Below, piece after piece: positions 1 through 64,000 of a DNA stretch of 64,000 bases. The DNA is taken from positions 8,928,001 to 8,992,000 of the forward strand of contig NZ_CP109031.1 in NCBI RefSeq assembly GCF_036226925.1. Reading direction: 5' to 3'. This DNA comes from Streptomyces sp. NBC_00659 (lineage in GTDB: Bacteria; Actinomycetota; Actinomycetes; Streptomycetales; Streptomycetaceae). Below the pieces are notes generated by a model that saw only the letters and a list, made by a program, of their open reading frames with translations, was not told the origin of the DNA and made no database searches. A program made the translations under genes and the position numbers. Position 1 is the first letter of the stretch. Each line of letters begins with the position of its first letter.

Positions 1-46
1 CGTCGGCCCGTACAGTGATCCACCTACCCGAGGACCGGAAGAGACG

Positions 47-619
47 ATGCCAGAGCGGAACATCGAGTTCGGCAAGTACGGCGCCCGCGGCCTCAGGGGC
101 CACGAGGCCGTCGCCCGCCGGCTGGACGACCTCGCCGGCTACGTCGCGACCCCCGTCACCGCACGCCGCGGCCTGCTCGCCCGCCTGCACTACCTCACCC
201 GCACCGACCACGCCCGCACCGCGGCCCGCGCGGCCGGTCTGACCGTCACCGGCCGCACCCTGCGCGCCTGGCTCGACGGCACGCGCTCGCCGTCGAAGAA
301 GAACCTGGAGCGGATCGAGCGGGCGTACCGGACGGTGCGGCGCGAGAACGTCGCCCGCTATCTGACCGCCCGCCTCAACCGTGCGGGCCGGGGCACCCGG
401 GTCGAGATCCACCCTCTCAACCAGTCCCAGGTCGACCGGCCGCGCCAGCGGGTGGTGGAGTTCCGCACCCTCAATGTGCGCCGCTGGGACCGCATCGTCG
501 CGGCCTGGGCCGCCGGGGACGAGCAGGAGCTCGGCGACGCGTGGGTGGACCAGGTCGTCGACCTCGGCAGCCAGTGGGGCCAGTACGAGTACGTCACCAA
601 CGTCGGCTTCGCCGCCTGA
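47..619 (+). CDS. HTH-domain protein, possible plasmid/terminal-protein-like family
   Basis: A 190-residue protein of uncertain function. Residues about 50-95 read as a small helical DNA-binding unit (GRTLRAWLDGTRSP followed by a basic helix), and the rest is a conserved tail ending in an aromatic stretch (QYEYVTNVGFAA). An N-terminal HTH followed by a longer domain with an acidic-aromatic end recalls Streptomyces terminal proteins (Tpg) and plasmid-borne relatives. I see no direct match to the Tpg C-terminus, so this is architecture only. The ATG is preceded by GGAAGAG. Codon use is typical of the neighbourhood. It could equally be a regulator from an integrated plasmid. Confidence 0.6.
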   Translation: MPERNIEFGKYGARGLRGHEAVARRLDDLAGYVATPVTARRGLLARLHYLTRTDHARTAARAAGLTVTGRTLRAWLDGTRSPSKKNLERIERAYRTVRRENVARYLTARLNRAGRGTRVEIHPLNQSQVDRPRQRVVEFRTLNVRRWDRIVAAWAAGDEQELGDAWVDQVVDLGSQWGQYEYVTNVGFAA

Positions 620-1028
620 CAGGGTCCGTGCGCCGAGGGCCTGGCGCCGCGCGCGGACGACACGGCCCGTCGAGAGCCCGTCCGAGCAAGCCGTGGCGCA
701 TCCGAGCCGTGTCCCACGCCCGCGCCCGCCTGACCTCGCCCCTGCCTGGACGAGGGCGTGGCCGCAGCGGCTACTCTTGCCCCTTGCTCACCGGCCGGGG
801 CCGACCGCCGCAGCCGGGGGACGGGGCCCGGCCCGATGCCGCAGACCACGGGGCGATCTTGGAATGGATGCCCTCGCGTCGTTGCTGCACTCCCTACGGG
901 CTCACCCTCTTCCCGGGGTGCTCCGGGTCTCGATGACCGGCGCGACGGGACGTGGAAACCGCGGGCGAGCTCGCATCGCCCCGCTCCCTGGTCCCCGGCC
1001 CGTTGTCTTCGAAAGGTTCCCCTGCACC
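620..1028. other. intergenic, no gene seen
   Basis: About 410 bases between two plus-strand genes. The open frames crossing it have no recognisable protein content and are by-products of the high GC. It presumably holds the promoter of the downstream transporter; no convincing -35/-10 pair was picked out. Confidence 0.5.
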
Positions 1029-2243
1029 ATGCCCTTGGCTCTGCTGGCCCTGGCTGTCGTCGCGTTCGGCATCGGCACGACCGAGTTCGCCACGATGGGG
1101 CTGCTGCCCCAGATCGCCGACGGGATCGGTGTGTCCGTACCGCACGCCGGCAACGTCGTGTCGGCCTACGCGCTCGGTGTCGTCGTCGGCGCGCCACTGC
1201 TGACGGGTATATGCGCGCGTGTCCCGCACAAGCGGCTGCTGCTGCTCCTGACCGGGCTGTTCGTGATCGGCAACGTGGCGTCCGCCGTCGCCCCCGACTT
1301 CGGCACCCTCTTCGCCGCCCGTTTCCTGGCCGGCCTGCCGCACGGCGCGCTGTTCGGCGTCGGCGCCGTCGTCGCCTCGCGCCTGGTCGCACCGGACAGG
1401 GCGGCACGCGCCGTCTCGAAGATGTTCCTCGGCCTCACCATCGCCAACATCGTCGGCGTTCCGGCCGCCACCGCCCTCGGCCAGCACCTGGGCTGGCGCT
1501 CCGCCTACGGCGCGGTCGCCGTCATCGGACTCGTCGCCCTGGCCGCACTGGCCGCCTTCGTCCCGCACCAGCCGCGCGGGGAACAGTCCGGCATCCGGCA
1601 CGAGCTGCGGGCCATGGGCAACAAGCAGGTCGCCATCGGTCTGGCCACGGCCGTCGTGGGCTTCGGCGGATTCTTCGCCGTCTACAGCTACCTCGTACCG
1701 ATGCTCACGCACGTGACCGGCCTCTCCGGTTCCTCGACCACCTGGGTCCTCGCGCTCTACGGCGTCGGCATGACGCTCGGCACCCTGATCGCCGGACCGC
1801 TCACCGACCGAGCGCTGCGCCCGACGATGTACTGGGGGCTCATCCTGCTCGCCGCGGCGCTGGTGGCGTTCTACTTCGCGGTCCACAGCACCGTGCCCGC
1901 ACTGGTGACGATCACGTTCATCGGCGCGATGGGCTCGCTCATCACCACGCCGGTCCAGATGCTGCTCATGGCCAAGGCGAAGAACGCCCCGACGATGGCG
2001 GCGGCCTCCAACCACTCGGCCTTCAACCTGGCCAACGCGGGTGGCGCCTGGCTCGGCGGCCTGGTCATCTCGGCCGGCTGGGGCTGGGCCGCACCCAACC
2101 TGGTCGGCGCGGCCCTCGCCGTGGCCGGTCTGGGCCTCGCCTTCACGGGCGGAGTCATGGAGAGGGGCCACAAGCGATCCGAAGTGATCACGCAGGCGTC
2201 GCCCGTGGCCGGACAGGAGACGCCGGTCCCCGCCGTGGACTGA
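1029..2243 (+). CDS. MFS transporter, DHA1 family (AraJ/NepI type)
   Basis: A 404-residue integral membrane protein with about 12 hydrophobic segments and the family opening FGIGTTEFATMGLLPQIA, followed by the RFLAGLPHGALFGVG segment. Members export drugs, arabinose, nucleosides or related small molecules by proton antiport across the cytoplasmic membrane. The ATG at 1029 is chosen because the hydrophobic first helix begins at once; the reading frame stays open far upstream but encodes no plausible protein there. It converges with the Rieske gene over a short terminator. The substrate cannot be told from sequence. Confidence 0.85.
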   Translation: MPLALLALAVVAFGIGTTEFATMGLLPQIADGIGVSVPHAGNVVSAYALGVVVGAPLLTGICARVPHKRLLLLLTGLFVIGNVASAVAPDFGTLFAARFLAGLPHGALFGVGAVVASRLVAPDRAARAVSKMFLGLTIANIVGVPAATALGQHLGWRSAYGAVAVIGLVALAALAAFVPHQPRGEQSGIRHELRAMGNKQVAIGLATAVVGFGGFFAVYSYLVPMLTHVTGLSGSSTTWVLALYGVGMTLGTLIAGPLTDRALRPTMYWGLILLAAALVAFYFAVHSTVPALVTITFIGAMGSLITTPVQMLLMAKAKNAPTMAAASNHSAFNLANAGGAWLGGLVISAGWGWAAPNLVGAALAVAGLGLAFTGGVMERGHKRSEVITQASPVAGQETPVPAVD

Positions 2244-2254
2244 CCCGTCGACCG

Positions 2255-2284
2255 GGATGCGCCGCCCTTCCCGGCAGCGCATCC
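2255..2284. terminator. bidirectional hairpin between convergent genes
   Basis: Arms GGATGCGC and GCGCATCC enclose a 14-base loop in the 60-base gap between the MFS gene (plus) and the Rieske gene (minus). There is no T-tract, as is usual for Streptomyces terminators. Confidence 0.55.
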
Positions 2285-2304
2285 GGCCCGGCAGGCCGAC
2301 GGGA

Positions 2305-3588
2305 CTACTCGGACCTGCCGGCGCCCTCCACGGCCGGGCCCGCGGACGGTGCCGGTCCGGCATGGCCCGTCGCCCCGGCGGCGTCCGTACCGGCGGCGGC
2401 GTGGTGGGAGGGGGCGGCCATCCCGCACGGCGTACAGCCGGACGCCCGCTCCGGACGCAGCGGTACGCCGTTGTCGCGCAGTACGTCGCGGAGGTCGAGG
2501 ATCAGCGGGAACACCTCGTGGTTGTGGTCCTCGCCCTGCTCGTCCCAGGCGCGCTGCTCGGCCTCGACCGCCATCCGGTCCTGGGCGAAGACCCGCTCGG
2601 TGAAACGGCGGATGAGCGGCCAGGCGAGATGGAGCGCCCCGGGGACCGACGGCTTCGCGATCGTGAGCAGGCCGTAGGCGTGATTGATCCGCTGCTCCGC
2701 GTCCTCCGGGACGTAGGCGGCCCACAGCGAGAACACCGGAAGGTCGCTGCCCTCGGGGACGTCCCGCAGGGTCTGGTACGGGTACTCGGTGCGGATCGTG
2801 ATGACATCGGGCCGGTCCTGGCCCCCGATCCCCTCCGCCGACAGCAGCCCCGCGCCCCGGTCCTTGCGGCCTCCGGCGGGGACGAAGAGATAGCGGGCCT
2901 CCACGTGCCGTGGCCCGGCGTCGTACCCCAGCAGTTCCGGCCGGATCCGGCCGAGCACACTGCGGTGCAGGAACTGATGGTTCATGTCGAGCAGATTCTC
3001 GTGCATGAACGAGTAGTGGCAGCGCACGGTGCGGGAGAACGTCATGGTGCGGTGGGTCGCGGAGTGGTACTCGGGCAGGAACGGGAACGGCGCCTCCTCG
3101 GCGCGCGCCGGATCACCGGGGAACACGAAGACCAGGCCGTAGGCCTCGCGGACCGGATACGAGCGCACCCCGCGCGGCGGCCGCTCGCAGCCCTTGGGCA
3201 GGTAGGGGATCTGCGAGATACGTCCGTCGCCCCGGTACGCCCACGCGTGGTAGCAGCAGCGCAGGAGCTCACCCTCGACCACGCCCATGCTCAGTGGTAC
3301 CTGACGGTGTGCGCAGCGGTCCTCCAGCGCGTGGACGACACCGCTGCGCCCCCGGTACAGCACGATCCGCTCACCGGCGAAGACGGCCGCGAACGTCCGG
3401 TTGCGCCGCACCTTCCGCGAGGTCGCCACCGGATACCAGTGGTCGGGGGAGATGCCGACACGGCGGAGGTCGGAGACCGCTCCGGGCCGGGCCGCCGGAC
3501 GGCTGTCCGAGTGGTGCGGCACCGAGGCCCCCGGGCGGGCGGCGGAAGGGCGGTCCGGTCCGGAGCGGTCGTGCCGGGCCTCGGTCAT
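2305..3588 (-). CDS. Rieske non-heme iron oxygenase
   Basis: A 427-residue oxygenase alpha-subunit-type protein. The Rieske [2Fe-2S] site is complete: C92-x-H94, then C111-x2-H114 within RCAHRQ and CCYHAW. The mononuclear iron site appears as ENLLDMNHQFLH (Asp and two His). Length and order match the aromatic-ring/O-demethylase group that includes vanillate demethylase and pheophorbide-type oxygenases. These take electrons from a separate reductase and hydroxylate or demethylate a substrate in the cytoplasm. No reductase gene is adjacent, so it must use a distant partner. GGAG lies 8 bases before the ATG. The first 40 residues are a Pro/Arg-rich extension. Substrate unknown. Confidence 0.88.
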   Translation of the reverse strand: MTEARHDRSGPDRPSAARPGASVPHHSDSRPAARPGAVSDLRRVGISPDHWYPVATSRKVRRNRTFAAVFAGERIVLYRGRSGVVHALEDRCAHRQVPLSMGVVEGELLRCCYHAWAYRGDGRISQIPYLPKGCERPPRGVRSYPVREAYGLVFVFPGDPARAEEAPFPFLPEYHSATHRTMTFSRTVRCHYSFMHENLLDMNHQFLHRSVLGRIRPELLGYDAGPRHVEARYLFVPAGGRKDRGAGLLSAEGIGGQDRPDVITIRTEYPYQTLRDVPEGSDLPVFSLWAAYVPEDAEQRINHAYGLLTIAKPSVPGALHLAWPLIRRFTERVFAQDRMAVEAEQRAWDEQGEDHNHEVFPLILDLRDVLRDNGVPLRPERASGCTPCGMAAPSHHAAAGTDAAGATGHAGPAPSAGPAVEGAGRSE

Positions 3589-3802
3589 GTGCGGTGCTCC
3601 CTTGCACTCGGGGCGCGAGTTCGCGTCGTGCGGCAGCGGGGAGACCGCGCGGCGCGCTCACGTTCCGCGACCCGCCACGTCGTCACCCCGTCCAGGGAAC
3701 CCACCCCGCGGCAGTAGGCGGTTCAGCCCCGCCGTGGCGAGGCTCCACCTGACCACCGTCACCGCGTGCGCGACGGCCGTCAACCGCGGGGGTGCGTTGG
3801 TG

Positions 3803-5683
3803 TTACGCCCGCGCCGCTCGGACGGCGGGGACGCGCAACGCGAGCAGGGCGATGTCGTCGACGGCATCGGGACCGGCGATCTCGTCCGTGATCTCGTTCA
3901 GCAGCGTGTCCAGGGGACGGTCGGCGTGGGCGGCCAGCATGCGGCCGGCCGCGTCGATGGCCAGGTCCATGTCCTCGTCGGGGCGTTCGACCAGGCCGTC
4001 GGTGTAGAACATGAGCAGGCTGCCGGGTGGCAGGAGCAGCCGGTGCTCGCTGCGGGGCGGCGCGTCCAGGCCGGTGAAGAGCATGATGTCGTGCCGGGTC
4101 AGCCGGTGGACCGAACCATCGGGCCGGACGGCGAGCGGGGGCGGGTGTCCGGCGTTGGTCCAGGTCAGCTCCCAGCTGCCCGCCTCGGCCGACCGGCAGG
4201 GGCGGAGGTGGGCGTGGACGAGGGTGCCGCTCGCGTCGAGACCCAGGGCGGCGTTGGCGTGTTCCAGCGCGCTGACCGCCTGTGCGGGCCCGCCGCCCGC
4301 GTGGTCGAGGTCGGCCTGGCGGAGCATGCTGCGTACCTGGCCCATCTGGGCGGCCGCCCGCATGTCGTGGCCGGTGATGTCACCGATGGACAGGACCAGC
4401 ACGGCCGGGTCGGCGGAGTCCTCCCCGTCCCGGGCCGCGTCGGGCAGCAGGAAGGCGTCGTACCAGTCGCCCCCGACCAGATCCGTGCGCGCGGCCGCCC
4501 GGTAGAGCGCGGCCAGGTCCAGACGCGGCACCGAGGGCACATCGGTGAGCAGGGCCTTCTGCATCTCCCGGGCCACGTCGACGCGGCTGTCCACGAACAG
4601 CGCCCGTTCCACGGCCCGCGCGGTGTACCCGGCCAACGAGGAGAGCACCGCCTGTTCCACGATGTCGATCTCGTGCGGGTGGTCCCAGCCCAGTACCAGC
4701 GTGCCGAGCGGGAGAACCGTACCCGGCAGCGGAACGCACACCGCTGTCCGCAGTCCCAGAGCCGTGAACGTCGCGACCGCCTCCGGCGCGTAGTCGCGCT
4801 CCAACTGCGCCGTGTCCGTGACGGTGATCATCCGGTTCTCCCGGGCCGCCCGCGCGGTCGGCCAGGCGGCATCGAGCGTGTACGTCTCGTACGTGCGCTC
4901 CATCGACGTGCTGCCCAGCACGTCGACCATGCGCCGCAGCCGCTTCGTGGTGCCTCCCTCCACCAGCACCAGCCCTACGTACACGGGCTTGAGGTCGCTG
5001 CTGACCAGGTCCCGCACCTGCTCGCGGACGTCGGCCAGGCCGGTGGTGTCGGCCAGCGCGTCCGCGGCCCGCAGCAGCAGCCGGGAACGCTCCAGCGCGG
5101 CGCGGTGCCGCCTGGTCGCGTCGTCCGCCTCGGCCCGCGCACTCGCCTCTGCGGCGCGGGCCTGCTCACGGTGGCGCGACACGATCCGCAGCCGCAGCTC
5201 CGCGCTGCACGCCGCCGCCAGGTCCTGGAGGAGTTCCAGTTCCCGCGCGGTCCACCTCCGCGGACGGGTGTCGATCGCGCACAGCGAGCCCAGCACATGC
5301 CCGGCCCCGTCGGTCAGCGGCATCCCCGCGTAGCCGATGACCCCGATGCCGGGGACGGCCGGGCTCGCGCAGGCCAGGGGATCCTGGCGGGCGTCGGTCA
5401 GGACGAGCGGCCGGCCGCTGGTCACGACGTGCCGGCACAGCGCATGGGACAAGGGTGTCTGGCGGGTGTCCGCCCACGGCTCGGAGAGCCCCACCATGCC
5501 CGGCAGCACCTGCCGCGAGGACTCCACCAGGGACACCAGCGCGATGGGCACACCGATCACGCCGGCCACGAGCCGGGCGAACCGGTCCATTCCCGCGTCC
5601 GCCACAGCCGACAGCCCGGTCTCCCGCAGAGCCGCCAGCCGCCCCCCGGTCACGACCCCAGACGGCTCTCCCGCCGTTGCCAC
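3803..5683 (-). CDS. GAF-domain PP2C (SpoIIE-type) phosphatase
   Basis: A 626-residue protein with two sensory regions and a C-terminal PPM serine/threonine phosphatase. An N-terminal GAF domain spans about residues 20-160 (ALVSLVESSRQ, LGSLCAID). A short coiled stretch rich in Arg/Ala/Glu follows, then a second GAF-like region (about 200-370). The SpoIIE domain carries the metal-binding signatures VGGDWYDAF, SIGDITGHD, TNAGHPPP and FYTDGLVER. Such proteins dephosphorylate anti-anti-sigma factors and feed SigB-type sigma factors; one lies 2 kb away, though no link is shown. GTG 5683 is chosen because GGGAG sits 6 bases upstream. The longer open frame upstream is antisense to the PepSY gene. 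Confidence 0.9.
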   Translation of the reverse strand: MATAGEPSGVVTGGRLAALRETGLSAVADAGMDRFARLVAGVIGVPIALVSLVESSRQVLPGMVGLSEPWADTRQTPLSHALCRHVVTSGRPLVLTDARQDPLACASPAVPGIGVIGYAGMPLTDGAGHVLGSLCAIDTRPRRWTARELELLQDLAAACSAELRLRIVSRHREQARAAEASARAEADDATRRHRAALERSRLLLRAADALADTTGLADVREQVRDLVSSDLKPVYVGLVLVEGGTTKRLRRMVDVLGSTSMERTYETYTLDAAWPTARAARENRMITVTDTAQLERDYAPEAVATFTALGLRTAVCVPLPGTVLPLGTLVLGWDHPHEIDIVEQAVLSSLAGYTARAVERALFVDSRVDVAREMQKALLTDVPSVPRLDLAALYRAAARTDLVGGDWYDAFLLPDAARDGEDSADPAVLVLSIGDITGHDMRAAAQMGQVRSMLRQADLDHAGGGPAQAVSALEHANAALGLDASGTLVHAHLRPCRSAEAGSWELTWTNAGHPPPLAVRPDGSVHRLTRHDIMLFTGLDAPPRSEHRLLLPPGSLLMFYTDGLVERPDEDMDLAIDAAGRMLAAHADRPLDTLLNEITDEIAGPDAVDDIALLALRVPAVRAARA

Positions 5684-5979
5684 AGTTCGCTCCCGAAGCT
5701 TTCTCGCAGACGCCAAGACGATCGACTGACGGCAACGATGGATCTCTCGCTCCCGATACGCGCCCTTCCCCGGCCGGGAAGGGCAACCGTCGCCAGGACC
5801 TGTCCAGTATCGCCGTTCAGGAAGCCGGGCGGAGGCAGACTCCGTGAGCGGTCCGGGCGCGCCCGTCTCCCGGGACGGCCCTGGTACGAGGACGCCGTCC
5901 GGGTCGGGAGCGAGGTCCGTGCGTCGGTGGAGGCCGTCCGCGGGAGCGGGGGAGGGGTGATCGATGTCCGTCGTTCGGG

Positions 5980-7476
5980 TCAGCCCTCGGCGCCGGATCC
6001 GGCCGTGGGCGGCGTCACCGGCCAGCGGCGCCGCACGGCACCCACGACGAGGTCGGCGGCCAGGAACGCGGCGAGGGGTACGCCGAAGAGGGGGAGCGCC
6101 CAGCCGAGCGCGATGACGGCCACGACGCCGGCCGCCAGTGCCCCGTACGGAATTGCGCGCCAGGCACCGCGGGCCGGCGGGGTGCCGAGCAGGGCACGGT
6201 GGCCGTCGCGGACGGGACGGCGCTGCCACCACATGCGGTAGCCCCAGAGGATCATGCAGGTCAGGCCGATGGCCAGCACCGCCAGCAGGATCTGGTTGAC
6301 GAGGCCGAACAGGGTGCCCATGTGGGCGCCGATGCCCCAACGCGTCAGCTTGGCCAGGACAGGCCAGTCGGCGAAGTCCACCCGGTCGACCACCTTCTCG
6401 CTCGAGGCGTCGACGGCGACGCTGTCGCGTCCGACCGGCCAGAGATTGCGGGTCTGCGACACGGTCCAGGCGGTGGTGTGGTCCTGAGGCACGCCGATGG
6501 CCACGGGGCCCGAGACGCCGTCGCGCCGGGCCGCGGCAAGAACCCCGTCGATCGCCTTCGGGTCCACGCCCTGCGTGGCGTGCGAGCCGCTCCCGCCGCT
6601 GTGGTGGTGGCCGCCCTGGCCGTCGGCGGACGCGCCGGGCAGAGCGGTGGACACACCGGGCGTGCCGGAACGCAGCGCGTCCAGGGCCTCACCGAAGTGG
6701 GCCCCCGCGAAACGGGACCAGGTCAGGCCGGTCGCGGAGAGGGCCAGCAGACCGACGGCGAGCCACACACCCGTCGCCGCGTGCCAGCTACGGGTGCGGC
6801 GTACGCCCTTCTTGGCGGCGAGGTCGGGCAGCAGCAGACGTCGGGCGGTCCGGTTGCGGCGCTGTCGGCGCCACCAGAGGACCAGGCCGCCGAGGACGAG
6901 GACCCACAGCCAGCTCGCCGCGATCTCCGAGTAGTACCGGCCGATCGTGCCGAGATGCAGGTTGCGGTGCAGGTCGTCCAGCCATGTCTTCAGGGGCGTG
7001 GATCCGTACCAGGTGGTCAGCTGTCCGGTGACCTTGCCCGTGTACGGGTCGACGTAGACGGTGTGCGCCCGCTCGCCCAGTTCGGGCAGCGCGAAGTCCA
7101 CCTGCGTCGTCTCCTCCCCGGCTCCCGGGCGGACGGCGACGAGCGTGCCCTTCGGGTGACTGGCCCGCGCGGCGTCCACCTGCTCGGCCAGGGGCCGGGA
7201 GGTGTCGGCCGTGTGCGCGACGGTGAGCTCCTTGTCGTAGACGAACGAGTCCAGTTGAGGCGTGAAGGTGTAGAGCAGGCCGGTCACCGCCGCGACGAGG
7301 AGGAAGGGTGCCACCAGGACTCCGGCGTAGAAATGCAGTCGCGCCATCAACGGCCCGAAGCCCGAGGGCTGTCGCGCCGGTCTCGATACAACGGCCGCGG
7401 TGTCTTCGCTCTCGGGTATGTCGGTGACCTCCTCGCTCGGGGCGGGCAGGTCGGGGGCATCGGAGTTGACGGACAA
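5980..7476 (-). CDS. PepSY-domain integral membrane protein
   Basis: A protein of about 498 residues of the PepSY-associated membrane family. It has an N-terminal membrane helix (FYAGVLVAPFLLVAAVTGLLYTF), a PepSY region outside the membrane, central paired helices (WLWVLVLGGLVLWWRRQ), a His-rich segment (GGHHHSGGSG), a second PepSY region, and C-terminal helices. Relatives are linked to iron/heme or cell-surface redox functions. The His-rich stretch could bind metal, but this is inference. Start: TTG 7476 with GAGG upstream, before a Pro/Glu-rich cytoplasmic tail; a start further upstream is possible. Monocistronic. Confidence 0.8.
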   Translation of the reverse strand: MSVNSDAPDLPAPSEEVTDIPESEDTAAVVSRPARQPSGFGPLMARLHFYAGVLVAPFLLVAAVTGLLYTFTPQLDSFVYDKELTVAHTADTSRPLAEQVDAARASHPKGTLVAVRPGAGEETTQVDFALPELGERAHTVYVDPYTGKVTGQLTTWYGSTPLKTWLDDLHRNLHLGTIGRYYSEIAASWLWVLVLGGLVLWWRRQRRNRTARRLLLPDLAAKKGVRRTRSWHAATGVWLAVGLLALSATGLTWSRFAGAHFGEALDALRSGTPGVSTALPGASADGQGGHHHSGGSGSHATQGVDPKAIDGVLAAARRDGVSGPVAIGVPQDHTTAWTVSQTRNLWPVGRDSVAVDASSEKVVDRVDFADWPVLAKLTRWGIGAHMGTLFGLVNQILLAVLAIGLTCMILWGYRMWWQRRPVRDGHRALLGTPPARGAWRAIPYGALAAGVVAVIALGWALPLFGVPLAAFLAADLVVGAVRRRWPVTPPTAGSGAEG

Positions 7477-7887
7477 AATCCCACCTCGTTCTGTGTCGAC
7501 CACGCGCGATGCCGCTCCTCGGTCCGAGACGGCGGGCGCCCGGCAGACGACCGAGCCGCGGCGTCCCTCCAGCGGCCTGTCGTGGCCGTGTGATGAAGCA
7601 GTCGGACGGGTGAGCCATCCAGTTCCCGTGACGATCCGGAATGTGCGCGAGAAATACCCGGACAGCGCGGACCCCGCCGTCACGCTTCACGGCCAGCCGG
7701 CCCCTCCGTGTCACATTGCCCCGATATGGGTTTATTGGTCCGACGGCAGGGGACGGGAACAGCAGTGCTTCGGATAAAAGGCACGTCCGTGAGAGCGCGC
7801 GCTCCCGTGCACGGCTGTGTCCGGAACTCGTGTGCTCGCCCACGGTGTTTCTGTCCGGTCAGCGGCCCTCGAGGGAGCTGTCAGCAC
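7477..7887. other. divergent intergenic region
   Basis: About 410 bases between the minus-strand PepSY gene and the plus-strand sigma gene, so it must carry both promoters. No frame looks coding. A GGGTAT (minus strand, 7654-7659) resembles a SigB-type -10, but no matching GTTT -35 lies 14-16 bases away. Confidence 0.5.
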
Positions 7888-8706
7888 ATGACCTGCACTG
7901 TCACCACACAACGTCGTCGGCACGACGACGCCCCCGAAACCGACGCGGCCTTCTCGCACCTCTCGGGACTCCCGGACGGGCGCGAGCGGCAGGCCCTGCG
8001 CGACGAGATCGTCGAAGCCTGGATGCCGATGGCGGAGCGTATCGCCGGCAAGTACCGCGGGAGGGGTGAATCCGTCGAGGATCTGACCCAGGTCGCCGCT
8101 CTGGGCCTGGTGAAGGCCGTGGACCGGTACGACCCCGGGCGGGGCAACGCCTTCGAGAGCTATGCGGTCCCGACCATCGTCGGTGAGATCAAACGTCACT
8201 TCCGCGACCACATGTGGGCCGTGCACGTGCCACGCCGAGTCCAGGAAGCGCGCAACAAGGTCCGAGGGGCCGTGAAGGACCTGGCGCCGACGAACTCGGA
8301 CCGACAGCCCGGCGTCGCCGAGATAGCCGAGTACGCGCAGCTGAGCGAGGACGACGTACGCGCGGGCCTGGAGGCCCTGGACAGTTTCGCGACCGTGTCG
8401 CTGGACGCCCGGCTCACCGAAGGCGACCACGGATACTCCCTGGCGGACGCGCTGGGGGAGCCCGACACCGGCTTCGACCTCGTCGTGGACCGAGAGGCCC
8501 TGAAGCCCGCCCTGGCCAGGCTGCCCGAACGCGAGCGGACGATCCTGTACCTGCGGTTCTTCCGTGACATGACGCAGACCTGTATCGCCGAGCGGCTGGG
8601 CGTCTCGCAGATGCACGTCTCGCGCCTGCTCAGCAGCTGCTGTGCCTCCCTGCGCGAGGAGGTGCTCGCGGACGCGTCCGGGGCCGGACATTCCCCCCGC
8701 CCGTGA
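7888..8706 (+). CDS. SigB/SigF-type RNA polymerase sigma factor
   Basis: A 272-residue sigma-70 family protein of the stress/differentiation group (SigB, SigF, SigG type). Region 2 contains DLTQVAALGLVKAVDRYDP and FESYAVPTIVGEIKRHFRD; region 3 follows; region 4 contains LPERERTILYLRFF and an HTH (TCIAERLGVSQMHVSRLL). These sigmas redirect RNA polymerase and are usually held by an anti-sigma kinase. No anti-sigma or anti-anti-sigma gene is adjacent. ATG 7888 has GAGGGAG 10 bases upstream. The final 15 residues after the HTH are family-variable. Confidence 0.92.
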   Translation: MTCTVTTQRRRHDDAPETDAAFSHLSGLPDGRERQALRDEIVEAWMPMAERIAGKYRGRGESVEDLTQVAALGLVKAVDRYDPGRGNAFESYAVPTIVGEIKRHFRDHMWAVHVPRRVQEARNKVRGAVKDLAPTNSDRQPGVAEIAEYAQLSEDDVRAGLEALDSFATVSLDARLTEGDHGYSLADALGEPDTGFDLVVDREALKPALARLPERERTILYLRFFRDMTQTCIAERLGVSQMHVSRLLSSCCASLREEVLADASGAGHSPRP

Positions 8707-8783
8707 ACCGTCGCCCACGGGCACCCCGGCGAACCGTCACCACCGGGGCGGCACGACGTCCGCCACTGAACGGGGGGTCGGCC

Positions 8784-8855
8784 AGGGCCTGTCGTTCGGG
8801 TCAGGCGGCGTCGAGGTGCCCCGCGTCCCGCCGCATGATCCGAGCGACAGGCCCT
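8784..8855. terminator. long imperfect inverted repeat overlapping a stop codon
   Basis: A 27-base arm starting AGGGCCTGTCG (8784-8810) pairs with 8829-8855 at 24 of 27 positions around an 18-base loop. It lies between two convergent genes and its right arm overlaps the stop codon of the DUF2231 gene. It probably acts as a bidirectional terminator. The arm sequence also resembles a dispersed Streptomyces intergenic repeat. Confidence 0.55.
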
Positions 8856-9435
8856 ATGCCGCCGGCCACGCGCCCACGGCCTGCCGGTAGGCCACGTGCC
8901 CGCCCAGCGCCCCGGTGACGGCGACCGCCGCCAGTCCGCCCAGCGACCACAGTCTCCCCCTCGCCGTGCGGTGGCGGAGCCGCGCTGTCAGGGAGGCGGT
9001 GAAGAGGACCACCGTGGCCACGTTCACGACGGCGTGGGCCAGTCCGACGCGTGCCTGCTCGGGCGGCAGGTCCGCCCAGTCGACCCACCCGCTGATCGCC
9101 GCCGGGGCGACCCCGGCCAGTCCGACGGCTGTCAGAGTCGTCGCGGCGCGCTGCCCCGCAGGCATGACGTCCATGACGGCGGCCGAGAGCCAGCAGCCGA
9201 TCGGGACCTGCACCAGGACGGGATGTGCGGGATGGCCCAGTGGCCTGCCGTGCAGCAGATCGCGGGCCGCGCCCAGCGGCAGCGAGCGGATTCCCCGCTG
9301 CAACTTCTGGATCACGGGGTCCGCCGCCTCCGACCGCTCGATGCGGGCCAGTCCGGTCAGCCATCGGGCCGAGACGCCGTCCGACGCCAAAATCGTCCGA
9401 GTATCCAGGGAAGTGTCCGGATCGTATGCGTTCAT
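8854..9435 (-). CDS. DUF2231 membrane protein
   Basis: A 193-residue protein with a soluble N-terminus (about 70 residues) followed by four hydrophobic helices. The family signature is GHPAHPVLVQVPIGCWL at the first helix, with a paired-helix region ending in a short tail. DUF2231 proteins are predicted inner-membrane proteins of unknown function; the conserved His pair in GHPAHP could bind a metal or cofactor. Convergent with the sigma factor gene. The ATG at 9435 gives a sensible N-terminus. Confidence 0.82.
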   Translation of the reverse strand: MNAYDPDTSLDTRTILASDGVSARWLTGLARIERSEAADPVIQKLQRGIRSLPLGAARDLLHGRPLGHPAHPVLVQVPIGCWLSAAVMDVMPAGQRAATTLTAVGLAGVAPAAISGWVDWADLPPEQARVGLAHAVVNVATVVLFTASLTARLRHRTARGRLWSLGGLAAVAVTGALGGHVAYRQAVGAWPAA

Positions 9436-9593
9436 ACCAGACGACTACCCGACGCGAGGGCACTCTCCCACCCGCCGCTCGTGTGGCGTGGGGGTGTATC
9501 CGAGCAGTGCTGCGGTCGGGAAGGGCCCGGCAGGACGGAGGTGCGCCGCGGCGGCGACGCACCTCCGGCTCTACGCGCTCATCCCTCGGTCTG

Positions 9594-10667
9594 TCAGCAG
9601 TAGAGGTTGGCTCCCGGCGTGACGCCGAGGATCGATGTGAAGCGCTGGTACGCGTCGACGCGGCTCTGCACCTGTGCGGGGTTCCTGCCGTCGCACTCCA
9701 GCGAGCCGTTGATGCTGCGGATGGTCTGGCCGAATCCGGCGCTGTTGACCATCGCGTTGTGGGGGGTCATGGTGCCGGGGCCCGACTGCGTGTTCCAGTA
9801 CCAGAGGCCGGTCTTCCAGGCGACGGCGGCGTCGGTCTGCACGAGGTTGGGGTTGCCCAGCAGGTCGATGCCGAGCGCGTCACCCGCGGCCTTGTAGTTG
9901 AAGTTCCAGCTGAGCTGGATCGGCCCGCGCCCGTAGTACGCCGACTGGCCGGCCGGGCAGCCGTAGGGCTGGCTCCAGTCGCAGTAGTGCGAGTAGTTGG
10001 CGGTGTTCTGCTCCACCACGTAGACCAGACCGCCGGTCTCGTGGTTCACGTTGGCGAGGAACGCCGCGGCTTCCTGCTTCTTGACGGTGTCACTGCCGCT
10101 GTTGGCGAAGCCGGGGAACGAACTCAGGGCGGCCTTGAGGCCGTTGTAGGTGTAGAAGGAATTCCGGCTCGGGAACATCTGGTTGAACTGCGCCTCGCTC
10201 ACGACGAAGCCGTCGGAGGGGTTGGTCGAGCCGCCGTCACAGGCGTACGGCTCCCAGAACCAGGTGCTGATGACGGGGTCGTACCCCGGGTTGTCGTGCT
10301 CCGCGATGTAGGCCTTGCCGTCCGTGTACCGGACGATGTTGCCGGTGACGTAGGACCTGCCGGCGACCCAGTCCGGGTAGATCGAACAGGACCCGCCGGA
10401 CGGGTTCGTCGGGCCGCTGTCGCAGGAGTAGGGGTCCCAGTACCAGGTGCTGATGGTGGGGTCGTAGCCAGGGTTGTCGTGTTCGGCGATGTAGGTCTTG
10501 CCGTCCGTGTACCGGACGACGTTGCCGGTGGCGTAGGACGTGCCGGCGGCCCAACTCGGGTAACTCGCGCAGGAGGCGGCGGAGGCGCTCGTGGCCGGGA
10601 GCAGCAGCGGCGCGGTGGTTCCGATCAGGAGCGCGGCCAGGACGGCAGGCATGCGGCGTTGTGACAC
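9594..10667 (-). CDS. secreted GH19 chitinase with two CBM5/12 modules
   Basis: A 357-residue secreted enzyme that cleaves chitin. A signal peptide (about residues 1-30, ending ATSASA) is followed by two near-identical chitin-binding modules of about 45 residues (SWAAGTSYATGNVVRYTDGK and DWVAGRSYVTGNIVRYTDGK) joined by Gly/Ser/Pro linkers. A family-19 catalytic domain follows (about 145-357) with the catalytic glutamate in FLANVNHETGG and the YYGRGPIQLSWNFNY segment. Two tandem CBMs are one more than in the common Streptomyces ChiC/ChiG layout. GTG 10667 is preceded by GAAGGA. A DasR-like site lies 130 bases upstream. Confidence 0.93.
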   Translation of the reverse strand: MSQRRMPAVLAALLIGTTAPLLLPATSASAASCASYPSWAAGTSYATGNVVRYTDGKTYIAEHDNPGYDPTISTWYWDPYSCDSGPTNPSGGSCSIYPDWVAGRSYVTGNIVRYTDGKAYIAEHDNPGYDPVISTWFWEPYACDGGSTNPSDGFVVSEAQFNQMFPSRNSFYTYNGLKAALSSFPGFANSGSDTVKKQEAAAFLANVNHETGGLVYVVEQNTANYSHYCDWSQPYGCPAGQSAYYGRGPIQLSWNFNYKAAGDALGIDLLGNPNLVQTDAAVAWKTGLWYWNTQSGPGTMTPHNAMVNSAGFGQTIRSINGSLECDGRNPAQVQSRVDAYQRFTSILGVTPGANLYC

Positions 10668-10796
10668 GGGATCAGTCCTTCGTGGGGCAAGGCCGCGACG
10701 CGGACAGGGCGGAGCCATGGGCGCACGCCGACGAGAGCCGACGCCGCGCGGTCCGGAGCGACCGTGGTGGGGGGGTGTGGAGCCACACTCAACCGC

Positions 10797-10812
10797 TTTG
10801 GTCTGTACCAGT
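10797..10812 (-). promoter_or_regulatory. DasR-like (dre) operator upstream of the chitinase
   Basis: Minus-strand ACTGGTACAGACCAAA resembles the dre consensus AGTGGTCTAGACCACT, keeping TGGT and AGACCA in register. A second ACTGGT half-site lies at 10839-10844. DasR, the GlcNAc-responsive GntR repressor, controls many Streptomyces chitinase genes. The rest of the 10668-11086 gap shows no gene. Confidence 0.55.
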
Positions 10813-11086
10813 CAAGACGGCGAACGATGGCGCCCGATACTGGTGACGAAAAAGCACCGCACAACCGGAATGTGACCAACTGCCTTGAGGATCAAGGTGG
10901 TTGACCCCAGCGGTGGATGTGACCCTGACGTCCGGCGGTTCCCGCCCAGGGGAATCGCCCGCCCGGCCTGTGCCCGTTCTCGCCCCACCTCCACGGCCGG
11001 CCGAGCCGCGTGGGGTGCCGGCGGCGCGACCATCGGGAACGGCGCTTCCGCCGGGTCCGCCGCCTACTGGTCCCGCGGAGGCCGCG

Positions 11087-11686
11087 TCACCCCAGGGGGA
11101 GGGGTTCGACGGGAACGGTGGGGCGGAGTGCGGCGCTCTGGAGTGCCGTGATGCGCTCGATGACGAGTCCCAGCAGTACGGCCGCCGCGATCATGAGGGA
11201 CTCGGCCGTCACGAGCAGGGCCATCGACCCCTGGGCCACGTAGGTCGTCGTCAGGATCGCCAGCCCGTGCCCGATCCAGGCGGCCCACCACAGAGTCACC
11301 AGCCGGACGTCTCGCTTCTGCTCCCACGCCGGGGAACTCGCGCGCCCGATGTCGAGGACCGACTGGCGCGGTGCGTAGAGGTTGGCCACCGGGGCGAACC
11401 AGGCGCCGATCGTCCAGCCCGCGGTCGGGACCGGGCTCGAGGGGGACAGCGACTCGGCGTTGCGCCGGGCCCGGGCGAGCCATGCGAGGAACAGCACGAT
11501 GGCGAGGGTCATCAGGTAGACGAAGACCAAGGAGGCCGATCCCGACTCCGAGGACGCGTCCGAGGGGTGCAGGCGGTGCTCCCGGAGCGCTGTCGCCCGG
11601 AACACGTCCGCCACGGCGGCGACCCCGATCGCCGTCTGCGCACAGCGGGCAAGCGTCCGGGGAGCCTTGAGGGCGGTACTCGTCAT
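11087..11686 (-). CDS. DUF4328 membrane protein
   Basis: A 199-residue membrane protein with about five hydrophobic helices. The DUF4328 signature is visible in TIGAWFAPVANLYAPRQSVLDI, which places a W-P-N motif at a helix entrance. Function is unknown; these proteins are common in Streptomyces. The start is taken at 11686, with basic residues before the first helix. Not obviously in an operon. Confidence 0.78.
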   Translation of the reverse strand: MTSTALKAPRTLARCAQTAIGVAAVADVFRATALREHRLHPSDASSESGSASLVFVYLMTLAIVLFLAWLARARRNAESLSPSSPVPTAGWTIGAWFAPVANLYAPRQSVLDIGRASSPAWEQKRDVRLVTLWWAAWIGHGLAILTTTYVAQGSMALLVTAESLMIAAAVLLGLVIERITALQSAALRPTVPVEPLPLG

Positions 11687-11894
11687 GTCTGTGCGGCCTG
11701 TCTCGAAGGTGGGTGCGCTGGTACAGCGGTCGCTGGGGCGGAGTGATCATAGAGCCCGACCGCCGTACGCGCGTGCGATTTTCGAGTGCCGGCCCAGGGT
11801 TACGTCCCCGACGGGTGCCGGCCGTTCACCGGCCGACGAGGGCTGCCGAAACGCCGGCGGGTTCACCCCGGCCGGCGCGAGCAATCTCGGACGC

Positions 11895-12344
11895 TCAGGC
11901 GCTCGGTCGGAGAGGGGCGGGCTGTGTGGTGAAGGCGCGTTCCAGGAGGGCGTAGAGGGTGTCCCGCTCCTCCTCGCTGAGCCTGTCCAGGCCGGCGCGC
12001 GTGGTGTTCATCTTCGCGCGGATCACATCGATGACGCGTTCGCCCTCGGCGGTGAGGACGACGTTCTTGACGCGCCGGTCGGTGGCGCTGGGCTCGCGCC
12101 GTACCAGACCGCGCTTCTCCAGCCGGTCGATGATCCCCGTCATATTGGAGGCGTCGCAGGTCAGGATGGTGGCGAGGGCGCGCATCGCGGCCGGACCCCG
12201 GCGCAGCACGTTGAGCGTCTTGCCCTGGCTGGCGGTGAGGTTCTCGCTCGCCGCGGCCACCGTGAAGTCGCCGTAGTAGGCCCCCAGCGATACCGACAGG
12301 AGCTCCATGAGCTGGTCCGTGTCCACACCGCTGGTTCCTGTCAT
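11895..12344 (-). CDS. MarR-family regulator
   Basis: A 149-residue winged-helix regulator: helices 1-2 (LMELLSVSLGAYYGDF), the recognition region (TCDASNMTGIIDRLEKRGLV) and the wing (SATDRRVKNVVLTAEG). MarR dimers usually repress an adjacent exporter and release it on binding a small ligand. ATG 12344 is preferred over GTG 12353 because AAGGTGA then sits 6 bases upstream. It is divergent from an MFS exporter, and the shared gap holds two matching palindromes, so autoregulation plus exporter control is likely. Confidence 0.9.
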   Translation of the reverse strand: MTGTSGVDTDQLMELLSVSLGAYYGDFTVAAASENLTASQGKTLNVLRRGPAAMRALATILTCDASNMTGIIDRLEKRGLVRREPSATDRRVKNVVLTAEGERVIDVIRAKMNTTRAGLDRLSEEERDTLYALLERAFTTQPAPLRPSA

Positions 12345-12367
12345 GTGGGTCACCTTACGCCAGGAAG

Positions 12368-12423
12368 TTTGACCATCTCAAATATTGACGGCTACGGTCA
12401 GCCATTGCTTGAAGTTCTCAAGC
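12368..12423. promoter_or_regulatory. paired MarR-type operators
   Basis: Two inverted repeats of the same form, TTTGA-N5-TCAAA (12368-12382) and GCTTGA-N5-TCAAGC (12407-12423), are centred 40 bp apart, about four helical turns, between the marR-like and exporter genes. They probably bind the neighbouring MarR protein. Confidence 0.6.
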
Positions 12424-12457
12424 ATCGAGGTTGTTAAGTAGTTAGGGCAGACTTTCC

Positions 12458-13966
12458 GTGTCTCACACACAGCAAGCGGCGTCGCCGAGGTCCTCCGGGC
12501 ACACCGGGATCGTCCTGGTGCTCGGGCTCGCCGCCATGGTCGTCTCGATGATGCAGACTCTGGTCGTCCCGATCCTGGGGATGATCCAGAGCGACCTGAA
12601 CGCCGGCACGGCGAGTGTCAGCTGGGTGACCACCGCCACCCTGCTGTCCGCCGCCGTGTTCACCCCGCTCCTCGGCCGCTTCGGTGACCAGCACGGCAAG
12701 AAGCCCACGCTCGTCGGTGTGCTGGTCGTGATGATCGCCGGGTCGGTGCTCGCCGCCACGACGACCTCGCTGACCTGGCTGATCGTCGGGCGGGTGATGC
12801 AGGGGGCGGCCACCGCGATCTTCCCGCTCGCCCTCTCCGTACTGCGTGAGGAGATCGCGCCGGAGAAGCTGCACGGAGCGATGGCCCTGGTCAGCGGCAC
12901 GCTCGCGTTCGGCAGCGGACTCGCTCTGGTCGGCGCGGGCCTCCTCACCCAGGGTTCCCACCCCGACTATCACCGGCCCTTCTGGCTGGCGGTCGTCCTC
13001 GCCGTGGTGGCGCTGGTGGGCGTGCTGTTCATGGTGCCCGCTTCCCGGACGAAGACGGGTGGACGGACGGACTGGCTGGGCGCGCTGACCCTCGGCATGC
13101 TGCTGGTGCTCCTCCTGCTGCCCATCTCGCAGGGGCACGAGTGGGGCTGGACGTCCGCCCGAACGCTCGGCACGTTCGCCGCGGCGGTCGTCATGGCGGG
13201 TGTGTGGGTGTTCACCGAGAACCGGGTCAAGGAACCGATGGTGGACATGAAGATGTTCGTCCACCGGCCCGTTCTCTTCACCAACCTGGCGGGGCTGCTG
13301 CTGGGATTCGCGATGTTCACCCAGTTCATCGGCGTCTCCTACCTCGTGCAGATGCCCGATGACCTGGTCGGTTACGGCTTCGGCGCCTCGGTGCTCGCCG
13401 CGTCCGTCGTCTATCTGCTGCCGACCACGCTGGTCTCCCTGGTCGGCGCCCAGTTCGGCGGGGTGCTGGTGCGCAGGCTCGGCGCCCGCGTCACGCTGGC
13501 CGCCGGGGCCTGCTTCGGAGTGCTCGGCTTCACCTGGCTGACCGCCGCGCACGACACCAGTGCCTCGGTCATCGGCGCGGGCATGCTCATCGGTCTGGCG
13601 ATCAGCTTCGGTTACGCCTCCATGCCCGCCCTCATCGTCGCCGGCGTCCCGGCCCACCAGACCGGTATCGCCAACGGCATCAACTCCATCTCCCGCTCCG
13701 TCGGCAGCGCCGTCGCGAGCGCGGTGATCACATCGCTCCTGGCGTCGAAGTCCGTACCGCTGCCGGCCGGCATGCCTGTCCTCCCCCAGGAGAGCCAGTT
13801 CACGCTGAGCTTCGCCATCGCCGGAGGGGCGTTCGTCCTGGTCGTCGTCGTCGCCCTCGTCGGCCTCAAGGCGGCACACGCGCCGCGCACACCCGTGGTG
13901 CGCAAGTCCGCCGCCCCCGAGACCACGGAGCTCGCGGCGGCCGGGGCCGAGGCCACGTCCGTGTGA
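12458..13966 (+). CDS. MFS multidrug exporter, DHA2 (14-TM) family
   Basis: A 502-residue transporter with about 14 membrane helices. Family motifs include LLGRFGDQHGKKPTLV between helices 2 and 3 (motif A) and VSGTLAFGSGLALVGAGLL in helix 5 (motif C, antiporter type). DHA2 proteins expel drugs or antibiotics by proton antiport. GTG 12458 begins a short polar tail before helix 1. Divergent from the MarR gene and very likely repressed by it through the paired operators. Substrate unknown. Confidence 0.9.
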   Translation: MSHTQQAASPRSSGHTGIVLVLGLAAMVVSMMQTLVVPILGMIQSDLNAGTASVSWVTTATLLSAAVFTPLLGRFGDQHGKKPTLVGVLVVMIAGSVLAATTTSLTWLIVGRVMQGAATAIFPLALSVLREEIAPEKLHGAMALVSGTLAFGSGLALVGAGLLTQGSHPDYHRPFWLAVVLAVVALVGVLFMVPASRTKTGGRTDWLGALTLGMLLVLLLLPISQGHEWGWTSARTLGTFAAAVVMAGVWVFTENRVKEPMVDMKMFVHRPVLFTNLAGLLLGFAMFTQFIGVSYLVQMPDDLVGYGFGASVLAASVVYLLPTTLVSLVGAQFGGVLVRRLGARVTLAAGACFGVLGFTWLTAAHDTSASVIGAGMLIGLAISFGYASMPALIVAGVPAHQTGIANGINSISRSVGSAVASAVITSLLASKSVPLPAGMPVLPQESQFTLSFAIAGGAFVLVVVVALVGLKAAHAPRTPVVRKSAAPETTELAAAGAEATSV

Positions 13967-14081
13967 CCGGCCCCTCGCCGCTCAACGCCCCGCACGTATC
14001 AGCCGGTTCGGACACGGTCACGACCGCGCCGTCGGCTGCTCTGCGGAACCGAACTTCCCCTCGTAGAAAGGCACTCCAGCG

Positions 14082-14873
14082 ATGATGCCCTCGGACAGCC
14101 GCGAACGCGGGGCGACTCCGGTCGACCACCGTGCCGCGATCACGGCGGAGACCGCCCGGTTCGTCGCGGCGCTCAAGAACGCCGATCCGGCCACCGAGGT
14201 GCCGAGTTGCCCCGGCTGGACGCTGGCGGACCTGGTCCGGCACACCGGCAGCGTGCAGCGCTGGTTCTCGGCTCTCCTGCACGCCCGCGTCCAGGAGCCC
14301 CCGCGAAGTCGCGACGTGGACCTGCGACTTCCCGACCGGTGGGACGGCTACGCCGACTGGCTGGCCGAGAGCGCGACGGTGGCCGCGGAGGCCTTCGCGG
14401 CCACCGACCCGGACCTTCCCATGTGGGCATGGGGCGTGGATCAGCACGCCCGCTTCTGGGCGCGCCGGATGCTCTTCGAGACCCTGATGCACCGGGTCGA
14501 CGCCGAACTGGCGCTCGGCCTGCCGCCCGTGATCGACCGCCCGTCGGCGGTCGACGGCATCGACGAATTCCTCGTCAACCTGCCGTTCGCCGCTTCCTTC
14601 GCACCCAGGGTCGCCAACCTGCGCGGTCCCGACAGGACCATCCGCTTCCAGGCGACCGACGGTGACGGCGACTGGCTGGTGCGCCTGCGGTCCGACGGCT
14701 TTGGGCTCGACGCGTCCGGGGCGGCAGCCGGATCCGCCGACGCGACCGTTCGGGGAACCGCGGCCGACCTGCTGCTCCTCGTCTACGGCCGTCTCCCCCA
14801 TGAAGCGGAGGCCATCACATACGACGGGGACGAGGGCCTGTTGACCCTCTGGTTCGACAACTCGGCTTTCTGA
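14082..14873 (+). CDS. maleylpyruvate isomerase family (mycothiol-dependent, DinB-like) protein
   Basis: A 263-residue protein with an N-terminal DinB/MDMPI helical bundle (about 15-170): VPSCPGWTLADLVRHTGSVQRW and FETLMHRVDAEL hold the His/Asp/Glu residues expected to bind a divalent metal. A C-terminal MDMPI-C/SCP2-like half follows (about 180-263; GTAADLLLLVYGR). The actinobacterial family uses mycothiol in maleylpyruvate isomerisation or other thiol-transfer reactions. No ring-cleavage gene is adjacent, so the substrate is unclear. Starts at ATG-ATG. Confidence 0.82.
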   Translation: MMPSDSRERGATPVDHRAAITAETARFVAALKNADPATEVPSCPGWTLADLVRHTGSVQRWFSALLHARVQEPPRSRDVDLRLPDRWDGYADWLAESATVAAEAFAATDPDLPMWAWGVDQHARFWARRMLFETLMHRVDAELALGLPPVIDRPSAVDGIDEFLVNLPFAASFAPRVANLRGPDRTIRFQATDGDGDWLVRLRSDGFGLDASGAAAGSADATVRGTAADLLLLVYGRLPHEAEAITYDGDEGLLTLWFDNSAF

Positions 14874-15018
14874 AAGGCCGGTTGGGGCGGGCGGCTGGTG
14901 AAACCGGCTCCGGGTGCGGAAGAGATTCACTCGTTTCGGGGCGGTCCGTACAACCAAAACCGTTACCGTCATGTCGTACATGGCAGGGAATCGAAAGCCC
15001 CAACCACAAGGGGGAACC

Positions 15019-15585
15019 ATGCGTACGAGACGATCCATGGCGGTGCTGGCCGCCCTGACGATGGCCGGGGTGGGTGCGGTCGTGGCCGCGCCCACGCCGG
15101 CGGGCGCGGCCACGGCGGCGGTCGCGTGTCCGACCGGCTGGGGCAGCCTTGCGAAGACCGCGGCGGACGCCGACACCGGGTCGCTGACCGACATCAGGAC
15201 CGGTCAGCACGACTGCTACGACCGCATGGTCTTCGACGTACCCACCGCCGGCACCACGCCGATCGGGTACACCGTGCACTACGTCGACGCCTTCATCCAG
15301 GACCCGTCCGGCATTCGCATTCCGGTCTCCGGCGGGGCGATCCTCGAGATCCTGGTGTCCGCACCCTCGTACGACCTGGAGACCGGCACCGCGACCTACC
15401 CCGGCCGAGGCGGCCAGCCCCTTCCGGGCGTCAACCTGACCGGCTACCGGACCTTCCGGGACGCGAAGTTCGGAGCCAGCTTCGAGGGAGTCACACAGGT
15501 GGGACTCGGCCTTCGGGCCCGGCTGCCGTTCCGGGTGACGCAGCTCTCCGATCGCCTGGTGATCGACGTCGCGCACACCTGGTGA
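15019..15585 (+). CDS. secreted AMIN-like domain protein
   Basis: A 188-residue secreted protein. The signal peptide is residues 1 to about 33 (RTRRSMAVLAALTMAGVG, ending PAGA). The mature part is a beta-rich domain with CYDRMVFDV near its start and the closing strand LSDRLVIDVAHTW, the pattern of actinobacterial AMIN-like domains, which are thought to bind cell-wall material. There are two Cys in the mature part. ATG 15019 follows an AAGGGGG site; longer in-frame starts add an implausible tail. Monocistronic. Confidence 0.75.
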   Translation: MRTRRSMAVLAALTMAGVGAVVAAPTPAGAATAAVACPTGWGSLAKTAADADTGSLTDIRTGQHDCYDRMVFDVPTAGTTPIGYTVHYVDAFIQDPSGIRIPVSGGAILEILVSAPSYDLETGTATYPGRGGQPLPGVNLTGYRTFRDAKFGASFEGVTQVGLGLRARLPFRVTQLSDRLVIDVAHTW

Positions 15586-15731
15586 GGAATCGTCGTCGGC
15601 CGCGTCAGGGCCGGTGACGAGACGCGAGTGGGACGTGGGCATCCGGTGACCACCGGCGCCCGGCGGCCCGCTCGCGTCCGACTCGTTCGATGCCGGCCCG
15701 GCCCGATGCCGGGCGCCGTCGGCGCGCCGTG

Positions 15732-16472
15732 TCAGGACAGGGCGAGGACGCAGAACTCGTGGCCCTCCGGGTCGGTGAGGCACGTCCACGGTACGTCGCC
15801 CTGGCCGATGTCGAGATCGGTGGCGCCGAGGGCCCGCAGCCGGGCCACCTCCGCCTCCTTGTCGTCGCCGGGGTACGGCAGCAGGTCGATGTGGACGCGG
15901 TCCGGCACGGTCTTCTCGCCCGGAGTACGGAGGAACTCCAGGTACGGGCCGACATCCTTGGCGGACCGCAGCCTCGCATGATCGTCGGTCACCTCGTGCA
16001 GGGTCCAGTCGGTCGCCCCACCCCAGAACCTGGCCATGGCCCGCGGATCCACGCAGTCGACCACCAGTGTGGCGATCGGCCCGGTGTCCCGGTAGACCTC
16101 CCGGGGCTCCAGCACGCAGAACTCGTTCCCTTCCGGATCGGCGAGGACCGTCCACGGTACGTCGCCCTGGCCCACGTCGACGGGCGTTGCGCCGAGCGTC
16201 CGCAGGCGGTCGACCAGCTCCGCCTGATGGGCGGCGGAGGTGGTGGCGAGATCGAGGTGCACACGGTTCTTCGTCGCTGTCTTGGGCTCCGGCACCGGAA
16301 CGACGTCGATGCCGAGGACGACCGGGTCCGGCCAGACCGGACCGCCGGGAGGCCCGACGTAGGTGGTCACGCCGGGGCTGTACGCACTCCAGCCGAGCGC
16401 CTCCGCCCAGAACCGGCCGACCGCCGAGCTGTCGACGGCCTTGATATTCACGTGAACAGGTCGCAGTGCCAT
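15732..16472 (-). CDS. tandem VOC/glyoxalase-like protein
   Basis: A 246-residue protein made of two glyoxalase-fold halves. Each half contains a VHLDL/VHIDL strand and the repeat VGQGDVPWTVLADPEGNEFC or IGQGDVPWTCLTDPEGHEFC, so the gene is an internal duplication. VOC proteins bind a metal and act as lyases, dioxygenases or resistance proteins. This subgroup is usually annotated as glyoxalase-like without a known substrate. ATG 16472 is chosen because the fold starts directly (PVHVNIKA). The downstream gene is convergent. Confidence 0.85.
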   Translation of the reverse strand: MALRPVHVNIKAVDSSAVGRFWAEALGWSAYSPGVTTYVGPPGGPVWPDPVVLGIDVVPVPEPKTATKNRVHLDLATTSAAHQAELVDRLRTLGATPVDVGQGDVPWTVLADPEGNEFCVLEPREVYRDTGPIATLVVDCVDPRAMARFWGGATDWTLHEVTDDHARLRSAKDVGPYLEFLRTPGEKTVPDRVHIDLLPYPGDDKEAEVARLRALGATDLDIGQGDVPWTCLTDPEGHEFCVLALS

Positions 16473-16543
16473 GCCGGTGATCCTATGCACGTGCTTCGCG
16501 CCGGCCGCTCCAGCGGCATGAGGGCTCGCCGGGCCGGCCAGGG

Positions 16544-16894
16544 TCAGGACGTCGGCACCGTGCGGCGGCGCTGCCCCCGGCTGGCGACGGGCATCCGGAC
16601 GATCGCCGTTCCTCCGTCCAGGTCCACCGTCGTCCGGTTCGGCGGCGCTCCGTCCTCCTCGTCGTCGCGCAGCAGCAGGGCCGACTGGCGCTCCTTCAGC
16701 TCGGCCTGCTTGCCCGGCGACAGGCTCGCGTGCAACTGCTCGAACCCGGTCGCCGATATCTGACCCTGCCGTGCCGCGTTGCGCCACGGCAGCAGTCCGG
16801 CCTTGCTCGCGCGCAGCAGAAGCTGATCGACGAACGACAGAGCGGTCAGCAGGATGACCAGTCCGGGCAAGGTCATGAAGACGAGGAATGCCAT
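16544..16894 (-). CDS. small single-helix membrane protein (DUF6191-like)
   Basis: A 116-residue protein with one N-terminal membrane helix (FMTLPGLVILLTALSFV) and a cytoplasmic tail containing two conserved-looking blocks (LPWRNAARQGQISATGFE and ELKERQSALLLRDDEEDGAPP). It resembles the Streptomyces family annotated as DUF6191; function unknown. ATG 16894 places the helix at the N-terminus. Upstream of the VOC gene on the same strand, 71 bases away, so the two may be co-transcribed. Confidence 0.65.
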   Translation of the reverse strand: MAFLVFMTLPGLVILLTALSFVDQLLLRASKAGLLPWRNAARQGQISATGFEQLHASLSPGKQAELKERQSALLLRDDEEDGAPPNRTTVDLDGGTAIVRMPVASRGQRRRTVPTS

Positions 16895-17252
16895 GCCCCG
16901 AGTATTGCCTCGGTACCCGGCGGTGTCACCGCCGGGCTGGGGGCCGGCCACCCGGTCGATCTCGGCTGCCCACGCCGGGCGGTGGGGCCAACCGGCAGGA
17001 TCGTGGCGAAGCCCGCGTCAGGGGGGCGGGACCGGGAGAGTGTCAGGTCCATCATGCCTGCTCGGGGGGCGTTCGCGGTAGGACGGAGCGCACGTCCGTT
17101 CGGTCTTGGCACAGGCACCGGCCTGCCCGCAGACTCGTCGTCATCCACTCACCGGCATGCGTGCCGGCGCCCATGTCGGGCTGCCGGCGCGTTCGTTGTG
17201 CTGCCTCGTCGTGTGCCGGGGCGGGCCGGGAGTGGTGGAGCGAGGGGGATCG
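16895..17252. other. intergenic, no gene seen
   Basis: About 360 bases between divergent genes. Open frames here lack any recognisable protein sequence. It should contain two divergent promoters; none was identified with confidence. Confidence 0.45.
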
Positions 17253-17576
17253 ATGGATCAGGACATGGTTATGCGGGCGAGGGTCATGTTGCTGAGCGCC
17301 AACACGCGGGTGGTGCGAGGGGTCGCAGGGCTGTGGATCTACCGGACCCTGACACCGGTCGAGCCGGAGGTGTACGGGTCGAAGCTGGCGTACGTACTGG
17401 TGGAGGCCTGCGCCTCGCCGTTGGTGCGGGACCTGCCTGAGCGGCGGATGGCTCTGCTGGACGAGGCGGTGGAGGTGGCGACGGCCCTGAGTCCCGCGAA
17501 CCCGTTCCGGGACAAGGTGCTGGCAAAGGCGCTGAACGCCAGGCGGCGCGAACTCGAGGGGTCTTCGGTGTCCTAG
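17253..17576 (+). CDS. small conserved-looking hypothetical protein
   Basis: A 107-residue protein without a recognised domain. It appears all-helical: a first helix with RVMLLSANTRVVRGVAGLW, then a YRTLTPVEPEVYGSKLAYVL segment and two amphipathic helices (LPERRMALLDEAVEVATAL). No signal peptide or membrane helix. ATG 17253 is supported by GAGGGGG 4 bases upstream. Followed by a large perfect palindrome. Confidence 0.55.
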   Translation: MDQDMVMRARVMLLSANTRVVRGVAGLWIYRTLTPVEPEVYGSKLAYVLVEACASPLVRDLPERRMALLDEAVEVATALSPANPFRDKVLAKALNARRRELEGSSVS

Positions 17577-17627
17577 CGGGCTCGTGAGGGTCCGGACGGT
17601 CAAGTCCCTTGAGTCGTCGTCCGGTTG

Positions 17628-17677
17628 GATCCGTGCTGCCGCCCCGGAACGCGCGTTCCGGGGCGGCAGCACGGATC
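17628..17677. terminator. perfect 50-bp palindrome between convergent genes
   Basis: Arms of 25 bases starting GATCCGTGCTGCCGCC pair without a mismatch and without a loop. Position between the plus-strand small gene and the minus-strand UbiA gene fits a bidirectional terminator. A loop-free perfect palindrome of this size is unusual for that role. Confidence 0.6.
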
Positions 17678-17705
17678 GGCCTTCGGGGCGTGGCTCCCGC
17701 GCCCT

Positions 17706-17745
17706 CGCTCAGCCGCTCAGCCGCTCAGCCGCTCAGCCGCTCAGA
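17706..17745. repeat. tandem repeat, 8-bp unit x5
   Basis: Five consecutive copies of CGCTCAGC (the last ends in A) lie in the gap downstream of the UbiA operon. No function visible; the copy number may vary by slippage. Confidence 0.8.
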
Positions 17746-17865
17746 GGTTCTGGTTCAGCCTGAAGCTGTAGGTGTCCCCGCTGGCAGGCCATCGGACCGC
17801 AGTGCGCTCATAAAACCAGCCCGAGGCCCGGGTCTTCTGACCCGATCCCCAGGTCGGGCAGCCCT

Positions 17866-18960
17866 TCACGCCTTCGACAACTCCTTGTGCGCAGGCGGCA
17901 AGCGCCGTGCGATGTGGGCCAGGAGCCGTCGGCCGAGGGCGGCCGCGAGCGTGGCTCCCGTCACGGCGCTCATGCTCAGGGCGACTTGGGCGGGGCGGGG
18001 TGCCAGGGCCGCCGTCGCGCCCAGCACCGCGACGAACGGGCCGGCGAGGAACAGCACGCTGCGGCCGCCAGCCGAGACGCGCCGTCCGGCGGTGTGGCGT
18101 GCCAGGGGCGCAGTGCCCGCGAGGAGGGCAATGAGGCTGATCAGGAGGAGCGGAAGCCGGGCCGACGCGGTAAGGAGCGCCGTCAGGCACAGCGCCCCTG
18201 TCACCGCATAGCCGACTGTCATCGTCAGCCGGAACGCGGTGGACGTGCCGACGCCGTGCGGTCCGGGCCGCAGGCCCAGCACGATCGCCGTGGTGCGGAG
18301 CCCGGCGGACAAGTCCGTCTCCAGGTCCTTGACGTCTCCTCCCGCCACGTCGAACGCCGTGACCACCAGCGCGAGAGCGGCAGCCGCCGCCAGATGTCCG
18401 ACCGTGGGCGCCGGGGTGAACGCGAGCAGCGGCGCGGCCACGCTGACGCCCCAGAGCAGGTCGGACACCGGTGTGGGGACACGAGAGCGCTTCTGCCGCG
18501 TGTTGCCCCAGACAGTGAGGGCCAGGGAGGCCCACAGGAGGGAAGGGTGCTCGCTGGGCAGGGTGAGCACCGCGAGCGTGAACAACGCGCCAAGGAGTAG
18601 CGACAGGACGACAGCGTGCCGGACTGGTACGCGTCCCGAGGTCAGGGGCCTGTCGGCTCGCCGTGGGTCCAGGGCGTCCAGTTCCCTGTCGGCGGTGTCG
18701 TTGCTGGCACAGCTGAGGCCGTGCAAGGCCAGACCGGCTGCGAACCAGGCGTACGCCGTCGCCGGTGAGCCGGTGGGTAACACGGCAAAGCCCAGCAGGA
18801 AGGGCGCCGACAGCAGGGGCAGGCACTCCAGCCGCACCAGACCCGTGTAGTCCCAGAGGCGTCCGGCGATCCCTGTGCCGTCGCGGTTGGAGACGGCTGC
18901 GGCCGGTACGGCAGTGCCGTGCGTGGTCCTGGCGTCCCTCACGGTGTCTTTCGCCCGCAT
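17866..18960 (-). CDS. UbiA-family prenyltransferase (second of two)
   Basis: A 364-residue membrane prenyltransferase with about 8-9 helices. The two Asp-rich Mg-diphosphate motifs are intact: NDTADRELD (NDxxDxxxD) and DVKDLETD. UbiA enzymes transfer a prenyl chain to an aromatic or polar acceptor; some relatives are terpene cyclases. It is the last gene of a five-gene overlapping operon, starting inside the end of the acyltransferase-like gene (22-base overlap). It differs clearly from the first UbiA of the operon, so the two probably act on different acceptors or steps. ATG 18960. Confidence 0.87.
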   Translation of the reverse strand: MRAKDTVRDARTTHGTAVPAAAVSNRDGTGIAGRLWDYTGLVRLECLPLLSAPFLLGFAVLPTGSPATAYAWFAAGLALHGLSCASNDTADRELDALDPRRADRPLTSGRVPVRHAVVLSLLLGALFTLAVLTLPSEHPSLLWASLALTVWGNTRQKRSRVPTPVSDLLWGVSVAAPLLAFTPAPTVGHLAAAAALALVVTAFDVAGGDVKDLETDLSAGLRTTAIVLGLRPGPHGVGTSTAFRLTMTVGYAVTGALCLTALLTASARLPLLLISLIALLAGTAPLARHTAGRRVSAGGRSVLFLAGPFVAVLGATAALAPRPAQVALSMSAVTGATLAAALGRRLLAHIARRLPPAHKELSKA

Positions 18961-19589
18961 GGTGCCGCCTCGCTCAGTGCGTCCAGGGCGTGCTGGAGCA
19001 TCTCCAGGCTCCTCTCGGTTCCGGCCGCGGACAGCGCGGCGGCGGGGATCGGCTCGCCCCGGGAGACCCGGATCGTACTGAACGGACGGGGCACCGACTG
19101 GCCCTGGAACTCCCAGGCCCGGTCCGCGCGGACGCGCAAGGGGGCGACCGCCCTGCCGGTGTCCTTCGCCAGCGCTGCAAGGGAAGTCCTCACCCTGCCG
19201 TCCCGGCGGCCTCCGTCCGTGAAGATCCCGACAGGCCCCGTGCGCTCGCGGAGGAAATCCCGGACCTGCTCGTACGGGCTGCGGTGTCCTCCACGGCCGA
19301 TGCGGAAGACGTCCACTCCTGCGGCCAGAGCGGGCAGTGCTGCCGCGTAGCCGCCGACCGTGTTGTCGTTGACCCAGGCGAAATGACGGAATCCGCAAGC
19401 GGCGAAGACCCCAGGGACGAGGTCCCCGTGCGGCATGTAGTAGAGCACCGGGTCCGGGGGCATCACCGTGCGCGGCACTCGCACGGTGGGGCGGAAGAGA
19501 CCGATGCAGAGGGTGTAGTAGACACCGTAGGTGTGTCCGGTCAGCCGGGTGCGGACCGGGGGCTTCACGCGGTCACCCCAGACGAGCAT
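18939..19589 (-). CDS. DUF374/LPLAT-like acyltransferase
   Basis: A 216-residue protein resembling the DUF374 lysophospholipid-acyltransferase-like group: VFRIGRGGHRSPYEQVRDFL, GIFTDGGRRDG, then a conserved AWEFQ segment and STIRVSRGEPIP near the end. Such enzymes acylate lipid or sugar acceptors at the membrane. The N-terminal HxxxxD motif is weak (MPHGDLVPG), so catalysis needs testing. It overlaps the isoprenoid-synthase-like gene by 17 bases and the downstream UbiA by 22, so translation is coupled. Its presence between prenyl enzymes suggests that the product is a lipid. Confidence 0.65.
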   Translation of the reverse strand: MLVWGDRVKPPVRTRLTGHTYGVYYTLCIGLFRPTVRVPRTVMPPDPVLYYMPHGDLVPGVFAACGFRHFAWVNDNTVGGYAAALPALAAGVDVFRIGRGGHRSPYEQVRDFLRERTGPVGIFTDGGRRDGRVRTSLAALAKDTGRAVAPLRVRADRAWEFQGQSVPRPFSTIRVSRGEPIPAAALSAAGTERSLEMLQHALDALSEAAPCGRKTP

Positions 19590-20520
19590 GGGCGCCTGAT
19601 CCCTTCTCCGCTCGGTCGAGCTGCGCTGCGGCGCGCTCGGCCCAAGTGTCGGTCAGTCCGAGGACGACTCCGGCGTCGGTCCGCGACAGCGCGCCGCGCG
19701 CCCGCTCCAGGCAGCGCAGTGCGAGTCGCAGCACCACGGCCGCTCCGCCGCTCAGATACAGCGCGTCGAGGAGGTCGTCCGCGGTGTGTGCGGCGAAGGG
19801 CGTGAGGGAGGGGTCGGCACTGTCCGGGGCGCTGATGCCCAGGGCGCTGATGCCCAAGGAGACGGGGAAGGTGACGTTGCGGTGTTCCCAGTCCTCCCTC
19901 AGATCTTGCAGGTCGTCGAGCAACTGGAGTCCGGAACACAGGTCCGTGACAGCCTGGGGAAGCTCCGCGAGGTGCCGCGACCGTCCGCAGCGCGCCGCCA
20001 CGACGACCAGGGCCAGAATCCCGGGGGCGGCCTTCTCTCCCAGACGGAACACGTCGTCGGGGCTGTAGTCGTCTCCCGGACGCTCGTTGTGCGAGATGTC
20101 CCGCAGGAGCGCCTCGGCATAGGCGGCCGCACCGGCGGCATGGGACACCAGGAAGCGCTCGGTTCCGGCCCCGAGCCGTGCCCCGCGCGTCAGGTACAGG
20201 GTGAGCGCGGCATCCATGAGCACAGCTTGCCTGGGGGAAAGCCGTCCGTGGTCGACGAGCTGGTCGTGCAGGACGTAGTACAGGTGCCCGAGGCCGAAGA
20301 CGGTGGCGACCTCCTCCAGCCAGCCTCCGTCCTCCTCTCCCCAGCGCATGGCCTGGGCGAGTGGCATGTAGAAGAAGCCGGAATCGAGGCCGAACACCTT
20401 GCGAGGGAGTTCCCGGACCGTCGTGTCGAGCGCGGGTACGGCGCGGGTGATCTCGTGGTGAATGCGGGCGACGACGGTTTCCCAGGGCACGGCGGAGCGC
20501 GCCTCGTTCAGGGACGGCAT
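19573..20520 (-). CDS. class I isoprenoid-synthase-fold enzyme
   Basis: A 315-residue all-helical protein with two Asp-rich motifs in the right places: YYVLHDQLVD (about residue 80-90) and LDDLQDLREDWEHRN (about 205-220). These suggest metal-dependent chemistry on a prenyl diphosphate. It is not a typical polyprenyl synthase (no DDxxxxD/RR pattern), nor clearly a squalene/phytoene synthase. ComQ-like prenyl-modifying enzymes share this fold. Start ATG shares one base with the stop of the preceding UbiA gene. Its product or prenyl donor probably feeds the two UbiA proteins. Confidence 0.7.
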   Translation of the reverse strand: MPSLNEARSAVPWETVVARIHHEITRAVPALDTTVRELPRKVFGLDSGFFYMPLAQAMRWGEEDGGWLEEVATVFGLGHLYYVLHDQLVDHGRLSPRQAVLMDAALTLYLTRGARLGAGTERFLVSHAAGAAAYAEALLRDISHNERPGDDYSPDDVFRLGEKAAPGILALVVVAARCGRSRHLAELPQAVTDLCSGLQLLDDLQDLREDWEHRNVTFPVSLGISALGISAPDSADPSLTPFAAHTADDLLDALYLSGGAAVVLRLALRCLERARGALSRTDAGVVLGLTDTWAERAAAQLDRAEKGSGAHARLG

Positions 20521-21548
20521 CAGGCGATCTTCTCCTGCTCACGGGTAGGGAGAGCCACCAGGCCGCGGGTCAGCACGAGCCACACGGCGGTGAGGACGGC
20601 GACGACGACCGTCGCGAGGGGTGCCCAGAGCAAGCACGCCACCATCAACGAGAAGAAATTCAAGCCGAGATAGCGCTCCCGGCCATTCGGGTCCACGGCC
20701 CGCGCCTGCCGCACCAGCGTCCACAGTGAATGGGCGGCCATGCCCTGGAGGACGAGCAGTACGGCCGTCGCCACCGCTCGGTGTCCGGCCGGAGACGGCG
20801 CGGCCAGTACCAGTGCGAGAAGGGAGGTCATCGAACCGAGCAACAGAACGCAGAGCAGCAGCAGATAGGAGCGCGTCGGTATCAGCCGGCCTGTATCGGT
20901 CAGCCGCACCCCCGCCCGGAGCGCCGTCGTGTCGTCTCCCACAGTCCGGTCGTGTTCGAGGTCCTTGAGATTTCCGGCGACGACATTGAGCAGGACCATG
21001 TGGATACCGAAGGCCACGGCCACCAGCCATGCGGGCGTGAGATCACGCGGGGCCGTCACGGCACAGCATAGGACAGCCGGTGCGCCCATGTTCACGCCGA
21101 ACAGGAGGTCCATCACCAAGGGATGGGCGATCCTGCGCTTCTGATGGGCGTTGGAAAAAGTGACGGTTGCGAAAAGGACGGTCATGCCTACGGCGAACAA
21201 CCATCCCGATTTTCCGGCGACCGCGGCGAAGATCGTCAGCACGACGGCCAGAGCCAACTGAACGCCGAGCGCGATACGCGCCTCGGTAATACTGACAGCA
21301 CCACTGACCAGAACACTTCTGCGTCGCGCCGGGTTCCGTCGATCGGACTCCAGATCGGCGAGGTCGTTGACCGTACACCCATAGGTGTGACCGAGCACCC
21401 CGAGGGCCGAGACCGCGATCACCGGAGCTGGGGAGACGTCTCCCCCCGCGGCCACCAAGGGGCCGAGGGGGTAGACGAAGGCCGCAGCGCTCGCGGCATG
21501 AACCCTGGTCAGCCGGCTGTACCGCCGGAAACCGGAATCCTTTCTCAC
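20520..21548 (-). CDS. UbiA-family prenyltransferase (first of two)
   Basis: A 342-residue membrane protein with about 9 helices and both metal-binding motifs: VNDLADLESD (NDxxDxxxD) and NLKDLEHD. The order and spacing fit the UbiA family. Start is GTG 21548 rather than TTG 21551, because this gives a classical 4-base GTGA overlap with the preceding small gene and GAAGG lies upstream. It overlaps the next gene by one base. Overlaps at both ends argue for strict co-translation with the peptide and the isoprenoid enzyme. The acceptor is unknown. Confidence 0.87.
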   Translation of the reverse strand: MRKDSGFRRYSRLTRVHAASAAAFVYPLGPLVAAGGDVSPAPVIAVSALGVLGHTYGCTVNDLADLESDRRNPARRRSVLVSGAVSITEARIALGVQLALAVVLTIFAAVAGKSGWLFAVGMTVLFATVTFSNAHQKRRIAHPLVMDLLFGVNMGAPAVLCCAVTAPRDLTPAWLVAVAFGIHMVLLNVVAGNLKDLEHDRTVGDDTTALRAGVRLTDTGRLIPTRSYLLLLCVLLLGSMTSLLALVLAAPSPAGHRAVATAVLLVLQGMAAHSLWTLVRQARAVDPNGRERYLGLNFFSLMVACLLWAPLATVVVAVLTAVWLVLTRGLVALPTREQEKIA

Positions 21549-21703
21549 CAAGTGACGCCTTCATCGGCGCGCGGTTCGAGAAGCCGCCGACGTTCTCGTG
21601 TGCTGCCCGCCGTCTCCGCCGTACGCCAATCCTGCTTGATCGAACCCATGAGTTCTTCGAACAATTCGCGATCTTCGATGGTTGCCGAACTACCTTGCTG
21701 CAC
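21545..21703 (-). CDS. 52-residue peptide heading the prenyl operon
   Basis: A small gene, GTG 21703 to TGA 21545, with AAGGGGG 5 bases before the start and a GTGA overlap with the downstream UbiA. The peptide is charged and probably helical (IEDRELFEELMGSIKQDW) and ends in ADEGVTW with a C-terminal Trp. No membrane helix or signal. The ribosome site and coupling overlap support it being translated. It may be a leader peptide, a structural subunit or a precursor to be modified. The 107-base gap to the divergent methyltransferase contains an inverted repeat GAACT-N17-AGTTC (21759-21785). Confidence 0.6.
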   Translation of the reverse strand: MQQGSSATIEDRELFEELMGSIKQDWRTAETAGSTRERRRLLEPRADEGVTW

Positions 21704-21810
21704 ACCCGCCCCCTTGATCAGTGATGCAAAGCTCCAACAGTGTGACCACGCGCGCGATGAACTGTCCATACGTACTGAGTAGTTCGATTATCCGAGATCG
21801 GGAGTGCACG

Positions 21811-22527
21811 ATGATGCGAGAAACTCACCGGAAGGATCTCGATCGCTCACGGCAAACGATCAGAACCGGGCGGGGAACCGGGGAATTCTATGAATGTGTG
21901 TTCGGTTCGGAAGTGGTGGGCCGCGGGGGCCCGATTCTGGACATCGGCGCAGGCGACTCACCCTTCGGGCGTGATCGGCTGGATGTCGTCCGGGTCGACC
22001 CCGCGTACGCGGACGAGCCCCCGGCGGGTTCGAAGGCGGTCGCCGCGCTCGGGCAGGCCCTGCCCTTCGGCGACCGCACGTTCTCCGTCGTCCTGGGAAG
22101 CTTCGTCGCCCAGCATGTCCGGGACGTCGACGAGCTGCTGACCGAGTTGCTCCGGGTGGTACGGCCGGAGGGCTTGCTCGCGCTGCACCCGGTCTGGCGG
22201 CCGTCCGCCGGACGCCGCGCGGTGAGCGAACTGGGCGGATATGCCCGCTTGTTGCCGTCTGCTGACATCCGGGCATCCTGGTGCGGCGATCAGTGCCCGC
22301 CCCCGCGACGGAAACGGTGGAGGACGCTGCCTTCCTTGGTCCTGCACCGGCCACCGCACGGGTCGCCGGGAGAACTCGTCCGGATCGCGGAGACGATCGC
22401 CCGGAGCCGCGCGCTTGTCCCCCCTGCCGTCATCGCCGTACCGGCGCGCTGGGGCATGCGGGCCCTGGTCCGCGCACGGGGTACGACACGGCTCACCCTG
22501 CCCGGCAACCGGGACTCGCCTCCCTAA
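21811..22527 (+). CDS. SAM-dependent methyltransferase (type 11)
   Basis: A 238-residue class I methyltransferase. Motif I is ILDIGAGDSPFG (about 40-51), an acidic residue follows (VVRVDP), and the post-motif region is GSFVAQHVRDVDELL with LRVVRPEGLLAL. Transfers a methyl group from SAM to an unknown acceptor. ATG 21811 has GGGAG 6 bases upstream. Divergent from the UbiA operon with only 107 bases between them, so it may methylate that pathway's product. It converges with the DUF3159 gene with a 4-base overlap. Confidence 0.85.
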   Translation: MMRETHRKDLDRSRQTIRTGRGTGEFYECVFGSEVVGRGGPILDIGAGDSPFGRDRLDVVRVDPAYADEPPAGSKAVAALGQALPFGDRTFSVVLGSFVAQHVRDVDELLTELLRVVRPEGLLALHPVWRPSAGRRAVSELGGYARLLPSADIRASWCGDQCPPPRRKRWRTLPSLVLHRPPHGSPGELVRIAETIARSRALVPPAVIAVPARWGMRALVRARGTTRLTLPGNRDSPP

Positions 22528-23174
22528 TTCCCGGCAGCCTTCGGCGAGTCGGCCTCCGCCTTACGCTGCCGGGCAGCGCCGTGAGCCAGGACGGCGAGCA
22601 TCACCACGGCGCAGGCGATCTGTAACGGCGCGCGCAGCACGAAGCGCGCCACGAGCAGGACATCGGTGTTGCCGCGCAGGTACAGGACGGTCATCACGAC
22701 GGCTTCCGCGGCGAACCGCGCCGCCCACAGCAAGGTGAGCAGTGCGTGCACCCGCTTCGAACCCGGAACCCGGAACCGCCATCGCCTGGCGACGGCGCGC
22801 AGCACCACGCCGATCAGGGGCCGCCGCAGCGCCACGCTCGCCGACAGCACCACCGCGTAGAGCGCGTCGATCAGAATGCCCGGCAGGAAGTAGTCCTGCG
22901 CCCGGCCCGTGAGCGCCGCGAGAGCCACAGAAAGGGCCAGCAATCCCAGGGCCACCAGCATCTTCCGCGTATGGCCCAGGCGAGAGGCGATCAGCGTGGC
23001 GGCACAACCGACTGCCAGGGCGACACACGCCGCCACGGCCAGGGATGCCGACGCGAAGCGCCAGGCGCCGTACCAGACGAGGGTCGGTGTGCCGACCAGA
23101 GCCACCAGGCAGGCGTCGCGGGCCATCACCGAGCGCTGCGATTGCGCCGGCTCCGTCGAATCCGGTGACGTCAC
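22524..23174 (-). CDS. DUF3159 membrane protein
   Basis: A 216-residue membrane protein with about 5-6 hydrophobic helices. The family signature is GRAQDYFLPGILIDALYAVVL followed by RRPLIGVVLRAV. Function unknown; DUF3159 is restricted mainly to actinobacteria. Its stop overlaps the end of the convergent methyltransferase gene. Start at 23174 puts a short polar tail before helix 1. Confidence 0.78.
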   Translation of the reverse strand: MTSPDSTEPAQSQRSVMARDACLVALVGTPTLVWYGAWRFASASLAVAACVALAVGCAATLIASRLGHTRKMLVALGLLALSVALAALTGRAQDYFLPGILIDALYAVVLSASVALRRPLIGVVLRAVARRWRFRVPGSKRVHALLTLLWAARFAAEAVVMTVLYLRGNTDVLLVARFVLRAPLQIACAVVMLAVLAHGAARQRKAEADSPKAAGN

Positions 23175-23242
23175 GACAGAGTTGCCCCTCTTTCATCCAC
23201 TGACGCTTTCCATCGGCGGTCGTGCGGCCTCGAAGGGGCCGG

Positions 23243-23614
23243 CTACCCGAAGAGCAGCATGCCGAGGAATAGCACGCCCACGATGCCTCCCGCGACGGCT
23301 GCCGCCTGCGTCCCCGACGTCATGAACACCGCCAGGACGAGCCAGAGAACGAGGAACATCACCGACGCGATCATCAGAGGGAAACCAAGATCGCTGGGTT
23401 TGGCCCGGGCGAGCGCCGACAGATTCTCGGCGACCTTCGAGACGATCGCGACGAGGATGATGCCCCCCAGGATCACGCTGACGACGGCCGTGGCCACCGT
23501 CTGACTGCCGTCCGCGAGCCACACGTGCTCCACCGATACGGCCCCCTTCCCGCTGCCGGTCAGCTTTTCGATGTCGGCCAGTGTGGAGGGACCGATCGTC
23601 AACTGTCCTGACAT
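23243..23614 (-). CDS. small membrane protein of unknown function
   Basis: A 123-residue protein with three hydrophobic helices (AVVSVILGGIILVAIV, MIASVMFLVLWLVLAVFM, AAAVAGGIVGVLFLGMLLFG) after a soluble N-terminus (LTIGPSTLADIEKLTG). No family recognised. The ATG at 23614 lacks a strong ribosome site, so the start is uncertain. Lies 68 bases upstream of the DUF3159 gene on the same strand and may be co-transcribed with it. Confidence 0.6.
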   Translation of the reverse strand: MSGQLTIGPSTLADIEKLTGSGKGAVSVEHVWLADGSQTVATAVVSVILGGIILVAIVSKVAENLSALARAKPSDLGFPLMIASVMFLVLWLVLAVFMTSGTQAAAVAGGIVGVLFLGMLLFG

Positions 23615-23721
23615 CGGAGGCTTGTTGCCCGTTTCGTGACCGAAGGGACGCGAGGCGTTGCCGTCGGGGGCCGCCGGGCAAACCGCCGGCGAAGGACGCA
23701 GCCGGGCCGTACTCGCCGACG

Positions 23722-24114
23722 CTAGTGGGCTGGGTCGGTGTCGTAGTCGTTCCGGGCCTGTTCGACCTTGTCGAGGTTGGCGGCGGCCCAGCCGGCGAGG
23801 TGGGCGAAGAGCGGGGCCAGGCTGCGGCCCAGCTCGGTGATGTCGTACTCGACCCGAGGAGGGACTTCCGGGTGGTACGTACGGACGACCATGCCGTCGC
23901 GTTCCAGCTGCCGCAGCCGCTGGGTCAGCACCTTCGGCGTGATCGTGCCGATCCGTCGTTCCAGCTCGACGAAACGCAGTCGGCCGTGGGAGTTGAGCGT
24001 CCACAGGATCGGTGTGGTCCACCGGCTGAACACGATGTCCACAACCGCACTGGTCGGACAGGCGAGTTGAGGGTCGGCCGCATCGGCTGCCACCCAGTCC
24101 GTGTTGCCTGCCAT
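23722..24114 (-). CDS. HxlR-family regulator
   Basis: A 130-residue winged-helix regulator of the HxlR type: FSRWTTPILWTLNSHGRLRF, then the recognition segment ITPKVLTQRLRQLERDG and the wing PPRVEYDITELGRSL. HxlR proteins respond to reactive electrophiles or quinones. A Cys near the N-terminus (PQLACPTS) matches the usual sensing position. ATG 24114 is preferred to 24120 because AGGA then lies 5 bases upstream. It is divergent from an NAD(P)-binding oxidoreductase, the usual arrangement for this family. Confidence 0.9.
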   Translation of the reverse strand: MAGNTDWVAADAADPQLACPTSAVVDIVFSRWTTPILWTLNSHGRLRFVELERRIGTITPKVLTQRLRQLERDGMVVRTYHPEVPPRVEYDITELGRSLAPLFAHLAGWAAANLDKVEQARNDYDTDPAH

Positions 24115-24143
24115 GAGCATCCTTAGGGATAGTCACTTTCCTC

Positions 24144-24153
24144 TAGGTACCTA
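24144..24153. promoter_or_regulatory. palindrome in the HxlR/oxidoreductase gap
   Basis: TAGGTACCTA is a perfect 10-bp palindrome 30 bases upstream of the HxlR start, within a wider TAGT...ACTA context. A plausible HxlR operator controlling both divergent genes. Confidence 0.4.
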
Positions 24154-24260
24154 CTATATCCACGGTGTTAGCGTCCCCGTGTCGCCGAGAGAACAGCTCT
24201 CCGCGACGGTCCCGCCCACTCGGGCGCGACAATCATGCTGAATCGACACGGGAGTTGTTC

Positions 24261-25106
24261 ATGTTCGTAGTGACGGGGGCAACCGGCAACGTCGGCCGAT
24301 CGCTCGTCCGGACCCTCGCGGCAACCGGTGTGCGGGTGACCGCGACATCCCGGGGGATCTCGGACGCGGATGTGCCGGAGGGCGTCGGGTACGCGCGGGC
24401 CGACCTGGCCGATCCTGAGAGCCTGCGGTCCGTGTTCGACGGAGCCGACGCGCTCTTCCTGCAGAACGGGGGACCCGGCGCGCACCTGCTGAGCCCACGG
24501 GACATCCTCGACGTCGCCAAGGCCGGCGGGGTCGGGCGAGTCGTCCTGCTGTCCTCCCAGGGAGTCGCGACCCGACCCGGGTCGGCCTCGCACGGGGAGA
24601 CGGGGCGCTCCATCGAGGACGCCGTCCGGGAATCAGGATTGGCCTGGACGATCCTGCGGCCCGGAGGCTTCGACTCCAACGCGTACGCGTGGGCCGAGTC
24701 GGTCCGCGCCCGGAGGACCGTCGCGGCTCCGTTCGCCGACATCGGCCTGCCGACCGTCGACCCGGACGACATCGCCGAGGTCGCCGCCGTCACCCTGCGC
24801 GAGGACGGCCACGCCGGACGGATCTACGAGCTCACCGGGCCCGCTCTCGACACTCCCCGCCGGCAGGCCGAGGCGATCGCCGACGCGCTCGGCGAACCCG
24901 TCCGGTTCATCGAACTGTCCCGCGACGAGGCCCGCGCGCAGATGCTCCGGTTCATGCCCGAGCCCGTGGTCGAGACCACGCTGGCCATCCTCGGTGAGCC
25001 CACCCCGGCCGAACGGCGCATCAGCCCCGACGTCGAGCGGATCCTCGGCCGCGCACCGGGTGCCTTCGCCGACTGGGCCCGCCGCCACATCGCCGCCTTC
25101 CGGTGA
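24261..25106 (+). CDS. NmrA-like NAD(P)-binding oxidoreductase
   Basis: A 281-residue atypical short-chain dehydrogenase. The dinucleotide-binding loop is VVTGATGNVGRSLVRTLA at the N-terminus, and the body resembles quinone-oxidoreductase-like NmrA proteins (ILRPGGFDSNAYAW). The usual YxxxK is absent, as in that group. ATG 24261 has GGGAG 6 bases upstream. Divergent from an HxlR regulator, which probably induces it under electrophile or quinone stress. Confidence 0.85.
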   Translation: MFVVTGATGNVGRSLVRTLAATGVRVTATSRGISDADVPEGVGYARADLADPESLRSVFDGADALFLQNGGPGAHLLSPRDILDVAKAGGVGRVVLLSSQGVATRPGSASHGETGRSIEDAVRESGLAWTILRPGGFDSNAYAWAESVRARRTVAAPFADIGLPTVDPDDIAEVAAVTLREDGHAGRIYELTGPALDTPRRQAEAIADALGEPVRFIELSRDEARAQMLRFMPEPVVETTLAILGEPTPAERRISPDVERILGRAPGAFADWARRHIAAFR

Positions 25107-25211
25107 AAGTGCTGGGGCCGACGACGCTTCGGGCATGACCGAGGGCCTCGGGACAGCCCCGGCCCTCGCCGACGGCGACCGCTGCTCCGCCTCGCCGGGT
25201 CGGTCCGCGCT

Positions 25212-25823
25212 TCAGAGGCCGCGCGCGTCGGCCAGGATCGCGGCCTGCTCCAGCATGCGGGTCGGCTCGCGGCCGTTGCCCCAGGCGTCGTTGAAGGACG
25301 GTACGGACTCCACGTGCGGGCCGAACTGTCTGCGGATCGCCTCCAGCAGCACGGCCATGGCCTGTGCCTCGACATGGCGGTCACCGCCCGACTCCCTGAG
25401 GATCGCGCCCAGCGAACACAGGCGGCCGTCGTCGTCGGTCAGAGCTCCCGCGCACCAGCCGTCCGTCCGCAGCCGCAGCGAAGCGCGGTGCAGGAGGCCC
25501 GCGACGGGGGTGGCGTGCGGGGCGAGGCCCGGGGGAGCGCTGGGGACGGGAGGGGTCGGGAGGGGAGCGGTGGGAGCCGATGGGGCTCCGATCCGGGACC
25601 AGTCGACCGGGGTCGTCTCGATGTGCGCGGTGTTGACCTCGTAGGCGACGGCCGCCTGTGCGAGACGGGCGTCCATCTCCGTTTTGACCGCGGCCAGGCG
25701 GGCCTCCAGACCGTCGCCGGGCTGCCGCTCGGGCGCGGGCTGTGCGGCGACGAGCGGGGCGATGCCGGCGGGCCCGGATGCGGCGGCTTGGTCGGCTGCG
25801 AGGGTGCGCGTGGGGGACTGCAT
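25212..25823 (-). CDS. DUF6197-type protein
   Basis: A 203-residue protein. The N-terminal half is low-complexity (Ala/Pro rich, PAPERQPGD). The C-terminal half carries the DUF6197 pattern: LHRASLRLRTDGWCAGAL, LCSLGAILRE, then VESVPSFNDAWGN and a terminal helix. Function unknown; common and multi-copy in Streptomyces. ATG 25823 is chosen; an upstream extension has no support. Confidence 0.7.
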   Translation of the reverse strand: MQSPTRTLAADQAAASGPAGIAPLVAAQPAPERQPGDGLEARLAAVKTEMDARLAQAAVAYEVNTAHIETTPVDWSRIGAPSAPTAPLPTPPVPSAPPGLAPHATPVAGLLHRASLRLRTDGWCAGALTDDDGRLCSLGAILRESGGDRHVEAQAMAVLLEAIRRQFGPHVESVPSFNDAWGNGREPTRMLEQAAILADARGL

Positions 25824-25972
25824 GAAGGATGGATTCCTGGCTCGCCCCGAGTTCAGCGCCGCCGAACGGGCGGTACCGGGCGCGGGGCGCGCCAGGACAG
25901 TGGAGCGGGTGGCCGGGTGGTCCACGGCTCGGTCAGGTCGCGGCCGGGCGGCTGCGCGGACAGCGGACCCGG

Positions 25973-26021
25973 TTGCCGTACCTGTCGTACCCGCTGTGCA
26001 TGCCGTACTTGCCGTACCCGC
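25973..26021. repeat. degenerate tandem TGCCGTACYTG-type repeats
   Basis: Four imperfect copies of a TGCCGTAC unit lie between the DUF6197 and SIP genes. Read on the minus strand they could encode alternating Gly-Tyr (GYGKYGMHSGYDRYGN), but no good start codon or ribosome site precedes them. Confidence 0.5.
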
Positions 26022-26044
26022 AGTGCCTGGTCAGGCGTGTGCGC

Positions 26045-26770
26045 TCAGCTCGCCCGCCAGTAGCCGAGCGCGCTGACCCGCTGCTTGGGCACCGACAACT
26101 CCTTGCGGACATGTGCCGACAGCGCGCGTGTGGTCGCCGTGTCGCACGCGATCCACACATACGGCTGATCGCTGTCCTTCAGCAGCTCGGGAAGGGCCGC
26201 CTTCACCTCGTCGACCAGCCCGCGCCCGGTGTCCCGGCGCGCCACCTGCCGTACGTCGTGGTGCGTGGCGGCCCGGTAGGGCAGGCCTTCCAGGCTGCCC
26301 TCGAACCAGATCGTCGCGGGGACCGGGCCCAGCGCTGTGAGCAGGGAGTTGAGGGCGGGCAGGGAAGCGGGGTCGGCCACGGCGATGACGTGTGAGGGTG
26401 CGGGTTCGGGGTGCTCGAAGCCGGTGCCCTGGACCGTCGCCTCGATGGTGTCCCCGGGCTGCGCCGCCTTGGCCCAGTCGCTCGCGCATCCCTCGTGCAG
26501 GGCGAACTCCAGACTGAAGGTGCCGGCCGCCGGATCCGGGTCGACCAGGGTGTACGCCCGCTGGTGGGGCCGGCCCGCGTTGTCGAACCACAGCCGCACC
26601 CACATCGTCGGGTGGACGCCGGTCACCGCGAGCATCCCTCCGTCGGTGAAGTGCAGGCGGCGGTACTCCGCGGTGACGTCCTCCGAGCCCGTCACGGTGA
26701 ACACGTAGTCCTTCGCACGCAGCAGTTTGAGAACCGCGCCTTCCCAGCCCCGCCCCTGTGCCTGCCCCAT
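26045..26770 (-). CDS. siderophore-interacting protein (FAD/NAD(P)H ferric-siderophore reductase)
   Basis: A 241-residue flavoenzyme that reduces ferric siderophores in the cytoplasm. The FAD-binding domain contains RAYTLVDPDP (the RxYS/T motif) and the NAD(P)H domain contains ADPASLPALNSLL and VWIACDTATTRAL. Length is typical of SIP (ViuB-like). ATG 26770 is preceded by AAAGGTGA. Divergent from a siderophore-type acyltransferase, with an iron box between them, so both should be induced by iron starvation. Confidence 0.9.
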   Translation of the reverse strand: MGQAQGRGWEGAVLKLLRAKDYVFTVTGSEDVTAEYRRLHFTDGGMLAVTGVHPTMWVRLWFDNAGRPHQRAYTLVDPDPAAGTFSLEFALHEGCASDWAKAAQPGDTIEATVQGTGFEHPEPAPSHVIAVADPASLPALNSLLTALGPVPATIWFEGSLEGLPYRAATHHDVRQVARRDTGRGLVDEVKAALPELLKDSDQPYVWIACDTATTRALSAHVRKELSVPKQRVSALGYWRAS

Positions 26771-26811
26771 TGCTTGCTCACCTTTCGGTACGACTTCACC
26801 CTGGCGTTCAG

Positions 26812-26830
26812 TTAGGTGAGCCTAACCTAA
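26812..26830. promoter_or_regulatory. DmdR/IdeR iron box
   Basis: TTAGGTGAGCCTAACCTAA matches the 19-bp iron-box consensus TTAGGTTAGGCTAACCTAA at 17 of 19 positions. It sits between the divergent SIP and acyltransferase genes, 42 bases upstream of the SIP start and 76 bases upstream of the acyltransferase start. Confidence 0.88.
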
Positions 26831-26905
26831 TATGGCGGGGTGGCGCACAGGAGGTCACAGGAAACCGCCGGGTCGCGACTGCCGCCGGCTGAACGAGGGA
26901 GACCG

Positions 26906-27619
26906 ATGTCCGACACATACGCCACGCGCGCGGCCCTGCACGAGCAGTCCGTCGACGGCTACGGCGCCGTCCGTGTCCTGCCCCTGGACGCGCGGCTCGA
27001 CGGCCCGGTGATCCACGGCTGGGTGAACGCGGACAGGGCTGCCTTCTGGGGCATGAGAGACCTGGCCGAGGATCAGGTCATCGCGATATACGCCCACATG
27101 GAAACGCTCGACACCCACCACGCCCACCTGCTCGTGAAGGACGGCGAGCCGGTTGCGCTGCTGCAGACGTACGAGCCGGCCGCCGATCGGGTCGGCGCGT
27201 GCTACCCGGTCGAACCCGGTGACATCGGCGTCCACCTGCTGATGGCGCCGGCCGGACCCGGTGGCGGGCGTCCCGGCTGGACCACGGCACTGCTGAGCGC
27301 GGCGGCGTCGTACGTCCTGCTGGGCCTGGACCGCGACCGCGTCGTGGTCGACCCCGACGTACGCAACGAGAGGGCCATCGCCCGCTTCCGCCGCCAGGGC
27401 TTCACCCCGGGCCCGGTGGTCGTTCTGCCGGAGGTCGACCTTCCCGACGTCCACCTCCCCGAGAAGCGTGCCCAACTCGCCTTCCTCTCCCGGGAGACGG
27501 TGTTCCCGGGCCGAGTGGTGGAACGGACAGGTTCGGCGGACGCCACGGCGAGCGTCTCCCCGTCGGGCCCACCGCCCGGCGGTGACTTCGGTCGGCTCCA
27601 CCTGGCGACGGACCACTGA
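26906..27619 (+). CDS. siderophore-biosynthesis-type GNAT N-acyltransferase
   Basis: A 237-residue protein of the IucB/RhbD/AlcB group that acylates hydroxylamines during hydroxamate siderophore assembly. Visible features: IHGWVNADRAAFWGM near the N-terminus, the LLQTYEP strand, IGVHLLMAPAGPG and VVDPDVRNERAIARFRRQGF (the acetyl-CoA site and closing helix). The last 45 residues are a low-complexity tail. No NRPS-independent synthetase or monooxygenase is adjacent, so it is either part of a split pathway or an orphan. GAGGGAG precedes the ATG. Iron-controlled by the shared box. Confidence 0.82.
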   Translation: MSDTYATRAALHEQSVDGYGAVRVLPLDARLDGPVIHGWVNADRAAFWGMRDLAEDQVIAIYAHMETLDTHHAHLLVKDGEPVALLQTYEPAADRVGACYPVEPGDIGVHLLMAPAGPGGGRPGWTTALLSAAASYVLLGLDRDRVVVDPDVRNERAIARFRRQGFTPGPVVVLPEVDLPDVHLPEKRAQLAFLSRETVFPGRVVERTGSADATASVSPSGPPPGGDFGRLHLATDH

Positions 27620-27640
27620 CGACGAGGTCGGGCCTCCGGC

Positions 27641-27674
27641 GGCTGTCCCCCGCCCGGCGGGGCGGGGGACAGCC
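27641..27674. terminator. strong bidirectional hairpin terminator
   Basis: Perfect 15-bp stem GGCTGTCCCCCGCCC / GGGCGGGGGACAGCC with a GGCG loop between the convergent acyltransferase and P450 genes. Confidence 0.85.
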
Positions 27675-27722
27675 GTGGCGCGTGCCGCGCGTGTCGCGGA
27701 GTGCGTCCGCGGGCCACTTCCG

Positions 27723-29039
27723 TCAGGCGAGCGTGACCTCGACCGGCAGCTTCTTGATGCCGTTGACGAAGTTGGACAGGACGCGGGGCGCGTCGCCGGC
27801 CAGCTTGATGTCGGCGATCCTCGGGATCAGCTCCTCGAACATGATGCGGATCTCGGTGCGGGCGAGCAGGTTGCCCAGGCACAGGTGCGGGCTGCCCTTG
27901 CCGAAGGTGACGTGATCGTTGTTCGTGCGCGTGACGTCGAAGTCGTACGGGTTGCCGAAGACCTCCTCGTCACGGTTGCCGGAGGCGAACCACATCACCA
28001 CCTTGTCGCCCTCCTTGACCTGCTTGCCGCCGAGCTCGACGTCGCGGGTGGCGGTGCGGCGGAAGTGGTAGACGGGGGAGGCCCAGCGCAGGAACTCCTC
28101 GACCGCGCCCGGGATGAGGGACGGGTCGTCCTTGAGGCGGGCCAACTGCTCGGGGTGCTGGAGGAGCGCCAGCATCGAGTGCGAGATGGTGTGGCGGGTG
28201 GTCTCGTTGCCGGCTACGACCAGAAGCAGGAAGTAGTTGTCGAAGTCCTGCGCGGAGAGCGGGATCCCGTCGCGCGGGACGGTGTTGACCAGCTTTGAGA
28301 CCAGGTCCGTACCGTTGCCGCCGCGGCGCTGCCGGGCCAGTTCGCGCCCGTACTCGAAGACTTCGAGGGAGGCGGGCGAACGGAACGGCAGATCGCGGTA
28401 CTTGTCGCTCTCCGCGCTGTGCAGCAGCACGTCCGCGTAGTCGGGGTCGGTGTTGCCGATGATGCGGTTGCCCCAGTCGATGAGCTGCTGGTTGTCCTCC
28501 GGCGGCACGTCGAGGAGGCGGGCGAGGACGTTGATGGGGAAGTCGGCGGAGACGTCGGCGACGAAGTCGAAGGTGCCCTTGGCCAGGGCGGCGTCCAGGG
28601 TCTGCGCCGTCAGACCGCGCAGGAAGTCGCCGTAGCTGTTGATGACGCTCGCGCCGAACTGGCGCTGGATGACGCTGCGCATCGCGCGGTGCCGGACCCC
28701 GTCCAGCTCCAGGATGGACGCCCGCTTCTTGATCTGGTCGTCGTCGACCTCTTCGAGGTTGACGAACCTCGAAGAGGTGAAGGTCTCCGCGTCGCGGTCC
28801 ACGGTGGCGATGTCCGCGTGCCGGGTGACCGCCCAGAAGCCGGAGTTGGGGGCCTCCTCGGGCTGCCAGTGCACCGGGTCCTCGTGGCGCAGGGTGTGGA
28901 ACATGCGCCACGGCTTGATGCCGTCGGCGAAGTTGTCGAGGTTCGCGAGGTCGACTTCCTCGAGCGGCAGCGGCTCGGCGAGGGCGGCGCGCAGTTCGGC
29001 CTGGGTGGTGGGCGTGGCGGGAACGGTGGGGCTGGTCAT
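27723..29039 (-). CDS. cytochrome P450
   Basis: A 438-residue soluble bacterial P450. Signatures: AGNETTR in helix I, EFLRWASP (ExxR helix K), and the heme loop FGKGSPHLCLG with the Cys ligand at about residue 387. It would need ferredoxin and reductase, both encoded in the divergent operon 2-3 kb away under the same type of operator. It lies 30 bases downstream of the glutamine-synthetase-like gene and is surely co-transcribed with it. Inferred role: oxidation of the gamma-glutamylated amine, or ring hydroxylation. The start ATG follows a TTCTCCTGG-complement ribosome site (AGGAGAACC). Confidence 0.9.
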   Translation of the reverse strand: MTSPTVPATPTTQAELRAALAEPLPLEEVDLANLDNFADGIKPWRMFHTLRHEDPVHWQPEEAPNSGFWAVTRHADIATVDRDAETFTSSRFVNLEEVDDDQIKKRASILELDGVRHRAMRSVIQRQFGASVINSYGDFLRGLTAQTLDAALAKGTFDFVADVSADFPINVLARLLDVPPEDNQQLIDWGNRIIGNTDPDYADVLLHSAESDKYRDLPFRSPASLEVFEYGRELARQRRGGNGTDLVSKLVNTVPRDGIPLSAQDFDNYFLLLVVAGNETTRHTISHSMLALLQHPEQLARLKDDPSLIPGAVEEFLRWASPVYHFRRTATRDVELGGKQVKEGDKVVMWFASGNRDEEVFGNPYDFDVTRTNNDHVTFGKGSPHLCLGNLLARTEIRIMFEELIPRIADIKLAGDAPRVLSNFVNGIKKLPVEVTLA

Positions 29040-29069
29040 GGTGGTTCTCCTGGGCCGGGCTTCGAGGGT

Positions 29070-30425
29070 TTACAGGTGGTAGGCGTACTCGGTGAACTCC
29101 CAGTCGGTGACGTGCCGCCCGAAGCGCTCGACCTCGTCCCGCTTGTAGGTCAGGAAGGACGAGGTGAAGTCCTTGCCGAGGATGTCGGTCAGGGCGGTGT
29201 CCGCCTCCAGCGCGTCCAGCGCCTCGGCCAGGTTCGTGGGCAGCAGGGCGGAGCGCGCGGTGTCGTAGCCGTAGCCCTCCAGGGGCGCCTCCGGCTCCTC
29301 GCCCGCCAGCACGCCGAGGAGCGCGGCGGCGATGGTCCCCGCGATCAGCAGGTAGGGGTTGGCGCTGGCGTCGCCGAGCCGCAGCTCCAGGCGGGCGCCC
29401 GAGCCGCGCTCGGGCGGGATGCGCACCATGGCGCTGCGGTTGTCGAGCCCCCAGTCGATCAGCCAGGGCGCGAGGGTGTCGGGTCCGAAGCGCTTGTACG
29501 AGTTCACGGTCGGGTTGGCGAGCGCGGCGAGCGCGGGGGCGTGGGCGAGGATGCCCGCGATGGCGTGGCGGGCCGTGGCCGAGAGGCCGTACGCGCCCGA
29601 CGGGTCGTCGAAGGCGTTGCGGCCCTCGGCGTCGTCGCAGGACAGGTGGAGGTGGAAGCCGGAGCCGCCGGCGTCGCCGAAGGGCTTGGCCATGAAGGTG
29701 GCAAGGTTGCCCTCCAGCCGGGCGAGCTCCTTGACGGCGGCCTTGAAGCGGAAGGCGCGGTCGGCCGCGTCCAGGGCCGCCGAGTGGGTCAGGTTGATCT
29801 CGTACTGGCCGCCGTCGAACTCGTGGTTGCCGGTGACGACGCCGAGGCCCAGGTCGCGCAGCGCGCGCAGGGTGCGCAGCAGATGGTTGCCCGGGTCGGC
29901 GCGCAGCCCGGCGGTGTAGACGGCTCCGGTGGCCTCGGGGGAGCGGCGCCAGCCGGTGGGGGTGCCGGGGGCGGGCTCCAGCAGGAAGTACTCCAGCTCG
30001 GGGCCGACGACAGGGCGCAGACCCTGCTCGGCGCACCGGGCCAGGACGGTCCGCAGCAGGTCGCGCGGTGATTCCGGGGCGGGGGCCCCGGTCGCCGGGT
30101 CGGTGACCTCGCCGAGACAGGTCGCGACCCCGGGCTCCCACGGCAGTACGGCCGCCGTGGACAGGTCGGGGCGTACGGACACGTCGGGCAGGCCGGCGTC
30201 CAGGCCGCCCGCGACGGGGACGACGTCGCCCTGGGGCGTGGTGTGGTAGACGGCGCGGCAGAAGGCCAGTCCGTGCTCGCAGGCCGAGGGCAGGTGGTCG
30301 AGCAGGACGTCACGGGCGCGGTCGGTGCCGATCAGGTCGGGATAGACGACCCTGACCACGTCGACGCCCTCGGCGGCGAGCCGCTCCATGTGCCGGCGGA
30401 TGTCTGGGGTGTCGGATGCGCTCAC
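29070..30425 (-). CDS. glutamine-synthetase-like gamma-glutamyl-amine ligase
   Basis: A 451-residue protein of the GlnA/PuuA fold. Motifs: VGPELEYFLLEP, NHEFDGGQYEIN, GSGFHLHLS, NSYKRF, RSAMVRIP and RLELRLGDASANPYL, so ATP, metal and glutamate sites appear intact. The divergent substrate pocket and the neighbours PuuC and PuuD point to ligation of glutamate to an organic amine rather than to ammonia. GTG 30425 has AAGGAG 6 bases upstream. First gene of an operon with the P450. Its promoter holds the shared palindromic operator. It could instead act on ethanolamine or a polyamine; the aromatic genes nearby favour an aromatic amine. Confidence 0.88.
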   Translation of the reverse strand: MSASDTPDIRRHMERLAAEGVDVVRVVYPDLIGTDRARDVLLDHLPSACEHGLAFCRAVYHTTPQGDVVPVAGGLDAGLPDVSVRPDLSTAAVLPWEPGVATCLGEVTDPATGAPAPESPRDLLRTVLARCAEQGLRPVVGPELEYFLLEPAPGTPTGWRRSPEATGAVYTAGLRADPGNHLLRTLRALRDLGLGVVTGNHEFDGGQYEINLTHSAALDAADRAFRFKAAVKELARLEGNLATFMAKPFGDAGGSGFHLHLSCDDAEGRNAFDDPSGAYGLSATARHAIAGILAHAPALAALANPTVNSYKRFGPDTLAPWLIDWGLDNRSAMVRIPPERGSGARLELRLGDASANPYLLIAGTIAAALLGVLAGEEPEAPLEGYGYDTARSALLPTNLAEALDALEADTALTDILGKDFTSSFLTYKRDEVERFGRHVTDWEFTEYAYHL

Positions 30426-30702
30426 CGTTGTCTCCTTGGCGGAAGGGTGGGGTGTCCCGGTGGCCTGAGGCCGGGGACGCGTGGTGTGCAGAGAACGGGA
30501 GCCGGGGTGCGGGGGAGGCGGGGGTGCCGCTCGGAACAGTCCGGCTCCGCGGCGCCCGGTACGGCCCCGCACGGCGTTGTCGTGCCATCCGCGTACTTCC
30601 GTACGCGGATGAGGCTCCACCCGTGCGACAGGCCGCACCGGACCTCGCGGCCTGATCCGGACCGTTCCGAACGACACCCTCCGGGTCGGACCCCGGATCG
30701 GT

Positions 30703-30744
30703 CGTTTGAGTCCGAACGGTATGAGTCGGGTTCTGGTCCCGCAA
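30703..30744 (-). promoter_or_regulatory. promoter and operator of the GS-P450 operon
   Basis: Reading minus: -35 TTGCGG (30744-30739), 17-base spacer, -10 TACCGT (30721-30716), overlapping operator CGTTCGGACTCAAACG (30718-30703). The operator matches copies at 30810, 37365, 39682 and 42633. Overlap with the -10 implies repression. The surrounding gap 30426-30941 (516 bases) contains no gene. Confidence 0.65.
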
Positions 30745-30781
30745 GGGGTTGACGGTAAGAATTTATCCACCTGGATAGGTA

Positions 30782-30825
30782 TTGACCAGGGCCGAGTGGC
30801 TTCCTATGTTGTTTGAAGCCAAACG
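30782..30825 (+). promoter_or_regulatory. promoter and operator of the ferredoxin-hpa operon
   Basis: -35 TTGACC (30782-30787), 17-base spacer, -10 TATGTT (30805-30810), then operator TGTTTGAAGCCAAACG (30810-30825) over the expected start of transcription. Inner arms GTTTG/CAAAC are perfect. Confidence 0.7.
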
Positions 30826-30857
30826 AGTCAGGGACGCGGCTTCGCATCCCTTTGGCC

Positions 30858-30890
30858 GAGGGGCCCGGTCCGGCATCGGCCGGGCCCCTC
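30858..30890 (+). other. leader hairpin of the ferredoxin-hpa operon
   Basis: An 11-bp perfect stem GAGGGGCCCGG / CCGGGCCCCTC lies downstream of the predicted promoter and about 40 bases before the ribosome site of the ferredoxin gene. It could attenuate transcription or stabilise the leader; no T-tract. Confidence 0.5.
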
Positions 30891-30941
30891 ACTTCCCCTT
30901 CCCTCCCTGCTCCGACGCCCGTATCCACAGGAGGACCGGCC

Positions 30942-31130
30942 ATGAAGGTCGTCGTCGACATGATCAAGTGCCAGGACCACGGCCAGTGCGTCTTCGCCGC
31001 CCCCGACGTCTTCTCGATGGACGACGACGGCCACCTCGCCTACGTCTCCGACGTGGACGAGGCGCTGCGCGACGAGGTCGAGGAAGCCGCCGACGTGTGC
31101 CCGCTCCAGGCCATCCGGATCGAGGGCTGA
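30942..31130 (+). CDS. 3Fe-4S-type ferredoxin for the P450
   Basis: A 62-residue ferredoxin of the kind paired with actinobacterial P450s. Cysteines occur as CQDHGQC (Cx5C) near residue 10-16 and CPLQAI near the end, the three-Cys pattern of a [3Fe-4S] cluster. It passes electrons from the reductase next door to the P450. AGGAGG precedes the ATG. First gene of the six-gene plus-strand operon, 5 bases before the reductase gene. Confidence 0.93.
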   Translation: MKVVVDMIKCQDHGQCVFAAPDVFSMDDDGHLAYVSDVDEALRDEVEEAADVCPLQAIRIEG

Positions 31131-31135
31131 TCCCG

Positions 31136-32344
31136 ATGACCGCACGCGTAGTCGTCGCGGGCGCCTCCATGGGCGGCCTGCGCGCCGCCGAACAACTGCG
31201 CGCGGCGGGCTGGACCGGCGAGGTCACCGTCGTCGGCGACGAGCCGCACATGCCCTACAACCGGCCTCCGCTGTCCAAGGAAGTCCTCGCGGGCAAGGCC
31301 TCGTTCGAGTCCCTCGCCTTCACCCCGAAGGCGGCCGCCGCCGATGTCGCATGGCGGCTCGGAACGCGGATCACGACGGCCCGCCTCGACGAGCGCGTGG
31401 TCGAACTCGCCGACGGCGAACGGCTTTCGTACGACGGACTGGTCGTCGCCACCGGAATGCGCCCCCGCCGGCTGCGCTGCCCCGGCCCGCTCGTGGGGCG
31501 CCACACGGTCCGCACCCTCGCCGATGCCCAGGTCCTGCGCGACGCGCTGATCAGGCCCGGAGCACGGGTGGTGGTCGTCGGTGCCGGATTCATCGGCTGC
31601 GAGGTCGCCGCCACCGCCGTAGGACTCGGCGCGGCGGAGGTCACGGTCGTCGACCCGCTGCCACTGCCCATGGCCGGTCCGCTCGGCGACCTGCTGGGCG
31701 GTGCGCTGCTCAAGCGGCACGAGGAGCGCGGAGTGCGCTTCGCGCTCGGCACCGGAGTCGCCGGATTCCAGGGCGACCAGCGGGTCACCGGAGTCGTCCT
31801 CGGCGACGGAACGGTCCTCGCGGCCGACGTGGTCGTGGAGTCGGTCGGCTCGGTCGCCAACACCGAGTGGCTGGACGGCAACGGACTCGACCTGTCCGAC
31901 GGAGTCCTCACGGACGAGCACCTGCGGGTCGGCGGACGCCCCGAGGTCGTCGCGGTCGGCGACGTCGCCCGCTTCCCCAACGCCCGCTACGACGGCGTAC
32001 CCCGCCGTGTCGAGCACTGGTCCATCCCCACCGACACCGCCAAGCACGCCGCGAAGGTTCTCGCCGCCCATCTCGACGGCACGGAAGCCGAGTTGAAGCC
32101 CTTCGCGCCGCTGCCCACGTTCTGGAGCGACCAGCACGACTTCCGGCTCCAGTCCTTCGGCTCGCCGCTGCTCGGCAAGGACGACGTGCGGATCCTCGAA
32201 GGCGACCCGGACGGCGACGTCGTGGTCGGCTACCACACCGGCGACCTCCTGGTCGGCGTCGTGGCGCTCGGCGGCCAGTCCGCCGCGATGCGCGCGGCCC
32301 GCTACCGCGCCCAGCTGCTGAAGCAGCCTGCCCTCACCGCGTAA
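31136..32344 (+). CDS. FAD-dependent ferredoxin reductase
   Basis: A 402-residue NAD(P)H:ferredoxin oxidoreductase of the putidaredoxin-reductase type. Features: the FAD loop VVVAGASMGGLRAAEQL at the N-terminus, MPYNRPPLSKEVL, the NAD(P)H loop VVVVGAGFIGCEVA at about residue 145, and the second FAD motif VVAVGDVARF, with a reductase C-terminal domain after VEHWSIP. It supplies the ferredoxin encoded immediately upstream. Starts 5 bases after the ferredoxin stop. Together with the P450 they form a complete class I P450 chain. Confidence 0.92.
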   Translation: MTARVVVAGASMGGLRAAEQLRAAGWTGEVTVVGDEPHMPYNRPPLSKEVLAGKASFESLAFTPKAAAADVAWRLGTRITTARLDERVVELADGERLSYDGLVVATGMRPRRLRCPGPLVGRHTVRTLADAQVLRDALIRPGARVVVVGAGFIGCEVAATAVGLGAAEVTVVDPLPLPMAGPLGDLLGGALLKRHEERGVRFALGTGVAGFQGDQRVTGVVLGDGTVLAADVVVESVGSVANTEWLDGNGLDLSDGVLTDEHLRVGGRPEVVAVGDVARFPNARYDGVPRRVEHWSIPTDTAKHAAKVLAAHLDGTEAELKPFAPLPTFWSDQHDFRLQSFGSPLLGKDDVRILEGDPDGDVVVGYHTGDLLVGVVALGGQSAAMRAARYRAQLLKQPALTA

Positions 32345-32366
32345 CGAAGCGTTAGGAATCCCCGCT

Positions 32367-33173
32367 ATGTCCCCTGTCCGTGGCTTCTTCCACCCCAAGA
32401 CGGCCGGCGGCACCTCGTCGCTCGTCCCGTCCCCGCCGTGGCGCTACTCCGGTGATCTGCTCACCGTGGAGTACCGCACCGATCCCGCACGGGTGCGTGA
32501 ACTGCTGCCCGCACCACTGGAGTTGGCCGACGAGGACCCGGGCGCTGTCGCGATGATCTGGGCCGACTGGCAGTCCTGCTCCGGCTCCGGCGAGGAACTG
32601 CTCGACCCGGTTCTCGCCCAGTACAAGGAGGCGTTCGCGGTCGTCCGCTGCAAGTACCGGGGACAGACCTACACCCGCTGCGTGTACATCTGGGTCGACA
32701 AGGACTTCGCCATCGCCCGCGGACTGCACCAGGGCTACCCGAAGAAGCTCGGCTCGATCCACCAGACCCGCCCGCACCCCTACGGCCCGGCCCCGCGCAT
32801 CGAGTCCGGCGCCCGCTTCGGCGCCACCCTCGCCGCCGCCGACCGGCGCCTCGCCCAGACCGTGGTCACCCTGCGGGAGCCGTCCGAGACCAACGGCTTC
32901 GTCAACGCCAACCCCATGGCCCACCACCGCTGGCTGCCCTCCGTCGAGAAGGGCAAGGGCCTCGCGCTCGACGAACTGATCGAGACGGGTGCCGCCTCCT
33001 TCGAGGGCGGACAGCCCTGGGTCGGCGACGCCGAACTGGAGCTGTTCGAGGCGCCCACCGAGGAGCTGGCCCGACTGGAGATCCGCGAGCCGATCGCCGC
33101 CTACTACCGGCAGGTCGGTGTCGTCTGGGACGGCGGACGACTTCTGGAGTCCGGCACCTCCGGCGCCGAGTGA
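32367..33173 (+). CDS. acetoacetate-decarboxylase-family protein
   Basis: A 268-residue ADC-fold protein. The Schiff-base lysine region is conserved as GYPKKLGSIHQTR (Lys126/Lys127). True acetoacetate decarboxylases use the first Lys, so decarboxylation or aldol/dehydration chemistry through an enamine is plausible. Its place directly before hpaE, hpaD and hpaG suggests a step in the ring-cleavage route, perhaps on an oxo-acid intermediate; this is inference. Lies 22 bases after the reductase gene. Confidence 0.85.
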   Translation: MSPVRGFFHPKTAGGTSSLVPSPPWRYSGDLLTVEYRTDPARVRELLPAPLELADEDPGAVAMIWADWQSCSGSGEELLDPVLAQYKEAFAVVRCKYRGQTYTRCVYIWVDKDFAIARGLHQGYPKKLGSIHQTRPHPYGPAPRIESGARFGATLAAADRRLAQTVVTLREPSETNGFVNANPMAHHRWLPSVEKGKGLALDELIETGAASFEGGQPWVGDAELELFEAPTEELARLEIREPIAAYYRQVGVVWDGGRLLESGTSGAE

Positions 33174-33213
33174 CCCCGACCACCGTACCCACCACAGGAC
33201 TTGGAGTCCGGAC

Positions 33214-34677
33214 ATGACCGAGCACACCCTCACGGTGGCCGGGGTCGCCGTCGACACCCGGCACTGGATCGGCGGCGAACGCGTCGCCTCCGCCGAGACG
33301 TTCACCGACGTCTCGCCGATCGACGGGAGCGTCCTCGGCGAGATCTCCCGGGGCACCGCGGCGGAGGCCGATCTGGCCGTGGCCGCCGCGAAGGCCGCCT
33401 TCCCCGCCTGGGCCGCCACCTCCCGTGCCGAACGCGCCCGCATCCTGCACGCCGTCGCCGACGGCGTGGAGAAGCGGATCGAGGACCTGGCGATCGTCGA
33501 GACCACCGACAACGGCGCCCTGCTGCGCTCGCACCGCCGGGGCGTGATGCCGCGCGTCGCCCACAACTTCCGCTTCTTCGCCGACTGGCTCCTGAAGCTG
33601 GACCACGAGGACTTCGAGACCCGCGGCCACACCAACCACGTCAGCTGGGACCCGGCCGGCCCCTCGGTGCTGATCACCCCCTGGAACGCCCCGCTGATGC
33701 TGTCGACCTGGAAGGTCGCCCCGGCCCTCGCCGCCGGCAACACGGTCGTCCTCAAGCCCGCCGAATGGACCCCGCTGACCGCGTCCCTGCTCGCGGACAT
33801 CGCCGCCGAGGCCGGACTGCCCGCCGGCGTCCTCAACATCGTCCAGGGGTACGGCTCCGAGATCGGCGACGCCCTCACCTCGCACCCCGACGTGCGTCGC
33901 ATCAGCTTCACCGGTTCCGTGCCGACCGCCCAGCGGATCACGCAGTCGGCCGCCGCGAACCTCACCCCGCTCAGCCTCGAACTCGGCGGCAAGTCACCGC
34001 TGTTGGTCTTCGCGGACGCCGACCTCGACCTCGCCGTCGACCTCGCCGTGGAGCAGTACGACAACGCGGGCCAGGTCTGTCTCGCCGCCACCCGCATCCT
34101 GGTCGAGAAGACCGTCGCCGAGGAGTTCACCCGCCGGTTCGCGGAGAAGGCCGCGGTCATCGTGCAGGGCGACCCGCGCGACGAGGCCACCGACATCGGC
34201 CCGAACATCCACGAGCGCCAGCTGGAGAAGATCGACGGCTTCGTGCGGCGCGCGGTCGAGGCGGGCGCCCGCGCGGTCATCGGCGGGCACCGCGGAGAAG
34301 GCCGGTACTACGCGCCGACCCTCCTCACCGACGTCGCCCAGGACTCCGAGATCGTCCAGGAGGAGGTCTTCGGACCCGTCCTGACCCTCCAGACCTTCAC
34401 CACCGAGGACGAGGCGGTCCGGCTCGCCAACGACACCCGCTTCGGCCTCGCCGCCACCCTCGCCACCGGCGACCGGGACCGCGCCGCACGCGTCACACAG
34501 CGGCTCGTCGCCGGGACGGTCTGGGTCAACTGCTTCTTCGTACGCGACCTCCAGGCGCCCTTCGGCGGCTCCCGCCACTCCGGCGTCGGCCGGGAAGGCG
34601 GCACCTGGAGCTTCGACTTCTACTGCGACCTGAAGAACACCGTGACCGCGCCGAAGGGATGGAAAGACCATGGGTGA
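33214..34677 (+). CDS. hpaE: 5-carboxymethyl-2-hydroxymuconate semialdehyde dehydrogenase (HpaE-type)
   Basis: A 487-residue NAD(P)-dependent aldehyde dehydrogenase. Catalytic Cys289 is in NAGQVCLAATR and the general base Glu256 in LELGGKSP; the Rossmann region FTGSVPTAQRI is present. Adjacency to an HpaD-like extradiol dioxygenase and an HpaG-like hydrolase identifies the likely substrate as the ring-fission semialdehyde of homoprotocatechuate. ATG 33214 is chosen; an open frame upstream runs through the ADC gene and is not real. Its end overlaps the dioxygenase start by 8 bases. Confidence 0.82.
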   Translation: MTEHTLTVAGVAVDTRHWIGGERVASAETFTDVSPIDGSVLGEISRGTAAEADLAVAAAKAAFPAWAATSRAERARILHAVADGVEKRIEDLAIVETTDNGALLRSHRRGVMPRVAHNFRFFADWLLKLDHEDFETRGHTNHVSWDPAGPSVLITPWNAPLMLSTWKVAPALAAGNTVVLKPAEWTPLTASLLADIAAEAGLPAGVLNIVQGYGSEIGDALTSHPDVRRISFTGSVPTAQRITQSAAANLTPLSLELGGKSPLLVFADADLDLAVDLAVEQYDNAGQVCLAATRILVEKTVAEEFTRRFAEKAAVIVQGDPRDEATDIGPNIHERQLEKIDGFVRRAVEAGARAVIGGHRGEGRYYAPTLLTDVAQDSEIVQEEVFGPVLTLQTFTTEDEAVRLANDTRFGLAATLATGDRDRAARVTQRLVAGTVWVNCFFVRDLQAPFGGSRHSGVGREGGTWSFDFYCDLKNTVTAPKGWKDHG

Positions 34678-35605
34678 GATCGTCGGGGCGGGGCTGCTCG
34701 CCCACGTCCCCACCATCGTGCTCCCCGAGGAGATCCGGCTGGAGCTGAACGAGGGCAAGGAGATCACCCTCGTCACCGGCCTGGAACAGCTTCGCCGGGA
34801 GGTCTTCGAACGCGACGACTACGACACCGTCGTGGTCCTCGACTCGCACTGGGCGACCACCGTCGAGTTCGTCGCCACCGCCCAGCCGCGCCGGGCCGGC
34901 CTGTTCACCTCCGAGGAACTGCCGCGGGGCATGTGCCGGATGCCGTACGACTATCCCGGAGACCCCGAACTCGCCCACAACATCGCGAAGTTCGCGGACA
35001 AGCACGGCACATGGATCACCGCGATCGACGACGAGTACCTGCCGGTCTACTACGCCACCATCAACCTCTGGAAGTTCCTGGGGGAGGGGCTGCCCGACAA
35101 GCGGTGGGTGACCATCGGGGTGTGCCAGACCGGCGACATGGAGGACCATCTGCGGCTGGGCCGGGCCCTCGCCGACGGCATCGCCGCCACCCCCGGCCGC
35201 CGGGTGCTGCTCATCGCCTCGGGCGCCCTCTCGCACACCTTCTGGCCGCTGCGCGAACTGCGGGACCACGAGTCCGGCGACCCGGCGCACATCTTCACCC
35301 CCGAGGCGCGCGCGGCCGACGAGGAGCGCATCACCTGGTTCAAGGAGGGCCGTCACGACAAGGTCCTCGACACCATGGACGAGTTCTGGAAATACAAGCC
35401 CGAGGCCAAGTTCTTCCACTACCTGATGATGGCCGGCGCCCTCGGCGAAGGAGCCTGTGTCGCCACGGCCCGCCAGTACGGCGAGTACGAGAACTCGATC
35501 GGCACCGGACAGGTCCACCTCTGGTTCGACCGTCCGGCCGACGGCTGGACCGGCGCGGGAACACCCGCGGCCGTCGCACCCCACAACCCGCACCGACGTT
35601 CCTAG
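34670..35605 (+). CDS. hpaD: 3,4-dihydroxyphenylacetate 2,3-dioxygenase (HpaD/HpcB, class III)
   Basis: A 311-residue LigB-fold extradiol dioxygenase. Matches to the enterobacterial HpcB family include the N-terminal HVP (His12), DSHW (His60), FTSEELP, SGALSH and SIGTGQVH. These residues set up the iron site that opens the catechol ring of homoprotocatechuate. The gene overlaps the end of hpaE by 8 bases and is followed 9 bases later by hpaG, so the three are translated together. Slightly longer than the E. coli enzyme because of a C-terminal tail. Confidence 0.85.
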   Translation: MGEIVGAGLLAHVPTIVLPEEIRLELNEGKEITLVTGLEQLRREVFERDDYDTVVVLDSHWATTVEFVATAQPRRAGLFTSEELPRGMCRMPYDYPGDPELAHNIAKFADKHGTWITAIDDEYLPVYYATINLWKFLGEGLPDKRWVTIGVCQTGDMEDHLRLGRALADGIAATPGRRVLLIASGALSHTFWPLRELRDHESGDPAHIFTPEARAADEERITWFKEGRHDKVLDTMDEFWKYKPEAKFFHYLMMAGALGEGACVATARQYGEYENSIGTGQVHLWFDRPADGWTGAGTPAAVAPHNPHRRS

Positions 35606-35614
35606 GAAGCCGCC

Positions 35615-36460
35615 ATGCCCGAATACCGCCGCATCCTCCTCGACGGCGCCGCCGTCCAGGCCACCGTCGACGGGGACGAACTCGTCGCCGGTGACGGCCG
35701 CCGGGTCAAGACCGAGGAGGCACAGCACCTGCCCCCGGTCGTGCCCTCCAAGGTGATCGCCGTCCACCTCAATCACCGCAGCCGCGTCGACGAGTTCGGG
35801 ATCGAACTCCCGCCCACTCCCACGTACTTCCACAAGCCGACCTCCTCCCTCAACTCCCACAAGGGCGCCGTCGTCCGCCCCGAGGGATGCAAGTGGCTCA
35901 ACTACGAGGGCGAGGTGGCCATCGTCATCGGGAGGACGGCACGCAACATCTCCCCGGCCGAGGCGGGGGAGTACATCGCCGGCTACACCGTCGCCAACGA
36001 CTACGGCCTGCACGACTTCCGGGACACCGACGCTGGCTCCATGCTCCGCGTCAAGGGCTCCGACACCCTGTGCCCGCTCGGCCCCGGCCTGGTCACCGAC
36101 TGGGACTTCCGCGGCAAGAGCCTGCGCACATACGTCAACGGCGAGGTGGTGCAGGACGGTTCGACCGACGAGATGCAGTGGGACATGCACTACCTCGTCG
36201 CCGACATCGCCCGCACCATCACCCTGCACCCCGGCGACGTCCTGCTGTCCGGCACCCCGGCCAACTCCCGCCCCGTACAGCCCGGTGACGTCGTCGAGGT
36301 CGAGGTCGAGGGCCTGGGACGGCTCACCAACCACATCGTGACCGGCCCCACCCCGATCCGCGCCGACGTGGGCGCCCAGCCCACCGAGTCCGAAGAGGTG
36401 CTGTCCACCGCGCTCGGCGGGGACTGGGAGTTCCGCGGCATCCGTCCGCCCCGGCGCTGA
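35615..36460 (+). CDS. hpaG: fumarylacetoacetate-hydrolase-family isomerase/decarboxylase (HpaG-type)
   Basis: A 281-residue FAH-fold protein. Core features: KVIAVHLNHRSR, WLNYEGEVAIVIGR with the metal-binding Glu, GYTVANDYGLHDFRD, and LLSGTPANSRPVQPGDVVEV. In the homoprotocatechuate pathway HpaG decarboxylates and isomerises the tricarboxylic ring-fission product. Alternatives in the family include acylpyruvate hydrolase, but the neighbours favour HpaG. Last gene of the operon. hpaF, hpaH and hpaI are not in the window. Confidence 0.83.
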   Translation: MPEYRRILLDGAAVQATVDGDELVAGDGRRVKTEEAQHLPPVVPSKVIAVHLNHRSRVDEFGIELPPTPTYFHKPTSSLNSHKGAVVRPEGCKWLNYEGEVAIVIGRTARNISPAEAGEYIAGYTVANDYGLHDFRDTDAGSMLRVKGSDTLCPLGPGLVTDWDFRGKSLRTYVNGEVVQDGSTDEMQWDMHYLVADIARTITLHPGDVLLSGTPANSRPVQPGDVVEVEVEGLGRLTNHIVTGPTPIRADVGAQPTESEEVLSTALGGDWEFRGIRPPRR

Positions 36461-36615
36461 TGCCCGCCGCACGAGGGCGCAGCGCCGGCCAGGACGGCGT
36501 GAGCCGCCCGGCGGGCCGCTCCGGCGCGCGGCGCGCGGAACCCGGCACGGGCACCACCAAGGGGCCCGTGCCGGTCCGCCCCGGGCCCCCTGAGCAGGCA
36601 GGTAGGGTCGGGACC

Positions 36616-37242
36616 ATGACCGAAACCGCCGAGACGCCTGAGGGCCGAAAGCCGCGTCGGCGCATGAACTACGGGGAGGGCCGCGAAGCCCTGCTCAACG
36701 CCGCCGTGCGCGTCGTGGCCAGGGGCGGGCTGCGCCGGCTCACCTACCGGGCCGTGGCGGAGGAGGCGGGCACCACGCACGGGCTGGTCGTGCACCACTT
36801 CGGTTCGCGCGACGCGCTCATCGAGGAAGCGGTCGCGCACGCGATCCGCACCTCCCTGAACACCAGCGCGCTGGAGCCCGGCACCGGCAAGGTCGAGGAC
36901 TTCTCGGTGGGAGTGTCCGAGATGGTCACGGCCGATCCGGACATCCAGTCGTTCCAGTACGAGCTGCTCCTGGAAGCCAGGCGCCGCCCCGAACTGCTCC
37001 CGCATCTGCGCGCGTTGTACGACGAGTACTTCGACGCCACCGGACGCGAGCTGTCCCGCATGCTGCCCGGCGGAGCCGGGCAGCCGCTCACCCGGCTCGT
37101 CTTCGCCGCCCTCGACGGCCTGGTCCTGCACCAGCTCGTCTTCGGCGGCCCCGAGGTCACCGACGCCGCCATCGAGGAGCTGCGCTCGCTGCTCCGGCTG
37201 CTGGAGGCCCGGCGGCACACCGACGCCGAGAGCCGCGACTGA
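36616..37242 (+). CDS. TetR-family regulator
   Basis: A 208-residue regulator with an N-terminal HTH: REALLNAAVRVVARGGLRRL then YRAVAEEAGTTHGLVVHHFG. The C-terminal ligand domain is all-helical. Lies between hpaG and the permease on the same strand and could control either. Its own upstream region lacks the shared palindrome found at the other promoters of the cluster, so it is not the best candidate for the common regulator. ATG 36616 follows GGGTCGGG. A hairpin terminator follows. Confidence 0.88.
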   Translation: MTETAETPEGRKPRRRMNYGEGREALLNAAVRVVARGGLRRLTYRAVAEEAGTTHGLVVHHFGSRDALIEEAVAHAIRTSLNTSALEPGTGKVEDFSVGVSEMVTADPDIQSFQYELLLEARRRPELLPHLRALYDEYFDATGRELSRMLPGGAGQPLTRLVFAALDGLVLHQLVFGGPEVTDAAIEELRSLLRLLEARRHTDAESRD

Positions 37243-37263
37243 CGTTGCGACCCGCGTGTTCCA

Positions 37264-37292
37264 AGGCCCCGGACGCCTGTCGTCCGGGGCCT
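37264..37292 (+). terminator. hairpin terminator after tetR-like gene
   Basis: Perfect 11-bp stem AGGCCCCGGAC / GTCCGGGGCCT with a 7-base loop, 21 bases after the TetR stop. Confidence 0.8.
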
Positions 37293-37364
37293 GTCGTGTT
37301 CGGGGCAGGAAACCGGCCGCAGCCCCTTGTCAAACGGATAGTTCCAGCTCAGTATGAGGCAACT

Positions 37365-37380
37365 CGTTTGGCCTGAAACG
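37365..37380 (+). promoter_or_regulatory. shared operator upstream of the permease
   Basis: CGTTTGGCCTGAAACG, arms CGTTT/AAACG, is the third copy of the cluster palindrome. A TTGTCA (37327-37332) upstream may be the -35, with a weak -10 before the operator. A half-site CAAACG lies at 37331-37336. Confidence 0.6.
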
Positions 37381-37412
37381 AATCCCTCTTTCCTCACTGG
37401 CAGGTGATCCGA

Positions 37413-38873
37413 GTGGACAGTCAGACAGCGGTCGTGAACCAGACCGCGCCCGACGCCCCCACAGCAGGCAAGCTCAAGCCCAACTCGCTCGGCGTTCTGG
37501 GCATCCTCTTCTTCGTCCTCTCCGCCCAGGCACCGCTGACCGGTGTCGCGGGCGCCGTTCCCATCGCCGTCGGCATCGGAAACGGCGCGGGGGCACCGGC
37601 CGCCTATGTGGTGGCGGGTCTGATCACCCTGCTCTTCTCCGTCGGCTTCGTGGCGATGGGCCGGCACGTCGTGGACGCCGGCGCCTTCTACACGTACATC
37701 GGCAAGGGGCTCGGCCGGACCGTCGGGACCGGCAGCGCGGGGATCGCGCTGTTCGCCTACTGCGCGATCCAGGCCGCCATGTACGGCCTGTACGGGGCGA
37801 CCGTCAACGGCCTGCTCGCCCACTACACAGGCGTGGACGTGCCCTGGTGGGCGTGCGCCCTGGTCACGATGGTGATCGTCCAGGTGCTCGGCAGCGTGGG
37901 CATCGAGATGGGCGCGAAGGTGCTGGCGGTCTTCGTCCTGGCCGAGTTCAGCATCCTCAGCGTCTTCGCGCTGGTCACCTTCTTCAAGGGCGGCGGGCCC
38001 GAGGGTCTGGCCTTCACGGAGTCCTTCTCGCCGAGCGCGGCCTTCGACGGCGCCCCGGGTGTGGCCCTGATGTTCGCCGTGGCGTCGATGATCGGCTTCG
38101 AGGCCACCGCGATCTACGGCGAGGAGGCGCGCGAACCCCGCAAGACCGTCCCGCGGGCCACCTACGCGGCCGTCGCCTTCGTCACCGGCTTCTTCGGGTT
38201 CGCCTCCTGGATGCTGGTCTCCTCCTACGGACCCTCGAAGGTGTCCGGGGCGGCCGGCAACGCCCTGGAGAGCGGCGACTCGACGAGCTTCGTCTTCGCG
38301 CCCATCGCCGACCTGCTCGGCACCTGGGTCAACGACGTCCTGCCCGTCCTGCTGGTGACTTCCCTCTTCGCCGGCATCCTCGCCTTCCACAACTCCGCCA
38401 ACCGCTACCTGTTCTCGCTCAGCCGCGACGGACTGCTGCCGCGCAAGCTGTCGTCGATCAACCACCGGCACTCGCCCAGCGCGGCCGGCTGGGTCCAGAC
38501 GGCCATCGCGGTCCTGCTGGTGGTCCCGTTCGCGCTGGCCGGCAAGGACCCCGTGGTGACCCTGTTCTCCTGGGGCAGCGGCGTGGCCGTCCTCGGCATC
38601 ATGGCGCTGTACCTGCTGACGTCGGTCTCCGTGGTGGTCTTCTTCCGCCGTGAACGCCTGGACACCCGGCCGTGGAACACCCTGATCGCTCCTTCCCTGG
38701 GAGCCCTCGGTGTGGCCGGGGCGATCTGGCTGATCGTCCAGAACTTCGCCACGCTCATCGGGGGCGAGAGCAGTACCGCCCTCGTGCTCGAACTGACCGT
38801 CCCGGCCGTCCTCGTCCTGGGCCTCGTGGCGGCACGGCTCACCCGTGACAAGGCCGGTGCCGCCGGCGGCTGA
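37413..38873 (+). CDS. APC-superfamily amino acid/amine permease
   Basis: A 486-residue permease with about 12 membrane helices. The first helix carries the APC-type signature LSAQAPLTGVAGAVPIAVG, and FVAMGRHVVDAGAFYTYIG follows. APC members take up amino acids, putrescine and other amines by proton symport. Its shared operator and place beside PuuC and PuuD suggest that it imports the amine substrate of the cluster. GTG 37413 is chosen over GTG 37404 because AGG lies 8 bases upstream. Confidence 0.87.
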   Translation: MDSQTAVVNQTAPDAPTAGKLKPNSLGVLGILFFVLSAQAPLTGVAGAVPIAVGIGNGAGAPAAYVVAGLITLLFSVGFVAMGRHVVDAGAFYTYIGKGLGRTVGTGSAGIALFAYCAIQAAMYGLYGATVNGLLAHYTGVDVPWWACALVTMVIVQVLGSVGIEMGAKVLAVFVLAEFSILSVFALVTFFKGGGPEGLAFTESFSPSAAFDGAPGVALMFAVASMIGFEATAIYGEEAREPRKTVPRATYAAVAFVTGFFGFASWMLVSSYGPSKVSGAAGNALESGDSTSFVFAPIADLLGTWVNDVLPVLLVTSLFAGILAFHNSANRYLFSLSRDGLLPRKLSSINHRHSPSAAGWVQTAIAVLLVVPFALAGKDPVVTLFSWGSGVAVLGIMALYLLTSVSVVVFFRRERLDTRPWNTLIAPSLGALGVAGAIWLIVQNFATLIGGESSTALVLELTVPAVLVLGLVAARLTRDKAGAAGG

Positions 38874-38888
38874 CGCACGCCGGGCCGG

Positions 38889-39598
38889 TCAGCCGGCCCG
38901 GTCCGCCGTCCGGCCGAGGAAACCGTCGGCCAGCCGGCGGGCGTTCGTCCGGGCCATGGGTTCCATGGCCCGGCTCCGCGCCGGCAGTTCGCCGGGGTCC
39001 ACACCGTGGCGTACGCACTGCTCCGCTCCGCCGGCCTCGATCCAGCCGCGCACCATCGCCGTGGTGATCTCCGGATGGAACTGCACACCCAGGCCGGTCT
39101 CCGTTCTGAAGGCCTGGACGCACACCTCGTTGCGGGCCACCTCCTTGGCTCCCGGCGGCAGGACGCAGCGGTCGAAGTGCCGCTGGAACCAGGGGCCCGG
39201 CCCCACCAGGGACGGATCGTCCGTGGCGACCTCGACCCAGTCGATCTCCGGGCGCGGCGACGCCTCCGCGCGACCGCCGGGCGCGGTGGTCAGCGCCCGG
39301 GCGCCGAAACAGGCCCCGAGCACCGGGACGCCGAGGCGGTCGGCCTCGCGCAGGAGGGACAGTTCGCCCTCGATCCAGGAACCGACGGCCGTCCGGTCGT
39401 ACACCGACCACGGGCCCCGAGCGACACGATCAGGTCCCAGCCGCCCGCAGCGGGGAAGCCGAACTCGACGTCCGGCGCGTGATGGCGGTGCTCGGGCACG
39501 ACCGTCATGACCGTGAGGTCGTACCCGCGCTCCTCCAGCCGGGCTCCGACCAGCCCCGGCTCCGTCACATGGTCGTGCTGGACGACGAGCGCTCGCAC
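38889..39598 (-). pseudogene. class I glutamine amidotransferase gene with a single-base frameshift
   Basis: Read from GTG 39598 (GGGAG 8 bases upstream), the N-terminal half (VRALVVQHDHVTEPGLVG ... DLIVSLGA) is in one frame and the remainder (WSVYDRTAVGSW, the nucleophile elbow LGACFGARAL with its Cys, and VQFHPE) in another. Restoring one C in the run at about 39411-39418 would join LGA-PWSVYD exactly as in intact relatives. It is either a recent mutation or a sequencing slip. Intact, it would be a GATase of about 236 residues, able to hydrolyse a gamma-glutamyl amide. Divergent from puuC. Confidence 0.82.
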
Positions 39599-39655
39599 GG
39601 TGGCGCTCCCTTCCCCGCGGTGCCCGTGGACCTGCCGGATCGATGCAAGGAGCCC

Positions 39656-39697
39656 TTGCCCAGGCTCCGCGCCCACCTTATCGTTTGGGTTCAAATA
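39656..39697 (+). promoter_or_regulatory. promoter and operator of puuC-puuD
   Basis: -35 TTGCCC (39656-39661), 17-base spacer, -10 TATCGT (39679-39684), overlapping operator CGTTTGGGTTCAAATA (39682-39697). Same geometry as the GS-P450 promoter. It may also influence the divergent amidotransferase gene. Confidence 0.68.
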
Positions 39698-39715
39698 ACT
39701 TTCTGGAGGCCCCGC

Positions 39716-41206
39716 ATGACGGACGTCACCCACGCGGAGTGGCTGCTCCGAGCCAAGTCCCTGGACCTTTCCGGCGCCCATCACATCGACGGCGCCGACG
39801 AGGACGGCGGGGGAGCCGCCTTCGACGCCGTCTCACCCCGTGACGGCCAGGTGCTCACCCGCGTCGCCGACGCGGGCACCACCGAGGTCGACGCCGCCGT
39901 CGCCGCCGCCCGCCGCGCCTTCGACACCGGCCCCTGGCCGCGCCTCGCGCCCGCCGAACGCGGCGCCGCGCTGCTGCGCATCGCCGACCTCCTCCAGGAG
40001 CGCCGGGCCGACCTCGCGCTCACCGTCAGCCTGGAGATGGGAAAGCCCATCACCGACGCGTACGACATCGAACTGCGCGCCCTGATCAACACCTTCCGCT
40101 GGTACGGACAGCTCGCCGACAAGCTCACCGACGAGTCCCCGCACACCAGCGCGGACGCGCTAGCCCTGGTCACCCGGGAACCGGCAGGAGTCGTCGGCGC
40201 CGTCGTGCCGTGGAACTTCCCCCTGACGCTCGCCGGCTGGAAGGTCGCCCCCGCGCTCGCCGCCGGCTGCACGGTCGTCCTGAAGCCCTCGGAGAACTCG
40301 CCCCTGTCCGCGCTCCTCCTGGGCCGCATCGCCACCGAGGCCGGACTGCCGCCGGGCGTCCTCAACGTCGTGGGAGGCACCGGCCCGGTGGCAGGCCGGG
40401 CGATCGGCCTCCACCCGGACGTCGACGTCCTCGCCTTCACCGGCTCCACCGCCGTCGGCCGCCACTTCCTGCACTACGCCGCCGACTCCAACCTCAAGCG
40501 CGTATGGCTCGAACTGGGCGGCAAGTCACCGAACATCATCCTTCCCGACGCTCCCGACCTGGAGAAGGCGGCCGCCACCGCGGCCTGGGGCATCTTCTTC
40601 AACCAGGGCGAGATGTGCACGGCCCCCTCCCGGCTCCTCGTACACGCCTCGATCGCGGAACAGGTCACCGAGTCCGTCGTACGACGGGCACGTGAACTGC
40701 GGATCGGCGACCCCCTCGATCCGTCCACCGAGATGGGCGCCCTGGTCGGTGAAGCGCACCTGGGCCGCGTACAGGACCACATCTCCACCGGCCTGGCCGA
40801 GGGCGCCCGGCTGCGCACCGGCGGATCCCGCACCCTCACCGACACCGGCGGCAGCTTCCTGGAACCGACCGTCTTCGACCGGGTGGACCCCGGTATGCGG
40901 CTCTCCCGGGAGGAGATCTTCGGCCCGGTCCTGTCGGTCCTCGCGTTCGACGACCTGGACGAGGCCGTACGGCTCGCCAACGACACCGAGTACGGGCTCG
41001 CCGCAGGCCTGTGGACTTCCGACCTGTCGACCGCGCACCGGGTCTCCCGCGCACTGAAGGCCGGAACCGTCTGGGTCAACTGCTACGAGGAGGGTGACCT
41101 GACCGTCCCCTTCGGAGGCATGAAGCAGTCGGGCAACGGCCGCGACAAGTCCGCCCACGCCCTGGAGAAGTACACCGAACTCAAGACCACCTGGATCCAG
41201 CTTTGA
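39716..41206 (+). CDS. puuC: gamma-glutamyl-aminoaldehyde dehydrogenase (PuuC-type)
   Basis: A 496-residue aldehyde dehydrogenase. Catalytic Cys301 lies in NQGEMCTAPSR and Glu266 in WLELGGKSPN. The C-terminus (VPFGGMKQSGNGRDKSAHAL, then EKYTELKTTWI) follows that of E. coli PuuC closely. It should oxidise gamma-glutamyl-linked or free aldehydes to acids with NAD(P). ATG 39716 has CTGGAGG upstream. The stop overlaps the start of puuD by four bases. Confidence 0.87.
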   Translation: MTDVTHAEWLLRAKSLDLSGAHHIDGADEDGGGAAFDAVSPRDGQVLTRVADAGTTEVDAAVAAARRAFDTGPWPRLAPAERGAALLRIADLLQERRADLALTVSLEMGKPITDAYDIELRALINTFRWYGQLADKLTDESPHTSADALALVTREPAGVVGAVVPWNFPLTLAGWKVAPALAAGCTVVLKPSENSPLSALLLGRIATEAGLPPGVLNVVGGTGPVAGRAIGLHPDVDVLAFTGSTAVGRHFLHYAADSNLKRVWLELGGKSPNIILPDAPDLEKAAATAAWGIFFNQGEMCTAPSRLLVHASIAEQVTESVVRRARELRIGDPLDPSTEMGALVGEAHLGRVQDHISTGLAEGARLRTGGSRTLTDTGGSFLEPTVFDRVDPGMRLSREEIFGPVLSVLAFDDLDEAVRLANDTEYGLAAGLWTSDLSTAHRVSRALKAGTVWVNCYEEGDLTVPFGGMKQSGNGRDKSAHALEKYTELKTTWIQL

Positions 41207-41913
41207 CACGCCCACTGATCGCCGTTCCGGCACGCTTCTCCGCGACGACCTCCGCCCTGCGGTACGCCGCCGAGGTCAACGCCCGCGCCCTGATAGAGGC
41301 GGTGTGGCGGGCCGGCGGCGAACCGGTGACCATTCACCCGGCGGATCCCGCTGTCACGGACGTGACCGGACGCCTCGCCCGCTTCGACGGTGTCCTGCTC
41401 CCCGGCGGCGGCGACCTCGCTCCGTACCGCTACGGAGCCGCCGACACCCACGGCAGCGTCTACGACGTCGACGACCTCCAGGACGCCTTCGACCTCGAAG
41501 TCGCCCGCCGGACGCTGGACTTGGGTCTTCCGCTGCTGGCCATCTGTCGCGGCCTCCAGGTCGTCAACGTGGCTCTCGACGGCACTCTGGAACAGGACAT
41601 GGGCGGCCCCGAGCGCGAACACCGGCACATCGTGCACCCGGTGGCCATCGAGCGCGGAACCCTGCTGGAACGGGCCACCGGCGCGCAGAAGGCGGAGGCG
41701 TCCTGCTATCACCACCAGCGGGTCGAGCGCCTCGGCTCAGGTCTGACGGTCACCGCACGCGCCGCGGACGGGACCGTGGAGGGCCTTGAACTCCCGGACG
41801 GCGAAGGGTGGTTCACCGCGGTGCAGTGGCATCCTGAGGACACCGCACACGAGGATCCCGTCCAGCAGGCGCTGTTCGACGCGCTGGTCGGCGCGGCCGA
41901 CGACGGACGCTGA
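41203..41913 (+). CDS. puuD: gamma-glutamyl-amide hydrolase (PuuD-type class I GATase)
   Basis: A 236-residue peptidase C26 protein that removes the glutamyl group from gamma-glutamyl products. The nucleophile is Cys115 in LLAICRGLQ, with His210 in VQWHPED and an LPGGGDLAP oxyanion strand. TTG start within a 4-base TTGA overlap with puuC gives tight coupling. With the GS-like ligase and PuuC it makes three of the four enzymes of the E. coli putrescine route; the oxidase PuuB is missing. Confidence 0.88.
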   Translation: MTRPLIAVPARFSATTSALRYAAEVNARALIEAVWRAGGEPVTIHPADPAVTDVTGRLARFDGVLLPGGGDLAPYRYGAADTHGSVYDVDDLQDAFDLEVARRTLDLGLPLLAICRGLQVVNVALDGTLEQDMGGPEREHRHIVHPVAIERGTLLERATGAQKAEASCYHHQRVERLGSGLTVTARAADGTVEGLELPDGEGWFTAVQWHPEDTAHEDPVQQALFDALVGAADDGR

Positions 41914-42042
41914 TCCTGTTGGGCTGTTCGGTTGCGGGGCCGTGAGGTTGTGGGGGCGAGGGGCTGCCGGACCTCGGCCCCGTCCCCTGGACCACAGATC
42001 CCTGTTCCCGGCCCCTGGACCAGCGGCCCCGGCCCGCGGCCC

Positions 42043-42615
42043 TCAGCCCTTCGCCCGTCGGCCGCTGCGGCGGCGGGCCGGTTCGGCACCGTCGAGGAGG
42101 GTGAGACGGCGTTCCTCGCCCTCCTCCTCGACCTGGCGCACGACCTGCCGCAGCCCTTCGGCGACGGTGTGGCACTCGTCGTCGCTGAGCCGCGAGGCGA
42201 CGAACGCCTCCTCCTGGTTGAACCGCGGGAACAGGCGCTCCATGAGCGCTTCGCCCTCGTCGGTCAGACTGAGCAGCTTCAGCCGGCCGTCGGAGGGATG
42301 ACCGGCGCGTGTCATCAGCCCCCGTCCCTCCAGGGTCCGCGAGACACCGGTGAGCGTGCCCTTGGAGATCCCGGCCTCCTCGGCGACGTGCCGGGTCTCC
42401 GACTCGCCCCAGATCCAGACCACCCAGAGCACGACGAAGGACGTCCAGGTCAGATCCGCGTCGCGCAGCACCGAGTTCTCCAGGTGCTGCCGGACCGCCG
42501 AGGCGGCACGGTAGATATTGGCGACCACCGCCATCTGCTCGCGGTGTATCGGAATACCGCCCAGCTTCGCGGCTGCCAGCTTCTCCGCTTCAGTGATGGA
42601 CCGATGGCCGGGCAT
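42043..42615 (-). CDS. MarR-family regulator, candidate repressor of the amine/aromatic regulon
   Basis: A 190-residue MarR protein: VVLWVVWIWGESETRHVAEE, the recognition helix GISKGTLTGVSRTLEGRGLM and the wing HPSDGRLKLLSLTDEG. N- and C-terminal extensions make it longer than usual; the basic C-terminal tail (ARRRSGRRAKG) may aid DNA binding. HpaR, the repressor of homoprotocatechuate genes in enterobacteria, is also a MarR protein. Its promoter contains the same palindrome as the four other control regions, consistent with autoregulation. ATG 42615 has GGAG 7 bases upstream. Confidence 0.88.
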   Translation of the reverse strand: MPGHRSITEAEKLAAAKLGGIPIHREQMAVVANIYRAASAVRQHLENSVLRDADLTWTSFVVLWVVWIWGESETRHVAEEAGISKGTLTGVSRTLEGRGLMTRAGHPSDGRLKLLSLTDEGEALMERLFPRFNQEEAFVASRLSDDECHTVAEGLRQVVRQVEEEGEERRLTLLDGAEPARRRSGRRAKG

Positions 42616-42632
42616 AGGCACGCTCCGTTGAT

Positions 42633-42651
42633 CGTTCGGACCCAAATTGTA
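42633..42651 (-). promoter_or_regulatory. marR promoter -10 and autoregulatory operator
   Basis: On the minus strand, -10 TACAAT (42651-42646) overlaps AATTTGGGTCCGAACG (42648-42633), the fifth copy of the cluster palindrome, with the same offset to the -10 as at the GS and puuC promoters. The -35 is poor. Confidence 0.62.
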
Positions 42652-42855
42652 CGGGACGGACCGCGCCCCGGGACCGTCGGACAGCGCCCGTGGACCGACG
42701 GACCGCGGTCGCGACACGGTGGGTTCGCGGCTCGGCCCGACGCGGAACCGGATTCTTCCCAAGATCTTCTTCCCGGCGATGTAGAGAACCCGTGGGCGGC
42801 TCCGTTCATAGGGGGAGTGCGCCAGACTGGGCGGGCCGAAGATCGAGGAGTTCAT

Positions 42856-43257
42856 GTGCCGAAGTTCCTGTTGATGGTCAACCACGACGGTGGAGAGTTC
42901 GAGCAACCCATGGACGAGTGGGCTCCGGACGATGTCACGGCACACTTCGACTACTACGAGGCGTTGACCAAGGAACTGATCGCGAGCGGTGAGATGGTGC
43001 AGTTCACCGGGCTCGCCGACCCGCGTCGCGCCAGGATCGTGCGCGCGGACGGAGCTTCGGCCCCGGTGGTGACCGACGGACCCTTCCCGGAGTCCAAGGA
43101 GGTCCTGGCCGGGTTCAACGTCATCGACGTGGAGTCCGAGGTCCGAGCGCTGGAGATAGCCGCCAGGATTTCGGCGGTGCCCGGACCCGGCGGGGTTCCG
43201 ACGCGGCAGCCGGTCGAGGTGCGCCAGGTCATGAACGGCATCGCGTTCGACCTGTGA
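42856..43257 (+). CDS. YCII/DGPF-domain protein
   Basis: A 133-residue YCII-related protein with the DGPF motif (VTDGPFPESKEVLAGF) and the N-terminal strand KFLLMVNHD. These proteins commonly precede an ECF42-type sigma factor, as here, with a 4-base overlap. Their role is unknown and may be regulatory. GTG 42856 with GAGGAG 5 bases upstream is chosen; a nearby ATG is out of frame. Confidence 0.88.
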   Translation: MPKFLLMVNHDGGEFEQPMDEWAPDDVTAHFDYYEALTKELIASGEMVQFTGLADPRRARIVRADGASAPVVTDGPFPESKEVLAGFNVIDVESEVRALEIAARISAVPGPGGVPTRQPVEVRQVMNGIAFDL

Positions 43258-44504
43258 CCGACTGGCGGATCGTCGAGGACCTGCTGCGCGAGCTGGCGCC
43301 ACAGGTCCTCGGCACGCTCGCGCAACGCCTGGGGGACTTCGACGCGTGTGAGGACGCCGTCCAGGAAGCCCTGATCGCCGCGGCCCGCCACTGGCCCATC
43401 CAAGGGGTGCCGGAGAACCCGCGCGGCTGGCTGCTGCGGACCGCCTCACGCCGCTACACCGACCAGCTGCGCGGCGAGACGGCACGATGGCGACGCGAGG
43501 AACGTGTCGCGAGGGAGCCGGCCCCCGCCGCGGGCCCGGCCGACGACGACACGCTCGCGGTGCTGTTCATGAGCTGTCATCCCACGCTCACGCCCGCCTC
43601 GGCGATCGCCCTGACCCTGCGGGCCGTCGGCGGACTGACGACCGCCCAGATCGCAGCCGCCTACCTGGTCCCCGAGGCGACGATGGCGCAGCGCATCAGC
43701 CGGGCCAAGCAGCGCCTGAAGGCGTCCTCGGTGCCGTTCGGGGTGCCCGTACCGGGTGCGCCGGACTGGCCCGCGCGGCTCGGCTCCGTACTGCACGTGC
43801 TGTACCTGCTGTTCAACGAGGGCTACACCGCCTCGGGCGGCTCGGTCCTGCACCGTGCCGACCTGTCCGGCGAGGCCGTCCGGCTGGCCCGGCAGGTGCA
43901 CCGGATCCTGCCGGACGAGGGTGAGGTGGCCGGGCTGCTGGCCCTGATGCTGCTGACCGAGGCCCGCCGCCCGGCGCGCACCGGCCCGCACGGCGAGCTG
44001 GTCCCCTTGGCCGAGCAGGACCGCACGCTGTGGAACCGCCGCCTGATCCAGGAGGGTTCCGCGCTGGTCATCGGCACGTTCGCGAAGGGAGAGCGGTCCG
44101 GCGCGTACCGGTTGCAGGCCGCCATCGCGGCCGTGCACGACGCCGCCGTTCGCGCTCAGGACACCGACTGGCCGCAGATCCACGGCCTGTACGAGTTGCT
44201 CGAACACGTGGCGGGCAGCCCGTTGGTCACCCTCAACCGCGCGGTCGCCCTCGCGATGGCCGACGGTCCGGCCGCCGCCCTGGCGCTGCTCGACCGACTC
44301 GACGCCGACGACCGAGGCCCCCTCGCCGGCCACCACCGGACGCACGCGGTGCGGGCCCACCTGCTGGAGATGGCAGGAGAACCGACGCCGGCCCTGCGCC
44401 ACTACCGCCTGGCGGCCGCCCTCACCACCAGTATCCCCGAGCAGCGCTACCTCGCAACCAAGGCAGCCCGGCTGCACCAGAGTTCGCCCCCGCCGACCGG
44501 CTGA
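43254..44504 (+). CDS. ECF42-type sigma factor with C-terminal extension
   Basis: A 416-residue sigma factor. Region 2 contains GDFDACEDAVQEALIAA and region 4 contains LTTAQIAAAYLVPEATMAQRI. The large helical C-terminal extension (residues 200-416; LYLLFNEGYTASGG, LNRAVALAMADGPAAAL, TPR-like) is characteristic of ECF42. This group works without a classic anti-sigma, and the extension is needed for activity. GTG start overlaps the YCII gene in a GTGA. Target genes are not evident in the window. Confidence 0.92.
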   Translation: MTDWRIVEDLLRELAPQVLGTLAQRLGDFDACEDAVQEALIAAARHWPIQGVPENPRGWLLRTASRRYTDQLRGETARWRREERVAREPAPAAGPADDDTLAVLFMSCHPTLTPASAIALTLRAVGGLTTAQIAAAYLVPEATMAQRISRAKQRLKASSVPFGVPVPGAPDWPARLGSVLHVLYLLFNEGYTASGGSVLHRADLSGEAVRLARQVHRILPDEGEVAGLLALMLLTEARRPARTGPHGELVPLAEQDRTLWNRRLIQEGSALVIGTFAKGERSGAYRLQAAIAAVHDAAVRAQDTDWPQIHGLYELLEHVAGSPLVTLNRAVALAMADGPAAALALLDRLDADDRGPLAGHHRTHAVRAHLLEMAGEPTPALRHYRLAAALTTSIPEQRYLATKAARLHQSSPPPTG

Positions 44505-44594
44505 CGTACGGTCATCCACGTCCTCCGTGGGCGAACTCGTTCTTCACCAGCAAAACTTCCGACCCAGAAGTCACCGACCGAGTAGGAATGCGAC

Positions 44595-45515
44595 ATGCCC
44601 ACGTGGGCCCGCACACTGCGCGAGACCGGCATCATCGAGCCGGACCTACGGATTGCGTACCGTCAACAGCGCACGTTCGTCAGGCGATTCAGAACCGCGG
44701 AGTATCTGACCGTCCGCCTTCTGCTTCCAACACACCTGCACCCAACGGTCATCGCCGCGGTCGCCTTCATGCACGAGACGGACGAGCGCATCGATACGGG
44801 CACACGCGAAGCACGCGGCACGGCGCTGGAGTCGTGGACGTCCGCCACACGTGCGGTACTCGACGGCGGGACCACCATCGATGCGACGCTCAGGGCACTC
44901 GGGGACGCGGCCACGAGACACCCTGAGCTGCGGCAGTCCGTCGAAGCCTTCCTGCGCGGGGCACGGCACGAGGTCGAGTACACGGGCTTCGACACCGAGG
45001 ACGAACTGCAGTCCTACGTCGACGGATACGCACTGCCCGCCTTCATGCTCCTGGTCTGTCTTTTGGAGCGTGGGGACGCCACGGACGACGAGGTGTTCGT
45101 GAGGCGCTGCCGTGACCTCATCGAGGTGATGCAGCGCATCGATTTCCTCGACGACCTCGCCGAGGACGCGGCAGAGGGGCAGGTCGGCATCCCGGGCGAG
45201 GATCTGGAACGGCACGGTCTGTCCGTCGAGGCTCTACGGGGCCCCACGGACGCCGTCCGCGCGCGACTGGGCCAACTGGTCGAAGAACAGATCGAATTGG
45301 CCCGCCCGCGTCTGTCCGCAAGCGGACAACTTGTGAGCTTGGTGCCACCGGGGACACGCCCCTTCGTCACCGCCCTGCTGCAGGTGCAGGAACTCCGGTT
45401 GGTCGCGGTCGGCCGAAAGGCCGGCGAACTCGCCGACGGCGGCGCGCGCCCTTCCGTACCGGCGCTGCTGGGCGTGCTGGCACGTCAGTACCGGGCCGTT
45501 CGGCGAACGCGGTAG
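44595..45515 (+). CDS. squalene/phytoene-synthase-like enzyme (orphan)
   Basis: A 306-residue protein of the trans-isoprenyl head-to-head synthase family. Both Asp-rich motifs are visible: FMHETDERID (first) and DFLDDLAEDAAEGQVGIP (second). It could condense two prenyl diphosphates or act as a prenyl hydrolase/terpene-type enzyme. No carotenoid or hopanoid gene is nearby. It follows the ECF42 gene by 90 bases, so the pair may be linked. It is distinct from the class I enzyme at 19.6-20.5 kb. Confidence 0.78.
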   Translation: MPTWARTLRETGIIEPDLRIAYRQQRTFVRRFRTAEYLTVRLLLPTHLHPTVIAAVAFMHETDERIDTGTREARGTALESWTSATRAVLDGGTTIDATLRALGDAATRHPELRQSVEAFLRGARHEVEYTGFDTEDELQSYVDGYALPAFMLLVCLLERGDATDDEVFVRRCRDLIEVMQRIDFLDDLAEDAAEGQVGIPGEDLERHGLSVEALRGPTDAVRARLGQLVEEQIELARPRLSASGQLVSLVPPGTRPFVTALLQVQELRLVAVGRKAGELADGGARPSVPALLGVLARQYRAVRRTR

Positions 45516-45615
45516 ACATCGCTCTGTCCCGGCCCTGTCCCCCAATGATCACGGGCGTGATCGCACGCGATAAACCCGGCGACGTCGGCGGCCATCCCCG
45601 AGATACTGATCGCTC

Positions 45616-46362
45616 ATGGATGAGGTCGAAGTCGTCGTCGCCCATTCCGAGCGCGCGACCCTACGCGTCGGCGACGTGTTCCTGAAGGTGGACGCCGATC
45701 AGGCGCGCATCGACGTCGAGGTCGAGGCGATGGCCCTCGCGCCGGTCCCGACCCCGGAGGTCCTGTGGCGCAAGCCGCCCGTGCTCGCGATCGCCGCGCT
45801 CCCGGGGGCGACGCTCGGGCGCCTCGGCGGGCCGTCGACCGGGTCGCCGACGGCGTGGGCCGCGGCGGGTGCCGTCATCCGGCAGCTGCACGACGCGCCG
45901 CTGCCGCCCCTGCCGGGACGGGCCGGCCGTAGCGTTGGCGCGCTGGCGGCGGAACTCGACGCCGAGTGCGAGGTGCTCGTGACGAACGGCGTCCTGCCCG
46001 CCGGCCTGGTCACCCGCAACCGCCAGGTCGCCGAGGCCGCGCTCCGGCCGTGGACTCCGGCGTTCACGCACGGCGACCTGCAGATCGCGCACGTCTTCGT
46101 CGACGGAGACGAGGTCACCGGCATCATCGACTGGTCCGAGGCGGGCCAGGGTGACGCCCTGTACGACCTCGCCACCTTCACGCTCGGACACGAGGAGCAC
46201 CTCGACGACGTCGTCGCCGGCTATGGCACCGACGTCGACCTCGACGTGATCCACGCGTGGTGGTCGTTGCGCAGCCTGCTGGTGGTTCGCTGGTTGACCG
46301 AGCACGGCTTCGACCCGTTCGCGCCGGGCTGTGAGGTCGATGTGCTGAGATCCCGGATGTGA
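45616..46362 (+). CDS. aminoglycoside-phosphotransferase-family kinase
   Basis: A 248-residue kinase-fold protein. The catalytic loop is FTHGDLQIAHV (the usual Asn is replaced by His) and the metal site is GIIDWSEAGQGDALYDL. The N-lobe is short (VFLKVDADQA). Family members phosphorylate small alcohols or aminoglycosides. The His for Asn change in the catalytic loop may alter activity. Substrate unknown. A hairpin follows 226 bases downstream. Confidence 0.85.
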   Translation: MDEVEVVVAHSERATLRVGDVFLKVDADQARIDVEVEAMALAPVPTPEVLWRKPPVLAIAALPGATLGRLGGPSTGSPTAWAAAGAVIRQLHDAPLPPLPGRAGRSVGALAAELDAECEVLVTNGVLPAGLVTRNRQVAEAALRPWTPAFTHGDLQIAHVFVDGDEVTGIIDWSEAGQGDALYDLATFTLGHEEHLDDVVAGYGTDVDLDVIHAWWSLRSLLVVRWLTEHGFDPFAPGCEVDVLRSRM

Positions 46363-46587
46363 GGCTGCGCGGGTCCGACTGCTGTGAGTGCGTTCTGACG
46401 CATCGAGCACCTCCCTTGCTTCCGACCGGTTGCACGGCTTCCGACGCCTGCGGATCCGGTGGGAACGGCGAGTCGGCAACCAGGAAGCCTTCCCGGGAGG
46501 GCTGACAGACGATCTTGTCGATGGACTACCGCTCCGGACCTGCTCGGGCCTCTCGACGGCTACCCGCGCCAGGCCGTCTGACGTGCA

Positions 46588-46621
46588 GCGAGCTACCCCC
46601 GCAGGCGCGGGGGTAGCTCGC
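46588..46621. terminator. perfect 15-bp hairpin with CRISPR-repeat-like sequence
   Basis: GCGAGCTACCCCCGC / GCGGGGGTAGCTCGC with an AGGC loop, between the convergent kinase gene and the minus-strand gene at 46744. The position fits a bidirectional terminator. However, 46590-46612 is 22/23 identical to the reverse complement of the CRISPR-like sequence at 61437-61465. The rest of 46363-46743 contains no gene. Confidence 0.65.
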
Positions 46622-46743
46622 CCAGCCTGTCCGCAGCCTTCTCCGGAGTCTTGTTGTCCCATGCCTGTGGGATAGCCCTGCTGTCACTTGATCTTGACCG
46701 TCGGATCTTCTGTGATGAATGGGCCGGTGTGGGCAGTGGTTCG

Positions 46744-47292
46744 CTAGCGGTGGGAACGGCTGAACAGGTGTGCCTGCCGCACCCCGGCTTTGCGGAGTTC
46801 GTCCGTCACGATGCGCAGTGCGGTGCGGGCCATGTGCGGGTAGATCCCGTCCTTGCAGTCCATCCAGATGCGGGGCACCGTGGCGTCGACGGCGGCGTAG
46901 TTGGGACTGTAGGGAGGGAAGACCTCGTCCCAGAGGTTCTCGGCCTCCTCCGGAGAGAGTTCGCGGCCGTCCTCGAACACGCACATCAGCCGAGGTTCCG
47001 CAGCGGTGAGTGCGGCGACCGCGCGGTCCGGTTCGTCCGACTCGACGACGATCTCCCAGTTCTGCACCAGCGCATCGCCATTGCCCCCAAGGATCCCGAA
47101 TGCCTCGGGGGCGACCGTGATACCGCCCGACTCGCTCTCCGTGACCACGGCCCGCCGCATCCACAACGCCGCCTCGTCGCTGTACAGGCAGGCTTCTGTC
47201 ACGCGCCAGAGCATCTGCGGGCCCGAACCACGAACCGCCTCCTCGAACAGTTCCTGGGCGTACTCCCACTGCCTGACTCCTGGGCCAGGCAC
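46744..47292 (-). CDS. hypothetical protein, possible immunity/effector type
   Basis: A 182-residue acidic protein without a recognised domain. It contains several Trp and a Cys (VPRIWMDCKDGIYPHMAR) and a segment DGRELSPEEAENLWDE. No signal or membrane helix. Codon use is ordinary for the strand. The GTG start at 47292 lacks a strong ribosome site, so a later start is possible. Neighbours are mobile-element debris. Confidence 0.55.
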   Translation of the reverse strand: MPGPGVRQWEYAQELFEEAVRGSGPQMLWRVTEACLYSDEAALWMRRAVVTESESGGITVAPEAFGILGGNGDALVQNWEIVVESDEPDRAVAALTAAEPRLMCVFEDGRELSPEEAENLWDEVFPPYSPNYAAVDATVPRIWMDCKDGIYPHMARTALRIVTDELRKAGVRQAHLFSRSHR

Positions 47293-47599
47293 CCACGCCT
47301 GAACAAGGCTTCGGAAGAGTGATCTACAGACGGCGGAAGAGCGTCGGTATCCATGGCCCTTCTCTATCAGTGGGCACTGACATTGATGCTGATACTCAGG
47401 TTCCGGCGGTCATGGCTCGGGCACTGACTGACGCCCTGCTGGGCTGTCCTGTAGTTGTTCTGTCCGGCTGCCGGAGCCTGTTCCCATGGCTCCGGCCGGG
47501 CGGAACATGACCTGATAGGAGCTTGGTCAGAAGCCCCCTCAATGTCCTGTCTGCGCCACCCGGCCGGCGCCCACCTTCGGCTGGGAAGGCAGCATCAGC
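47293..47599. other. no gene seen; left flank of IS110 remnant
   Basis: About 300 bases with no credible coding frame. It probably includes the left end of the IS110 element, but the end could not be delimited because IS110 elements lack long terminal repeats. Confidence 0.4.
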
Positions 47600-48246
47600 A
47601 TGACATCAGCGGTCGCAGAAGATGCCACGGACCAGGATGTGTTCGGCGGGGTCGACTCTCACGCCGACACCCTCCACGTCGCGGTCATCAGCGACAACGG
47701 CGGCCACCTCGCAGACGCGGAGTTCACCGCCACCGCCGCCGGATATGCCGCGGCCCCGGCCTTCCTGGATGCCCACGGCCACGTGATCACGATCGGCGTG
47801 GAAGGCACCGCCTCCTACGGAGCCGGCTTCACCCGCACCGCCCGCTCACACGGGCACCAGGTCGTCGAGGTCAACCGGCCCGACCGGGCCGAACGCCGCC
47901 GCATCGGCAAGTCCGACCCCATCGACGCCTACGCCGCCGCCCGCGCGGCCCTGTCCGGACGGGCCCATGCCGCGCCCAAGGACGACACTGTCGCCGACAT
48001 CGCGCCCTGCACAACGTCGCCCGCTCCGCCGTCAAGGCCCGCACCGCCGCGCTGAACCAGATCGGCAACATCCTCATCACCGCCCCCGAGACCATCCGCG
48101 CCAAGTACGGTCGGCTGAAGGAAGCCGACCGCACCGACACCCTGGCCCGGCCGCGGCCGACCGGAGACGCCGTCCACATCGCTGTCCTCGCCTCGCTGAA
48201 AAGCCCCGCTCTCGCCCGCCGACGCTCGTCCGAGACCAACCCGTAA
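47600..48246 (+). pseudogene. IS110-family transposase remnant
   Basis: The N-terminal DEDD (RuvC-like) domain is clear: FGGVDSHADTLHVAVI, IGVEGTASYGAGF and KSDPIDAYAAARAA. The frame shifts at about 48000: RALHNVARSAVKARTAALNQ and ILITAPETIRAKYG continue in another frame, and the gene ends abruptly at SLKSPALARR, losing the Ser-containing transposase_20 domain. Therefore inactive. Confidence 0.88.
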
Positions 48247-48279
48247 GTCAGATGCACTCATCCCAACACTGGAGGTTCC

Positions 48280-48573
48280 ATGCCCAAGGGCTACTGGGTC
48301 AGCGCCTACCGCACCATTTCAGACCCTGAGAAGCTGGCTGCTTACAACAAGCTGGCCGGTCCGGCCGTCCGGGCCGGGGGCGGGCGGCCCCTCGCCCGTG
48401 GCGGTCGGGTCGTCGCACACGACGCTGGAATCGCCGAGCGCACCGTCCTGATCGAGTTCGACAGCTTCGAGCAGGCCGTCGCGGCGCACGAGAGTGCGGC
48501 CTACCAGGAGGCGCTGGTCGCACTCTCCGACGGCGTCGAGCGCGACTTCCGCATCGTCGAAGGCATCGACTGA
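48280..48573 (+). CDS. DUF1330 protein
   Basis: A 97-residue ferredoxin-like-fold protein: YWVSAYRTISDPEKLAAY at the N-terminus and VLIEFDSFEQAVAAHES with SAAYQEAL, the DUF1330 pattern (dimeric alpha-beta barrel). Function unknown. It looks intact although surrounded by transposon fragments. Confidence 0.85.
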   Translation: MPKGYWVSAYRTISDPEKLAAYNKLAGPAVRAGGGRPLARGGRVVAHDAGIAERTVLIEFDSFEQAVAAHESAAYQEALVALSDGVERDFRIVEGID

Positions 48574-48654
48574 CCGAGGTCCAGTCGGATCTTCACTGAA
48601 GTCAGGGTGGTGAGACGCCCTGCTCCAGGATTCGCTTGGCAGCCAGCCGTTCAC

Positions 48655-49017
48655 TCACGGTCCGCCATCGAGGGGCGTACTCGGGCCGGGGAACAGTCCC
48701 TTCGGCGCATCAGGAGGGAGCCCAGTCTCCACCTCGATCAGGTGCTTTTCGAAGAACCGGGCCTTGCGCAAGGCCACTTCAGGGACGGTGTCCAGTAGAC
48801 CGAAGGGCGGAAGCCCCGGCGTGCTCGCCGTCGCGTCGAGCAGCTCGAATCCGTCCGATGCCATCAGGTGGGCGAACATCACCATGCTCGCGGTGTTGTG
48901 CTCGTCGACCAGGCGGACGGTCGTGCCCGACAGGCCGACCACCGTGTGGACCCGGTCCTCGAACCGGACGCGGTCGCCCACCCGCAGTACACCCTTGGGC
49001 CGCTCATGCTCGGTCAT
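48655..49017 (-). pseudogene. truncated TnsB/Mu-type transposase N-terminus
   Basis: A 120-residue fragment starting at ATG 49017, overlapping the tnsA-like stop by one base. It contains the beta-rich start VLRVGDRVRFEDRVHTVVGL and LVDEHNTASMVMFAHLMAS, seen at the N-terminus of actinobacterial TnsB/Mu-like transposases that follow TnsA. The DDE integrase core is missing, so the element cannot move itself. Confidence 0.6.
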
Positions 49018-49793
49018 CAGCCCTCCACCCGGCTCACCAAAGAGTGATCGCCCAAGGGGCGCGACAGGTCCGTCGTCAGCCGCCCGCACCACAGCAGATG
49101 AAAGACGACCGGCAGGACCAGGATCGGGTCACCGACGTGCACTGCCTGGCCCACCAGCGGTCCGGGAACGGCGAAGGCCGCCTCCACCACCTCCTCCAAC
49201 CTGGCCTGAGCGAACCGCGGATGACGAAACCCGGCAAGCCGCCGCAGGTTCGCCACCCGCACCCGGTCGATCTCGCCCACGAGCCGGAAGCCCCAGCCCA
49301 CGGCCTCGCACGCAGTCTCCGTACCGGCGAACTCGGCCAGGTCCCGCGCCTTGCTCCGGCGAGCCTCCGGCCGGCAGTCCACCACCACGGCTGACCCGTC
49401 GGCCCGCCGGGCGAAGTAGTCCGGCGCGTGGGACAGCCGCACCCCCTCCGGCGACGTCCAGGACAGCCAGAACGGCTGCGATGCGAACCACGTGACACGC
49501 GGGTCGAAGTCCATCGAGATCGCGTGATCCCGCTCCAGCCAGGACTGGAACCCCACGTGCCGCAGCATCGTGGCCGCCCAGTACAAGCCCGGAAAGTTCC
49601 TCTGCCCCCGATACGACGGGAAGTCCCGTACCGGATCGGCCTCCTCGAAGGCCAGCTCCGCCAGCGATCCGTGTACCTCGACCCCGCCTTGAACCCGGGC
49701 CACCTCGAAATCGGCCGCCCTGCCCCTGCCCCTGCCGCTCTGCGACTCCCCCTGATCATCCACACCAGGACGATGTCCACCGGAATGAGACAA
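49017..49793 (-). CDS. TnsA-like heteromeric transposase endonuclease
   Basis: A protein of about 258 residues (TTG 49793 or GTG 49763 start) resembling the TnsA endonuclease subunits of Tn7-like elements. Features: FPSYRGQRNFPGLYWAATM, the FESWLERDH-type segment (FQSWLERDH) with the nuclease acidic residue, DFDPRVTWFASQPFW, HAPDYFARRADGSAVVVDC with the catalytic Asp, and KARDLAEF. In Tn7, TnsA nicks the 5' ends while TnsB does the 3' joining. Here TnsB is truncated and no TnsC or target selector is seen. Confidence 0.78.
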   Translation of the reverse strand: MSHSGGHRPGVDDQGESQSGRGRGRAADFEVARVQGGVEVHGSLAELAFEEADPVRDFPSYRGQRNFPGLYWAATMLRHVGFQSWLERDHAISMDFDPRVTWFASQPFWLSWTSPEGVRLSHAPDYFARRADGSAVVVDCRPEARRSKARDLAEFAGTETACEAVGWGFRLVGEIDRVRVANLRRLAGFRHPRFAQARLEEVVEAAFAVPGPLVGQAVHVGDPILVLPVVFHLLWCGRLTTDLSRPLGDHSLVSRVEG

Positions 49794-49907
49794 GCCACCT
49801 GTAGCGAGACAAGGGCCACCCCAAAGCGGGGCACCGTCTCACTCAAACCTGTCCCCGCCCCGTACACGGCATGGTCGGTACGCAGATCGGTGCGACAGGC
49901 CCCGCTC

Positions 49908-51502
49908 CACTGAGCTTGATCTTTATCCTCGCTGCTGTTTCAAGCGGATGTGTTCGGTGAGGGTGTCGGCTCGTTTCACGGTCTTCCCGGGTTCGTGTCG
50001 TGGGGCTGGCCTGCGGTTTTTCGAGCCGGGTGGGCGGCCGGGGCCGGGCTTGGAGGGTTTGGGCACACCTGCGGGAATGGCGGTCTTCGCGCGGAGGTGG
50101 CGGAACCCGCGGCGGACGCGGGCTGGGGTGAGCCGTCGGGGCTCGGCGGGCCGTTCCCAGGGGCGGCGGAGGTCCTCGGCGAGGGGCCGGGCGAGGCGGA
50201 GCTGGGTGTGGGCGGCGATGATCAGCCAGGTCCACAGGTCGGCGGTGTGCGGGTCGCGGACCTTGGGGACAGTCCAGCCCAGGGTCTGCTTGAACAGCCG
50301 GAAGGTGTGTTCCAGGTCGAATCTGCGCAGGAACGCCTGCCAGCGCAGGTCGACGTTCGCACCGGTCATCGAGGTCCTGGAGGACCATAGCCAGACCGGT
50401 TTCGGGTTGCGGTCTCCGGGCAGGTGATCGACCTTCAGCCGAATCAACGTGCCGTGGATCAAAGGAAGTTCACCACAGTGGTCCAGCCAGGGCCCGCGTG
50501 CTGTCAGACGCGGGTGCATTCGGTCCCAGGCGAGGACTTCGGTCTTGCCGTAGCGGGTGGTGTCGCAGGTCGTGGCCTGGTCGGGAGTGTGCCAGGAGTC
50601 CGGTTTGGAGAAAGTGAGGACACCGCCGTGCTTGCGGGGCTGCCCGCCGCGCGGGGTGGAACGCCGGGGGCCTGCGTCACGGAGCATGACCCGGTCCGAG
50701 CGCAGGCGGCCGACCAGCTCGACGGGCAGGTCCGCCAGGACGTAGGCGAGGCGGGTGACGTCGTAGCCGGAGTCCATCACGACGAGGATGTCCGCGTCGC
50801 CGGGCCTCCACTGCCCGGCCCGCACGAGCCGGACGACGACGGCGCGGAGCTGGGCGGCGGTCACCGCGGTGGCGTCGTCGGCCGGGCCCAGACGGACAGC
50901 GTCCAGCACGGCGGTCCACGAGGTGCGTCCCGTTTCCAGGGCGGCGACGAAGGAGTAGGGCCAGCCTGGGACGAACTGATCCGCGCTGCGGCCCCGCCCG
51001 TAGACGTGGCAGAAGAGCCGGTCCGGACTGGTCGGTGCGTCGGACCGCAGCCAGTTGCTCACATCGACCGCGAGGACGATCCGCCCGTCGGCCGCCCTCG
51101 GCAGCGGGGTGGAGGCCAGCAGCCGCCGCAGGCGGCGCGGTTCCAGCCAGCCGTGGTTGACCGCGTCGTACATCGCTCCGTGCCCGCGCCGATGCTCGGC
51201 CGTCAGCGTCAGCTCGACCAGCGACGTCACCGGACCATCCGCACATAGCACCGCGTCGGTCAACTCGAAGAGCGCATCCGCACGGCGGTAAAGGCAGTCG
51301 TAGAACTCGACACGAAAGTGGGACAGCACGCTCAGCGCGGCGTCAGCGGGACCTGCACAAGCCAGACTCTTCACAGCGGCCGTTCCTTCACGCGACGTTG
51401 CTCGACACCTCGAAGCGTGAAGAACGGCCGTCCTGCTGTCTCACGAAAAGGCCAAGATCAGCAGGTCAGGTGACCCGGCGAGGTTAAACGCCAAGCTCAG
51501 TG
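49908..51502. mobile_element. insertion sequence with about 25-bp terminal inverted repeats
   Basis: The ends match at about 21 of 25 positions: left CACTGAGCTTGATC at 49908 and right, read inward, CACTGAGCTTGGCG ending at 51502; both continue TTTA-x-CCTCGC. About 1.6 kb with one DDE transposase gene. No clear target-site duplication. An 11-bp direct repeat GTACGCAGATC lies outside both ends (49879-49889 and 51520-51530). Confidence 0.75.
49923..51374 (-). CDS. DDE transposase (NF041680/IS701-like)
   Basis: A 483-residue transposase that appears complete. The first catalytic Asp is likely in GRIVLAVDVSNW, a second in ILVVMDSGYDVTRLA, and the Glu in FDLEHTFRLFKQTLGWTVPK, the usual E-x6-K/R block. 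The C-terminus is basic. It lies within the inverted repeats described above and runs toward the left end. Intact, so the element may be mobile. Confidence 0.88.
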   Translation of the reverse strand: MKSLACAGPADAALSVLSHFRVEFYDCLYRRADALFELTDAVLCADGPVTSLVELTLTAEHRRGHGAMYDAVNHGWLEPRRLRRLLASTPLPRAADGRIVLAVDVSNWLRSDAPTSPDRLFCHVYGRGRSADQFVPGWPYSFVAALETGRTSWTAVLDAVRLGPADDATAVTAAQLRAVVVRLVRAGQWRPGDADILVVMDSGYDVTRLAYVLADLPVELVGRLRSDRVMLRDAGPRRSTPRGGQPRKHGGVLTFSKPDSWHTPDQATTCDTTRYGKTEVLAWDRMHPRLTARGPWLDHCGELPLIHGTLIRLKVDHLPGDRNPKPVWLWSSRTSMTGANVDLRWQAFLRRFDLEHTFRLFKQTLGWTVPKVRDPHTADLWTWLIIAAHTQLRLARPLAEDLRRPWERPAEPRRLTPARVRRGFRHLRAKTAIPAGVPKPSKPGPGRPPGSKNRRPAPRHEPGKTVKRADTLTEHIRLKQQRG

Positions 51503-51792
51503 CGGCTGGATAGGCGTCGTACGCAGATCAGACGTCCATGCGGAAGCTCGCTGCATTCAGCAGCTGCTCGGTGAGCAGTTTGTTGCGCCCAGCGACGCAA
51601 GCAGGAGCTCCAGGACGCCGACCGCACCAGCATGGAGATCGTGCCCGCCCAAGCCCGGCCGGCTCCCACAGCCGCAGGGCTGAGCAGTCGGCCGGCCGCA
51701 CGCGGAGCAGGCAGGGGGACGCCTTCGTCCCCACCCATCAAGTAGTCCAAAAAGCGGACGAGTTACCCCTTCCGGCACCTGTGGTCGCGTCA

Positions 51793-52215
51793 TGACGACC
51801 ACTGCAGAGGTCCCCACCACGCTGCGGTTCCGTCGCTGGAAATCACCGCCCGGTGCCAGCTCACCTGTCCCTCGCACTGATACGCCCAGGCCGGGCCGAC
51901 ACGCGGTCACGGCAGCATGACGGCTCGGGACTGGCGCCGGATCATCGACGAGGCCGCCGCTCTGGGAACGTCGGCGGTGCAGTTCATCGGGGGAGAACCC
52001 ACCCTGCACTCGCATTTCGTCGAGCTCGTTGGGCACGCGGTCGGGGCCGGTCTGCGGGCGCGGGTCTGCTCCAACCTCTACCGGGTGCGCGCTGAACATC
52101 GGCGGCTCTTCGAGCATCCGCGGGTGAGCCTGGCCACCTCGTACTACAGCGACGACGCCGCCGAGCACGACGCGGTCACGGGACGCCGCGGCTCCCATGA
52201 CCTGTTGACCGAACT
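51793..52215 (+). pseudogene. radical SAM protein, degraded, with a stop codon beside the third cluster cysteine
   Basis: A start (MTTTAEVPTT, ATG 51793), one frame slip, then ITARCQLTCPSH, TGA at 51878-51880, then YAQAGPTRGHGSM and the downstream fold DWRRIIDEAAALGTSAVQFI with GGEPTLH. The reading resembles SPASM/MoaA-type radical SAM proteins of peptide-modification systems. The TGA is one base from TGC/TGT and stands directly after CPSH, where the last cluster Cys is expected. The protein is also cut off soon after LLTELPGF. Non-functional. Confidence 0.7.
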
Positions 52216-52371
52216 ACCGGGGTTCGAGCCGACGAACCTCCGGAGATCGACACACGGTGACCGAGTCGAGCAGCAGGCCGGGCAGCCGGTCTTCGGAGTC
52301 ATCCCGTACGGCCGTCCTGATGTGCTGTCATCACGAGCTGTTAGAGAGTACGGCGGCTTGTGGAGGCTCAG

Positions 52372-52790
52372 GTGCGAGAAGGCAACCAGTTACGGGATGT
52401 CACATCGCTCGCGGTGCCGAGGGTCGGCCGGGTGGAGGAGACAGGGGATCCGTCGAGGCCGTACCGGCTGCTCGACCGGGACGGGGTCGAGGTAGCGGCG
52501 GTCAGCGAGTTCTTGCTCGACATGCTCGCCGACGACGACAGTCCGGCCTCTCTCTACGCTCGTACGCGTACGAGCTGCTGGCTTGGTTCCGGTTCCTGTG
52601 GGCTGTCGAGGTTTCGTGGGAGTGTGCGAGCCGGGTGGAGGCCAGGGACTTTGCCCTGTGGCTGAAGACGGTCAAGAAGCCGCTGCAGCCCCGGCGGCCG
52701 GATGCTCCTTCGCCCGGATCGATCAACCCGGTGACTGGCAAGCAGTACCGGGCGAGCACTACGCAGCTCGGACTCGGCGTGAGGTCGTCG
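52372..52790 (+). pseudogene. tyrosine-recombinase (phage-type integrase) N-terminal remnant
   Basis: From GTG 52372 (GGAGG upstream): VAAVSEFLLDMLADDDSPASL in one frame, then SYAYELLAWFRFLWAVEV, RVEARDFALWLKT and NPVTGKQYRAST in another. The frames join at a CT-repeat around 52551-52556, where removing two bases restores ASLRSYAYELL. This is the SAM-like DNA-binding domain common to Streptomyces integrases. The catalytic R-HxRH-Y domain is missing. Confidence 0.75.
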
Positions 52791-52919
52791 CGCACGTCCT
52801 GGCGCATCACGCCAGGAGGGCCGCCGAGTCGGCCCGGCCGGTGGTGCCCGCCCCCGGCTACCGACGGCAGCTGACGGCCATCCGGCCGCGGGCCCTTCGC
52901 GCCTGGCCGACCAATGGCC

Positions 52920-53504
52920 TCAGACGCGAGGCGGCAGGACCTCGATGATTTCGGCGATGCCGACGGCGGGTTGGGTCTCGTGCATGGTGATCACATCACC
53001 GGGCTTCAGATGCTGCCACTGCTCGGGCAGCAGGGGAGCCAGACGGACGTCGGCTGTCTCGCCCGGGGCGAGTTGCGGCGCGAACTCCACCCAAAGTCGC
53101 GCGATGTTCAGATCTTGCTGTCCGGCTGCGGTGCGGTGACCGATGTCCCACAGAGGCCTGAGCCGGCCGTCTCCTGAGAAGGCACTCTGGCATCCGCCCT
53201 CCTCCGCACCCAGCAGGGTCAGGGTCGCACGGATCGTGCCGTGCTGGACCTCCCAGCCCCGCCACTCGCACCAACGGCGGCTGTGGTCGAGCATCATCTG
53301 CCGAGCGACCTCGGAGAGCAGCTCCCAGAAGGTGCTGGAGACCGGATGGACATCCGCGATATCGAAAAGCATGTCGAGCGCTATCTCCCATTCCTGGAGC
53401 TCGATCTCCTCTCGAACATCTCCGACCGTCTGGCCGTGCTCTGCCACGGCGTCCTCGGGCAGCAGGTCGGCGGCTCGCCGAAGGAGTGTGAACACGTCAT
53501 CCAT
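52920..53504 (-). CDS. hypothetical protein with a C-terminal beta domain
   Basis: A 194-residue protein of unknown function. The N-terminal half is helical and acidic (LLPEDAVAEHGQTVGDVREE). The C-terminal half is beta-rich: ARLWVEFAPQLAPGETADVR, LAPLLPEQWQHLKPGDVITM and AVGIAEIIEVL, reminiscent of an elongation-factor-Tu-like barrel used in small actinobacterial proteins. ATG 53504. It seems intact despite the debris around it. Confidence 0.6.
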   Translation of the reverse strand: MDDVFTLLRRAADLLPEDAVAEHGQTVGDVREEIELQEWEIALDMLFDIADVHPVSSTFWELLSEVARQMMLDHSRRWCEWRGWEVQHGTIRATLTLLGAEEGGCQSAFSGDGRLRPLWDIGHRTAAGQQDLNIARLWVEFAPQLAPGETADVRLAPLLPEQWQHLKPGDVITMHETQPAVGIAEIIEVLPPRV

Positions 53505-53671
53505 GTGCTGGATTGTCGCCTGGTTCTGGGCGCCTTGTCACAGGTGGCCATGCAGGACGCAGCGGCGCGTGACCCGCCCGGACACTCCAAGACTCCGAGA
53601 TTTCTGACCACTACCCTCCGTGACTCGACCCGCTCATGCCCCTGTCAGGCCGTCAGCTGCGCTAGTTCGGA

Positions 53672-53753
53672 TAACGAGTTGGTGCGTGATAGCGGGTGGG
53701 CATGCCCCTCACCACGAGAGCATGCCCATCCGCTATCACGCACCAACTCGTTA
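53672..53753. repeat. 82-bp fold-back inverted repeat
   Basis: Two 34-base arms beginning TAACGAGTTGGTGCG (53672-53705 and, reversed, 53720-53753) match at 33 of 34 positions around a 14-base loop. It lies in the gap 53505-53942, which holds no intact gene. It could be a MITE, a pair of abutting IS ends, or a terminator for the upstream minus-strand gene. Confidence 0.85.
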
Positions 53754-53942
53754 GGACCTCTTGACGAACTACCGGCAACGGAGTCCTACTCGGTGAAGAG
53801 CTCAGAACCACGTGCGAAGAACGAGCCGCCGCCGAAGCGCGCTGCCGGCTTCTGGAACTCCAACTCGAAGCCTTGGAGCGTCCGACCGTGCTGCCGTCGG
53901 TGCCGGTGGTGTGCAGCGGACCGATCCGGTCGTGCACATGCC

Positions 53943-56450
53943 TCAGCGATTGCGGTCAAGTACGACCACGTCGTCGCCCATGCCGATGACGAGGCTTTGG
54001 CCGGCGGCGGTCATGCACTGGGCCCGTGTCGGCAGCGCGACCTTCTCCCGGAGCCGGGCCGACGCGAGATCCCAGACGTGGACCGTACCGCTGCCGTCCA
54101 GGGTGATGGCGTCCGTACGGTCGTCCCGAGTGGTGCAGGCCACCGCGAGAACTCCTGACGGGTGTCCCGCAAGGGTGGACCGCAGGGTGCCGTCCGTCAG
54201 ATCCCACACCTGTACTGCGGTGTCGTTCCCGTCCACGGTCAGCGCGTGCGGACGGCCGTCCAGGACGGTGCAGGCGAGTGCCCGTATCCAGTGGTGCCCA
54301 GTGGGGACGGTTGCGGTGACGCGTCGGCCCTTCTCCGTGAGCCTCCACAGCCGCAGTGCGGCGTCATCGCCGCCCGTGAGGAGGTGGGGGCGGCCGTCGA
54401 CGGTGACGGGTTCCATGGCCCGCACCGCCGACCGGGTGCGGTCGGTGTGGAGCGGGTGCTCCACGTCCTCGTCCAGATCCCACACGCGTATGGTGCGGTC
54501 CTGGTCGGAGGTGACCACGTGAGGACGGCCGTTGACGTCCGCCCACGCCACGGTCTCCACCCGGCGGTCGGGTCCGGGAAGGTTCCGAAGCCCGGTTCCT
54601 GCGGCGAGGTCCCAGACCCGGGCGACGCCGCAGCAGCCTCCGACGGCAGCGTAGGGGCTGCCGTGGACCGTTGTGCACGCCAGCGCCTCCACACGGTGCC
54701 CGTGGGACAGGGTGCGTCGTTGCGTCCCATCGGCCAGGTCCCAGACCCGTAGGGTGGTGTCGCCTCCGGTGACGACGTGCGGACGCCCGTCGATCTCCAC
54801 GGCGTCCACGGCCTGCACGGTCCCGGTGTGGCCCTTGTGTCCCGCGGTCAGGACGGCGTCACCCAGGTCCCATACGCGCGGGGGCGCGGAATGGCCGCCG
54901 CTCACGGCGTACGGGTGCCCGTCGATCACCGTGCAGGCCAGCGCGTCCACATAGCCGTGGTGTCCGGTCAGGACGGCGCGCTCCGTGTCCTCGGTCAGAT
55001 CCCACACGTGAACCGTGCAGTCACCACCGGCGGTCAGCACGTGGGGGCGTCCGCCGAGGTCGGCGCAGCTCACGGCAGATACCCACGAGGTGTGCCCGCC
55101 CAGCACCGCGCGCTGCGAGCCGTCGGTCAGGCACCAGACCCGTGCCGCGCGTTCCTCGCCGCCCCCGGTGATGGCGTGGGGGATGCCGTCGATCACCGTG
55201 CAGGCCACCGAGTAGACGGCCGACGTGTGACCGGTGAGCACGGTCCGCTCGACGCCGTCCTCCAGGTCCCACAGCCTCACCGTGTTGTCATAGCCCCCGG
55301 TCACGGCCACGGGGCGGCCGGCGACCTCGGCGAACGCCACCGCTCGTACCTCCTCGGTGTGGCCGGGCATCCGCGCACGTTCCGACCCGTCGACCAGGTC
55401 CCACAGCCGGACCAGGCAGTCTTCTCCCGCAGTGACCGCGTGCGGCCGGCCGTCGATCACCGTGCAGCCCACCGCGCGTATCCAGCCCTTGTGACCTCCG
55501 AGGGCGAACCGCTCGGCCCCGGTATCCAGATCCCACACCCGTAGGCTGCCGGAGCAGGTTCCGGTGACGACATGGGGACGCCCGTCGATCTCGACGCAGT
55601 CCAGTGCGTAGACCCCGTCGTCCTCGGTGATGACAAGGCGTTCGGTACCGTCGACCAGGTCCCACACGCGGACGTTCGAGTCGTAGCAGCCGGTCACCGC
55701 GTGGGGACGCCCGTCGATGACGGTGCACGCGGTGGCGTCCACGCCCAGTCCCGTCCGGGTGAAGCGCAGCGCGGGATGAACCATCGTGCCGGTCGCCCAG
55801 CGCGGCCGCCACGGGCGGCCGCGAGACAGCTCCCGGGCGAGGCCGGTCTCACCGTGGCGCGCGGCGTCGACGGCGAGGATGTCACGCCTTTCGGGCAGGC
55901 TCGCGGTGGCATGGATGTGGACGGACGCCCGGTAAATACTCCGCCGCACCGTCCCCTGGGACGAGCCAGGGATGTTGAGCGCGCGAAGCAGCCCCCGCGG
56001 GGATGCGTGCACCAGGTACTCGGCGTCCTCGAGTACCTCGTCCAGTGCACCGGCCGCGGCGGCGTGGGCGGCGAGATGGTCGACGATGTACGGTGCGGCA
56101 GCCGGCCAGTCGCGGTGCCCGCTGTCCCCGTCGAGGGGCACCTCGGCCAACAACGCGCTCGTGACCGCCCGTTGCGTCTGCCGCTCGCCCGACCGAGCTC
56201 CCCGGGCACGCAGCCGGTAGGCCGCACCCGCCGGTGTCTGCGTCTCGACCAGGAGTTCGCCCGCCCGGTCCCGGAACACGCTCACGTCCTGAGCCGTCCA
56301 CGGGTGACCCGACAGGGCACGTGCCAGGACCACCCACAGGGCAAGGGGCAGACCCGCGCCTTCGGCGAACGCCAACGGCCGCAACAGCGCGGCTTCGTCG
56401 TCGGAATCCAGCGTCGGCCCGACGGCCCTGTTACCATTCGCCATCGCCAC
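53943..56450 (-). CDS. WD40-repeat protein, remainder of a NACHT-WD40 NTPase
   Basis: An 835-residue protein. Residues 1-240 are helical (LLRPLAFAEGAGLPLALW, VLEDAEYLVHASPRGLLRAL), the linker found after NACHT domains. Residues 250-835 hold 13 clear WD40 units plus a degenerate last one, recognised by VIDGRPHAVTG...RVWDL, enough for two seven-bladed propellers. Such proteins sense ligands or phage products. The NTPase that should precede this part lies broken just upstream, so this frame may be expressed without a motor domain or not at all. The start is uncertain. Confidence 0.75.
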   Translation of the reverse strand: MAMANGNRAVGPTLDSDDEAALLRPLAFAEGAGLPLALWVVLARALSGHPWTAQDVSVFRDRAGELLVETQTPAGAAYRLRARGARSGERQTQRAVTSALLAEVPLDGDSGHRDWPAAAPYIVDHLAAHAAAAGALDEVLEDAEYLVHASPRGLLRALNIPGSSQGTVRRSIYRASVHIHATASLPERRDILAVDAARHGETGLARELSRGRPWRPRWATGTMVHPALRFTRTGLGVDATACTVIDGRPHAVTGCYDSNVRVWDLVDGTERLVITEDDGVYALDCVEIDGRPHVVTGTCSGSLRVWDLDTGAERFALGGHKGWIRAVGCTVIDGRPHAVTAGEDCLVRLWDLVDGSERARMPGHTEEVRAVAFAEVAGRPVAVTGGYDNTVRLWDLEDGVERTVLTGHTSAVYSVACTVIDGIPHAITGGGEERAARVWCLTDGSQRAVLGGHTSWVSAVSCADLGGRPHVLTAGGDCTVHVWDLTEDTERAVLTGHHGYVDALACTVIDGHPYAVSGGHSAPPRVWDLGDAVLTAGHKGHTGTVQAVDAVEIDGRPHVVTGGDTTLRVWDLADGTQRRTLSHGHRVEALACTTVHGSPYAAVGGCCGVARVWDLAAGTGLRNLPGPDRRVETVAWADVNGRPHVVTSDQDRTIRVWDLDEDVEHPLHTDRTRSAVRAMEPVTVDGRPHLLTGGDDAALRLWRLTEKGRRVTATVPTGHHWIRALACTVLDGRPHALTVDGNDTAVQVWDLTDGTLRSTLAGHPSGVLAVACTTRDDRTDAITLDGSGTVHVWDLASARLREKVALPTRAQCMTAAGQSLVIGMGDDVVVLDRNR

Positions 56451-56529
56451 ACGCTCCTCGCAGCCCGTTCACGACCCCGTTTCTCCCCGCTGCGGGTGGA
56501 CGGGTCACCAACCTGGCCACGGATGCTAC

Positions 56530-56900
56530 AGACAGCCACTGACAGCGACGGCGGGGCGTCCTGTGCGGCCATGTGGTCGCGTGCATCGCAGACTGGGTGC
56601 GGCAGGTCAGGGTGAGGGGCCCCGCGTCGCCGCCCGGCTGGTAGGCGTTGAGCACGCGTACGGCGGCGGTGGCACGAGGCGCGGCGGGGTCGGGGGAGCC
56701 GCGGGGGCGGTGGGTCCATTTCGTCCAGGCCGTCCAGGACAGGCAGGACCATGCCGTGGCGAACCGGACGGGCGGCCAGGTCATCCGCGGGCCAGTCGTA
56801 GGCCTCGGTTGGCCACCGCTGTACCAGCTCGGGCAGAGACTGGCGTTCGGTGTCCCATCGGGACAGTGGGAAACCCGCTTCGCCGTCTTGTCCGGCCTTC
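56530..56900 (-). pseudogene. NACHT NTPase fragment
   Basis: One frame gives WDTERQSLPELVQRW and GMVLPVLDGLDEMDP (the NACHT Walker B with acidic residues). The next frame gives ATAAVRVLNAYQPGGDAGPL and LTCRTQSAMHA. These are consecutive pieces of one domain separated by a frameshift. The P-loop upstream is absent. The fragment directly precedes the WD40 part, so a NACHT-WD40 gene was disrupted here. Confidence 0.7.
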
Positions 56901-57498
56901 GAGGTGGCTGTGCCACCAAGTATGAGGCGTCGCCGCCCGGCAACAGTCGTTCGTCAGTGCGGGTCCTTCCACTCAAGTGCCCCGGGGGCGGGCTTCATCG
57001 CTTGGGCGGCGCCTCGCAGCGACCTCATGAGCCATTCGGTGCCGCTCTCGTCTGCGTAGGTCGTGGCAGCCCACACGCCCGACAGGACCAGAGCCGGGGC
57101 GCTGAGATGCGTCCAGACCATGAACCAGGCATCCGGGTCATGGGGTGCCGGATTCGGCAGCAGGCTACGGTCGGTGAGAAGCCCCGCGGAAAACCCTCCG
57201 GAAGCGCCGCGCGCCCGGCGCCCGGTGCCGCCCGGGCTGCCGCGAGCCCCTCGGAACCGGCGGTGGCGCGACAGCGCGCGAACACAGCGGCCGCGGGGCG
57301 CCGGGAGCCGCCCATGTCTTGCCGAGGGCGCGGGCCAGCCCGGGCCGCGACGTCCGCCACACGGCGCGCGGAGTCCGCCGTGCCGTCCGGCGAGTGCGTC
57401 TGCTCCAGGGTCGCCGAGAAACCCTCAGTAGCCGACTGGTCAGCACGACGGCAGGTGTTTCAGCTGGTGTGAGCACATGAGTTGGCCGCTGCGATGGC
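56901..57498. other. degraded region, no intact gene
   Basis: About 600 bases. A minus-strand fragment reads HDPDAWFMVWTHLSAPALVL then VWAATTYADESGTEWLMR, as from a small membrane protein, but it has no start and ends by running into the NACHT fragment. Nothing else is recognisable. Confidence 0.4.
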
Positions 57499-58131
57499 TC
57501 AGATGTGCATGAGATGTCCGGCCACCTGGTGGCGCGATGTCGTACTGGGCAGAGTCACGACCTGGTGCTGGGTCTCGACCGGGACTGGGTGCAGGTTGGG
57601 TGTGTAGCACACCAGACGGATCTGTACTTGTCCTGGCCTGGCGGGGAAGTCGAGAGTGCCGTCGGCTCCGTGGCTTCCTGTCTCCCAGGTGAGGTGTCCG
57701 TTGGCGATGAGGTCGTTCACGGACGAGCGGATCGCGTCGCTCGCCCACGAAGAGCTGCGGGACGAGGCACGGATGTTGTTGATCAGATTGCGCATCGGCA
57801 GGAGCGCGCGGCCTCTTTCGTCGAGGTAGCCCAGTTCCCGGACTGTGTCCCGCACGAGACGCTCGAGTTCGGACAGGTTGACGTCCTGTTTCGGATTTCT
57901 GCCCTTGGCCAGTTCCTGGGCCACGACGCGGGGATCGTATTCATGGAGCATTCTCCGTCCGGCCAGGGCGACGGGCTGTTCAAGAGCGGTGACCACCAGC
58001 TTGAAATTCTGACCCGGGCTCCATCTGCCCGTGACGCGAGTGCCGGTCATGATGCCGGCACGCTGCCAGTCCACATGCCTCAGATGCCGCTGGTCCTTCG
58101 TGAGCCGAGCGTGCAGGGGCATCTCCAGCAA
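57499..58131 (-). CDS. hypothetical protein
   Basis: A 210-residue soluble protein of no recognised family. The central part looks like a winged-helix fold (NLSELERLVRDTVRELGYL, then SSSWASDAIRSSVNDLIANG), so DNA binding is possible. The C-terminal 50 residues are beta-rich. The start may be internal (ATGs at LEM or IMTGTRVTGRW). Confidence 0.5.
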   Translation of the reverse strand: MLEMPLHARLTKDQRHLRHVDWQRAGIMTGTRVTGRWSPGQNFKLVVTALEQPVALAGRRMLHEYDPRVVAQELAKGRNPKQDVNLSELERLVRDTVRELGYLDERGRALLPMRNLINNIRASSRSSSWASDAIRSSVNDLIANGHLTWETGSHGADGTLDFPARPGQVQIRLVCYTPNLHPVPVETQHQVVTLPSTTSRHQVAGHLMHI

Positions 58132-58212
58132 AAGCTTTCTGTGGTGTCCGCCGCAGATGGTGGTCAGCTTCGACAGCGAGCTGGACCGGCGGCTGGCCCG
58201 GGCGGCCGGTCA

Positions 58213-58592
58213 GTGAGCGACGCCATGCACATCGTCCTGGACGACACCGCGATGGCTGCGGCCGGCCAGGGCAACGTCCTTGCTTCCCGGCTGATCCACC
58301 GTACCCACGCCGAACCAGGCTGGTTCCTGTATGCCCCGGCCTGTGCGCTAGTGGAAGCCGATCGCGCCCGGCCCGGCACCGCCGAGCATCTGGCCTCCCT
58401 TCCCGGCATCACTGTCCTGGACCTGGACCTGGCCGCCGCCCTGGCCTCGCACGCCAGGAGACATGGGCCGCGGCGCACAGCCAGTACGCAGTGCAGCCCA
58501 CCCCCGACCGCCCCGACGGCGCGATCATCGCCACCACCGCCCCGCACCGCTGGACAGGAGAACCGGTCCGCGTACTGGACCTCACCCTCTGA
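58213..58592 (+). pseudogene. PIN-like toxin gene with a single-base frameshift
   Basis: GTG 58213 starts AMHIVLDDTAMAAAGQGNVL and LHLIHR-type segments (SRLIHRTHAEPGWFLYAP, ALVEADRA), then VLDLDLAAALASHA. After a run at about 58457 the frame moves to QETWAAAHSQYAVQPTPDRP and DGAIIATTAPHRWTG, ending VRVLDLTL. Adding one C in the run restores a protein of about 126 residues with the Asp/Glu/Asp pattern of PIN-like proteins. A short frame ending in ELDRRLARAAGQ overlaps its start in a GTGA-type junction, as an antitoxin would. Confidence 0.6.
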
Positions 58593-58672
58593 ACACGACA
58601 GCACCCTGCCCTGGTGCCGTGTGCCCCAGCCGAGCTCGTGGCCGAACAGGGGCATCTGCGGGTTCTCCGGAC

Positions 58673-59104
58673 CTAGACCGAGGCCGGGGGTGCGGTGAGG
58701 GTCTGGTTCAGCGCGGCCAGGCCCTGCGTGTAGATGCCGTGGAACAGGGCGACGGCGTCGTGGTCGCTGATGCCGTCCGGTGTGAAGACGCCGGACCATT
58801 CCACACGGGCCGTGTCCCGGTGGGGCGTCTCGTGCACCGTGAGCGTGGAGCGGTAGCCGGTGACGGGGAACGGGGCCCGGAGGATCGAGTAGCTGTACGT
58901 CCGGGCCTCGTTGTCGAAGGCTTCGAGCCGTTCGACGATCACCTCGCCCTCCTCGTTCTCCAGGCGGCGCAGACGTCCGCCTTCACCGAGTTCGCTGGTG
59001 GGGATGTAGGGGAGCCAGTCGGGCAGCGAGTCGAAGCCCCCGATGAGCTGCCAGACGCGGTCGGGCGATGCGGTGATGTCGATGGACGCGGTGGTCATGG
59101 CCAC
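58673..59104 (-). CDS. SRPBCC (polyketide cyclase/START-like) protein
   Basis: A 143-residue helix-grip protein: SIDITASPDRVWQLIGGFDS and LPDWLPYI at the N-terminus, then antiparallel strands and a long C-terminal helix (IYTQGLAALNQTL). Binds a small hydrophobic ligand. GTG 59104 with AGGAG 6 bases upstream is preferred. The aldo/keto reductase gene lies 52 bases upstream on the same strand, so the two are probably co-transcribed. Confidence 0.85.
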   Translation of the reverse strand: MAMTTASIDITASPDRVWQLIGGFDSLPDWLPYIPTSELGEGGRLRRLENEEGEVIVERLEAFDNEARTYSYSILRAPFPVTGYRSTLTVHETPHRDTARVEWSGVFTPDGISDHDAVALFHGIYTQGLAALNQTLTAPPASV

Positions 59105-59119
59105 GGGTTTCTCCTGTAG

Positions 59120-59143
59120 GTGTACGTGTACGTGTACGTGTGC
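59120..59143. repeat. GTGTAC tandem hexamers in the reductase-SRPBCC gap
   Basis: Three exact and one imperfect GTGTAC units lie between the reductase stop and the ribosome site of the SRPBCC gene. Slippage here could change the spacing but not a reading frame. Confidence 0.75.
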
Positions 59144-59156
59144 GGGGTGGGAAAGG

Positions 59157-60167
59157 TCAGGCGGCGGGGACGGGGGCGTCCTGCGCTATCAGTCGCTCCT
59201 CGCGCAGGTCGGTCCAGAACTCGGCCGGGATCCTCTCGCCGAGAGCGGCGGTGTCCTCGGCGATGCGACCGGGCTTGGTGGCGCCGGGGATCGCGGCCGC
59301 CGTCGCCGGATGGGCGAGGGAGAACTGGAGCGCGGCGGACTTGATGCCGACTCCGTGCCGCTCGGCGAGTGCCTTGATCCGCTTCACCTTGTCGATGATG
59401 TGCGCGGGCGCCTTCTGGTACTCGAAGTGCGTACCTCCGGCGAGGATGCCCGAGCTGTACGGGCCGCCGACCACGATGTCCACGTCCTGGGCCGCGGCGG
59501 CCGGCAGCAGGCGCTGCAGGGCGCGGCCGTGGTCGAGAAGGGTGTAGCGGCCCGCGAGGAGGAAGGCGTCGGGCTTCGGCTCGTCCAGGTCCAGGGTGAG
59601 CTCCAGGGGTTCCACGCGGTTGACGCCGAGGCCCCAGGCCTTGATGACCCCTTCCTCGCGCAGCCGCTGCAGGACCCGGAAGGCGCCGGTGCGGGCGCTC
59701 TCGTAGGCGGCCAGCCACTCGTCCCCGTAGAAGTCCTGTGCGACGTCGTGCACCCACACGATGTCGAGGCGGTCCGTGCGCAGCCGCTCGAGGCTGTCCT
59801 CGATGGAGCGCAGGGTGGCATCGGCGGTGTAGTCGTTGACCATCTTGTTCGGGCGGCCGTGTTCGAACAGGCCACCCTTCTCGCCGAGGTCGCGGGCGGC
59901 AGGGTCCTCGATCTCGTCGAGGACGACACGGCCGACCTTCGTGCTGAGGACGAACTCCTCGCGCGGGTGCTGTGCCAGTACGTCGCCGAGCCGGATCTCG
60001 GAGAGTCCCGCGCCGTAGAAGGGCGCGGTGTCGAAGTAGCGGATGCCCTGGTCCCAGGCCGCCTCGACGGTGGCCGCGGCCTCCTCGTCGGGGATGGCGC
60101 GGAACATGTTGCCGAGCGGTGCTGTGCCGAAGCCGAGCGCGCCGGGCAGGAGGGACTTGATGCTCAT
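59157..60167 (-). CDS. aldo/keto reductase
   Basis: A 336-residue NADPH-dependent TIM-barrel oxidoreductase. Active-site residues: Asp and Tyr in YFDTAPFYGAG, Lys in VLSTKVGR, His in DIVWVHDV. The group includes D-threo-aldose/L-fucose dehydrogenases and pyridoxal dehydrogenase. ATG 60167 is chosen, directly before the first strand (LGFGTAPLG). Divergent from a LysR gene with a LysR-type box between, so probably inducible. Confidence 0.9.
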   Translation of the reverse strand: MSIKSLLPGALGFGTAPLGNMFRAIPDEEAAATVEAAWDQGIRYFDTAPFYGAGLSEIRLGDVLAQHPREEFVLSTKVGRVVLDEIEDPAARDLGEKGGLFEHGRPNKMVNDYTADATLRSIEDSLERLRTDRLDIVWVHDVAQDFYGDEWLAAYESARTGAFRVLQRLREEGVIKAWGLGVNRVEPLELTLDLDEPKPDAFLLAGRYTLLDHGRALQRLLPAAAAQDVDIVVGGPYSSGILAGGTHFEYQKAPAHIIDKVKRIKALAERHGVGIKSAALQFSLAHPATAAAIPGATKPGRIAEDTAALGERIPAEFWTDLREERLIAQDAPVPAA

Positions 60168-60261
60168 GAAGGGGTCCTCGCGATGGTGTTCGGACGGATA
60201 CATCACCGGATGTGCGATCCGTCGGCCTTGCGTCTTCGAGGCTAGGATCTCCACATGAGAC

Positions 60262-60282
60262 TGTCCAAGACTTGCTCGGACA
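60262..60282. promoter_or_regulatory. LysR-type (T-N11-A) binding box
   Basis: TGTCC-N11-GGACA fits the LTTR consensus exactly. It lies 24 bases before the LysR start codon and 95 bases upstream of the reductase start. Confidence 0.7.
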
Positions 60283-60306
60283 CACTTGAGACCTCCGAGG
60301 TCCTAC

Positions 60307-61206
60307 ATGCTTGACCTGCGACAACTCCGCTACTTCGTCGCCGTCGCCGAGGCCGAACACGTCGGCCGCGCTGCCGAGCGGCTGCACATCTCCCAGTCAC
60401 CCCTCAGCCGGCAGATCGCCCAGCTCGAGAAGAACTTGGGCCTCACGCTCTTCGAACGCAGCCAGCAACGCATCCGGCTGACCTCCGACGGCAGAGTCTT
60501 TCTGACCGAGGCGCACGCCCTCCTGCGCCACGCCGACCGCCTGGAGAACCTCGGCCGACGGCTCGGACGCGGGGAGGAGGGCGGCCTGTGCATCGGCTAC
60601 GTGGCCGATGCCATGCACACCGGCGTCCTGCCCTCAGCCCTGCGCACCCTGCGTGACCAGCGCCCCGGCATCCACGTCGCGCTGTACGACCAGGAGTCGG
60701 CCGAGCAGTTCGAGGGGCTGCGCCAGCGGAGCCTCGACATCGCGCTGGTGCGCACATCGCCGCCCGAGGGCGACCCGGACCTGGACGCGGCGCCGTTGCT
60801 GCGGGACCCGCTGCTGCTCGCGCTGCCCGAGCGGCATCCCCTCGCCCTGGCGGAGGAGTTGACACCCGGCGTCCTCGACGGGCAGCCGTGGATCGCGGTG
60901 GGCGACGCCCAGGATCCTGCGTGGCGTGACACGTTCGTCGCGTCGTGCGTCGCCTCCGGTTTCACTCCGGACATCCGTCTCGACGCGGCCGACCCCCTCA
61001 CCGCGCTGGGTCTGGTCGCGTCCGGCCTGGGTCTCGCGCTCATTCAGAGGAGCATGGTGCGAGGCACGTCCGACGGCGTCGCGGTACGTGAACTTCCCTG
61101 GTACGAGGGGTCCGTTCAGCTGTGGGCGGCCTGGCACCGGATCGATCTGCGCCCCGTGGTGGCCGCCTTCCGCGAAACGGTGCTCGCGGACCGGGCCGCC
61201 GGGTGA
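60307..61206 (+). CDS. LysR-family regulator
   Basis: A 299-residue LTTR. The N-terminal HTH reads LRQLRYFVAVAEAEHVGRAA, RLHISQSPLSRQIAQLEKNL and LFERSQQRIRLT. A periplasmic-binding-protein-like effector domain spans residues 90-290. It probably activates the divergent aldo/keto reductase operon in response to an unknown inducer and represses itself. ATG 60307. Confidence 0.93.
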   Translation: MLDLRQLRYFVAVAEAEHVGRAAERLHISQSPLSRQIAQLEKNLGLTLFERSQQRIRLTSDGRVFLTEAHALLRHADRLENLGRRLGRGEEGGLCIGYVADAMHTGVLPSALRTLRDQRPGIHVALYDQESAEQFEGLRQRSLDIALVRTSPPEGDPDLDAAPLLRDPLLLALPERHPLALAEELTPGVLDGQPWIAVGDAQDPAWRDTFVASCVASGFTPDIRLDAADPLTALGLVASGLGLALIQRSMVRGTSDGVAVRELPWYEGSVQLWAAWHRIDLRPVVAAFRETVLADRAAG

Positions 61207-61266
61207 GGGGAGGCCCGCGGGTCGGCGAACGGACGCGGAGGGCTCCGCAGGCCGCCACCCACGACC

Positions 61267-61479
61267 TCAGCGGAAGTCGTTCTCCTTGAGCTCGATCACC
61301 CATGCACGGCGTTCGGAGATCTTTCCGTCGCGCATACGGAACACCTCGGCCATCGACATGCGCATCACCTCTCCTGTCTCGCGCTTCACCGTTCCGCCGA
61401 GCTCGGCCATGACCACGTCGTCCTCCTCGACCATGCGTCGTCCCCGCGCCCGCGGGGGTAGCTCCTGCCCGAAGTGCAT
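61267..61479 (-). pseudogene. SnoaL/NTF2-like fold C-terminal fragment
   Basis: About 55 recognisable residues (VMAELGGTVKRETGEVMRMS, then AEVFRMRDGKISERRAWVI) form the last strands of a SnoaL-like protein. The N-terminal half is missing; sequence before VEEDD is encoded by the CRISPR-like repeat at 61437-61465 instead. The break at that repeat suggests truncation by recombination or insertion. Confidence 0.6.
61437..61465. repeat. isolated 29-bp type I-E CRISPR-repeat-like sequence
   Basis: Length 29 and form GTCGTCCCCGC-N4-GCGGGGGTAGCTCC (N4 overlapping the stem) match type I-E repeats of actinobacteria. No second copy at the 61-base period on either side, and no cas gene in the window. 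A close relative lies at 46590-46612 (22/23 match, inverted). Confidence 0.55.
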
Positions 61480-61612
61480 GGGTGTTGCTGTCGCGGGGTG
61501 TTATCGCGTGTGGGGTGATGCTGACCAGGCAGCTGGTGCAGTGATCGGCCCACGTCGAAGGCGTGACAGACTCTCGGCGGTAAGTCCGGCCAGTTCGGCG
61601 GCGCGGTGAGTG

Positions 61613-61752
61613 CATTCCGTATGTCGCTCGGCTCGAAGACCGGCTACGACACCGACCACAAGCGGAAGCTCCAGGCCGGGAACCAACCTGGCAAGCACTG
61701 GGTCTGGGGCAAGAACGGGAAGATCAGCAGTGGCAAGGTCGGCGACATTTAG
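61613..61752 (+). pseudogene. possible polymorphic-toxin C-terminal tail
   Basis: A short frame reads SLGSKTGYDTDHKRKLQAGN, then KHWVWGKNGKISSGKVGDI. Composition (Gly/Lys, WVWGKNGKI) resembles the end of secreted toxin C-terminal domains. No N-terminal part is present. It overlaps the start of the next gene by 23 bases, like a toxin-immunity junction. Weak evidence. Confidence 0.3.
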
Positions 61753-62314
61753 TCGAAGTAGGCGCGGCCTGCTGATTGCCGCAACCGCGGTGCTGGTCGT
61801 CATGACAGCAGCTCTGACGGCCTGGCTGGTCCCTCAGCGACCAGATGACACAGGTACATGGAAGGGTCACGCGCTGGGCGCAGGCCTGCTCGAGCAAGCG
61901 GACCTGGAGTACGACCAGCTGCAGATCGGCAAGGAGTACTGGCTGAACCTCCCCCAAGCGACCAACGCCAGCGGTGAACCGGTGACCATCACCAAAGCCC
62001 AGTTCGTCAGCCCCCCGAAGGGGCTGGAGCTGATCGGCTACAAGGTGGTGAGCACCAAGGACTCCGACGGGTACGGGATCGGCGTGCTGGAGGTGAAGTC
62101 ACCGGGTGACGACGTCACCGGCCTGCCGGAACGGACGGACACCTTCATCGTGAAATCCCACAAGCCGGCCGACTGGTATCACATGGTCCGGTTCAAGGTG
62201 ACCGGACCGGTGACGGATGACACCTCGCTGTGCCGGTTCTGGTACCAGCAGGGTGCGGTGAAGTACCGGCAGGATCTGCGGTGCGTCAACCAGCTCCGCC
62301 TCGCCGAGAAATAG
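61730..62314 (+). CDS. membrane-anchored hypothetical protein
   Basis: A 194-residue protein: basic N-terminus, one membrane helix (GLLIAATAVLVVMTAALTAW), then an extracellular beta-rich domain with two Cys (DTSLCRFWYQQGAVKYRQDL and LRCVNQL) that may form a disulfide. No family recognised. GTG 61730 is chosen; in-frame sequence upstream overlaps the toxin-like tail. It could be an immunity protein for that tail, but no homology supports this. Confidence 0.6.
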   Translation: MARSATFSRSRRGLLIAATAVLVVMTAALTAWLVPQRPDDTGTWKGHALGAGLLEQADLEYDQLQIGKEYWLNLPQATNASGEPVTITKAQFVSPPKGLELIGYKVVSTKDSDGYGIGVLEVKSPGDDVTGLPERTDTFIVKSHKPADWYHMVRFKVTGPVTDDTSLCRFWYQQGAVKYRQDLRCVNQLRLAEK

Positions 62315-62605
62315 GACGCCCAGACAAAGCGGCCAGAAGCGCCCCCAGGGCATGCGGTTCTGGAGGCGTGGGTCAGCCCGGGCTTCATCGGCGGCCGCGC
62401 CTCGTGGACCCCCAGCACCCGCGGTGTATGGTCCTGCGCCGTCGGCGCCGTCAACAGCCTGCCGATGTAAATGAGCGGACCGCATGCGCTGTCGATCAAC
62501 GGCCCACCGGCCAAGGCGAGGTAGTTCCTCGTCCTCGGTGATGTCGCACACGAACATCGAGGCGAAACCATGTGGCGCACCTGCACGTCAGCTTGATGGC
62601 AGTGG

Positions 62606-62703
62606 TGCGACAGCGAGGGTCTGCCGCTCGCGCGGCGGGTTCACCGCCAAGGTCCACCTGGGGGTGGACAGTCGCTGCCGTCCGTTGTCCCTGATCTCAT
62701 CTG
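62606..62703 (+). pseudogene. IS5-family transposase fragment
   Basis: RSRGGFTAKVHLGVDSRCRP followed by LSLIS is the conserved block around the first catalytic Asp of IS5-type transposases. It is about 30 residues long and cut on both sides. The surrounding 62315-62835 holds no other gene. Confidence 0.65.
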
Positions 62704-62835
62704 GGTTTCCCGCGTACCGAACCCCGCCCGCCCGTCCCCGCCGTCCTCGCAACGTTTCAGGCTGCCCGTTGGGAGGCGCTGTAGCTCTGGCCGGACTTCT
62801 CGTCCATCCGTCCCCCGCGCAGCGGCTCCGATTCC

Positions 62836-63050
62836 GTGTCGGTGATCGATACAGCGACCAATGCGGTCCTCACCACGGCCCCGACGGACGGTGATCCCGT
62901 GGCAGTCACGGTCGGCACCGTGATCAAGTCCGCGTCGGCCACGACCTTGGCGTCGTCGCCGAAACCGTCCACCGTCGGCGGTGCCGTTGCGTTCACCGCC
63001 ATGGTCGGGAGTGCTGTTCGCCGAACCCGTCCCTTCAGTGCCAGGTCAAG
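62836..63050 (+). pseudogene. YVTN beta-propeller/Ig-like surface protein fragment
   Basis: VSVIDTATNAVLTTAPTDGD then PVAVTVGT is one YVTN propeller blade, followed by SPKPSTVGGAVAFTAMV, the start of a bacterial Ig-like domain. Both are interrupted, and the frame is lost after GSAV. A remnant of a secreted protein. Confidence 0.55.
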
Positions 63051-63054
63051 TGAC

Positions 63055-64000
63055 TCATCGCTTCAACCAGATCCGGTAGTGGCCGGTGTGCTCGACGAAA
63101 GGCACGGTTCGCAGCAGGTGGGGCCGGACGTCGTTACTGGCGCTGTGGAAAGGCAGGGCGGCGAGAAGACGGTAGTGCGGATTCCCTTTCAGCGCGTCCG
63201 TGATGACGCCGTTCACCCGTGGGTTGGTGAACCCGTCGAGGACGACCAGGTCGAATTCGCCGTTTCGCAGCGCCTTCCAGTAGGCATCGGTGCCGGTGTG
63301 GCGGACGCCGTGCCCGTCCGTGTACTCCATACCGAAGACGCTCTGCCACTGGCGGTGAGTCGTCCTGTCATGCAGGTAGTAGACGGGTACCTCGGGCGTT
63401 GAGCTGAGGTAGTGGCCCTTGCGGTTCACGTGGGAGGAGAGCGTTCCGATCATCGTCGAGGAGTCGGGCCAGCTTGCGAAGCGCCAGTCTGCCTGCGAGA
63501 TACCGATGCACAGCGTTGCCGACCACAGAGCAATGCCGAGGTGGGTGTGGCGAAAGTGCGCGCCCACCAGTCGCGTCAGGCCCACGCCCGCCATCGGGGC
63601 GGCGAAGAGGAGACCGAAGCCGACATGCTTGAACAGCGCCACGACCGTCCCCAGGTGCATTTGATACGCGGGCGCGAGCAGCGCTGTGGCGCACATCAGC
63701 GCCCCGAGCAACGACCGCTGTACGCGTCCCGGGCCGCTCGACCCAGGAGCGAGCGGTGACTCGTGCAAGCGATAGCGCCGGGCATACGAGATCCCGCCCG
63801 CGACTGCTGCGAGGAACAGTGGTCCGCCCCACGCGATCGACTGCTCAAGCAGGAACACGGCCCCGTCGGAACCATGTTCACGGTTGGTCGTGGTCTGACG
63901 CACTCCTGCCGACAGATCGGTGCTGTACATGCCGAGCACAAGCAGAGCACTCATACCGAGCACAAGCAGCAAAGCCCGAAGGAACGCGCTGCGGCGCCGA
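63055..64000 (-). CDS. multi-pass membrane protein, glycosyltransferase-like, 5' end outside the window
   Basis: The frame is open to the window edge, so the N-terminus is missing. The visible 315 residues contain about six hydrophobic helices (LLLVLGMSALLVLGMY, GGPLFLAAVAGGISYARRY, SLLGALMCATALLAPAYQMH, HVGFGLLFAAPMAGVGL) and a soluble C-terminal domain (HVNRKGHYLSSTPEVPVYYL, LVVLDGFTNPRVNGVI). The layout resembles GT-C-type or ArnT-like transferases, which use lipid-linked sugars. Family assignment is tentative. Confidence 0.65.
   Translation of the reverse strand, partial: RRRSAFLRALLLVLGMSALLVLGMYSTDLSAGVRQTTTNREHGSDGAVFLLEQSIAWGGPLFLAAVAGGISYARRYRLHESPLAPGSSGPGRVQRSLLGALMCATALLAPAYQMHLGTVVALFKHVGFGLLFAAPMAGVGLTRLVGAHFRHTHLGIALWSATLCIGISQADWRFASWPDSSTMIGTLSSHVNRKGHYLSSTPEVPVYYLHDRTTHRQWQSVFGMEYTDGHGVRHTGTDAYWKALRNGEFDLVVLDGFTNPRVNGVITDALKGNPHYRLLAALPFHSASNDVRPHLLRTVPFVEHTGHYRIWLKR

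Follow-up and report, generated by a model that had tools for sequence, protein, structure and literature searches.

The locus examined here raises the question of which regulator, or regulators, act on a 16-bp palindrome (A) that stands before five control regions of one putative amine-breakdown gene cluster. The cluster lies in a window of Streptomyces sp. NBC_00659 DNA, the window being the whole stretch of 64,000 nucleotides that was analysed. A sequence-only reading of this window had assigned all five copies to one repressor, most simply the MarR-family protein. Comparative sequence evidence argues for that protein, but a second palindrome (B), linked to a TetR-family protein, had been overlooked, and exceptions remain. 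Probably, A is the operator of MarR (42043-42615) and B a TetR site, with the two acting as independent inputs. The genes and sites are listed below, with the evidence for each site in parentheses.

27723..29039, minus strand: cytochrome P450; among solved structures its best sequence relative is CYP125MRCA
29070..30425, minus strand: glutamine-synthetase-like protein (GS), probably of the gamma-glutamyl-amide ligase type; TIGR03105 304.2 bits, below the cut-off of 469.6
30703..30718, minus strand: A site 1, putative GS-P450 operator (sequence; conserved spacing to A site 2)
30764..30777, no strand assigned: B site, palindrome TATCCACCTGGATA, proposed TetR site (4 bp before the -35 of the ferredoxin promoter)
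30782..30810, plus strand: predicted ferredoxin-operon promoter, TTGACC-17-TATGTT (sequence; kept in 69 loci)
30810..30825, plus strand: A site 2, putative operator of the ferredoxin-hpa-like operon (sequence and conservation)
30942..31130, plus strand: ferredoxin; PF13370
31136..32344, plus strand: ferredoxin reductase; NF042949 221 bits, below the cut-off of 450
32367..33173, plus strand: acetoacetate-decarboxylase/MppR-like protein; PF06314; TIGR04460 167.9 bits, below the cut-off of 380
33214..34677, plus strand: HpaE-like aldehyde dehydrogenase; TIGR02299 533.6 bits, cut-off 638.35
34670..35605, plus strand: LigB/HpaD-like extradiol dioxygenase; PF02900; TIGR02298 120.8 bits, cut-off 315.95
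35615..36460, plus strand: FAH/HpaG-like hydrolase-decarboxylase; PF01557; TIGR02303 213.5 bits, cut-off 276.4
36619..37242, plus strand: TetR-family regulator, proposed to bind B, its gene following the enzyme genes of the ferredoxin operon; PF00440, PF17940
37327..37340, plus strand: TTGTCAAACGGATA, a degenerate site resembling B, over the -35 of the permease (sequence)
37365..37380, plus strand: A site 3, putative permease operator (sequence and conservation)
37404..38873, plus strand: amino-acid/amine permease; TIGR00909 79 bits, below the cut-off of 556.8
39682..39697, plus strand: A site 4, putative puuC-puuD operator (sequence; part of the loci only)
39716..41206, plus strand: PuuC-like aldehyde dehydrogenase; NF007352 564.9 bits, cut-off 850
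41203..41913, plus strand: PuuD-like gamma-glutamyl hydrolase; PF07722; NF008471 71.9 bits, cut-off 266
42043..42615, minus strand: MarR-family regulator of 190 aa, proposed A-binding repressor; PF01047 42.6 bits, cut-off 24.6
42633..42648, minus strand: A site 5, putative marR operator (sequence and conservation before marR orthologues)

Re-scanning the window recovered the five A palindromes where they had first been reported. The consensus as originally written, CGTTYGGNNYCAAAYG, is matched exactly only at 30703-30718 (minus strand), and each of the other four copies carries one mismatch. At up to three mismatches the window contains 28 matches against 25.1 +/- 5.7 expected, which is no excess; the claim for A is therefore carried by close matches and conservation. 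Genome-wide, 134 matches were found at up to two mismatches, compared with 87 for the reversed pattern, and eight sites at up to one mismatch, five of which fall inside this 12-kb stretch. Because the consensus was derived from the same copies, this clustering is partly post hoc, and independent support for A comes from conservation in relatives. Two of the three sites outside the cluster (scores 14.6 and 14.8) lie within long open frames. The third, at 6385457 (score 20.9), is surrounded only by shorter open frames.

Promoter hexamers and operator offsets were re-read by eye on the sequence, and the geometry first described was borne out. At GS, puuC and marR the first operator base is the fourth of the -10, a three-base offset, and at the ferredoxin promoter it is the last. 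The GS-P450 promoter reads TTGCGG-17-TACCGT (minus strand; -35 at 30744-30739, -10 at 30721-30716) and the puuC promoter TTGCCC-17-TATCGT (-35 at 39656-39661, -10 at 39679-39684). The marR -10 is TACAAT (42651-42646, minus strand), and reading by eye gave no convincing -35 there. The permease copy is clear of any -10, as had been noted: a conserved TTGNCA-17-CANNAT lies upstream, with the -10, CAGTAT, at 37350-37355, and the operator starts nine bases further down. A sites 1 and 2 are 106-109 bp apart in all 69 loci with both measured.

Conservation of the palindrome at orthologues, which the sequence-only reading had proposed as a check, was found at the same promoters, in part only for the puuC copy. 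Upstream of ferredoxin and GS (420 bp before ferredoxin), A was present in 73/73 orthologous loci, 69 of which carry two A sites. Scans of 150 bp found A upstream of the permease in 64/66 loci (absent in L050 and L062) and upstream of puuC in only 28/54, and the background rate was 3/3463 in random windows. Operon-internal genes had no A within the preceding 60 bp. Sites from L001-L080 that lay within two mismatches of the symmetrised consensus CGTTYGRNNYCRAACG supplied the weight matrix for A, so that the A scores of those loci are partly circular; a plain-consensus scan of the loci reproduces the same pattern. An alignment of 72 of 80 loci was chosen by a pattern requiring a B-like word and then an A-like start and is unusable as conservation evidence, since its selection presupposed both words; the conservation of A and B is taken from other scans.

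The MarR protein has a winged-helix domain (PF01047) and the palindrome in its own promoter. Distinct marR upstream regions were taken from the best 30 matches of the MarR searches, marR of the HM190 clade and selected stretches, with identical regions and those shorter than 100 bp dropped; A (score at least 9.5) was found in 97 of these 104, compared with 6/2080 for a letter-shuffled control. Seven regions were without A and four more scored below 11. The partial MarR-like copies L239 and L240, not included in this count, are both without A. The palindrome also precedes marR genes that lie far from the GS locus (G013, G189, G110 and G091). Across 43 testable GS loci, with regulator labels assigned by hand, G130 (a 34% identity match) left off the MarR list and G144 (only 81 bases scanned) excluded from the A and B counts, A was present in 40/40 with MarR and 1/3 without it. 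Absence of a regulator here means no match at the E-value of the search concerned, and the first genome searches were limited to 8-16 first-look candidates scored in each genome. In G081, an assembly of 700 contigs, A is present and MarR was not found.

Palindrome B (TATCCRNNYGGATA, 30764-30777) was spotted by eye in the window. It is the sole perfect match in the genome, with 14 more places at one mismatch. B occurs upstream of ferredoxin in 71/73 loci and, at up to two mismatches, upstream of the permease in 41/66. The TetR protein scores 45.6 bits on PF00440, against a cut-off of 24 for this N-terminal domain, and 75.5 bits on PF17940. At the GS loci, B is present in 33 of 34 with TetR in the genome and in none of nine without it. 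In L037 and L043, B is kept and TetR is not beside the cluster yet is present elsewhere in the genome. Among the exceptions, the second GS locus of G033 has A and lacks B despite TetR in the genome, L051, also a second locus, is without B, and in L290 and L291, where the TetR gene is displaced, no B was seen close to it.

It is very unlikely that TetR binds A and that MarR is a bystander. In its favour, tetR is one of the cluster genes, and palindromic operators about as long as A occur in the TetR family. The complete chromosome of Streptomyces sp. HM190 (L064) also carries TetR and A-like sites at ferredoxin/GS and the permease, but no MarR orthologue was found there (best match E 1e-9) and the syntenic slot is empty; all seven other searched genomes of its GS clade carry MarR, so that a recent loss of MarR in HM190 is possible. 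Against TetR as the A-binding protein, however, A is kept in the GS loci of 7/7 genomes with MarR and no TetR match, and at GS/ferredoxin in L050 and L062, whose genomes also have no TetR match. Conversely, L158/G147, with TetR and no MarR, retains B and a TTGCAA-17-TATCTT promoter and only half an A site. The ten fetched genomes with MarR but neither GS nor a TetR match have A before marR in six cases and none in four, while tetR itself has neither A nor B within 150 bp upstream in 68/68 loci. The choice of MarR over TetR for A thus held up by comparison. G147 also bears on the notion, scarcely credible to us, that the palindromes have no regulator of their own and reflect constraint on the promoter sequence. 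A does overlap the -10 at four of the five promoters, but its conserved letters span both arms of the 16 bp, past the -10, the permease copy is outside its -10, and in G147 A has decayed with -35-like and -10-like hexamers still in place.

An unlikely alternative accepts MarR at A and takes B for the site of an unrelated activator or a core-promoter element. B does sit just ahead of the -35, a location that would suit an activator, and the tetR start has no B of its own. Yet B is missing from all nine GS loci of TetR-less genomes, and in L050 and L062 the -35 and both A sites are intact and the B slot has different letters. Moreover, a perfect B stands about 55-100 bp before the gene's own start in 4/6 fetched TetR paralogues (56-58% identity), and before the TetR start of L248 and L249 too. 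Because A follows MarR while B follows TetR, two separable inputs, MarR at the start sites and TetR upstream, are likely, with MarR the best candidate for A.

Relatedness of the genomes limits the independent comparisons. For TetR and B there are one to two well-supported contrasts (three to four on the best tree); for MarR and A there are two (three on the best tree), one in the expected direction and one showing no difference. None of the phylogenetic contrast tests was significant, because independent contrasts are too few. Contrasts were counted on a quick tree with labels set by hand, L004, L015 and L069 (cut upstream) were excluded, and genomes not searched for MarR were entered as having it.

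From the conservation and geometry of the sites, and from their co-presence with each regulator, we infer the following mechanism. A MarR dimer would cover the -10/start region of the GS-P450, ferredoxin, puuC and marR promoters, including that of its own gene, and would bind just below the -10 at the permease, repressing all five units until the substrate or a pathway intermediate releases it. TetR, encoded in the ferredoxin operon, would bind B directly upstream of the ferredoxin -35 as a second, independent input, and may recognise a weaker form of its site over the permease -35. More doubtful, though possible, is an extended reading in which the cluster encodes an undescribed gamma-glutamyl-dependent catabolism of aromatic amines and the divergent promoter region integrates a MarR block of both starts, via A sites 106-109 bp apart, with TetR activation from B (centre near -46 at ferredoxin and -61 at GS, counted from starts predicted about 7 nt below the -10); evolution could then discard either input along with just the operator that belongs to it.

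Two known pathways were considered for the enzymes and rejected. HpaD, HpaE and HpaG of the hpa meta-cleavage pathway all fall under the NCBIfam cut-offs listed above, as do PuuC and PuuD of the Puu polyamine pathway, for which gamma-glutamylputrescine synthetase also scores 262 against 650. One TetR-less relative has a tyrosine-decarboxylase-like gene, which only hints at an aromatic amine substrate. Among the open-access matches listed, no description of glutamylation combined with P450 and meta-cleavage was found, and the MarR ligand may therefore also reveal the substrate. Two uncharacterised regulators gain predicted operators, and target promoters can be predicted for them as well. Each regulator is naturally absent from some relatives, and there its operator is missing too, the named exceptions aside.

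Several characterised systems resemble parts of this arrangement. HpaR is the MarR repressor of the homoprotocatechuate meta operon, and the MarR gene studied here likewise lies beside hpaD/hpaE/hpaG-like genes. Its product scores 44.4 bits on the HpaR equivalog TIGR02337, far under the 121.2-bit cut-off, just as the enzymes fall under the hpa cut-offs. Chain 3zpl, presumably SCO3205, is among the sequence relatives of the cluster MarR. Of the pseudopalindromic operators of the Streptomyces MarR protein SCO3205, two lie ahead of the SCO3205 gene itself, and the operator consensus given in the cited passages, TTnAAnnnTCAA, differs from that of A (PMC3737563). PcaV of Streptomyces coelicolor, described in PMC5487221 as the MarR repressor of the protocatechuate operon, is likewise a repressor of aromatic catabolism in Streptomyces to which the cluster MarR is related by sequence (4fht, E 7e-8); however, similarity is low, the gene cluster is another one, and the present cluster has five operators in separate places as well as a site for a second regulator. 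Gamma-glutamylating catabolism of aromatic amines is represented by NpaA1/AtdA1 (PMC11335346, in the passages cited). Together with GlnA3 and GlnA4 of S. coelicolor, as far as these are described, these systems, like the cluster, combine a GS-like ligase with partners of the GATase and PuuC/PuuD type, whereas the cluster adds P450/ferredoxin/reductase and LigB/HpaE/HpaG-like meta-cleavage sets. Two transcriptional regulators acting on one catabolic region are reported for SpG8-1b of Agrobacterium fabrum (PMC7797058), which differs in pathway and organism and has a regulator of the GntR superfamily.

It is highly probable that palindrome A, a 16-bp sequence recurring across one catabolic cluster, is the operator of the MarR protein encoded there, and that a second palindrome, B, is the site of the cluster's TetR protein, as judged by comparing sites and regulators among relatives. 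The cluster spans 27.7 to 42.6 kb of the window in a genome of 9.66 Mb on a single contig; the NCBIfam names of its genes denote resemblances only, with scores under the curated cut-offs.

P450 gene and glutamine-synthetase-like ligase gene (GS, 29070..30425), minus strand
30703-30718 and 30810-30825, palindrome A, the two ferredoxin/GS copies
30764-30777, palindrome B, TATCCACCTGGATA, directly upstream of the ferredoxin -35
Ferredoxin, ferredoxin reductase, ADC/MppR-like, HpaE-like (ALDH), LigB/HpaD-like, FAH/HpaG-like and TetR (36619..37242) genes, plus strand
37365-37380, palindrome A, permease copy
Permease gene
39682-39697, palindrome A, puuC copy
PuuC-like and PuuD-like genes
MarR gene (42043..42615), minus strand
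42633-42648, palindrome A, marR copy

All five A palindromes reported by the sequence-only reading were confirmed, one matching its written consensus exactly and four with one mismatch each; the whole genome holds eight sites at ≤1 mismatch, five of them inside the cluster. Conservation was scored in 80 fetched loci around GS orthologues (threshold score ≥12). The supposition that A is kept in orthologous loci held for ferredoxin (within 420 bp upstream in 73/73 testable loci, with two sites in 69) and the permease (within 150 bp in 64/66), but at puuC A lay within 150 bp upstream in only 28/54. Random windows taken from these GS loci, past their P450 side, contained A in 3/3463 cases at 420 bp and 1/3463 at 150 bp. 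No A was found in the 60 bp before ADC, ALDH, LigB or P450 (0/75 each) or FAH (0/74), and TetR had none within 150 bp upstream in 68 loci. Spacing of the two ferredoxin/GS sites was 106-109 bp in 69/69 loci measured, and exactly 107 in 37. Of 104 distinct marR upstream regions fetched, 97 carried an A site of the gene's own (score ≥9.5; four <11), mostly overlying a TAC-AAT -10, with 6/2080 for shuffled sequences. Positions 37354-37373 (ATGAGGCAACTCGTTTGGCC), running from the permease -10 into its operator, were nearly invariant across 62 loci, including bases between the two that the A site alone does not account for. Over the GS -35 (30738-30748), CCCGCAAGGGG was strongly conserved in a gapped alignment and less so in an ungapped one.

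Palindrome B was spotted by eye. Its perfect form, TATCCRNNYGGATA, occurs once in the genome, at B, with one-mismatch matches at 14 further places, and a degenerate form overlies the permease -35. At ≤2 mismatches, B was present upstream of ferredoxin in 71/73 loci versus 26/3463 random windows. The two loci lacking it (L050 and L062) come from genomes without a TetR match and keep the -35, the -10 and both A sites; at the B position their sequence is unrelated. Two others (L037 and L043) have no TetR next to the cluster; it is encoded elsewhere in the genome, and B is kept. Of six TetR paralogues fetched (56-58% identity), 4/6 had a perfect B close to their start. In each of two further loci, a second paralogue of TetR (57-58%; L248:11014-11538 and L249:10895-11419) likewise carries a perfect B close to its start; it lies ~4 kb from puuD and, in L249, adjoins MarR.

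Among 199 genomes of the genus Streptomyces, matches to MarR were found in 51, TetR in 34 and GS in 43, and A and B were scored upstream of 44 GS loci from these 43. Genomes with both regulators contributed 32 loci with both sites, one that is a second locus of G033 and has A alone, and one (G144) cut by a contig end. MarR without TetR accompanied A only (7 loci), and TetR without MarR accompanied B only (one locus, G147, whose cluster, L158, retains B and a TTGCAA-17-TATCTT promoter with the A site reduced to half). Where neither regulator was found, one locus had neither site (G158) and one had A only (G081). B was thus present at 33/34 loci with TetR and 0/9 without. On a quick GS tree, TetR-less rows fell in about four places, two forced by well-supported branches; of the two well-supported TetR-B contrasts, one ran in the expected direction and the other, among paralogous loci, mostly showed no difference. 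One of two MarR-A contrasts ran in the expected direction, and one showed no difference; a test on so few contrasts has no statistical power.

The sequence-only reading took MarR as the simplest repressor acting through A, and co-presence favours this assignment, A occurring at 40/40 GS loci with MarR versus 1/3 without, the exception being G081. In a separate search of 49 genomes with a GS locus, 48 yielded MarR. In the remaining one, Streptomyces sp. HM190, nothing better than E 1e-9 was found and the syntenic marR slot is empty, while A-like sites are kept at ferredoxin/GS and the permease. A recent loss is possible, since all 7 other genomes searched in its GS clade have MarR. That TetR binds A, with MarR a bystander, is very improbable, yet HM190, with TetR and A and no MarR, slightly strengthens it, as do marR genes in genomes without GS: of 11 such genomes, 10 were fetched (G130, with a 34%-identity match, was left out), and A was upstream of marR in 6 and absent in 4. 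The assignment of A to MarR is slightly weakened by the same observations.

As a MarR operator, A would block polymerase and thereby repress, which fits its position: at four promoters it covers the -10 or the start region, and at the remaining one it lies immediately below the -10. The site at marR fits autoregulation, which MarR may well exert; according to PMC5487221, regulators of this sort commonly control their own genes and have palindromic sites in promoters. The centre of B, at about -46 for ferredoxin and -61 for GS by predicted starts, is compatible with repressor or activator alike.

Between permease and puuC, a glutamine-amidotransferase-like gene (38889-39601, minus strand) has its homology split across two reading frames and looks frameshifted in the window; similar genes occupy the same position in several relatives. 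Four clusters (L042, L047, L072 and L158) have no reported ferredoxin, P450 or permease orthologue, suggesting that the P450 system is an optional module. In a TetR-less relative, a gene lying between FAH and ADC (L142:14655-16025, plus strand) encodes a decarboxylase similar to tyrosine decarboxylases (TIGR03812, 121.3 bits, under the cut-off of 299.4), which hints at an aromatic amine as the cluster substrate.

Among the open-access papers listed by keyword searches, A, B and the cluster did not appear. The operator consensus published for SCO3205 (PMC3737563) differs from A. The system is probably of a known type, in which MarR governs a local regulon and a second regulator is linked to the cluster.
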